Source: Candidatus Curtissbacteria bacterium RIFCSPLOWO2_02_41_11 (lineage in GTDB: Bacteria > Patescibacteriota > Microgenomatia > Curtissbacterales > GWA2-41-24). Taken from it: a stretch of DNA of 37,303 bases. Positions 1 to 37,303 of this stretch are shown here, one piece after another. A program made the position numbers and the translations under genes. Numbering within the stretch: the stretch's first letter is position 1; each line of letters starts with the position of its first letter. The notes below the pieces were generated by a model. The model was not told the DNA's origin, made no database searches, and saw only the letters and a list, made by a program, of their open reading frames with translations. The stretch lies in NCBI GenBank assembly GCA_001775055.1, contig MFBU01000014.1, positions 184,535-221,837 of the forward strand. The letters run 5' to 3'.

Positions 1-64
1 AAGAAAGTCTTAGGGTTGAATTTATTAATTCAGCAGACGGAAAAAAGATCCAACTTTGAATTTC

Positions 65-727
65 TCAGTTTTCTTTTGCAGTTGTTCTATTAATCAAAAG
101 AATGTAAAAAATTGGGGTTTTGAAAAAATCCAAAATCCATATGGACTGGAATGTTTCCGGAACGAATTGATGACCATAAGCAAAAGTATCATCTTTAATT
201 ACGTTCCACTTTAACTCTTTGGCCATTTCGGTTAACCCAAGCTCCTTATCTCTTTTGGGATTAATCCATACTATTCTTATAATCCAATCTTCAGGTATTG
301 TTTCGCCAAATTCGTGATAAAAAAGTCCTTTTATTATTTTTTCAACTACAGAGTTTATCCTCTTATAGTCCAGGTCGCTTACTCTGTACATAGTTTTCGG
401 GCCCAAATAAATACCTGACTTGGTATATAAATTGACTTTTTTCATTTGACTAAACATCTGAATTCCAAGTGCAGGCTTTCTTTTTATAGAGCGGGAAACT
501 TCATTTTCCATCAGCTTTTTTGCATGATCAGACCTGTCCATAAGAAATCCTGCAAGGAATTGTCTGAAGAAGTCCTCATTCTTTTGGAAGTTTTTGTTAC
601 AGTCACTGCAGGATGGAACAGTTATAAGCCGATTCTCGGGCACACCTTTGAAAAATTGTTTTGCAGGTATATGTTCTCTAGTGTTAGCGGGGTTTCCACA
701 GAATACGCACGTTTTACTTGTTTGCAT
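65..727 (-). CDS. HNH-endonuclease-like protein
   Basis: ORF of 220 aa; N-terminal CVFCG..NTREHIPAKQFF...CSDCNKNF, i.e. paired CxxC with a central H as in HNH/zinc-knuckle nucleases. Confidence 0.65.
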   Translation of the reverse strand: MQTSKTCVFCGNPANTREHIPAKQFFKGVPENRLITVPSCSDCNKNFQKNEDFFRQFLAGFLMDRSDHAKKLMENEVSRSIKRKPALGIQMFSQMKKVNLYTKSGIYLGPKTMYRVSDLDYKRINSVVEKIIKGLFYHEFGETIPEDWIIRIVWINPKRDKELGLTEMAKELKWNVIKDDTFAYGHQFVPETFQSIWILDFFKTPIFYILLINRTTAKEN

Positions 728-733
728 TGGTGT

Positions 734-739
734 AGTATA
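734..739 (-). promoter_or_regulatory. Extended -10 (TGATATACT on minus strand) 6 nt upstream of the HNH-like ATG
   Basis: Minus strand reads TTTGATATACT-ACACCA-ATG. Confidence 0.5.
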
Positions 740-764
740 TCAAACGATATCAAGTCTTTTTTTT

Positions 765-860
765 TGAGACACCCTTTTTATAATCGCAGATTACATCTGC
801 TCTTGTATCGCAAGAGCGATATACTGTCTCATTTGTCTCATTTAGCCTCGGAGTGAGACA
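765..860. repeat. Nested inverted repeats of the 7-mer TGAGACA/TGTCTCA plus a TATCGC-AAGA-GCGATA hairpin
   Basis: TGAGACA 765-771 and 854-860; TGTCTCA 825-831 and 834-840; hairpin 806-821. Confidence 0.6.
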
Positions 861-1049
861 CTACCGGACGTACTGCTATAGCGATAGAATGGGGTCAGAC
901 CGAGCTGCTCAGCACGACTGTGCAGCCCAAAGTGACCGACGTGTGTAAGTAGCCTGAATTGGCTTGCTAATTTTGTAATTTTCCCCCAAACATTCGTACC
1001 ACACGCTCGCAATCCACGTTTTCGTTACAAAGTTTAAGATGAAACCAGT

Positions 1050-1057
1050 GATATAAT
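1050..1057 (+). promoter_or_regulatory. Extended -10 TG-a-TATAAT 7 nt before the hydrolase ATG
   Basis: CAGTGATATAAT-attttca-ATG(1065). Confidence 0.6.
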
Positions 1058-1064
1058 ATTTTCA

Positions 1065-1937
1065 ATGGAAACAGGAGAATTAAATGCACCTTCTTTTAAA
1101 CAACAGTTCAAAAGCCGTGAAGAACTTCATTTTCCGGAAGGTAAAATAACGGTTGTTGACGTTGTTCCTAGAGTCTTGTCAGACGAAACCCCAGTTCTAC
1201 TTGTTCCTGGATGGTCTGAAAATTATGATACGTATAAGAAAACTTTAGCTGTTGGTTTTAATGAGGGGCGTAGAATTGTAACAGTTGGACAATCAGGAAA
1301 CGGTCAATCTCCAGAGAGTCAAGAATATCCTGAAGAAGAACTTAGAAAAGCGCAATTACTTCTTAATGTGCTAGGAAAGAAAGGAATTGAAAAAGCAGAT
1401 GTTATTGCACATTCCGAAGGAGCCATAAATGGCTTAATTGCAGCGATTATGAAACCATACCAGTTTCGCAATATTGTTCTTGATAAACCCGCGGGATTCA
1501 TTGGAAAAGACACAAAAGCTGCCTTAACAGGACGATTTATAAAACTATTGCTACAGGAGATAATTGCCAGACCAATTCTACTTACGGATTCGACTAGCTC
1601 AATAAGGGCAGGCGCAAGAACCGCTCGATACATTGCAGAGAATCCGCAAAGAGTACTTAAGGAAATGGATGCGTTGACAAGTGTTGATATTACCGAGATA
1701 ATGACGAGCCTTTCAAATCAAGGCATCAAATTTAGCGTAATAGCAGGGGTTAACGATCCGCTTTTTCCGGTAAGTCGTCAAATTGCAGATATGCGAGAGC
1801 ATGGTAATGTACCACCTCTAAAAGGCTACTATTCTGTAATTGGTGGACATAATAAGCTTTCAATTGATGCAAGTCGACATGCATCGCTCGCTTTCAATGC
1901 GCTTGAAAACCTAAGGGATTTAAAAGATTCTAGTTGA
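1065..1937 (+). CDS. Alpha/beta hydrolase
   Basis: ORF of 290 aa; VLLVPGWSEN oxyanion-region motif, nucleophile-elbow-like VIAHSEGA, C-terminal GGHNKL. Confidence 0.8.
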   Translation: METGELNAPSFKQQFKSREELHFPEGKITVVDVVPRVLSDETPVLLVPGWSENYDTYKKTLAVGFNEGRRIVTVGQSGNGQSPESQEYPEEELRKAQLLLNVLGKKGIEKADVIAHSEGAINGLIAAIMKPYQFRNIVLDKPAGFIGKDTKAALTGRFIKLLLQEIIARPILLTDSTSSIRAGARTARYIAENPQRVLKEMDALTSVDITEIMTSLSNQGIKFSVIAGVNDPLFPVSRQIADMREHGNVPPLKGYYSVIGGHNKLSIDASRHASLAFNALENLRDLKDSS

Positions 1938-2020
1938 TTATTATAATGCTTAATCTGCTCGAAACCGACTTACTCGTTTTGAAGTTATAACGACTAAACA
2001 GGTGAGTTATTATAGGTTTT

Positions 2021-3478
2021 ATGTTAAAATACACATCTATTATGTCAATAGAGCATATTAGACCACGAGAAATAATAAACTTAGGACAACCAGATACTTT
2101 ACTTATCAATGTTCCTGCTACTTTTCAACAGGGGATTATTCCTGACGATGAAGAGCCTCCTTTTGGAATGTTAAGAATAGCTGTGGCAAGCGAAGAGTAC
2201 GGTTATAAACCAGCATTATTAGACGCTCATCGAGGAAAACTAACTCCTTCTGAAATTGATGATGTTTTATATGGATTAAAGCCAAAGTCTGTAGGAATTA
2301 ACCCTACATCAGTTAATGTTCCCGAAGCTCAAGAGATAGCTGAATTATGCGCTCATCATGGTATTCCTTTAATTCTGGGGGGGGTACACGCTACCTTAGA
2401 CCCTTTTACTGCCTTGAAGGAAGATTTCCCAATGGCTTTGGCTGTTGTTAAAGGAAAAGGAGAAAAAGCTATATTGCACATTTTAGATGATATTAAAAAT
2501 GGGCAACGAACAGAAAAAAGAGGAGTATATTATCAAAATGCTGAAACAAGTAGAAGAGATTTTGCTGATTATTATCCTTTAGACGAACTTCCTTTAATTG
2601 ACCAAAGCAGATGGGTTGAAAATCCATTAATTGGAGGAACAGTTGGAATTAATGGACAAAATGTAGAATTGATAGAGATTTCATTATATGAAACAGCAGG
2701 GTGTCCTTTTCAATGCACATATTGTGCTACACCAGCCCTTGTCGGTAGGAATGATGGATATAAAACATATTATCGTCCCAACATGGATAGGATACTGGCA
2801 AGCACAAAATTGGCTGTGGAATTAGGAGCAAATGCCATCCACTTTATTGACGATATGGCTTTTGTTAATCCTGGTCACTTCCGCAAGTTTGCCGACGGAG
2901 TTGAAAAATTAAAACTACAAAATCAGCTTTATTGGAGAGGAATGACTCGAGCGTCAATTATTGCCGATAAATGCTCAGATGAAGATTTATCTATTCTTGC
3001 CCAATCTGGTTGTTGGCGTATTGCTATGGGAGTCGAAAGCGGCGACGAACAAATATTAAGACGAATTAAAAAAGGCATTACCACACACCAAGTTAGAGAA
3101 GCAGTTAGTAAATTAAGAGCAGTTGGCATTCCTCAAGTAAAGGCTTTCTTTATCATGGGTTTTCCTGAAGAAACTCTTGAGCAAATGGAAACTACCCGCA
3201 AATTTATTATGGAGTTGAAGCAACTTGGTTTAACAGATATCAGCATCTTTCAATTCAAACCATATCCAGGCACAGAAGAATGGCAACACTTACAACAAAC
3301 AAATCCTGAGGTTTTGGAAAATTTATATTATATAAGACATGGAGGCAGTACCAATATTGTCAATAGAAAAATAGCTAAAGATGCTTCGTTGCCTGATGAT
3401 TTAAAAATTGCTGCTGTTCCAAGTAAAATTGTAAGAGAAATGGTAGTAAAAACTTTGGAAGAATTTTATGGACACTAA
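2021..3478 (+). CDS. B12-binding-domain radical SAM protein (BchE-like architecture)
   Basis: ORF of 485 aa; Rossmann-like N-terminus (GINPTSVNVPEAQEIAELC...ILGGVHATL), then CPFQCTYCATP (CxxxCxxC) and radical SAM core. Confidence 0.85.
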   Translation: MLKYTSIMSIEHIRPREIINLGQPDTLLINVPATFQQGIIPDDEEPPFGMLRIAVASEEYGYKPALLDAHRGKLTPSEIDDVLYGLKPKSVGINPTSVNVPEAQEIAELCAHHGIPLILGGVHATLDPFTALKEDFPMALAVVKGKGEKAILHILDDIKNGQRTEKRGVYYQNAETSRRDFADYYPLDELPLIDQSRWVENPLIGGTVGINGQNVELIEISLYETAGCPFQCTYCATPALVGRNDGYKTYYRPNMDRILASTKLAVELGANAIHFIDDMAFVNPGHFRKFADGVEKLKLQNQLYWRGMTRASIIADKCSDEDLSILAQSGCWRIAMGVESGDEQILRRIKKGITTHQVREAVSKLRAVGIPQVKAFFIMGFPEETLEQMETTRKFIMELKQLGLTDISIFQFKPYPGTEEWQHLQQTNPEVLENLYYIRHGGSTNIVNRKIAKDASLPDDLKIAAVPSKIVREMVVKTLEEFYGH

Positions 3479-3875
3479 AGTATTCATATCATATAGCTTT
3501 GCCGATAAAAATAAATTCAGATTTTTTGATAAACAGTTAAGAAGATTCCTAGAAACAACTTTTGGTATAGATGCATATTCTTTTGTTTTTGATTTCAAAA
3601 AAAAGACAGATAATAAAACCCTAATGAAATTAGCTCTTGAAAAAATTGACGAGAGCGATTTACTTTTAGCTGAATTAACCTATAAATCAATAGGCATAGG
3701 GATAGAAGTTGGCTATGCCAAGGCAAAAGGCAAAAGAATAATCTACATGCATCGAATTGGAACAGAATTATCAACTACAACAAGTGGTGTGTGCGATATT
3801 AGAATTGAATATAAAGATATTTCAGATTTATTAGTTCAACTTAAAAAGGTTTTAAAAAAACAATATGTTCGATAA
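3468..3875 (+). CDS. Nucleoside 2-deoxyribosyltransferase-like / TIR-like small protein
   Basis: ORF of 135 aa; KVFISYSFADK N-terminus, ESDLLLAELTYKSIGIGIEVGYAKAKGKRIIYMH; overlaps the radical SAM gene by 11 nt. Confidence 0.6.
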   Translation: MDTKVFISYSFADKNKFRFFDKQLRRFLETTFGIDAYSFVFDFKKKTDNKTLMKLALEKIDESDLLLAELTYKSIGIGIEVGYAKAKGKRIIYMHRIGTELSTTTSGVCDIRIEYKDISDLLVQLKKVLKKQYVR

Positions 3876-4042
3876 TCGTCTCATCTACTACTCCCTATAG
3901 GGTGTTGGACAAATGGAACGATTTTAGGTTAGCAAACTTCAACAAATACCACCTTCCAACAAAAATCACCTTCCACTTGAACTACGTTGACACCTTTGCT
4001 TTATAAGGATGTTTAGGAATTACGAAAGGGTAGGTGCCAAGT

Positions 4043-4085
4043 CTTCGACTCTGAGGTCTAGCGACCTCGTCGCTCAGACTCGAAG
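4043..4085. repeat. Large imperfect palindrome (13-bp arms, one mismatch)
   Basis: CTTCGACTCTGAG (4043-4055) versus CTCAGACTCGAAG (4073-4085); inner GAGGTC-TAGC-GACCTC alternative hairpin. Confidence 0.8.
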
Positions 4086-4123
4086 AGCTAAGTCAAAGGG
4101 ATGATCACTGTGAAGTTTGTTCC

Positions 4124-4414
4124 GTGTCCCTTACTGCTGACAACCTCGATCTTGCCGCCGTACCGTTTGGTCAAACAGACCCGTTGTTTGGCAAAGACGT
4201 AGCGTTTTACCTATTTTCTTTGCCAATTTACACCCTAGGCCTGGGGCTTATCAGGATACTTATTCTGTTGTCACTCATCATTTGCACTGCGGTCTATGTA
4301 CTGCGGGGTAGTCTTAGCTTATCTGCGCTTTTTGGCAAATTCGGCTTTGATAGATTAATTGAAAAACTCGGTAGTCCGCTTGCAAAATTGGTGAAAATTA
4401 AGCTGCCGGACTAG
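4124..4414 (+). pseudogene. Fragment of a UPF0182-type membrane protein
   Basis: VPFGQTDPLFGKDVAFYLFSLPIYTLGLG resembles an internal segment of UPF0182 (COG1615) proteins, which are several hundred residues longer; ends inside the tRNA-Gln locus. Confidence 0.6.
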
Positions 4415-4473
4415 GATTCGAACCTAGATAGACGGATCCAGAATCCGTCGTCCTACCATTAGACGATCCGGCA
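4403..4473 (-). tRNA. tRNA-Gln (anticodon CTG)
   Basis: Minus strand TGCCGGA TC GTCTAATGGTAGGAC G ACGGA-TTCTGGA-TCCGT CTATC TAGG-TTCGAAT-CCTA G TCCGGCA G; complete cloverleaf. Confidence 0.95.
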
Positions 4474-5109
4474 ATATATAAAATCTTGCCCACAAATTTT
4501 ATCATTTTTTTTCATTCGATACACTTTTTCCTCCGTCACCACTAAATTCATATTTAAATCATGTTTTTCTTGAGGAATCTCATCAACAATTTGGAAATCG
4601 TAAGCTAGACCAATTCTTAAGGCCTTGGACTTTGAGAGAAGTTTGTCAAATACCCCTTTGCCATAACCAAGACGCACGCCGGATTTAGAAAACGCTAAAC
4701 CCGGCAAGATGGCAACTTCAATCAGTGACGAATCGAAAGGCTCAATAATTTGCGGCTGAAGAATTCCCTTTGGCCCTTCTTCTAAATCTTGCCAACTGGT
4801 AAATTTTGCAAATGAATAATCATCATATTTTTTCGAGAAAGCCGGCACAAATATATTAGCTTTTTTTTGAAGTAAGTCATCGATTATATCTCTGGTATCA
4901 ACCTCATTATTGATCGGTAGATAGAGGCAAAAGGCTTTTTTGTCAGCAAATTCCCGCACAGAAAGAATTTTTCTGGTAATTTCCTGACTGACTTGGGTAA
5001 TAAATTTTTTGGAAAACCTTAATCTCTTTGTAAAAAGAATATTTCTAAGTACTTTTTTATCAAAATTATTCACAAAAGACCACAGAGTAAAAAATTTGTA
5101 CTTGAGCAA
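4459..5109 (-). CDS. 5-formyltetrahydrofolate cyclo-ligase
   Basis: ORF of 216 aa; LPGLAFSKSGVRLGYGKGVFDKLL signature; start codon uncertain. Confidence 0.85.
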   Translation of the reverse strand: MLKYKFFTLWSFVNNFDKKVLRNILFTKRLRFSKKFITQVSQEITRKILSVREFADKKAFCLYLPINNEVDTRDIIDDLLQKKANIFVPAFSKKYDDYSFAKFTSWQDLEEGPKGILQPQIIEPFDSSLIEVAILPGLAFSKSGVRLGYGKGVFDKLLSKSKALRIGLAYDFQIVDEIPQEKHDLNMNLVVTEEKVYRMKKNDKICGQDFIYCRIV

Positions 5110-5135
5110 ATTTAATTCTCAAAATACACATCTGC

Positions 5136-5546
5136 CTACTTTTTAGCGGTTTTCATTGCACCCGTAGTTTTAGTCACTCCTAGTTCAGCTAGAGTAACAA
5201 CTAAGGCCAGAACCAGCACCCAAAGAATATTGGAAATTCCCAGGGCAGTTACTATTGCCAGTCTTTTTATAACCCAGATGATGACTGCATTGGCCACAAA
5301 GAAAATCGCCGGCCAGATATTTTCGTTTTTTATTTTATAACCACTTCTTTCAACAGCGAAAGGAACTAAGTAAATCAGTAAAGTTAAGATAAATCCCGAA
5401 ATAACTGCCGCCAGTGGGCCTGAAAGATTGTTATTTCCCAAAACTACATTATTTCCCAGAACTGCCGCCGCTAGTAATAAAACAACCGAATTGGCCACCC
5501 AAAAGCTTAAAAAATTGACCGCCTTTTTTTGATCCAAAATTATCAC
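5136..5546 (-). CDS. Small integral membrane protein, unknown function
   Basis: 136 aa, about 4 hydrophobic segments; perfect SD AAGGAGGTGAT; true start is probably the TTG after the SD rather than the GTG within it. Confidence 0.6.
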   Translation of the reverse strand: MIILDQKKAVNFLSFWVANSVVLLLAAAVLGNNVVLGNNNLSGPLAAVISGFILTLLIYLVPFAVERSGYKIKNENIWPAIFFVANAVIIWVIKRLAIVTALGISNILWVLVLALVVTLAELGVTKTTGAMKTAKK

Positions 5547-5607
5547 CTCCTTATCTAGTAAATTTGCTTCTAACTGTTAGAATAGATGAATTATCTCTGT
5601 CAGTCAA

Positions 5608-6807
5608 ATGCATCTTAGGAAATTGTTATTTATTTTTTTGATAATAGTCCTACTACTTATTGCCTTTTTGGTTTTTCGATTCAAAGGAGCTTTGCCTGCT
5701 GTTTTGCCGCCACAAGAAAGACCAAAAGCAATGGTGGTTGATAACGAACTTGGTTTGAAATTACCTGAAGGATTCAATATAGAAATTTTTGCCGAAAATT
5801 TAAAAAGTCCAAGAGTCCTTACATTTGACAGTCTTGGTACTTTACTTGTAAGTGTCCCCTCGGAAGGAAAAGTTGTTGCTTTACCTGATAAAAATAACGA
5901 TAGTAAGGCAGATGAAATTATCACTCTCATCCAGAATTTAGATCGTCCTCATGGGTTGGCAATCCAAGACAGCAAGCTTTATGTAGCCCAAGTGTCAAAT
6001 GTCCTGGCATTTGATTATGACAGTCAGAATCTCAAAGTTACTAATCAGAAGTCAGTCGTCGATTTGCCTCCGGCAGGTCGTCACTTCACCAGAACCATCC
6101 GCTTTGGTCCGGATGGTAAGCTTTACATTGCCGTTGGTTCCACTTGTGATGTCTGCGTCGAAAAAGATGAGCGAAATGGTACCATTCTGCAAGTAGATTC
6201 CCAAACTGGCCAAAGTCAAATTTTTGCCAAAGGCCTTCGAAATAGCGTCTTTTTCACTTTTGATCCCCAAACCGCCAAAATCTGGGCGACTGAAATGGGT
6301 CGCGACTTTTTGGGGGATAATTTGCCGCCTGATGAAATAAACATTATTGAAGAGGGTAAAGATTACGGTTGGCCTTTTTGCTATGGTAGGCAAGTTCACG
6401 ACATTAATTTCGATAAGAAAGTTTACGTTCAGATTGTTCCCCAACCACCATGCGGCCAAACCGAGCCGCCAATTTATGAAATTCCGGCACATTCCGCCCC
6501 ACTGGGATTGGTATTTATCACCTCAAGCCACTTTCCAGATGATTGGCAGGATGATTTGCTGGTTGCCTATCATGGCTCATGGAACAGATCCACTCCTTCC
6601 GGTTATAAAATAGTCAGGCTAAAAATAAATGATGAGAAAGTTATTAGTGAGGAGGATTTTATTTCTGGTTTTTTACCAGCTTCGCCCACAGGCGAGCAGG
6701 GGACGCAGACAATTGGCCGACCAGTTGACTTAATATTCGATAAGGAAGGTAGCCTTTATATTTCTGATGATAAAGCAGGAGTTATTTACAAATTAGCCAA
6801 AAGATGA
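5608..6807 (+). CDS. PQQ-dependent sugar (glucose/sorbosone) dehydrogenase-like beta-propeller, membrane-anchored
   Basis: 399 aa; N-terminal TM; LKSPRVLTFDSLGTLLVS, RTIRFGPDGKLYIAVGSTCDVC, GLRNSVFFTFDP, DEINIIEEGKDYGWPFCYG. Confidence 0.85.
   Translation: MHLRKLLFIFLIIVLLLIAFLVFRFKGALPAVLPPQERPKAMVVDNELGLKLPEGFNIEIFAENLKSPRVLTFDSLGTLLVSVPSEGKVVALPDKNNDSKADEIITLIQNLDRPHGLAIQDSKLYVAQVSNVLAFDYDSQNLKVTNQKSVVDLPPAGRHFTRTIRFGPDGKLYIAVGSTCDVCVEKDERNGTILQVDSQTGQSQIFAKGLRNSVFFTFDPQTAKIWATEMGRDFLGDNLPPDEINIIEEGKDYGWPFCYGRQVHDINFDKKVYVQIVPQPPCGQTEPPIYEIPAHSAPLGLVFITSSHFPDDWQDDLLVAYHGSWNRSTPSGYKIVRLKINDEKVISEEDFISGFLPASPTGEQGTQTIGRPVDLIFDKEGSLYISDDKAGVIYKLAKR
6679..6697. repeat. Palindromic element inside the sugar-dehydrogenase-like CDS
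   Basis: GCTTCGCC-CACA-GGCGAGC, read as PASPTGEQ. Confidence 0.5.
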
Positions 6808-6854
6808 CTAGGTTTGACTTTGACTTACCGCATATAGTAGATTGAAGTTAGATT

Positions 6855-7157
6855 ATGGTTACACAAGAGCAAGTTGTTGAAAAATTAAAGGCTTGTATCG
6901 ATCCGGAACTTGGGATTAATATCGTTGATTTGGGCCTAATTTACGCTGTCAATATTGAAGACAGTCGGGTTAATGTTTTGATGACGATGACTACCCCAGG
7001 CTGTCCACTCGATTCATATTTTGTGAAAGATATTACCACCAAGGTTAAAAGTCTTAAGGGTGTTTCCGGTGTTTCCGTTGAAATGACTTTTGACCCTCCT
7101 TGGAGCTCCACCAAAATGTCCGATGAATCAAAAGAGTTCCTCGGATTTGTAAATTAA
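6855..7157 (+). CDS. DUF59 / MIP18-family Fe-S assembly protein (SufT/PaaD-like)
   Basis: 100 aa; CIDPELGINIVDLGLIYAV...MTTPGCPLDSYF...VEMTFDPPW. Confidence 0.9.
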   Translation: MVTQEQVVEKLKACIDPELGINIVDLGLIYAVNIEDSRVNVLMTMTTPGCPLDSYFVKDITTKVKSLKGVSGVSVEMTFDPPWSSTKMSDESKEFLGFVN

Positions 7158-7161
7158 CCCC

Positions 7162-7190
7162 TTGACTTCGGGTTTTCTTCGGTCTAAAAT
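7162..7190 (+). promoter_or_regulatory. Putative sigma70 promoter for nrdR-nrdJ
   Basis: TTGACT-N17-TAAAAT. Confidence 0.55.
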
Positions 7191-7237
7191 ATGCCTGTTT
7201 ATATATAGTTTGGGGTGAATTTTTGGGGTCTTGACAA

Positions 7238-7284
7238 GGTCAAGATATAGTGTCAATCTGAAATTAGACCACAATATATTGTGC
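7238..7284 (+). promoter_or_regulatory. Tandem NrdR boxes
   Basis: GGTCAAGATATAGTGT (7238-7253) and CCACAATATATTGTGC (7269-7284), offset 31 bp; consensus ACACWATATATWGTGT. Confidence 0.75.
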
Positions 7285-7381
7285 TTTTGGCGGTTTTGTG
7301 AAATTTCAGTCTGCAGCCCAAAAGCAAAATTTTCAAAAAGGGCAGTTTAAGTAATTTTGTGAAGTGATAGGAAAGCGGGGT

Positions 7382-7402
7382 CCCCAAAGTGAAGCTTTGG
7401 GG
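7382..7402 (+). promoter_or_regulatory. Perfect hairpin masking the nrdR SD
   Basis: CCCCAAAG-TGAAG-CTTTGGGG; the GGGGTGA SD-like sequence is in the 3' arm, just before GTG 7410. Confidence 0.6.
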
Positions 7403-7409
7403 TGAAAAT

Positions 7410-7928
7410 GTGATTTGTCCGTTTTGTTCACACGACTTTACGCGGGTTATTGATAAAAGAGAGGGTTCTAGCGGAAAAACGACCAGAAGAAGGCGTGAGT
7501 GTCAGAAGTGTGGTCGCAGATTTACAACTTTTGAAAGAGTTGAGACCCTAGATCTTTTAGTTATTAAAAAAGACGGCAAAAGAGAAATTTTTGACCGGCT
7601 AAAGCTAAGAAGCGGCATTATAAAATCATGCGAAAAGAGGCCGGTTTCGGCAGAAGAAATTGAAAGAATCGTTGATGAGGCAGAAGCGGAGCTAAGAAAA
7701 ATCAACGTTAGTGAAGTTTCAAGTAAAAAGATCGGCGAGTTGGTTATTAAAAGACTAAAGAGACTGGACGAAATTGCCTATATTCGCTTTGCCAGCGTCT
7801 ATAGACAGTTTGCCGATCTTTCGGATTTCGAAAAAGAGCTGACGAAATTATCAAAAGGCTTACCTGCCAGTTCGCTAGGCAAAACAACCAGAAGGCAAGG
7901 CGTTAAAAGCAAAAATGAGGAAAGTTAA
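7410..7928 (+). CDS. nrdR: Transcriptional repressor NrdR
   Basis: (V/M)ICPFCSHDFTRVIDKREGSSGKTTRRRRECQKCGRRFTTFERVE zinc ribbon plus ATP-cone; the track start at 7389 lies in the hairpin, so GTG 7410 is preferred. Confidence 0.93.
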   Translation: MICPFCSHDFTRVIDKREGSSGKTTRRRRECQKCGRRFTTFERVETLDLLVIKKDGKREIFDRLKLRSGIIKSCEKRPVSAEEIERIVDEAEAELRKINVSEVSSKKIGELVIKRLKRLDEIAYIRFASVYRQFADLSDFEKELTKLSKGLPASSLGKTTRRQGVKSKNEES

Positions 7929-10722
7929 AAAATCAAATCAAAAATTCACCAGAGTTGATGCCCGCGGAGTTGGCCGTAAAATTCCAAAAGTTCCGGCTAA
8001 TCTTTTTGAGCCAGCTTTATCCGAAAATGCCGCTTATATCGCCAATACCCGTTACTCTTTTCGTAATGACAAAGGTAAACCAATTGAAAGTCCAAAAAAG
8101 CTCTTCTGGCGTGTTGCTTATTATATTGCAGCCGCCGATCGAATATATCATGATGCCAAAACACACCGCAAAACTGCCAAGGAATTTTATAAGTTGATGG
8201 CAACTCAACAATTTATTCCCAATACTCCAACTCTTGTTAACAGCGGTAAAGTTGGTCAGTCGCTTTCTGCCTGTTTTGTTTTGCCTGTTGAAGATGACAT
8301 GGAATCAATTCTTAAGACCATGCGTGATATGGCAATGATTCATAAAATGGGCGGTGGAACCGGCTTTTCTTTTTCCAAACTTCGTCCAAAAGACGATATT
8401 ATCGGTACTTCAAAGGGAAAATCCACTGGGCCGGTTGCCTTTTTGCAGGCTTACAACGATGTAACTTCGCAGATTAGACAAGGCGGAGTTCGCCGCGGCG
8501 CCAATATGGGAATTCTACACTATACCCATCCGGACATTCTGCGTTTTGCGGTTCACAAAATTGATGAATTTTCACTGACTAACTTTAATATCTCCATCAC
8601 CGTAACCGAAGATTTTATGGAAAAAGTAAAAGCAGACGCCAAGTTTGTCGAAGACACTGAGCACGGTCGAGGTGCGGATGGCGAACTGGAGGTCGATGAG
8701 ATTATAGAAGAGATTAAAGAGGCATATACAATACGGGATCTTGACCTTAAAAATGTGCGAGTTGAAGAAGCAGTCAGTAAGCTTTATGAGGCGTGCCGAA
8801 CTACCCATAAAGGCGAAGGCTATAATCTTGTTAATCCCCGCACCGGTGAAATTACGGATCGTCTAAATGCCAAAAAAGTATTTGATCTGGTAACCAAATT
8901 AGCTTGGCAATACGGAGACCCGGGCATGGTTCTAATTGATAGGATTAATAATTCCAGGGCTAATCCCACTCCAAACTTAGGTCAAATCGAGGCAACTAAC
9001 CCTTGCGCCGAACAGCCGCTTCTACCCTATGATGCCTGCACACTAGGTTCAATTAGTCTTTCAAAATTTGTCAAAGATGAGGCATTGAATAACTTACCAG
9101 AAGAAAGCTTGTCCTTTGAAGCGCGGGCGTTGGAGGCAATCGATTGGGAAGGATTAAGACAAGCAGTTCACACGGCCGTCCATTTTTTGGATAACGTTTT
9201 AGATATGAATGAGTATCCGGTTGCCGAAATAGACGAGATGACTGCCAAAATTAGAAGGATTGGTCTTGGAGTAATGGGTTGGGCTGATATGTTAGTCAAA
9301 CTTGGTATTGGCTACAATAGTCAAGATGCTTTCTTATTAGCCGAGGAAGTAATGAGGTTTATCCAGAGGGAAGCCGATAACGCCTCTTGTAACTTGGCCA
9401 AAATCCGCGGCGTCTTCCCGGCATTTAAAGGCTCGATTTACGATAAAACCGGTGAGATTCGTCCCAGAAACGCCGCCAGAACCACTATTGCTCCAACCGG
9501 CACCATTTCTCTTCTTGCCGATTGTTCCAGCGGAATCGAGCCTTACTTTGCCCTTACCTTTGCTAAAAACACTATTGAGGGCAAAAGGCTTTTTAATAGC
9601 AACCCTTATCTTTTAAAGGTTCTTAAAGAAAGAGGGCTTGATTCTGAAGAACTGCTTGCCAAAATTGAAAAAAATCGCGGTTCCATCCAAAACATTGATG
9701 AATCCCCCCAAGATCTTAAAAGAGTTTTCGTCGTTGCCGGCGACATTAAACCCGCCGATCATATCCGGATGGAGGCGGCTTTTCAAAAATACACCGACAA
9801 CGGAATTTCCAAGACAATTAATTTTCCCAATGAGGCAACTGTTGCGGACGTTAGAGAAGCTTACTGGTTGACATACGAACTTGGCTGCCGAATGACTACT
9901 ATTTATCGGGATGGTTCAAGAGTTAAGCAAGTTTTGGAAGTTAAAAAGGACAAATCTTATTATGATCAGCTTGCCCCGCACCATCTTAGAGTAGGGTTGA
10001 GAAGTGGAAGTTTTGTTCAAGATGAAAACCAGCCGCTTGTTCCCAAGAAACGACCGACACCTCAAGAGGCTTGGGGAATGCGGGTTCGCAAAAAGGCCGA
10101 TGTCGGTTATGTTTATACTTCTGTTTTTCGAGATAATGACGGTGCACCTGTTGAAGTTTTTGTGACTATCGGCAAAACCGGCGGTTATGTTGCCGGTGCT
10201 GCTGAAGTTACCGGTAGGCTAGCGTCGCGCGCCCTAAAATACGGCGCATCTCTTGAAGAGATTGCATCTGATTTGGTGGGAATATCCTGCGGTACGCCCT
10301 ACGGCATTGGTCCTGAAAGCGTACTTTCCGCCTTTGACGCGGTTGGTAAGTCGCTTATGGAAATAGCTCGTGCCAAACAACTCCAGCTGCCGGTTATTGA
10401 GCAAAGCAATGAGGAACAAGTTGTAAAAGTTGTTAAATCACAACCGTCAACCCAGATAAATGGCGACCCCACCAAAGTCTCTCCAAACGGCCAAAGTCCT
10501 AATGGCCAAATAGTTGCCGACGGCAAAGCCAAAAAGGTCCAGATGACAATACCAGGTGGTATTGAATATCAAATTGATGCTGGTCTTATGCCAGGTATCC
10601 ATGAGGAAAAGATTATTGAAAATAAATTTGTAGTCTGTCCTGATTGTTCAAGTCCGGTAGTCTTTTCGGAAGGCTGCCGCAGGTGCATTAATCCTACCTG
10701 CGGCTGGAGTAAGTGCAGTTAG
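7915..10722 (+). CDS. nrdJ: Adenosylcobalamin-dependent (class II) ribonucleoside-diphosphate reductase
   Basis: 935 aa; NPCAEQPLLPYDACTLGSISLSKF, APTGTISLLADCSSGIEPYFAL, C-terminal zinc-ribbon-like CPDCSSPVVFSEGCRRCINPTCGWSKC. Confidence 0.93.
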   Translation: MRKVKKSNQKFTRVDARGVGRKIPKVPANLFEPALSENAAYIANTRYSFRNDKGKPIESPKKLFWRVAYYIAAADRIYHDAKTHRKTAKEFYKLMATQQFIPNTPTLVNSGKVGQSLSACFVLPVEDDMESILKTMRDMAMIHKMGGGTGFSFSKLRPKDDIIGTSKGKSTGPVAFLQAYNDVTSQIRQGGVRRGANMGILHYTHPDILRFAVHKIDEFSLTNFNISITVTEDFMEKVKADAKFVEDTEHGRGADGELEVDEIIEEIKEAYTIRDLDLKNVRVEEAVSKLYEACRTTHKGEGYNLVNPRTGEITDRLNAKKVFDLVTKLAWQYGDPGMVLIDRINNSRANPTPNLGQIEATNPCAEQPLLPYDACTLGSISLSKFVKDEALNNLPEESLSFEARALEAIDWEGLRQAVHTAVHFLDNVLDMNEYPVAEIDEMTAKIRRIGLGVMGWADMLVKLGIGYNSQDAFLLAEEVMRFIQREADNASCNLAKIRGVFPAFKGSIYDKTGEIRPRNAARTTIAPTGTISLLADCSSGIEPYFALTFAKNTIEGKRLFNSNPYLLKVLKERGLDSEELLAKIEKNRGSIQNIDESPQDLKRVFVVAGDIKPADHIRMEAAFQKYTDNGISKTINFPNEATVADVREAYWLTYELGCRMTTIYRDGSRVKQVLEVKKDKSYYDQLAPHHLRVGLRSGSFVQDENQPLVPKKRPTPQEAWGMRVRKKADVGYVYTSVFRDNDGAPVEVFVTIGKTGGYVAGAAEVTGRLASRALKYGASLEEIASDLVGISCGTPYGIGPESVLSAFDAVGKSLMEIARAKQLQLPVIEQSNEEQVVKVVKSQPSTQINGDPTKVSPNGQSPNGQIVADGKAKKVQMTIPGGIEYQIDAGLMPGIHEEKIIENKFVVCPDCSSPVVFSEGCRRCINPTCGWSKCS

Positions 10723-10725
10723 GCT

Positions 10726-10992
10726 TTACTTAAGTTGTAAAGCTCGGTTTTGTAAAAGCACCGAATACATTAAGCAATCTTCGGCTTTTCGAAGATCATT
10801 TTTTTGCTTTAAAGTTTCTTCTATTTTTCCTAACAATTTAAGAAGCGCCACATTTTTATTTTTTTGCGACTTTATAAGCCACCTTTTGGCCTCTTGATTG
10901 AACCTTTTGGTATTGGCCAAAGAACCCCTTTGAATTGATTGGACAATTCGTTTAAGATCGCTTGACAGTGAAAGCAAGGCTAGTTTTTCCAT
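10726..10992 (-). CDS. Hypothetical protein
   Basis: 88 aa ORF overlapping the next minus-strand gene by 13 nt. Confidence 0.5.
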   Translation of the reverse strand: MEKLALLSLSSDLKRIVQSIQRGSLANTKRFNQEAKRWLIKSQKNKNVALLKLLGKIEETLKQKNDLRKAEDCLMYSVLLQNRALQLK

Positions 10993-11420
10993 AGAATTTG
11001 AAAAAAATATTTCATCAAGTCTTCGAACATTGTTCTTCTAGTCGGATCTTGAATTTCATTACTGAAATTTTTGTCTTGCGGGCGAATATTGATTATTGAA
11101 TTATTATCAACCATTAAAGTTTCCAAATCGATCCCGCCGCCCCAAAGATCAGTCTGTTCTGAACCTTGTTTTAAAAGTTCCACTTCATTTTCAAAATGTC
11201 TGTTGGCACCGGCCGAACAGATTTTTTGACTGATATCTACAACAGTCTTGATGTAAGTTTGAAATTCCAAAGATACCTGAGCCATTTCTTCTTTGGTAAA
11301 TGGTTCTTTTTTGGTAATAATCACAGAGTCAATCATACCAGAATTTACCAGTTGAAAATTCTCTTTGCTTAATTTTTCTCTCATTGTTAGACTGAAATTG
11401 TGAGAAAAGGTTTTATCCAA
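10980..11420 (-). CDS. DUF5674-like protein
   Basis: WGGGIDLETLMVDNNSIINIRPQDKNFSNEIQDPTRR resembles the DUF5674 C-terminal motif; start may be internal ATG (MREKLS). Confidence 0.6.
   Translation of the reverse strand: MDKTFSHNFSLTMREKLSKENFQLVNSGMIDSVIITKKEPFTKEEMAQVSLEFQTYIKTVVDISQKICSAGANRHFENEVELLKQGSEQTDLWGGGIDLETLMVDNNSIINIRPQDKNFSNEIQDPTRRTMFEDLMKYFFQILWKN
11365..11393 (+). promoter_or_regulatory. Promoter TTGCTT-N17-TAGACT, 6 nt before GTG 11400
   Basis: TTGCTT 11365-11370, TAGACT 11388-11393. Confidence 0.6.
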
Positions 11421-12023
11421 CCTTTAATTTTGATAGCATTAGCGTCGATCTTTGTTAGTGGAGTTATCTATTTTCGCTTCAAAAATAAAGGCCCAAACCA
11501 AACGGCACTCGTGGTGTCGTCGTCAGTCTCACCGGACGCATATTCAGGCTGGAAAACATACAAAAACCAAGCCTACGGTTTTGCTATTAGATATCCAGAG
11601 GAATGGTTCGTTAAAGAGTACGGTGACTGGGCAACAGATTTTTTGGCAACCGATTCAAATATTCAAGAAGCATCTCCCTCTGCCATTAAAGTCAGATATT
11701 CAAGATCAACCGATAAAGCTGATCTTGCTGGGTTTGAAAAAATTTATAAAGCCAAGGTAGGAGAAGATATTTACGAGCCACTCGATGTCAAATCAATTAT
11801 TAACAAAAATAAGAATTTTGAAGTTAGTAACTACATGGCAGTCGATTATTTTATAAACAGAAACTTCTCAGCTCTTGAAGGTCCTCGCACCCAGCACAGG
11901 CATATTTATGAAATTAATAAAGATAATACGATCATAAGGTTTTTGGCAACTGCCCAGACAGAGAATGAATTCAAAATATTTGATCCAATTTTTCAAAAAA
12001 TGATGTCATCTCTTAAGTTTTAG
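11400..12023 (+). CDS. Membrane-anchored PsbP-like protein
   Basis: 207 aa; N-terminal TM; YKNQAYGFAIRYPEEWFVKEYG. Confidence 0.55.
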   Translation: MRKGFIQPLILIALASIFVSGVIYFRFKNKGPNQTALVVSSSVSPDAYSGWKTYKNQAYGFAIRYPEEWFVKEYGDWATDFLATDSNIQEASPSAIKVRYSRSTDKADLAGFEKIYKAKVGEDIYEPLDVKSIINKNKNFEVSNYMAVDYFINRNFSALEGPRTQHRHIYEINKDNTIIRFLATAQTENEFKIFDPIFQKMMSSLKF

Positions 12024-12098
12024 CTCTTCCTGATAAGGTTTTTCTTAAAGGCTGCCGCACTCCTATTAACTCAAATTGTGGCTTACAGAAAAGTGCAG

Positions 12099-12827
12099 TT
12101 AATGGGATAATTTTAAAAGCGATTCAAGCACGATTCGAATTGCATTATCTACACCTTTCTCTGCCTTTTTATCATCCGTTAATTTATAAATTGCTTCTGG
12201 GTTTTTCTTAACCAGTTCTGGTGGTTCGGGTGTTTTAACTACTAGGATAGCACCAGCTTTTAAGCCTCTAAGTTTTGACACTAGAAATACTGCAGAACAT
12301 TCCATTTCCGAACTTATAAAACCAATTTTGGATATTTTTATAAAATTTTTCTCAGATTCGTAAAATGCGTCATGTGTTCTATTTAAACCTTTAAAATATT
12401 TGATATTTATATTCTTTGCTGAAGCCTCTAAGGTTTTTATAACTTGAAGATCGGCATTAACTTTTTTGATATCCGGTTGATATTCTCTTGTTGTACCATC
12501 GAGGCAAATTGTTGAAGTGGGAATAACGATATTCCCAGACTCCATTTCAGAAAGTAGCCCACCGCAAGTGCCTAACCTAATAACGATCCTGGCACCGATT
12601 TTTGATAGTTCTTCAACTGCAATTGCCGCACTGGGACAACCAATGCCTGTTGAAACTAACGAAATTGGCATTTTTTTGTATTTAGCATTAGCAATTCTAA
12701 ATTCTCTGTTAAAGCTTATTTCCTTAAAATCTTTAACGTATCTGGCAACCCTGTCGATCCTACTGGGATCACCCGGTAGGATAACAAATTTATTAATTTT
12801 GTTTATTTTTAAATGGGGTTGTATCAC
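12099..12827 (-). CDS. Nucleoside phosphorylase (uridine/purine nucleoside phosphorylase family)
   Basis: ILPGDPSRIDRVARY, VSTGIGCPSAAIAVEELSKIGARIVIRLGTCGGL, SSEMECSAVF. Confidence 0.9.
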   Translation of the reverse strand: MIQPHLKINKINKFVILPGDPSRIDRVARYVKDFKEISFNREFRIANAKYKKMPISLVSTGIGCPSAAIAVEELSKIGARIVIRLGTCGGLLSEMESGNIVIPTSTICLDGTTREYQPDIKKVNADLQVIKTLEASAKNINIKYFKGLNRTHDAFYESEKNFIKISKIGFISSEMECSAVFLVSKLRGLKAGAILVVKTPEPPELVKKNPEAIYKLTDDKKAEKGVDNAIRIVLESLLKLSH

Positions 12828-12830
12828 AAG

Positions 12831-13463
12831 TTATCCTCTTCCTCTCCAAACTTTTTCTTCTTGTCTTTCTCCTTTATTGACATGCCTTGCCGCAACAAAA
12901 AACCAATCGGAAAGGCGATTGATGTACATTTGTGTATTCTTGTTAATAGTTTCTTCCTTACTCAAAGCTACAAGTGACCATTCCGCTCGTCTAGCAATCG
13001 ACCTTGCCAAATGGAGTTTTGATCCAACTTTGCCGCCACCAGGCAAAATAAAGTTTTTGAGCACAGGCAAAGAAGCACTCCATTTATCAATTTCCCTCTC
13101 AAGTCTTATAACGAATGACTTCTTAATTCTCGGCGCTTTGATTTTAATGTCAGCTGGAGTCGCCAGGTCAGCTCCAAGCACAAAAAGTTCAGATTGAATT
13201 CTAAGAAGCTTCTTTACAATCTTCTTATTGTCAGTTATTGTTTGAGCTTGCTCGCCTCGCTGCGAAGCGGGTCGAGAACCACTTCTTGACTCACTGCGCT
13301 CGCTCGAAGAATATTGTTGAAGATCACTGATTATTAAACCGATCAGTGAATTCAACTCATCAACCGTCCCATAAGCGGCAATCCTTGCCGAATCTTTACC
13401 AACTCGCCTACCACCAAATAGGGAAGTAGTGCCGCTATCTCCGGTTTTAGTGTATATCTTCAT
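12831..13463 (-). CDS. PduO-type cob(I)alamin adenosyltransferase
   Basis: MKIYTKTGDSGTTSLFGGRRVGKDSARIAAYGTVDELNSLIG; start set at 13463 (track start 13502 is likely too long) because TATAAT lies 6 nt upstream. Confidence 0.92.
   Translation of the reverse strand: MKIYTKTGDSGTTSLFGGRRVGKDSARIAAYGTVDELNSLIGLIISDLQQYSSSERSESRSGSRPASQRGEQAQTITDNKKIVKKLLRIQSELFVLGADLATPADIKIKAPRIKKSFVIRLEREIDKWSASLPVLKNFILPGGGKVGSKLHLARSIARRAEWSLVALSKEETINKNTQMYINRLSDWFFVAARHVNKGERQEEKVWRGRG
13247..13310. repeat. Palindromic repeat inserted in frame in the adenosyltransferase gene
   Basis: gcttgctcgcctcgctgcgaagcgggtcgagaaccacttcttgactcactgcgctcgctcgaag, translated as SSSERSESRSGSRPASQRGEQAQ; absent from the expected helix-helix junction of this family. 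Confidence 0.6.
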
Positions 13464-13469
13464 GCCAAG

Positions 13470-13475
13470 ATTATA
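13470..13475 (-). promoter_or_regulatory. -10 TATAAT 6 nt upstream of the adenosyltransferase ATG
   Basis: Minus strand CTAATATATAAT-CTTGGC-ATGAAGATATAC. Confidence 0.6.
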
Positions 13476-13527
13476 TATTAGAGCGCTAGCGAAAATATAC
13501 ATCAGAGTAGCGCCGTTTCTAACAGAT

Positions 13528-13556
13528 TTGACAAACCCTCCCCAGTAGGGTAGGAT
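13528..13556 (+). promoter_or_regulatory. csoR-like promoter with embedded CsoR-like operator
   Basis: TTGACA (13528-13533)-N17-TAGGAT (13551-13556); ACCCT-CCCCAGT-AGGGT (13535-13551) fills the spacer. Confidence 0.6.
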
Positions 13557-13561
13557 AAAGT

Positions 13562-13834
13562 ATGTATATGCAAAAGGCAGTCAAACAAAATGCCCTCAAA
13601 AGATTAAAATCTGCTCGTGGGCATTTGGATCATGTAATTTCTTTGGTTGATAAAGAAAAATATTGCATCGATATTTTGCAACAATCCTTGGCTGTCCAAT
13701 CTGCTCTTCGGGCAGTTGACAACGTCATCCTCAAAGGCCATCTTGAGGAACATGTGGCCCATGCTATGCATGGTAAAGATCAGCAAAGGTCGATTCAGGA
13801 AGTTGTCGATGTTTTTGAAAAAGCACGAAAGTGA
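13562..13834 (+). CDS. CsoR/RcnR-family metal-sensing repressor
   Basis: LKRLKSARGHLDHVISLVDKEKYCIDILQQSLAVQSALRAVDNVILKGHLEEHV; C35/H60/H64 ligand pattern. Confidence 0.9.
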   Translation: MYMQKAVKQNALKRLKSARGHLDHVISLVDKEKYCIDILQQSLAVQSALRAVDNVILKGHLEEHVAHAMHGKDQQRSIQEVVDVFEKARK

Positions 13835-13844
13835 GGTGAAATAA

Positions 13845-14066
13845 ATGTTTGCCGACATGATGCGCTGGGGAACTGAGTCAGGACAAAAACTACCATCTGA
13901 TGACCGCTATTTTGGGGGTTATCACCCGATGATGGGCTGGATGGGCGCAAACCCTGGGGCTTTTTGGATCTTTGGGATTTTATGGGTAGCTACATGGGTT
14001 CTGGTAATTATTGTTTTGGTTGCTCTTGCCCGTTGGCTTTGGAAAAAAGGAGATAAGGTTAAATAA
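13845..14066 (+). CDS. Small single-pass membrane protein
   Basis: 73 aa; SD GAGGTGA; FWIFGILWVATWVLVIIVLVALARWLWKKG. Confidence 0.65.
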   Translation: MFADMMRWGTESGQKLPSDDRYFGGYHPMMGWMGANPGAFWIFGILWVATWVLVIIVLVALARWLWKKGDKVK

Positions 14067-14093
14067 CCCTCCTTCGCACAAGGCTTCGGAGGG
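14067..14093. repeat. Palindromic repeat (same family as 32129-32153, opposite orientation)
   Basis: CCCTCCTTCGCACAAGGCTTCGGAGGG. Confidence 0.75.
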
Positions 14094-14110
14094 TAAAGGA
14101 GGTGAATAGA

Positions 14111-14371
14111 ATGAAAGAACAAGCATTTGCTAATGCTTTAGCGGCAGTAACCGGAATTGTCTATGTAGTTTGTTCTCTTTCGGTTGCCCTTTTCCCAGGG
14201 TTTTCCAAAGTGGTTGGTCAAAGTTGGTTTCATGGTATGGACATAGGTCTTATTTGGACTGGAAATGCCAGGGGAAATTTCTTACTGGGGATAATTTCTG
14301 CGGTAATCGGAATGTGGTTGGCAGGTTATATCTTTGCTTGGTTTTACAACCAGTTTGCCAAAAACAAATAA
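14111..14371 (+). CDS. DUF5676-like membrane protein
   Basis: MKEQAFANALAAVTGIVYVVCSLSVALFP...GNFLLGIISAVIGMWLAGYIFAWFYNQF; SD AAAGGAGGTGA favours ATG 14111 over GTG 14102. Confidence 0.75.
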   Translation: MKEQAFANALAAVTGIVYVVCSLSVALFPGFSKVVGQSWFHGMDIGLIWTGNARGNFLLGIISAVIGMWLAGYIFAWFYNQFAKNK

Positions 14372-14436
14372 GGTAGTCAAAAAGAAAAGACTTTAATTGG
14401 GTAACCCAAAAAGGTTACCCTTTGATTAAAAATAAC

Positions 14437-16704
14437 ATGGACAAGAAAGAATCAATAAATCAAAAAGTTTACACCTGTCCAATGCACTCGGAAGTAATAT
14501 CCGATAAACCCAGCAGATGTCCCAAGTGCAAGATAAAATTAATCTTGAAAAATGAATCAAGAATTATGAATCATGAAGAGAAAATGATCACCCATCACGA
14601 TTCACCAGTAACCACTAATCAGAAACCAATCACTAAACTCTACACCTGTCCAATGGATCCGGAAATAACCTCAAAAGAGCCCGGCACTTGCCCGAAATGC
14701 GGCATGGATTTAGTACCAATGGTAAAAAACGATCATGACCATGAAGGCCACTTGGGGATGGAGGAGGATTTCAAAAGAAGATTCTTTATTGCTTTACCTC
14801 TAACTCTGATAGTCCTTATCCTTTCACCAAAAATTCAGGATTGGTTTAACTTCTCAATTCCCCAATTTCCCGGATACAACTTAGTTCTTTTAATTCTGAC
14901 TTCAATTATTGTTCTTTACTGCGGCTGGCCGTTTTACAAAATGGCCAGGGGAGAGCTAAGAAAGAAAAATCCGGCAATGATGACTTTGGTTTCCCTTGCA
15001 GTTTTGTCTGGATATTTTTTCAGCATTGCTGCCACCTTTATTTTTAAAGGTGAATCACTTTACTGGGAGATTTCAACTTTAGTTTTGGCTTTTCTTTTTG
15101 GGCATTGGATGGAGATGAGAGCAGTTCGCGGTGCAACAGGAGCGCTGGCAGAACTTGCTAGATTGATTCCCCCAACAGCCCATTTAATAAAAGGCAATGA
15201 AATTGTTGATGTCCAGACAGATCAGCTCCAAAAGAACGATACCGTTCTGGTTCGACCGGGCGAAAAAATTCCAATCGACGCAGTAGTCATCGATGGCCAA
15301 AGTTCCGTGAATGAGTCTATGGTTACAGGAGAATCAAGACCTGTTTCCAAACAAAAAGGGGATAAGGTAATCGGCGGAACAATTAATAACGACGGTTCAT
15401 TAACTGTTAAAGTTACAAAAACCGGGGAAGAAACGGCAATTGCTCAAATAATGGATCTCATTAGGGAAGCTCAAGGATCAAAACCTCAGGTACAGAGATT
15501 GGCGGATAGAGCTGCCGGGTGGCTTACATATATCGCGTTAATTGTCGGCACATTTACTTTCCTGTTCTGGTTTTTTGTAAATCCCCAAGGGACTGTGTTT
15601 GCAGGCACTCTAGCGATTACCGTTATTGTTATCGCCTGTCCACATGCTCTTGGGTTAGCAATTCCCACAGTTACTACAATAACTTCAACTTTAGCTGCCA
15701 AAAACGGAATCTTAATTAGAGATATGAGAGCTATCGAAATTGCCCGCAAATTAAATTATGTTGTTTTTGATAAGACAGGTACGTTAACTGAAGGAAAATT
15801 CGGAGTAAGTGGGGTTATCGCTCTTGGCAATGAATCCGAAAAAGAAATTCTAAAACTGGCTGCTGCAGTCGAAGTCCAGTCTCAGCACTCAATCGCCCAA
15901 GGAATAGTTAAAGCTGCAAAAGAGAGAAAAATTGAAATCCCGCAAGTCAAAAATTTTAAATCTGTTCCCGGTAAAGGCGCTAAAGGCCAGGTTGTGGGCC
16001 GGGAGATTCTGGTTGGCAATCAAACCTTTTTAAACGAGGAAGGAGTAGAAACCGAACAGTTTGAGAAAAAAATAACCGTCTCTGCCGATCAAACTTTCAT
16101 CTGGGTGGCTCAAGATAAAAAGGCTATTGGCGTTATTGCTTTGGAAGATGTGATTCGTGAAGAATCGAGAAGAGCCATCAAAGCACTGTCTGCAATGGGT
16201 ATAAAAACCGCAATGTTAACCGGAGATAATGAACAAATAGCTGCAACTGTTGCCAAAAAGTTGGGGGTTGATACTTATTTTGCCGAAGTTTTGCCTCAAG
16301 ATAAAGTGGACAAGATTAAAGAACTTCAAAAAACAGGTAATATTGTAGCAATGGTTGGAGATGGAGTAAATGATGCCGCTTCTTTAACCCAAGCACATGT
16401 GGGTATTGCTATCGGGGCAGGGACAGATGTAGCGGTTGAGTCCGCCGAAGTTGTTCTGGTCAAAAACGACCCCCTAGACGTTGTTAAAGCCATAAAGCTT
16501 TCGCAAAAAACCAATACCAAAATGAAGCAAAATTTGGCATGGGCTACTGGTTACAATGTTTTTGCCATTCCTCTTGCTGCCGGCATTCTTTATTCAGTAG
16601 GCATTCTCCTTCGTCCTGAATGGGCAGCTCTATTGATGAGCGCAAGTTCCATTATTGTTGTTTCTAACGCACTACTTTTAGGAAAAGAGAATTTGACAGT
16701 TTGA
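14437..16704 (+). CDS. CopB-type (CPH-motif) copper P1B-ATPase with two N-terminal heavy-metal-binding motifs
   Basis: YTCPMHSE and YTCPMDPE...[48 protein letters not shown] 14437 preferred over TTG 14422. Confidence 0.93.
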
Positions 16705-16722
16705 TAAAAGAGGTGAATTTTT

Positions 16723-16890
16723 ATGCTTTGGTTTAAAAAGGGAGAAGTCGAAACTGACCCAGTTTGCCTGATGAAGGTGAATAGAGAAAATGCAAAAATT
16801 ACACAAGTTTACAAGGCCAAAACATATTATTTTTGCTCTGAAAATTGTAAGGAACAATTCAAACAAAATCCTGAAAAATATTCATCATGA
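16723..16890 (+). CDS. YHS-domain protein (55 aa; missing from the ORF track)
   Basis: MLWFKKGEVETDPVCLMKVNRENAKITQVYKAKTYYFCSENCKEQFKQNPEKYSS; SD GAGGTGA; ATGA overlap with the next gene. Confidence 0.85.
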   Translation: MLWFKKGEVETDPVCLMKVNRENAKITQVYKAKTYYFCSENCKEQFKQNPEKYSS

Positions 16891-17105
16891 ATAAATTATT
16901 TTTGAGCATTGCGAAAAAATATGCTCTCATATTCAAAAAACATGGCTTTTTAATGGTCTTGAGTTGTCTAGTTCCTATTTTTGCCATTGGTCTTTTTGCG
17001 CTCTTTGGGATCAGTCAAAAAAGTCTTCTCATTTTACTTGTACTAGCTTGTCCTCTAGGACATATTCTTTTAATGAGGGGACATGATGAAAAACATCACA
17101 AATAA
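16887..17105 (+). CDS. DUF2933-like small membrane protein
   Basis: 72 aa; LLILLVLACPLGHILLMRGHDEKHHK. Confidence 0.65.
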   Translation: MNKLFLSIAKKYALIFKKHGFLMVLSCLVPIFAIGLFALFGISQKSLLILLVLACPLGHILLMRGHDEKHHK

Positions 17106-17123
17106 TTTGTCGGACTGGAAAAT

Positions 17124-18029
17124 ATGGAATTATTGATAAGTGCATCATTTATAGCTTCCTTTTTCGCAGGCGTTGCAGCCTTGTTTGCTCCCTGCTGTGT
17201 CACAGTTCTTCTACCCACATATTTTGCATCAATTTTTAAACAACGCTCAACCATATTCTTAATGACATTTGTCTATTTTTTTGGACTGTTGGTAGTTTTT
17301 CTGCCAATCGGTTTAGGAGCATCTGCTATTACTCAATTATTCAGTACTTATCATAACCTTATTTTTTCCTTGGGTTCTCTATTTTTGATACTCTTAGGAT
17401 TAACCTTAGTTTCTGGAATACAGTTTTCATTACCTGTATTTGTCCATCCACAACTCAAAGGTAGTGGTCTAGGATCCGTCTTCGTCTTAGGGATATTTTC
17501 GGGGATTGCTACGACTTGTTGCGCGCCTGTTTTAGCTGGGGTTATAGCCTTGGCTGCTTTACCCGCCTCATTTTTCTTAGGCGGAGCGTACACTCTTGCC
17601 TATGTTTTAGGTATGGTTATTCCTTTATTTATCCTGAGCGCGCTTCTTGACAAGGGCAAGTTTACCCAGAAGTTTTTCACCTTTAGAAAAACAGTAAGCT
17701 ATAGCTTGTTAGGGAAGAAAATTCGCCTGACACTTTCGAATCTTTTCTCCGGTCTGATGTTTCTGGTACTTGGAGCATTTATTCTTTATTTAGCCTTAAC
17801 CAACAATCTGATAACCCACGCTTCTTACCAAGTAAGCATCAATGTATACCTTACTAAACTAATCCAATTTATCGGAAAGTACACCGGAGTGATTCCAGAA
17901 TCTATTTGGGCTATTATTTTCTTTATTGCATTTCTGACAATTGTCACAATATCAATCAGGCAATTGCTGAAATTAAAAGTAAAAAGCACACCAGGGAAAG
18001 AAGGTGATCAAAGGTTAAAAAACAAGTAA
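17124..18029 (+). CDS. CcdA/DsbD-beta-like thiol transporter
   Basis: 301 aa, multipass; ALFAPCCVTVLLPTYFA and GIATTCCAPVLAGV. Confidence 0.8.
   Translation: MELLISASFIASFFAGVAALFAPCCVTVLLPTYFASIFKQRSTIFLMTFVYFFGLLVVFLPIGLGASAITQLFSTYHNLIFSLGSLFLILLGLTLVSGIQFSLPVFVHPQLKGSGLGSVFVLGIFSGIATTCCAPVLAGVIALAALPASFFLGGAYTLAYVLGMVIPLFILSALLDKGKFTQKFFTFRKTVSYSLLGKKIRLTLSNLFSGLMFLVLGAFILYLALTNNLITHASYQVSINVYLTKLIQFIGKYTGVIPESIWAIIFFIAFLTIVTISIRQLLKLKVKSTPGKEGDQRLKNK
17998..18023 (+). other. Putative -1 programmed ribosomal frameshift site
   Basis: SD-like AAGAAGGTGATC upstream of slippery A_AAA_AAC (18017-18023) in the zero frame (TTA AAA AAC), stop TAA at 18027; -1 frame is the redoxin frame. Confidence 0.65.
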
Positions 18030-18625
18030 TTTTTTGGATAATAGGAGTTGTCCTTTTTGTCTCCGCTGTAGTTGCCGGGGCAATTCTTTTATCCGGTAAA
18101 AGTCAAGAAGAATCAATGGACCACGGTGCACATATTGCAAGTGATGAGGAAAAATTGAACACACTACTCGGCAAGGAAGCGCCCGATTTTACCCTAACAA
18201 GTTATGACGGTAAAAAATTTAACCTTAAAGAACAAAGAGGCAAAAAAGTCGTTTTGTTTTTTACCGAGGGAGCAATGTGTTACCCATCCTGTTGGAACCA
18301 GATAGTAGCTTTCGGTAAAGACAATGCGTTTAACAATGAGGACACAATGGTCCTTAACATCATGGTTGATACTAAAAACGATTGGAAGAAAGCTGTTGAT
18401 AAAATGCCCGAGCTAGGTGCCTCAACCGTCCTTCTTGATTTGACAAAGAATGTTTCAAAAGATTATGGAATGCTTTCACTCCCGTCTTCTATGCATAAAG
18501 GGCAGTACCCGGGACATACTTATTTGATTCTTGATAAGGATGGCATGGTCCGCTTCGTTAGAGATGATCCTCAAATGGCGGTTAGAAATGACGAATTGAA
18601 AGCAGAACTTGCGAAGATAAATTGA
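18023..18625 (+). CDS. Sco-like/AhpC-TSA redoxin with N-terminal TM anchor, probably expressed as a frameshift fusion
   Basis: -1 frame reads QVIFWIIGVVLFVSAVVAGAILLSGKSQEES-MDHGAH...; FFTEGAMCYPSCWNQI (CxxxC) and YPGHTYLILDKDG; first canonical start (ATG 18116) lies after the TM segment. Confidence 0.8.
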   Translation, partial: QVIFWIIGVVLFVSAVVAGAILLSGKSQEESMDHGAHIASDEEKLNTLLGKEAPDFTLTSYDGKKFNLKEQRGKKVVLFFTEGAMCYPSCWNQIVAFGKDNAFNNEDTMVLNIMVDTKNDWKKAVDKMPELGASTVLLDLTKNVSKDYGMLSLPSSMHKGQYPGHTYLILDKDGMVRFVRDDPQMAVRNDELKAELAKIN

Positions 18626-19083
18626 AGAATCTTAACCTAAAAATTATTCAAGGATCAGCCCTAAAGGGACTCTTAGGCACCTCTTTACTTTTAGTATTTT
18701 ATTTCGTAATCGTAACTTCAATCTCCGGTTGGAACTTTGCGCAAGATCAGTTTTTGCGATTCTGGTATTTTATTTTAGTCCTTGCTTTTGGATTCGGAAT
18801 TCAAGTTGGATTTTATAGCTACCTTAAAAGCGCAGTCCACCAGAATGTCTCAGCAAAAGTAGTTGCCACATCAGGCGCAACCTCAACAGCGGCCATGATT
18901 TCCTGCTGCGCTCATTATCTTGCCAACATTTTGCCAATTCTTGGTATCACCGGATTAATTACTCTTATCACTCAGTATCAGATCCAACTATTCTGGGCAG
19001 GCCTGGCCGCAAATCTTACGGGGATTTTGTATATGGCCAATAAAGTTTTTGGCTTTGTTCAAATTACCAGGAGTAAAATTTAG
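18622..19083 (+). CDS. Membrane protein with CC motif, possible heavy-metal transport-like
   Basis: 153 aa; SGATSTAAMISCCAHYLANILPILGITGLI; TTG start overlaps the preceding stop. Confidence 0.6.
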   Translation: MKNLNLKIIQGSALKGLLGTSLLLVFYFVIVTSISGWNFAQDQFLRFWYFILVLAFGFGIQVGFYSYLKSAVHQNVSAKVVATSGATSTAAMISCCAHYLANILPILGITGLITLITQYQIQLFWAGLAANLTGILYMANKVFGFVQITRSKI

Positions 19084-19085
19084 TC

Positions 19086-19580
19086 ATGCGCTTACCAATT
19101 CGCCAAATTGTCATTCTTTTGGGTCTAATAGTCGTCGGAGGTATCCTTCTTTCTATTTTCTTCTTTAAGGATAGATTTCTTGGTAAAAAAAATGATTTGG
19201 TGAATAATAGCACGTCTTCTCCAGGTCTAACCAGTCTGCTGCCACAAATCAATTCAGAAGGCCCAGTTACTATTAAGGTTTCACCAAGAGACCTTTCGCA
19301 ATCGGCGACAAGTTGGAATTTCGAGGTACTTTTGGATACACATTCGCAGAATCTAGACCAGGATTTAGTTAGAACATCAATCTTAATTGATGACACGGAT
19401 AATTGGTTCAAACCGACCGGATGGCAAGCCGTCCCTGCCGGCGAGGTAGAACCACCGCAAGAACATCACCGCCAGGGAGTTTTAAAATTCAAACCAATTT
19501 CTCCAAGACCTAAATCAATCGAACTGAAAATACTCAATATAGGTGATATCAATGAAAGAATTTTTAAATGGGAATTATAA
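19086..19580 (+). CDS. Membrane-anchored protein with conserved EHHRQGVLKF motif
   Basis: 164 aa; N-terminal TM; WNFEVLLDTHSQNLDQDLV...PPQEHHRQGVLKF. Confidence 0.6.
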   Translation: MRLPIRQIVILLGLIVVGGILLSIFFFKDRFLGKKNDLVNNSTSSPGLTSLLPQINSEGPVTIKVSPRDLSQSATSWNFEVLLDTHSQNLDQDLVRTSILIDDTDNWFKPTGWQAVPAGEVEPPQEHHRQGVLKFKPISPRPKSIELKILNIGDINERIFKWEL

Positions 19581-19601
19581 TGAGTTACAATAATTTCGCC
19601 A

Positions 19602-20123
19602 ATGGCAAGAACAATCTCAACAGTTTTAATCTTTGCAGCCGCTTTCGGTTTTGTTGAAGCCGCGGTTGTTGTGTATCTCAGGCACCTTCTGGGAATTGGT
19701 TTTACTCCTCCCCATATCGACCGCAGTGAAATTCTGTTTTTAACCCCCGGTGTTGCCTTCTTGGAGCCTCAGACTGCCGTCAAAATTATTGCCGATACCC
19801 AGATTCTAAATATTGAAAGGATGCGAGAAGCAGCAACGCTTGTCATGCTTGCAACTATTGGAGGGCTTGCTGGCAAAAAATTATTGGATAAAATTGCTTT
19901 CTTCTTTTTAGCTTTCGGTATTTGGGACATTTTTTACTATATCTTTTTGAAATTAACAATCGGCTGGCCAAAGACTTTTGCAGATCTTGATATCTTCTTT
20001 CTCTTACCAACCCCGTGGGTCGGGCCAGTTCTAGTTCCAATAGCCATATCGCTAGTTTTGATTATTGGATCGCTCCTTTATCTGATGCGAAAACAGAGCC
20101 GTGTTAAAATTAACTCAAGGTGA
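19602..20123 (+). CDS. Multipass membrane protein
   Basis: 173 aa; several TM segments. Confidence 0.6.
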   Translation: MARTISTVLIFAAAFGFVEAAVVVYLRHLLGIGFTPPHIDRSEILFLTPGVAFLEPQTAVKIIADTQILNIERMREAATLVMLATIGGLAGKKLLDKIAFFFLAFGIWDIFYYIFLKLTIGWPKTFADLDIFFLLPTPWVGPVLVPIAISLVLIIGSLLYLMRKQSRVKINSR

Positions 20124-20746
20124 GTGTTGCCAAATACTTTTTAGTGATTTTAATCCCCTTAGTAATTATTTTGGGTAATTTCCGATATTTAGTCTTTAAT
20201 TTTGGTTTCTACCAAAGGCTTTATCAAAAAACAGGAGTTTATCAAACCTTCAGCGATCGCGAGATCGCAAATTACGCAACTGACAACCTTTTTGGCTACT
20301 TTCGAGGAAAAAATCAACTCGATCACAATTTTTTCTCAACTCAGGCTAAACTCCACTTGGCAGATGTCAAAAACATCCTTAAATTAACATCCAGCTTATT
20401 TTACCTGTCTTTGACGACAGTACTGACGATTTCAATCGTTCTTGTTTTTAAAAAACAATATAGAAATCTTGCCACATCATTTTTTATCTCATCAGTCGTC
20501 ACTTTGATTTTTATGGCACTTTTAGCTTTAGGTCTGTCACGGTCATTCGATTTGATATTCGTTAAGTTCCATCAAGTTGCCTTCAATAACAACTTGTGGC
20601 TATTTTCCGTGGATGATAATTTGATAAGACTTTTTCCGCAACAATTCTTTATTTTATTCGCCAACTCGCTTGCTTCAAATATAATCTTTTCTTCCGCCTT
20701 TATTGCACTGGTATCAGCCATACTCGTTAAAAAAGTACCGAAATGA
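20120..20746 (+). CDS. DUF1461/TIGR01906-like membrane protein
   Basis: 208 aa; FSDREIANYATDNLFGYFRG, HLADVKNILKL, FHQVAFNNNLWLF. Confidence 0.75.
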   Translation: MSVAKYFLVILIPLVIILGNFRYLVFNFGFYQRLYQKTGVYQTFSDREIANYATDNLFGYFRGKNQLDHNFFSTQAKLHLADVKNILKLTSSLFYLSLTTVLTISIVLVFKKQYRNLATSFFISSVVTLIFMALLALGLSRSFDLIFVKFHQVAFNNNLWLFSVDDNLIRLFPQQFFILFANSLASNIIFSSAFIALVSAILVKKVPK

Positions 20747-21501
20747 TTCCAAGAGAAATCTTACTTGGTCCTGTTACGATTCATCTATATGGTTTGATTA
20801 TCACCATGGCTATTTTTCTGGGATGGTTTTTGGCCAAAAAAAGAGCCCACTTTTATGAAATTTCCAAAGCAATTTTTGATGACCCGATTCTTCTAGTTCC
20901 CTTAGTTTTGGCAATTGTCGGTGCGCGACTTTATCATGTAGTAGATTTCTGGGATTATTATTCGCAGAATTGGAATAAAATTTTTGAGATTTGGAATGGA
21001 GGATTGGGTATCTGGGGAGCGCTTGTAGGCGCTGTTTTGGGTTTTTATCTAATTTCCAAAATTAAAAAAATTGATTTGGCAAGTATCCTTGATTTAGCAT
21101 CTCCTTCCTTACTCTTAGGTCAAGCTCTTGGGCGCTTTGGTAACTTTATCAATCAGGAAGGCTTTGGTCCGCCAACAAATTTACCATGGGGTATCTATAT
21201 TGGCCCCGAGAATAGACCTTCTCAATTTATCAACTCCACCAGCTTCCACCCGACCTTTTTTTATGAAGCAATTTTGGATTTTATTTTTTTCTTGACTCTT
21301 TTATTTTTGAGTCAAAAGTTAAAGGTCAAAGGCCAAGTGTTTGCACTGTATCTTATTTTTTACTCTGCTACTCGCTTTATTGCCGAGTTTTGGCGCATTG
21401 ATACTTGGGTGATAGGGGATATTAAAATTGCCCATGTTATCTCAATCCTCGCTTTTCTTTTAGGTATTAGACTTTTTATCTTGCAAAATCGAAGGGCTTG
21501 A
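20743..21501 (+). CDS. lgt: Prolipoprotein diacylglyceryl transferase
   Basis: VGARLYHVVDFWDYY, GGLGIWGALVG, GQALGRFGNFINQEGFG. Confidence 0.92.
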   Translation: MIPREILLGPVTIHLYGLIITMAIFLGWFLAKKRAHFYEISKAIFDDPILLVPLVLAIVGARLYHVVDFWDYYSQNWNKIFEIWNGGLGIWGALVGAVLGFYLISKIKKIDLASILDLASPSLLLGQALGRFGNFINQEGFGPPTNLPWGIYIGPENRPSQFINSTSFHPTFFYEAILDFIFFLTLLFLSQKLKVKGQVFALYLIFYSATRFIAEFWRIDTWVIGDIKIAHVISILAFLLGIRLFILQNRRA

Positions 21502-21535
21502 CATAACTTAGCACTCGTGGTATTCTGACTGCTAA
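21498..21535 (+). promoter_or_regulatory. lon promoter with CIRCE-like (HrcA) operator
   Basis: TTGACA-N17-TATTCT (21498-21526); TTAGCACTC-N10-GACTGCTAA (21508-21535) versus CIRCE TTAGCACTC-N9-GAGTGCTAA. Confidence 0.65.
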
Positions 21536-21615
21536 TTAAGTCTGACTTGGCTAACCCTAAAGAGATCCGGTATGGTCTTATAGACATACTTGGTACAATA
21601 TACGGTAGAGTATCT

Positions 21616-21716
21616 ATATCAGCAAAGCTTTAAATTATTGTACTTAAGAAAAATTTATGGAAGCTTTCTGATATTTTTCAAAAACTTAATTATTACAATT
21701 AAGTTAGGAAGTTTTT
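21616..21716 (+). promoter_or_regulatory. Structured lon 5' leader: long hairpin, then two mutually exclusive stems over the SD
   Basis: ATATCAGcAAAGCTTTAAATT/AATTTAtggAAGCTTTCTGATAT (21616-21674); AACTTAATT/AATTAAGTT (21683-21705) versus AAAAACTT/AAGTTTTT (21680-21687/21709-21716). Confidence 0.6.
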
Positions 21717-21721
21717 AAAAA

Positions 21722-24142
21722 ATGGCCATTTTCTTAGAACAACAAAAACCAAGACTTAAAAACGAAATCCCTATTGTTCCACTTAGGGACACAGTCGTTT
21801 TTCCTTCATCGATGGTTCCTATTACCGTTGGCAGACCCAAAGTCAAGCTCGGCTTAGATAGTGCTTGGGCAAGTGACAGACTTTGCGTTTTTGTCGCCCA
21901 GAAAAATCCCCGAATTGAAAATCCCGCCCCTAATGATATTTATTCTGTCGGTACTGTCGGTTTAATAAGACGACTTTGGAAAGTTGATAATGAATATAAC
22001 TTAGCAGTCGAGGGTTTAAGTAGGGTTTATCTTAAAGAATTCAGCCAAATCGATCCCTATATTGCGGTTAGGGTTGAAGAAATACCAGAACTTACCCAAA
22101 AAACCGAAGAAATTGAAGCTCTTTTTAGAAATACTTTAACCAAAATTAAAAGATACGGCGAACTGGGCGGGATTTTAACTCTTGAATCTTCAATTCATAT
22201 TTTTTCAACTGACGATCCTAATCAACTGGTAAATATTATTGCTGCCTCAATTGATCTTAAAACCCAAGACAAACAGCAAATTCTTGAGATGGTAGATACT
22301 AAGGCAAGATTGGAACGGCTTTCGGATTTATTAACCCGTGAAATTAGAATTCTGGAAATATCTTCAAAGATTGATACTGAAACTCAAGAAAGAGTCGGCC
22401 GGGTAACCAAAGAAGCAATTCTTCGCGAAAAAATGAAATCGATTGAAAAGGAATTAGGCGAAGATGAAGACGGCAGAGAGATTTCCGAATTTCGCAAAAA
22501 GATTAAAGTCGCCGGTATGCCGCAGGAGGTCAGGACCAAAGCGGATAGGGAACTAGACAGACTTGCCAAAATGTCATCTTACAATCCGGAATCCTCATAT
22601 ATTCGCACGTACCTGGAATGGTTGGTAGATTTACCATGGCAGATTAAGGATAAAAAGACTGCCGATGTCGATTTTGCAGCTAAGGTTTTAGAAGAAGATC
22701 ATTATGGTTTGCCAAAAGCCAAAGAAAGAATTTTAGAATATCTGGCTGTTCATAAATTGGTTGGCAAAATTAAGGGACCGATACTTTGTTTTGTCGGGCC
22801 GCCCGGAACCGGTAAAACTTCAATCGGCAAATCGATTGCCAGAGCGCTTTCGCGCAAGTTTATTAGAGTTTCCTTGGGAGGTATTCATGACGAAGCAGAA
22901 ATCCGAGGCCACAGACGTACTTATGTCGGTGCACTACCGGGAAGGATTATTCAGGGAATTAAAAATGCCGGAACTAAAAATCCGGTGTTTATGCTTGACG
23001 AGATTGATAAAGTCGGTACGGATTTTCGCGGCGATCCGTCGTCAGCTCTTCTTGAAGCACTTGATCCGGAGCAAAATAATTCATTCTCCGATCATTATCT
23101 GGAAGTTGCATATGATCTTTCCGATGTGATGTTTATTACTACTGCCAACATTTTGGATACTATTCCACCGGCACTTCGCGACCGTTTGGAAGTAATTAGC
23201 TTTCCGGGTTATACCGAGGAAGAAAAGTTTCACATAGCTAAGCAATTTCTTATCCCAAAACAACTGGAGGCGCATGGGCTTTCAAAAGAAAAAATAGAAC
23301 TTTCAGATAGCGCTATTAAAGAAATTATTGCACATTACACTAGAGAAGCCGGCGTCAGAGAACTGGAAAGAGAAATTGCAGCCATACTGCGCAAAGTTGC
23401 TAAGAAATTTGCATCACATGCCAAGCAAAAGAAGATCAAAATTATCCCCAAACAGCTTCATAGCTATCTTGGTCCTCACAAATTCTCCAAAACGCTTGCC
23501 GAGACGCACGACGAAGTTGGTATGTCTACAGGACTTTCAGTCACTTCGGCAGGAGGCGAACTGATTTTTGTTGAAGTTACACTGATGCCGGGCAAAGGTC
23601 ATTTAATACTTACCGGCCAGCTTGGCGATGTGATGAAGGAGTCTGCTCAGGCAGCGCTTTCTTATGTCAAATCAAGAGCAAAGTTCTTAGGTCTTAGGGA
23701 TAATTTTGCCGCCAAAATCGATGTCCATATCCATGTCCCCGAAGGTGCTGTTCCTAAAGAAGGACCATCCGCGGGAATTGCTATCACCACCGCTTTAGTT
23801 TCCGCTCTTACTAAAATTCCAGTCAGGCGCGAGGTAGGAATGACTGGGGAAGTGACGCTTCGCGGCAGGGTTTTGGAAATTGGCGGGGTTAAAGAAAAAG
23901 TTTTAGCTGCTCACAGAGCAGGTTTAACAACCATTATCTTGCCAAAAGCCAATGCCAAGGACTTGGAAGAAATTCCTAAAAATGTCAAAAAGGACATGCA
24001 GTTTATTCTGGCGGAACATATGGATGAGGTTTTAAAAGTTGGTTTAACTCACGCCCTTCCGAAAGAAAAAACGAAAGAGCAAATTTTGAAAAAGAAAGAA
24101 AAGATTCTCGGGATTTACTCACCTCCGCCGATAGCAAGTTAA
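21722..24142 (+). CDS. lon: ATP-dependent protease Lon
   Basis: 806 aa; N-terminal substrate domain, GPPGTGKTSIGKS Walker A, catalytic PKEGPSAG. Confidence 0.96.
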   Translation: MAIFLEQQKPRLKNEIPIVPLRDTVVFPSSMVPITVGRPKVKLGLDSAWASDRLCVFVAQKNPRIENPAPNDIYSVGTVGLIRRLWKVDNEYNLAVEGLSRVYLKEFSQIDPYIAVRVEEIPELTQKTEEIEALFRNTLTKIKRYGELGGILTLESSIHIFSTDDPNQLVNIIAASIDLKTQDKQQILEMVDTKARLERLSDLLTREIRILEISSKIDTETQERVGRVTKEAILREKMKSIEKELGEDEDGREISEFRKKIKVAGMPQEVRTKADRELDRLAKMSSYNPESSYIRTYLEWLVDLPWQIKDKKTADVDFAAKVLEEDHYGLPKAKERILEYLAVHKLVGKIKGPILCFVGPPGTGKTSIGKSIARALSRKFIRVSLGGIHDEAEIRGHRRTYVGALPGRIIQGIKNAGTKNPVFMLDEIDKVGTDFRGDPSSALLEALDPEQNNSFSDHYLEVAYDLSDVMFITTANILDTIPPALRDRLEVISFPGYTEEEKFHIAKQFLIPKQLEAHGLSKEKIELSDSAIKEIIAHYTREAGVRELEREIAAILRKVAKKFASHAKQKKIKIIPKQLHSYLGPHKFSKTLAETHDEVGMSTGLSVTSAGGELIFVEVTLMPGKGHLILTGQLGDVMKESAQAALSYVKSRAKFLGLRDNFAAKIDVHIHVPEGAVPKEGPSAGIAITTALVSALTKIPVRREVGMTGEVTLRGRVLEIGGVKEKVLAAHRAGLTTIILPKANAKDLEEIPKNVKKDMQFILAEHMDEVLKVGLTHALPKEKTKEQILKKKEKILGIYSPPPIAS

Positions 24143-24213
24143 AATTTTTGAGGAATTAGCGCTTGCAAAAATTCCCTAAAATTTGTATTATTCCCAGCAA
24201 AGCTTTGCCCATC

Positions 24214-24219
24214 TAAAAT
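24214..24219 (+). promoter_or_regulatory. -10 TAAAAT 6 nt before the PPase GTG start
   Basis: TAAAAT-attacg-GTG(24226). Confidence 0.45.
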
Positions 24220-24225
24220 ATTACG

Positions 24226-26241
24226 GTGGATTTCTTAAACATTAACCCCACTTTCGCCCTGCCTTTTGCACTAGCTTGCTCAACAGCGGCTATTTTGTAT
24301 GGGGTTTTTACTTCATTTAGAATAGTTTCCCAAGATGCCGGGTCAGTTAAAATGCGCCAAATCGCAGATGCCATAGCCGAAGGCGCAACCGCTTATTTAA
24401 CACGCCAGTATTCGGTTATTGCGATTGTTGCCGTAATTATTTTTGTAATAATCTGGTTAGTGCTTTCTCTTGAAATTGCCATTGGTTTTGCTATCGGTGC
24501 AGCTGCTTCTGCAATTTGCGGTTTTATCGGTATGAATATATCAATTAGGGCAAATGTAAGAACAGCCCAAGCTGCCAAGAAAGGTTTAAAAGAAGCACTT
24601 TCTCTTGCTTTTGCCGGTGGTTCTGTCACCGGCTTTTTGGTTGTGGGCTTAGCTCTGCTTTCTGTTTCCGGTTATTTCGGAGTAACCGGCAACTTAAACG
24701 GATTGGTTGGATTAGGATTTGGCGGCTCTTTAATTTCGATATTTGCAAGACTTGGGGGAGGTATTTACACCAAGGGAGCTGATGTCGGTGCGGATCTGGT
24801 TGGTAAAACCGAGGTAGGCATTCCCGAAGACGATCCCCGCAATCCGGCGACCATTGCCGATAATGTCGGCGATAATGTCGGCGACTGCGCCGGCATGGCA
24901 GCCGATCTTTTTGAAACGTATGCGGTGACCCTAGTTGCAGCCATGCTTTTAGGATCATTTATCTTTCCGAATAGTATTGGCGCCATTGTTTACCCGATGA
25001 CCTTAGGCGCAATTGCCATTATTGCAACGATTATCGCATCGCTGTTTGTAAAACTTCCCAGAAATAAAAGCATTATGGGAGCTTTGTATGTCGGTCTGAT
25101 TATTGCAGCAGCCCTATCTGGTCTTGCCTTTTATCCGGTGACAATTTTATTAATGAATGCTAACGGTTCATACGATCCATTCAATATTTATCTGGCCTCA
25201 CTTATTGGAATTTTAGTAACAATTTCTATTGTTCTGATAACCGAGTTTTATACTTCCACAAAATTCAAAACCGTTCAAAATATTGCCAAGGCTGCAACAA
25301 CCGGCCACGCCACAAACATAATTGCCGGTCTTGCTTATTCTCTCCGGTCGACATTTTGGCCGATAATCGTAATTTGTGCCGGGATTTTAATTTCATATTC
25401 GCTAGCCAGTCTTTATGGAATTGCCGTTGCTGCTGTTTCGATGCTTTCTTTAACCGGCATCATTGTGGCAATAGATGCTTATGGCCCCATCACCGATAAC
25501 GCCGGCGGAATTGCCGAGATGGCTAATTTACCAAAAAAGATCAGAAATATTACCGATAGTCTTGACGCGGTTGGTAATACGACAAAAGCCGTTACTAAAG
25601 GTTATGCGATTGCTTCTGCAGCGCTGGCTGCCCTAGTACTTTTTGCTGCTTACTCCCAGGAATTAATTGCCCATGGTTCATTTGTCGAATTTACTCTTTC
25701 GGACCCTAAGGTTTTAATTGGACTTTTAATTGGTGCTTCACTGCCTTTTCTTTTTGCTTCATATGCTTTGGAAGCAGTTGGCATTGCCGGAGCGGCGGTT
25801 GTTGATGAAGTTAGACGCCAATTTCGCCAGTTCCCTGGAATTTTGACTGGTCGCACAAGACCCCAGTACGACAAGGCTGTGGATATCGTAACCAAAAAAG
25901 CCCTCAAACTAATGGTGACACCAGCGCTTATTCCCCTTATTGCACCGGTTCTAGTCGGTTTTACTCTCGGCACACAAGCTCTTGGCGGATTACTGATAGG
26001 TTCGATAGTTTCCGGAGTTTTTGTGGCAATTTCCATGACCACCGGTGGTGCTGCTTGGGATAATGCCAAAAAGTTTATTGAAGCCGGCAATTTTGGCGGT
26101 AAAGGTTCAGATGCCCACAAAGCCGCAATTACCGGAGATACGGTTGGAGATCCTTATAAGGATACTGCCGGGCCTGCAATAAATCCGATGATCAAAATCA
26201 TCAACATTGTTGCACTCCTTTTAATCCCGTTATTAGTTTAG
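24226..26241 (+). CDS. hppA: Membrane-bound proton-translocating pyrophosphatase (K+-independent type)
   Basis: 671 aa; [53 protein letters not shown] (Lys). Confidence 0.95.
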
Positions 26242-26265
26242 GGAAAAACTAGACCCTAGACGCTA

Positions 26266-26286
26266 ATTTACTAGTCACTAGTAAAT
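26266..26286. terminator. Perfect palindrome between convergent genes
   Basis: ATTTACTAG-TCA-CTAGTAAAT; overlaps the stop codon of the minus-strand gene; no clear U-tract. Confidence 0.45.
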
Positions 26287-26982
26287 GATCCTTCTTGGTT
26301 TTGCAGATGGCGATGTTTCTAGTATTTCTAAAGCTGGGGTAGGGCTTGGGCCAACAGAAGGTTCACTTTCCAAACTGGCCGAGCTTGTTGCAGTTTTAAA
26401 GCGATTTTTAATTCCCGGTTTGATATTGTCAATTGTTAGAATTGTATTAATAAACTCGCCAAAAGCAGCATCAAAATTATCATCAAAATTATAACCTTCT
26501 TGGTAATTTTGCCACTTTTTAGAAATTGCCGAAAGTAGGACTTCATGCAGTTTTAATCCTTCAGTAGTTTCATCGGCAAACGCGACAACTGATTGATTTT
26601 GTGATCTTGCCTTTTCCATTTGTCGCTTCATAGAATCTAGTCTCCCCGAATATCTCCCCAAGCTTTTGCTGGCATTTTTTACATCACCTTTTTCAAGAAG
26701 TAGATATGATTCTTTTAATCTTTTTCCGGTAAGAATAAAGTCAAAACGCGCCTTTTCTAAAGATGAGGGGCGAAAAAATCTTGATACCGTTTCTTTTGCG
26801 GTAATTAGAAAATAAAGGGGGTTTGATGGTAAGAATCGAAGCGGTACGGTTTTTTCCAAAGCTTCATTAACTTGTCCTTCGCTGTAACTTGGGAATTGAT
26901 AATCGGTATGGGCCAAAGACAAAGGGACATTTAAGAAAATTAGTAAGAAAAAAAATAGAAGGCAGACTGAAAATATTCTCAT
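26278..26982 (-). CDS. DUF5667-like secreted/anchored protein
   Basis: N-terminal signal/TM; VPLRFLPSNPLYFLITAKETVSRFFRPSSLEKARFDFILTGKRLKES. Confidence 0.7.
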   Translation of the reverse strand: MRIFSVCLLFFFLLIFLNVPLSLAHTDYQFPSYSEGQVNEALEKTVPLRFLPSNPLYFLITAKETVSRFFRPSSLEKARFDFILTGKRLKESYLLLEKGDVKNASKSLGRYSGRLDSMKRQMEKARSQNQSVVAFADETTEGLKLHEVLLSAISKKWQNYQEGYNFDDNFDAAFGEFINTILTIDNIKPGIKNRFKTATSSASLESEPSVGPSPTPALEILETSPSAKPRRIIY

Positions 26983-26997
26983 AACTAAAAAATTATC

Positions 26998-27018
26998 CCA
27001 AAAATCAGAGATTTTTGG
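26998..27018 (-). terminator. Hairpin downstream of tRNA-Glu
   Basis: CCAAAAATC-TCT-GATTTTTGG on the minus strand, then GATAATTTTTT. Confidence 0.5.
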
Positions 27019-27020
27019 AG

Positions 27021-27093
27021 TAGCGCTACGGGGATTTGAACCCCGGTTTCGTGGATGAGAACCACGTGTCCTGGGCCTCTAGACGATAGCGCC
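27021..27093 (-). tRNA. tRNA-Glu (anticodon CTC)
   Basis: Minus strand GGCGCTATCGTCTAGAGGCCCAGGACACGTGGTTCTCATCCACGAAACCGGGGTTCAAATCCCCGTAGCGCTA. Confidence 0.95.
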
Positions 27094-27135
27094 GTGAAAA
27101 ATCGATCGCGCCTATTATACCAAATAACTAAATTC

Positions 27136-27164
27136 TTGACCTACCATTAAATTTGGAATAGAAT
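27136..27164 (+). promoter_or_regulatory. greA promoter
   Basis: TTGACC-N17-TAGAAT. Confidence 0.6.
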
Positions 27165-27187
27165 TAGCTTTCCAAATATCGACAAAT

Positions 27188-27664
27188 ATGGATATGGCTC
27201 AAAGTTCCAAAAAATTTATTTTAACTCACGAAGGTTTAACCAAGTTCAAAAGCGAATACGAGGAGCTTATTGGGGTCAAGAGACCCGCAGTCATCAGTAG
27301 AATTCAAAGAGCTCGGGAATTTGGCGATTTATCTGAAAACTCCGAATACGATGCCGCCAAGGATGAGCAGTCTCTTTTGGAACTTAGAATAGCTCAACTC
27401 GAAGAGATTCTTTCAAAAAGTCAAATCATTGAGCCTATTAAGAAAGCGGACTTTGTGGTAATTGGCTCAACAGTTGTTATTGAAATGAATGATGAGATTC
27501 ATGAATTTACCATTGTCGGATCTATGGAAGCAGACCCAACAGCCCAAAAAATTTCCAATGAGTCACCTATTGGAAAAGCAATACAAGGTCTTCAGGTTGG
27601 CGAGACAATTGAGGTAGTTGTCGGTCCTGTTAAGAGTAAGATTAAAGTTTTGGAGATAAAATGA
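27188..27664 (+). CDS. greA: Transcription elongation factor GreA
   Basis: LTHEGLTKFKSEYEELIGVKRPAVISRIQRAREFGDLSENSEYDAAKDEQ; SPIGKAIQG. Confidence 0.95.
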   Translation: MDMAQSSKKFILTHEGLTKFKSEYEELIGVKRPAVISRIQRAREFGDLSENSEYDAAKDEQSLLELRIAQLEEILSKSQIIEPIKKADFVVIGSTVVIEMNDEIHEFTIVGSMEADPTAQKISNESPIGKAIQGLQVGETIEVVVGPVKSKIKVLEIK

Positions 27665-29016
27665 GTGCACCAATAGTTGTTTTCCCAGTTGAAAATCTTA
27701 ATTTAACGGCTTCTGAGAAAGAAGTCCTCAAAAAACTGATCGAAGCGGCCAAAGCCATTGCCCCTATATACCAAAAACAGGAGAACTCTAAATATTTGGG
27801 AGCAAACTTTTATCCCTCCAATGCAACCAGGGAAGAGATTCTTGAAGTTTCAAGACATAATTCAGAAATTCTCTCGCCATACACAATAGTGGAAAGGAAC
27901 GGAAAGAATAAATTAGTTGCTGTTCCATATCACATAAAATTCAAGAAAGATTTAGAAAAAGTCGCCCGTCTTTTAAGAGATGCAGCAAAACTGACTAAAA
28001 AAAGAGATTTCGCCAGTCGTCTAGAACTTCAGGCCAATGCACTTTTGGATGGCAATTATGAGGCTAGTGATATTTACTGGATTACCATGAAACCCTACAA
28101 AATCGATATTGTCATTGGACCGATTGACAGACTTGATGACAGACTTCTTTTCAAAAAGGCCTCCTATGAAGCATGGGTGGGAGTGATGGATAAGGATAAG
28201 ACCAAAAAGGCCAAAATCATCCAGCAGACAATTTATGATGTCCGAAGAAAGATTATTGCACCTTCTGAAAAAGCCGAATTTCTAGATAAAACCACACTCA
28301 GAGTGGACAAGACCTTAATATTCTCTGGCCTCTTTGCAAGAGGAATGTTTACAAGCAATAGTTTACCTGTTGATCCCGTCTTGATGGAAAAATACGGAAT
28401 CGAAATTACCTTTTTCGATACTTCGCTAGATTTTAAATTTAACAAGCAACACTTGCCAATTTTTGAGAGAATATTTGAGAAAAAATTTCAGAAAGAGTAC
28501 ACCAACGAGTGTCTTAGAGAAGGTTCATTTAGAAATGTCCTTTTGCATGAAATAGGACACTCCCTTCTTCGGTATAAAGATTCTGAGTTGAGGCTAAAAG
28601 AACTGTTTCCTGTTATCGATGAGCTTTCTGCAACAATTTATGGAATTAAATGTTGTGGGTCCCTTGTACTAAAAGGAATTATGTCTGAAAGAGAATTAGA
28701 GGCAATAATGATTATGTTTATCTGCCGGGCTTTTACTTGGTGGATTGATTACCAAACACAGAAATCGGTAGAAGCATTCGCCATCGGCCACGCTTTGGCC
28801 GTCAATAATTTTCTGTCAAATGGCGCTCTCAAGGAGTCGAATGGTATTTCATGGCCAAATTTCACCAAGCTGTTCTTAGGCATCGAAGAACTTTCCGATG
28901 CCCTAGAAAGACTAATCTCAGTTGGTACATACCAAGATGTCAAAGCTTTCATTGAAAAATATGGGTCTTTTATGATATACTCTAGCTTCAAAAATCGCCT
29001 GAAAGGGCTAATTTAA
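27661..29016 (+). CDS. Putative zinc metallopeptidase-like protein (HEIGH)
   Basis: 451 aa; NVLLHEIGHSLLRYKD...VIDELSATIYG; ATGA overlap with greA. Confidence 0.55.
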   Translation: MSAPIVVFPVENLNLTASEKEVLKKLIEAAKAIAPIYQKQENSKYLGANFYPSNATREEILEVSRHNSEILSPYTIVERNGKNKLVAVPYHIKFKKDLEKVARLLRDAAKLTKKRDFASRLELQANALLDGNYEASDIYWITMKPYKIDIVIGPIDRLDDRLLFKKASYEAWVGVMDKDKTKKAKIIQQTIYDVRRKIIAPSEKAEFLDKTTLRVDKTLIFSGLFARGMFTSNSLPVDPVLMEKYGIEITFFDTSLDFKFNKQHLPIFERIFEKKFQKEYTNECLREGSFRNVLLHEIGHSLLRYKDSELRLKELFPVIDELSATIYGIKCCGSLVLKGIMSERELEAIMIMFICRAFTWWIDYQTQKSVEAFAIGHALAVNNFLSNGALKESNGISWPNFTKLFLGIEELSDALERLISVGTYQDVKAFIEKYGSFMIYSSFKNRLKGLI

Positions 29017-29019
29017 ATT

Positions 29020-30411
29020 ATGTCGCGACCAGAAAATGCTAGTAGGGTACCGGTCTCAGAAGGCTTAGGGTGGACGGCACCGAGTCTTTACGAGGGTGAC
29101 CTGTCACATGGTCGACTCACGGAAGTAGGAGCCATAGATCCCGAGAGATCAGCAGAGATATCTGCGCTAAGCAAGTCAATAATCAGAATAACCGCTGGAC
29201 TGGACATGCACTTGAGGCAAAAATCCAAGGGTAAAGATTTTATAATAGATGCATATGCCTATCGCCCCAAAGAGCGAGAAATCGACCCTCAAATTACACC
29301 AGAAGAAGCAATCCCAGACCTTTGGGCTCATGTCAGGAAAATCGATCAAATTGGCCTTGATAATTTAGCTCCAGAATGGCAAGTGATTAGAGACAGCCAA
29401 AGGGCACTTGCAGTCTTTCTTGAAGAAAAAGAAAGGCTCGCCAGAGGTGAACCTAAAACGCCATACGAAGAATACTTGGAAGCAGTAAGCGGATATCAGC
29501 CACGCCTCATTCCAACAAATGAATTGGATAAAAATTGGGAAAACGTAATTGAGATTCTGAAGGGCATGGGAGAAGAATTTAATCGAGAAAGTGAGGGCAG
29601 TGTAAGAGCAGTTATTAAAAGAAGAAGTAAAGACACTCTCAATACCGATCCTCAAGAAATAGAACGTCTCTTTTGGAGGTTTGATAGGCGCAACCGCAGC
29701 CAGTTAGCCCAAATTCTAGGTCCCGAGATCAAAAATGTCAGATTTGATTTTCGTTGGGAAGATACCGATGCCTGGTGGAGATTTTTTGAGGTTATGGGAA
29801 TTGACGGGGCTAATTATCTTCGTGCAAACTGGAATGAACAACATAGAGATTCATATGATGATGGCTGGATCGAGGTGTATGCAGGACACGAACCAGTGCA
29901 TTTTATATTTGGAAGTAAAATTGCAAGAGAAATTTCAGAAGGCAGGCTTGATCAGGCAGCCGGGTTATTAGTTATTCCGGGGCCCGTCGGTTTTCAAATG
30001 GAAGGTATGGCCCAAACTATTGGTGACGTAGCAGATTATGGCATTACTCAGGATTGTGAGTTAGCAGTTGAACTTTATAGGATGGAAAAAAGGGCCCTCT
30101 CAAACGGTCTATATCTGGTTGAACACGGTATGTCTGTCGATATGGCAGCCATAAGAATTAGGAAATTTATGCCACGGTTAACCTTAGATCAAATCCGCAA
30201 GACCTTAAAAGAGGGGACTGAAAGACCTTTTGAAAGAGCCTTTTTACCAAATTATGGCATGTCCGATTATGCAATTATGCAGCTCGAAGAGCGCATTGGA
30301 AGCGTCAAAGCCTTCTTTGGTTATTGGTTTACTAGGCCGCTCACGCCTCGGCAATTCTTAAACCCCCCGCTGGAAAACTTGGTTAATTTCGAAGGTAGTG
30401 CGCTTGATTAA
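29020..30411 (+). CDS. Putative zinc metallopeptidase-like protein (HEPVH)
   Basis: 463 aa; YAGHEPVHFIFG...GPVGFQMEGMAQTIGD (HExxH then EGxA). Confidence 0.5.
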   Translation: MSRPENASRVPVSEGLGWTAPSLYEGDLSHGRLTEVGAIDPERSAEISALSKSIIRITAGLDMHLRQKSKGKDFIIDAYAYRPKEREIDPQITPEEAIPDLWAHVRKIDQIGLDNLAPEWQVIRDSQRALAVFLEEKERLARGEPKTPYEEYLEAVSGYQPRLIPTNELDKNWENVIEILKGMGEEFNRESEGSVRAVIKRRSKDTLNTDPQEIERLFWRFDRRNRSQLAQILGPEIKNVRFDFRWEDTDAWWRFFEVMGIDGANYLRANWNEQHRDSYDDGWIEVYAGHEPVHFIFGSKIAREISEGRLDQAAGLLVIPGPVGFQMEGMAQTIGDVADYGITQDCELAVELYRMEKRALSNGLYLVEHGMSVDMAAIRIRKFMPRLTLDQIRKTLKEGTERPFERAFLPNYGMSDYAIMQLEERIGSVKAFFGYWFTRPLTPRQFLNPPLENLVNFEGSALD

Positions 30412-30490
30412 CAGGTTCCACCCCCTTTTTTCTTTAGGCCATAGCTATTTCCAGAGATCACCAGCTAAGATAGGATCACGCTTAAGAAAA

Positions 30491-30520
30491 TTGACGAGAG
30501 CCACAAGCGAGGCTTATACT
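30491..30520 (+). promoter_or_regulatory. lysS promoter TTGACG-N18-TATACT, 10 nt before ATG
   Basis: TTGACG 30491-30496, TATACT 30515-30520, ATG 30531. Confidence 0.65.
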
Positions 30521-30530
30521 CTAAAGCATT

Positions 30531-32000
30531 ATGGAACCACTCGAGAATTTGCGAAAGATTCGCCTTCAAAAACTTGCCAAAATCAAAAAACTCAAAATTG
30601 ATCCTTATCCTGCCAAAAGCAATAAGAAAAATCCTGTCGCCGATTGTCTAAAATCCATCGGTAAGGTTGTGGCAACTGCCGGCCGCATCATGTCAATTCG
30701 TTCTCATGGCGGTTCAACTTTTGCTGATTTAGTTGATGAATCCGCCAAAATCCAGCTCTTCTTCTCCAAGAGTCAATTGTCAATTGTCAATCGTCAATTG
30801 TTGGAACTTCTCGATATTGGTGACTTTATCGAGATTAGCGGCAAAGTTGACAAAACCCAAGCCGGCGAAATTACCATTTTCGTTTCCGATTTTAAACTTC
30901 TGACAAAATCAATCCGTCCATTGCCCTCAACTTGGTATGGATTACGCGATGTCGAGGAAAGATATCGCAAAAGATACCTTGATCTTCTTTTGAACCCCCA
31001 AATTAAAAGAATTTTCGATCTGCGATCACAAGTTATCCAAGCTCATCGTCAGTTTCTCCTTGAACATGGCTACATTGAGGTTGAAACTCCAGTTCTACAA
31101 TCTCTTTACGGTGGCGGATTGGCCCGACCTTTTAAAACTTACCATAATGCTTTAGGTATCCCTTTATATCTTCGCATCTCAACCGAACTTTATTTAAAAA
31201 GATTAATTGTTGCCGGTTTTGAAAAAGTCTTTGAAATTGCCCGGGTTTTCCGAAATGAAGGCATTGATCGGGCTCACAATCCTGAATTTACAATTCTTGA
31301 AACCATGACTGCCTATGCCGATTATCAGGACAGCATGGATTTAATTGAAGAAATGACCGAATTTGTTGTTAAAAAAACAATCGGCTCCACCAAAGTTAAA
31401 TATGGCAACTTGACTGTCGATTTCAAAAGACCCTGGAAAAGATTAACAATGGTTGATGCTGTTAAGAAAGTAACCGGAGTCGATTTTAGTCAGATTGAAA
31501 AATTTGCTCAAGCCAAAACTCAGGCCCAAAAATTAAATATCGAGCTTAAGCCTTTTGAAAATTCTGTCGGTTTGATATTGGCCGCAATTTTCAAAGAGAA
31601 ATCCGAAAAGGAGTTAATTGCGCCAACCATAATCTATGATTTCCCAATCGAAACCTCACCATTGGCCAAAAAAGCAAAAGACCCCCGCTTTGTTGAGCGT
31701 TTTGAACATTTTGTGGCCGGCATGGAGGCATCGAACAATTATTCTGAGTTAAACGATCCAGGCGATCTTGCCAATCGTTTTGTCGATGAAAGGAAAAAGG
31801 AAAGATTAGGGGAGGAGGAAGCCCATCAGACAGATACCGACTTTATTGAGGCTCTTGAATACGGCATGCCTCCAACTTCCGGCATTGGTCCATCAATGGA
31901 CCGTTTAGTGATGATTTTAACTAACTCACCATCAATAAAAGATGTCATTTTGTTTCCGACACTCAGGCCAGACCTACCTCCCCGAAAGCGGGAAAAATGA
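30531..32000 (+). CDS. lysS: Lysyl-tRNA synthetase, class II
   Basis: RSHGGSTFADLVDESAKIQLFF, RVFRNEGIDRAHNPEFTILE, GMPPTSGIGPSMDRLVM. Confidence 0.95.
   Translation: MEPLENLRKIRLQKLAKIKKLKIDPYPAKSNKKNPVADCLKSIGKVVATAGRIMSIRSHGGSTFADLVDESAKIQLFFSKSQLSIVNRQLLELLDIGDFIEISGKVDKTQAGEITIFVSDFKLLTKSIRPLPSTWYGLRDVEERYRKRYLDLLLNPQIKRIFDLRSQVIQAHRQFLLEHGYIEVETPVLQSLYGGGLARPFKTYHNALGIPLYLRISTELYLKRLIVAGFEKVFEIARVFRNEGIDRAHNPEFTILETMTAYADYQDSMDLIEEMTEFVVKKTIGSTKVKYGNLTVDFKRPWKRLTMVDAVKKVTGVDFSQIEKFAQAKTQAQKLNIELKPFENSVGLILAAIFKEKSEKELIAPTIIYDFPIETSPLAKKAKDPRFVERFEHFVAGMEASNNYSELNDPGDLANRFVDERKKERLGEEEAHQTDTDFIEALEYGMPPTSGIGPSMDRLVMILTNSPSIKDVILFPTLRPDLPPRKREK
30773..30800 (+). repeat. Tandem 7-bp repeat (x4) inside lysS
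   Basis: TCAATTG TCAATTG TCAATCG TCAATTG, part of SQLSIVNRQLLE. Confidence 0.8.
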
Positions 32001-32593
32001 CAAAAGAGGAAGCACTCAAAACTTTAGAAGATCTCAAAAATTCTCCAAACATGGTTAAACATGCTCTCGCTTGTGGTTTCGTCATGAGAACGCTTTGTCA
32101 TCACTTATCCTCTCAATCTTCTGACTTGCCCTCCGAAGCCTTGGCGAAGGAGGAGTCTTTCGATCTAGACGATTGGGAAATTGTCGGCCTTCTTCATGAT
32201 GCCGATTATGAATTGACTAATAAGTCACTGGACTTACACACCGAGGAAACTACCAAGAAGTTAAAAGAGACAGGTGCCGATCAAACAATTATTGATGCCA
32301 TCCGCGGCCACTGTGATAAGGCTCCCCGAGAAACTCAGATGGCCAAAGCCATTTATGCTTGTGATGAGTTGACAGGCCTTATCGTTGCCTGTGCTTTAGT
32401 TCAGCCTGACAAAAAATTAAAATCAGTCACCGTCGAGTCAGTTCTGAAAAAATTCAAAGACAAATCATTTGCCCGTGGCGCCAGTCGTGATCAAATAAAG
32501 ACATGTGAGACGGAGTTAAATATTCCATTAGAAGAATTTACCAGCATTACCTTGAAAGCCATGCAAGAGAAAGCAGGAGAACTTGGTCTATGA
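31997..32593 (+). CDS. HD-domain phosphohydrolase-like protein
   Basis: VKHALACGFVMRTLCHHL...WEIVGLLHDADYEL; IRGHCD. Confidence 0.8.
   Translation: MTKEEALKTLEDLKNSPNMVKHALACGFVMRTLCHHLSSQSSDLPSEALAKEESFDLDDWEIVGLLHDADYELTNKSLDLHTEETTKKLKETGADQTIIDAIRGHCDKAPRETQMAKAIYACDELTGLIVACALVQPDKKLKSVTVESVLKKFKDKSFARGASRDQIKTCETELNIPLEEFTSITLKAMQEKAGELGL
32129..32153. repeat. Palindromic repeat in frame in the HD-domain gene
   Basis: CCCTCCGAAGCCTTGGCGAAGGAGG, encoding LPSEALAKE. Confidence 0.75.
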
Positions 32594-32601
32594 TCGTTAT
32601 T

Positions 32602-32660
32602 GTCATTGCGAGCAAAGCGAAGCAATCTAAAAAGATTCTTTCGCTAACGCTCAGAATGAC
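32602..32660. repeat. REP-like imperfect inverted repeat
   Basis: GTCATTGCGAGCAAAGCGAAGCAATCT-aaaa-AGATTCTTTCGCTAACGCTCAGAATGAC. Confidence 0.75.
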
Positions 32661-32672
32661 AGAGAGACTGGG

Positions 32673-33263
32673 ATGAACAAGGCAGTTCTTAAAAAAATTC
32701 TTAAGGTTTTTTTAACTTTGCAATGGGCAAAGGAGCTCCCTCGGCAAGGTTTTATTGCGCTTGGTTTCAAAAGAAACGAGGCGGATTCGGTGGCCGCCCA
32801 TTCATGGACGACCGCGATGTTGACCTATATGTTGGGAACAGAGATGATTAAAAACGGTCAAAAAGTTGATCTTAACAAAGCCATTAAAATGGCCCTTTTC
32901 CATGACATGGCCGAGACTATTGTCGGTGACGTCGGTACCTTTGTGAAGGGAATGGCCTCTGGTGCTTTTGCGGGAATCGAGGAAGAAGGGCTCAAATGGT
33001 TAGTCAAGGATTTACCAACAACCAAAGAAATCACATCTTTGGTTAGTGAATATACTCAAAGAAAAACTTTGGAAGCACGGCTTGTCAAGCTGGCTGACAA
33101 TCTTGACGCTCTTGCCCAAGCCAAAGGTGTACCGGCAGCCAAGGATGCCTTAAAATATTTTAAGGAGGTTTATCATATAACCAAAATTCCATTTCATAAA
33201 ACGGCAGTAGGAATGATTCTAAAAGACGAAATCGAACCGGAAAGGAGCTGGCAAAAGAGGTGA
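32673..33263 (+). CDS. HD-domain 5'-deoxynucleotidase-like protein (YfbR/HDDC2 family)
   Basis: LKRNEADSVAAHSWTTAML-type N-terminus, MALFHDMAETIVGDV, KLADNLDALAQ. Confidence 0.8.
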   Translation: MNKAVLKKILKVFLTLQWAKELPRQGFIALGFKRNEADSVAAHSWTTAMLTYMLGTEMIKNGQKVDLNKAIKMALFHDMAETIVGDVGTFVKGMASGAFAGIEEEGLKWLVKDLPTTKEITSLVSEYTQRKTLEARLVKLADNLDALAQAKGVPAAKDALKYFKEVYHITKIPFHKTAVGMILKDEIEPERSWQKR

Positions 33264-33264
33264 A

Positions 33265-34536
33265 ATGTTAGACATCAAATTTATCCGCCAAAATCCAAAA
33301 TTAGTTTCGGAAAAGTCCAAACAAAAAGGCTATTCTGTTGACATCGACAAACTTCTTAAAGTCGACCAGCAGCGTCGAGAGTTAATTGAGGAAGTGGATC
33401 ACTTGCGATCCGAACGCAAAAAAGCAGCCGAAGCTCGCGACGAAAAAAGGGGTCAGCAACTTAAAAAAGAATTAAAGGAGAAAGAAAATAAACTCGAAAA
33501 GTTAACTGAAGAATTTTACTTTCTAATCAGAGAAATTCCAAACTTGCCGACAGACGATGTTCCTGTCGGAAAAGACGAAACAGGAAACAAACCAATAAGA
33601 AAGTGGAAAATACCCAAAAAATTTGATTTTAAAGTAAAAGATTATCAGGAACTAGGGGAGTCATTAGATATCGTTGATACGAAAACTGCATCAGAGGTCT
33701 CAGGATCAAGATTTGGATACATAAAGGGTTCTCTTGTGATTGTACAATTCGCACTTATTCAATACGCTCTTGAACTACTTACAAATAAAAGTCAACTTGC
33801 CAAAATCTCAGAATATAATCCAAAACCTTTTGTGCCTGTTATTCCTCCGGTAATGATCAAACCTACAGTTTTTGATCAGATGGCAAGACTTGAGCCAAAA
33901 GAAGAGAGATATTACTTGGACAAAGATAACCTTTATTTAATAGGTAGTGCAGAGCATACATTAGGTCCAATGCACATGAATCAAACATTAAATGAAAAAG
34001 ATCTGCCAATAAGATACGTAGGGTATTCAACTTCTTTTCGACGCGAAGCAGGATCTTACGGCAAGGATACAAGAGGGATATTTAGGGTCCATCAATTCGA
34101 TAAATTAGAGATAGAAAGTTTCACTATTCCAGAAGATTCTAAAAAAGAACAAGATTTTATTGTCGAAGTTCAAGAATATCTTATGCAGGCTTTAGAGATT
34201 CCCTATCAGGTTGTTATGATTTGTACTGGAGACATGGGGGTTCCCGATGCTAGACAGATTGATATAGAAGCCTGGTTCCCTGCGCAGAATAAATATCGCG
34301 AAACTCACACAGCAGATCTTATGACCGACTATCAATCCCGTCGACTTAATACAAAAGTCAAAAGAAAAGATGGCGGAACCGAATTCGTTCATATGAATGA
34401 TGCAACAGTCTTTGCAGGCAGAACTCTGCTTGCCATTATGGAAAATTACCAACAAAAAGACGGATCAATTTTAGTCCCCAAAGCCCTCCAAAAATACACC
34501 GGCTTTCCCAAAATTCCTTCAGCAAAAATCGGTTGA
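33265..34536 (+). CDS. serS: Seryl-tRNA synthetase
   Basis: MLDIKFIRQNPKLVSEKSKQKG; coiled-coil arm; SFRREAGSYGKDTRGIFRVHQFDKLE. Confidence 0.95.
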   Translation: MLDIKFIRQNPKLVSEKSKQKGYSVDIDKLLKVDQQRRELIEEVDHLRSERKKAAEARDEKRGQQLKKELKEKENKLEKLTEEFYFLIREIPNLPTDDVPVGKDETGNKPIRKWKIPKKFDFKVKDYQELGESLDIVDTKTASEVSGSRFGYIKGSLVIVQFALIQYALELLTNKSQLAKISEYNPKPFVPVIPPVMIKPTVFDQMARLEPKEERYYLDKDNLYLIGSAEHTLGPMHMNQTLNEKDLPIRYVGYSTSFRREAGSYGKDTRGIFRVHQFDKLEIESFTIPEDSKKEQDFIVEVQEYLMQALEIPYQVVMICTGDMGVPDARQIDIEAWFPAQNKYRETHTADLMTDYQSRRLNTKVKRKDGGTEFVHMNDATVFAGRTLLAIMENYQQKDGSILVPKALQKYTGFPKIPSAKIG

Positions 34537-34549
34537 CAATAAATTTTTC

Positions 34550-34710
34550 ATATTTTAATTTGAGAATAGCGAAAATTAAAATATATCAGAGGAGCGCCAT
34601 TAGTATGACTGAAACCGAGTCAAACTCGGTGAAAGGTGCCAAGGCGACCTGCTGATATACATAATTTGAAATTAGAAGCCTCCGGAATGCTCGCGGAGGC
34701 TTTTCTTTTA
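34550..34710 (+). ncRNA. Structured RNA candidate ending in a terminator
   Basis: ATATTTTAATTT/AAATTAAAATAT (12 bp); TATATCAG/CTGATATA (8 bp) enclosing ACCGAG/CTCGGT; then AGCCTCCG-N9-CGGAGGCT-TTTCTTTT. Confidence 0.5.
34677..34710 (+). terminator. Rho-independent terminator
   Basis: AGCCTCCG-GAATGCTCG-CGGAGGCT followed by TTTCTTTT. Confidence 0.85.
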
Positions 34711-34713
34711 GTA

Positions 34714-34780
34714 GTCATTCTGGGGAGTGTAACGACTTCAGAATCTAATCAAGGTACGGATTCTGGCAAGCCAGAATGAC
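34714..34780. repeat. REP-like inverted repeat
   Basis: GTCATTCTGG (34714-34723) and CCAGAATGAC (34771-34780). Confidence 0.65.
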
Positions 34781-34792
34781 AGAATGGTGAGC

Positions 34793-34821
34793 TTGCGAAG
34801 GTACAAGATGGGTTCTATAAT
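34793..34821 (+). promoter_or_regulatory. Promoter TTGCGA-N17-TATAAT, 8 nt before a small ORF
   Basis: TTGCGA 34793-34798, TATAAT 34816-34821, ATG 34830. Confidence 0.6.
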
Positions 34822-34829
34822 AAAACTCC

Positions 34830-35000
34830 ATGAAACAGATTCTGCCCGAGGATGAAGAAAGCCTTTTGAAAAAGCGCAATCGGTTAAAAAAACTTTCCCC
34901 AAAAACTCACAAAATTGCCCATGAATCTGGCAGATCTTTAAAAGAGTTATGGAGAAAAATAATTGAGAAAGCAGAAGGGAAACAGAGATCAAAAGTTTAA
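34830..35000 (+). CDS. Small basic protein, 56 aa (missing from the ORF track)
   Basis: MKQILPEDEESLLKKRNRLKKLSPKTHKIAHESGRSLKELWRKIIEKAEGKQRSKV; strong promoter immediately upstream. Confidence 0.55.
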   Translation: MKQILPEDEESLLKKRNRLKKLSPKTHKIAHESGRSLKELWRKIIEKAEGKQRSKV

Positions 35001-35006
35001 TTTTAC

Positions 35007-35090
35007 TCTTCGAGCGACCCGCCACAACTTCAAAGATGTTGGCGGGGAAGTCGAGAAGTTTCATTAATGTAGTTCTCGACAGGCTCGAAC
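35007..35090. repeat. REP-like palindrome cluster upstream of secA
   Basis: CTTCGAGCGACCCGCCA...TGGCGGGGAAGTCGAGAAG and GTTCTCGACAGGCTCGAAC. Confidence 0.6.
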
Positions 35091-35100
35091 AATAAAGACG

Positions 35101-37303
35101 ATGTTTGGAATTTTAAGTCGATTCTTGGATTCTAACGAAAAACAGATTAAAAAGCTTGAACCGCAAGTTGAAGCTGTCAACTCCTTAGAGAAAAACTTCC
35201 AAAAATTATCGGACGAAAAGTTGCTCGCCAAAACCGCCGAATTTAAGCTCCGCCATGAGCGGGGAGAGTCACTTGATGATTTACTGCCCGAGGCCTATGC
35301 GGCGGTTCGCGAAGCATCCAAAAGAACATTAGGACAGCGGCATTTTGATGTGCAAGTTTTGGCCGGAATTGTTCTGCATCAGGGCAAAATTGCCGAGCAA
35401 AAAACCGGTGAAGGAAAAACCTTAACCGCATCGCTTGCCCTTTACCTCAATTCGTTATCGAAAAAAGGAGTTCACTTGGCAACAGTCAATGATTATCTGG
35501 CAAGAATCGGTCTGGGCTGGATGGGACCGATTTATTCTGCACTGGGAGTTTCTGCCGGTTGCATTATGCAGGAGGCGGCATTTGTTTACGACCCGAAATT
35601 TGAAGATAAAACCCAGACCGACTGGCGGCTTCGCCATCTTCGGCCAGTTGATAAAAAAGAAGCATACCAGGCCGATATTACTTATGGAACCAATAATGAG
35701 TTCGGTTTTGATTACCTCCGTGACAATATGGTTTGGAATCTTGATGAAATGGCTCAGCGAACTCATTTCTTTGCCATTGTTGACGAAGCAGACTCTATCC
35801 TTATTGATGAAGCCAGAACCCCGCTGATTATTTCTGCACCTACGGCTCAAGCTACGCAGAAGTACTATCAGTTTGCAAAATTAGTCGGGGAATTATCAAG
35901 CGCGACTGATTATGTTATCGATGAAAAATTAAAAACCGCCAATCTTACCGAGCATGGAATACGCAAAGTCGAAAAAAGATTGGGTGTCGAAAATCTTTAT
36001 GAAAAGGATTTTGCATCTATCCATCACATTCAACAGGCACTTCGCGCCAGAACGCTTTTTCAAAAAGACCGTGACTACGTGGTTAAAGATAACCAGATTA
36101 TTATTGTCGATGAATTTACCGGCCGACTTATGCACGGGCGTCGTTGGTCAGAAGGTCTGCATCAGGCAATTGAGGCCAAAGAAGATGTAAAAATTCAGCA
36201 GGAATCACAAACCCTAGCTACTATTTCATTCCAGAATTATTTTAGACTTTACCAAAAGTTATCCGGAATGACCGGTACGGCGGCAACCGAAGCAGAAGAA
36301 TTCCATAAAATTTACAAGGTGGAAGTAATGGTGATTCCGACAAATAAACCGATGATAAGAAAAGATCTTTCCGATGTTGTCTATAAGACTACAAAAGCAA
36401 AATTTACGGCAGTAGCCAATGACGTAGTGGTAAGACACGAAAAGGGTCAGCCGGTTTTAATCGGTACCACATCGATTGAAAAAAATGAATTTTTGTCTTC
36501 TCTCTTAAAAAGAAAAGGCATTCCTCACGAGCTTCTAAATGCCAAGAACCATCAGAGAGAAGCGGAAATTATTTCTCAAGCAGGTCAAAAAGGTGTGGTA
36601 ACTTTGGCAACCAATATTGCCGGTCGGGGAGTCGATATTATTTTAGGTGGCACGCCGCCAACCGATAAATTAGGAAGACCACAAACTCATGGTCGGGAAT
36701 TTGAGAAATGGCAAAAACAACATGAGCAAGTTATTGAACTGGGCGGACTTCATGTAACCGGAACGGAAAGGCATGAGGCAAGAAGAATTGATAATCAACT
36801 TAGGGGGCGCTCCGGTAGGCAAGGTGATCCGGGATCCGGCCGTTTCTATGTTTCGCTTGAAGATGACATCATGCGTCTTTTTGGCGGTGAACAAATTGCC
36901 AAAATCATGACGACATTTAAACTTCCCGAAGATACTCCGATTGAGCATGCAATGGTTGGTAAAGCTATTGAAAATGCCCAGATTAAGGTCGAAACCCACA
37001 ACTTCGATATTCGCAAGCACTTAGTCGAATACGATGATGTGGCCAATAAGCAAAGAGAAATTATCTACGGCATGCGCCGGGAAAATTTAGAAGCGGCAAA
37101 AGACAAGCAGATGGCTCAGAAAATGAAGGATGAAATAAAGGGTAAAATTGAAAGAGAAATTGAAAATTTGGTGCTAATGCATGCACCAGAGGGAATCGCA
37201 AAACCAGAACACGAAAAAATCATCCAAGAATTTGCAACTATTATTCCATTTGATGATGCATCAAATGATAAGCTCTTTAAAGATGCTTCAAAAATTAATG
37301 ATC
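35101..37303 (+). CDS. secA: Preprotein translocase ATPase SecA (3' end outside window; absent from ORF track)
   Basis: [112 protein letters not shown]. Confidence 0.96.

Follow-up and report, generated by a model that had tools for sequence, protein, structure and literature searches.

Known repeat families and heat-shock elements

BOX, RUP, and SPRITE of Streptococcus pneumoniae are small interspersed stem-loop repeats of mainly intergenic location that can extend a transcript at its 5′ or 3′ end and alter the expression of their neighbours; BOX is modular (PMC3049150). The REP, BIME, and REPIN sequences that accompany RAYT are imperfect palindromes present in many, mostly extragenic copies in both orientations (PMC3733652), while ERIC, Correia, and other prokaryotic MITEs are short, non-coding, and mostly intergenic, reach tens of copies per genome, and can affect mRNA (PMC10969869). 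FourU and ROSE thermometers (e.g. PMC10586365, PMC3669281) have a U-run that can pair with the Shine-Dalgarno (SD) sequence near the start codon. In Mycoplasma pneumoniae, a CIRCE element is located before lon, and the HrcA regulon includes dnaK (PMC7737663).

The leader considered here precedes lon in a window of 37,303 nucleotides (the whole stretch of DNA that was analysed) from Candidatus Curtissbacteria bacterium RIFCSPLOWO2_02_41_11, and it very probably represents one copy of a palindromic repeat that is dispersed and specific to the family, similar in general kind to BOX, RUP, ERIC, and REP. Its membership of the repeat family, the pairing of its first hairpin (H1) as seen from covariation, the polarity of its second hairpin (H2), and its absence from other lon leaders are direct observations. 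The repeat is previously undescribed and is confined almost entirely to one family (Candidatus Curtissbacteria); a search of the open-licence literature gave no relevant account of such a repeat, either for Curtissbacteria or for the Candidate Phyla Radiation. The hypothesis of a single gene-specific switch, put forward in a preliminary description of this DNA, is replaced by a general one that can be tested.

The lon locus and its operator

The lon protease gene occupies positions 21722–24142 of the window on the plus strand, with its ATG at 21722 (Pfam Lon_C, 3e-88; LON substrate-binding domain, 2e-43), after lgt and before a membrane pyrophosphatase gene, and the nearest relatives of the protein belong to Candidatus Curtissbacteria, within the Patescibacteria. 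The genome comprises 1.08 Mb in 25 contigs and is 99.8% complete. A sigma-70-like promoter, Pro1 (21498–21526, plus strand), can be read from the sequence as TTGACA (21498–21503), a 17-nt spacer, and TATTCT (21521–21526), and it is covered by a CIRCE-like HrcA operator, TTAGCACTC-N10-GACTGCTAA (21508–21535, no strand assigned). The CIRCE consensus is the inverted repeat TTAGCACTC-N9-GAGTGCTAA at a promoter; compared with it, the left half of the lon operator is perfect, the right half reads GACTGCTAA, and the spacer is 10, a form that is class-wide at lon. The arrangement of promoter and operator is likewise present at the lon loci of relatives, and the operator occurs at 13/13 family loci, at 31/33 other Microgenomates loci, and at 0/19 loci of other phyla; across Microgenomates, lon generally carries a CIRCE-like operator. 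Among the Microgenomates lon loci (L041–L083 and others), the operator often stands only a few bases from the ATG.

In a search of the genome with up to three mismatches, the sole other perfect match to the pattern lies upstream of hrcA-grpE-dnaK, shortly before the hrcA ATG (L002), and HrcA itself is encoded in the genome (C-terminal domain, 6e-21; DNA-binding domain, 1e-5; Pfam). The operator proposed in the preliminary description is thus borne out by its position over the TTGACA/TATTCT promoter, its conservation throughout the family, and its recurrence at hrcA-grpE-dnaK, and control of lon by HrcA through this operator is supported at the level of sequence; heat control of lon would then proceed via HrcA and not via RNA melting. 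This resembles M. pneumoniae, where CIRCE also precedes lon and the regulon also includes dnaK (PMC7737663), whereas the Patescibacteria operator, TTAGCACTC-N10-GACTGCTAA, differs in its weaker right half and its spacer of 10.

Most family lon leaders have a TATAAT-like box between operator and ATG. In the present leader, TACAAT (21594–21599, plus strand; extended −10, TGGTACAAT), approximately 16 nt before H1, is a candidate −10 box and perhaps marks a second lon promoter. Because the repeat lies downstream of both Pro1 and this candidate promoter, it should be transcribed as part of the lon 5′ UTR, with the transcript from the HrcA-controlled promoter predicted to start near 21532. Outside the family, the distance from the operator to the lon ATG often ranges from a few bases to several tens, which makes a short ancestral leader probable.

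Structure of the lon leader and its response to temperature

H1 (21616–21674, plus strand) is formed by seven base pairs between ATATCAG (21616–21622) and CTGATAT (21668–21674), an unpaired C at 21623, and the stem AAAGCTTT/GGAAGCTTT with the inner stem AAAGCTT/AAGCTTT, and a T5 run lies behind it (21674–21678). H2 (21675–21721, plus strand) follows with the arms TTTTcAAAAACTT (21675–21687) and AAGTTTTTaAAAA (21709–21721) and encloses the SD AGGAAG (21706–21711, plus strand) beside its 3′ arm; the same SD serves lon of the close relative G006. The interrupted hairpin with its T5 run and the two mutually exclusive AU-rich stems had been noted in the preliminary description, and the sequence is as stated there; it is the comparative evidence that establishes the structure as real. 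One of these stems, stem B (AAAAACTT/AAGTTTTT, 21680–21687/21709–21716), is the upper part of H2. It extends outward, a feature previously missed, in that TTTT (21675–21678) pairs with AAAA (21718–21721) across one C-A mismatch, so that H2 as a whole fits precisely between the base of H1 and the lon start codon. The other, stem A (AACTTAATT/AATTAAGTT, 21683–21705, with strands 21683–21691/21697–21705, plus strand), is placed within the H2 loop; it is peculiar to the lon copy, is absent from other copies of the repeat, and is the predicted winner here, H2 not being the predicted minimum-energy form of this copy.

In a shuffle test, the large hairpin alone lies beyond chance (z −3.1; 2/200 shuffles fold as well), whereas the two AU-rich stems alone remain within it (z −1.4; 19/200 shuffles). 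When the leader was folded together with coding sequence, the margin of H1 with stem A over H1 with H2 shrank from 5.5 kcal/mol at 10 °C to 4.2 (37 °C), 3.6 (45 °C), and 2.4 (60 °C), while the mean SD accessibility calculated from the energy model was nearly flat over 10–60 °C, at 0.48–0.50 in the long transcript and 0.38–0.48 in the short one. The SD-free form is thus predicted to be favoured already in the cold. A search of Rfam with the window and the leader (gathering threshold; E up to 10) returned only tRNAs and no RNA-thermometer family.

These results bear on the earlier proposal that the lon leader acts as an RNA thermosensor or two-state switch, for which it can be said that the exclusive stems have 21683–21687 in common, that one of them overlaps the SD and the spacer, and that UUUUC can pair with GGAAG when the RNA is folded without coding sequence. 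However, stem A stays ahead at every temperature, no thermometer family matches, and the element is missing from the lon leaders of relatives, being absent from all 13 other readable ones of the family, so that covariation among lon leaders is lacking altogether and compensatory changes are found instead among dispersed copies before other genes. In the energy model, the SD is not paired in the cold and then freed by warming. Like FourU and ROSE thermometers (e.g. PMC10586365, PMC3669281), the lon leader has a run of U that could pair with the SD close to the start codon; it differs from them in having no Rfam match, no predicted temperature response, and no conservation at lon. A thermosensor or switch is consequently very unlikely; nothing in the analysis supports heat-switch behaviour, the behaviour in vivo being beyond the reach of an energy model. 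What stands of the earlier claim is that the leader is structured and that stem B belongs to a recurrent structure with compensatory changes, while its lon-specific switch does not. The lon leader of G006, the closest relative, shares the SD, the spacer, and the 3′ arm (AGGAAGTTTTTAAAA-ATG) but lacks H1 as well as the 5′ partner AAAAACTT, which fits either acquisition of the element by one lineage or its loss from the other.

Distribution and genomic context of the repeat

A BLAST search of positions 21604–21722 against relatives gave 95% identity over 64 nt in G003 (E 9e-24) and 76% over 112 nt in G012, the latter reaching up to the ATG of rpmA, which encodes L27 (E 9e-16). Copies are located before unrelated genes, including rpmA, rpmF, nusA, rpsU, pth, and yebC, most of them identified with Pfam. 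The pattern ATATCAGN{22,52}CTGATATTTTT (ATATCAG..CTGATATTTTT) occurs in 10/15 family genomes and in 0/40 others, and its reversed control gave 0. The H1-only model R2 found 144 copies in 14/15 family genomes, 27 of them in this genome and 26 in G006; the 40 genomes from elsewhere in the class gave no match. The lon copy scores 50.1 bits with R2 and is one of the 26 training sequences of that model, which match by construction; the BLAST result (E 9e-24) is independent of R2, and so is the contrast with other families of the matching of training copies. When R2 was applied to 286 genomes of the phylum, the sample included two members of the family, with 19 copies apiece. Beyond the family, one match was clear (40.8 bits; L357, G261:C3:127012–127058) and came from another family of the class, and the remaining nine were single matches, none above 25.7 bits. 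The single copy in G261 may point to horizontal spread.

Approximately 90% of the 235-kb contig to which the window belongs is coding, yet every ATATCAG..CTGATAT unit on it falls between genes, and the units occur in either orientation and also in a convergent gap; these gene-context counts cover this one contig together with individual loci. A second copy within the window lies on the minus strand at 34549–34658 (H1 at 34583–34658, H2 at about 34549–34582, arms ATATTTTAATTT/AAATTAAAATAT), in the gap after the seryl-tRNA synthetase gene (33265–34536). Such an intergenic distribution in both orientations is the behaviour of a dispersed palindromic repeat and not of a leader RNA alone. Insertion sites at yebC, rpmA, rpmF, and nusA are common to different genera, which suggests either age combined with selection or repeated use of the same sites. 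At L159/L349 (G000:C5:116001), the repeat is inverted directly before rplJ (ribosomal protein L10).

Conserved and variable parts of the repeat

H1 is an imperfect hairpin in which the ends, the unpaired C, and the bases of the internal loop are conserved. The order of elements in it is AUAUCAG, an unpaired C, AG, an internal loop, CGCC, UUG with variable pairs, and the apical loop, followed on the 3′ side by CAA, an unpaired U, GGCG, CUCCU, and CUGAUAU; in the subtype of the lon copy, AAAGCUU/AAGCUUU replaces the internal loop. In a MAFFT alignment of 26 distinct copies that made no use of structure, 92.4% of the cells of H1 are paired, 60 cells are changed on both sides of a pair compared with 14.8 in shuffles, two-sided changes occur in 11/20 pairs, and the covariation score of 0.343 (0.124 in shuffles) was reached by 0/500 shuffles. 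The same picture emerges when the 70 copies of the main subtype are compared from fixed anchors with no gaps, position 20 pairing with −21 in 84% vs. 41%.

The arms of H2 are mostly unrelated in sequence between copies, yet they pair. Among 53 H1 copies of G000 and G006 collected with the H1-only model, the best stem at the 3′ foot of H1 scored 8.9, compared with 5.4 at the 5′ side and 5.7 in shuffles, and a score of at least 10 was reached by 19/53 copies on the 3′ side and by 0/53 on the 5′ side (p ~3e-8). The repeat is therefore polar, with H2 at the 3′ foot of H1 only; in the lon copy, the anchored-stem score is 13 downstream and 7 upstream of H1. Closure of H2 flush with the ATG gave z 8.4 in 52 copies, a sample that is biased because R1, the model by which most of these copies were retrieved, already includes H2, whereas in the unbiased set from two genomes flush closure is weak and is reached by 57/2000 shuffles. 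There are also copies in which it is a TATAAT box, not the ATG, that H2 adjoins. At L210, L243, and L261, different ATATCAG...CTGATAT-type hairpins are arranged in chains separated by ATAT, which suggests modular arrays.

Relationship to described repeats and alternative explanations

Like the modular BOX, the Curtissbacteria repeat includes copies that are chains of several hairpins bounded by ATAT, but its conserved hairpin, fixed unpaired C, and following hairpin with copy-specific arms differ from BOX, RUP, and SPRITE as described, and it belongs to another phylum. With REP, BIME, and REPIN it shares imperfect palindromy, many copies, a mostly extragenic location, and both orientations (PMC3733652, PMC2817692, PMC3116915). 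However, REP sequences measure 20–40 nt while H1 alone typically takes up about 50–76 nt, and the REP tags were searched for within 8 nt of the 5′ foot, with GTAG found in 1/95 copies and CGTC in 0/95. Y1_Tnp, the RAYT-type domain, is present in 13/15 family genomes but also in 33/40 genomes free of the repeat, and in G012, which has 11 copies, no Y1_Tnp was found. A REP/RAYT identity was rejected on the absence of the GTAG/CGTC tag and on the lack of specificity of the Y1 transposase for carriers of the repeat. As in MITEs (PMC10969869), the copies are short, non-coding, numerous, and foldable; a difference from ERIC- and Correia-type elements is that H2 is not conserved in sequence. The ends are ATATCAG/CTGATAT, and a T precedes 69/95 copies, which is compatible with insertion at TA.

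Several other explanations of the element were weighed against that of a dispersed repeat. A shared regulatory leader RNA, in which H1 would be recognised by a factor while H2 exposed or covered the SD and start codon, is possible, though we consider it doubtful. The unpaired bases of H1 are conserved beyond the needs of pairing, in many copies H2 spans the distance from H1 to the ATG exactly with the SD inside, and many downstream genes act in translation or folding, including those for L12, L27, L31, L32, S2, S18, S21, EF-G, and NusA, as well as PheS, YebC, DnaK, GroEL, trigger factor, and Lon. Nevertheless, the exact spanning is affected by the bias of the 52-copy test and is weak in the unbiased set, copies of H1 point either way, with some sited upstream of promoters, in a convergent gap, or reversed ahead of rplJ, and between tandem genes a hand count gave about 21 sense against 13 antisense copies. 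A regulatory RNA limited to leaders is weakened by this both-orientation intergenic distribution together with the weak unbiased ATG test.

It is very unlikely that H1 with the T5 run serves the lon leader as an intrinsic terminator or attenuator: the strong stem followed by TTTTTC and the recurrence of H1 with a T run before several genes would suit one, but the base of the stem is AU-rich with just five T, the copies stand in both orientations, and many of them have no T run after CTGATAT (AATT or ATTC instead), the last point being the one on which this explanation was set aside. Chance stems in an AT-rich leader carry virtually no weight. Although the 3′ stems alone fall within the range of shuffles, homologous copies in 14/15 family genomes and strong covariation refute chance for H1.

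On the preferred explanation of a dispersed palindromic repeat, the element would have arrived or spread as a small, possibly non-autonomous mobile DNA, and at lon it would have come to lie behind the HrcA-controlled promoter and the candidate second one. In lon mRNA, H1 and stem A would always be formed and the SD would be largely open, such that the repeat may mainly affect mRNA stability and basal translation of lon, an effect that, by analogy, could be comparable to those that BOX, Correia, and ERIC elements are reported to have (PMC3049150, PMC10969869). In this very small genome of the Patescibacteria, about 27 copies of a structured repeat are present, which would often form the 5′ ends of the mRNAs of essential genes, and the covariance model is ready to be used for annotation of the repeat.

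Duplicated N-terminal codons around the element

In several cases, the repeat directly separates two diverged versions of the N-terminal codons of the gene behind it, namely in yebC (three genera), fusA, dnaK, mutM, a PilM-like gene, an unannotated gene of G003, and others. The upstream codon copy ends at H1, at the same codon where the downstream copy meets the end of H2. A duplication score of at least 40 was obtained for 8/92 copies, with one locus possibly counted twice, compared with 0/542 mismatched pairs. For yebC in G000, ATGTCGGGACATTCGAAGTGGAGTCAA stands before the element and ATGTCGGGTCATAGTAAGTGGTCGCAA after it, and G006 and G002 are arranged alike; 27/27 residues agree between the copies despite 27 base differences in 81, a Nei-Gojobori count being uninformative here since serine switches between TCN and AGY pass through other residues. 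At L219 (G000:C2:1001–1109), L235 (G006:C22), and L144/L179 (G002:C24), the element lies between synonymously diverged MSGHSKWS(Q/T) codons of yebC, and in G002 the last position is Thr instead of Gln in both copies. The yebC loci of G001 and of the outgroup have a single start close behind a −10-like box, and it is suggested from this arrangement that the upstream yebC copy keeps the ancestral start.

At fusA, the gene of EF-G (L129:4109; G000:C14:84109), the N-terminus is present upstream in a diverged form, MTQKQNRLYPLDRIRN, that runs right up to the element, and the complete gene restarts after it. The two fusA N-termini of this genome, MTQKQNRLYPLDR and MPDKNSRLYPLER, can be told apart, while the yebC copies have identical residues. 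In G006 and G002, fusA is preceded by a short upstream ORF that resembles the N-terminus, and the repeat is absent there. Decay also occurs, as one comparable duplication in G002 is not in frame and the mutM copy upstream of the element has no ATG.

The conservative explanation is insertion with duplication, followed by selection on the downstream copy. Both codon copies end at the same codon, so without H1–H2 a single uninterrupted reading frame would result, and the element might be skipped through ribosome bypass, RNA splicing, or DNA excision; this is very unlikely. If it were true, the skipped repeat would be a bacterial hairpin intervening sequence with a logic comparable to that of translational bypassing elements. 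Copies that split N-terminal coding duplicates raise the question of how such insertions are tolerated in essential genes.

As a separate observation, at L282, L287, L300, and other loci in the family and the class, several genes seem to have a −10 box 6–10 nt before the ATG, which suggests leaderless mRNAs.
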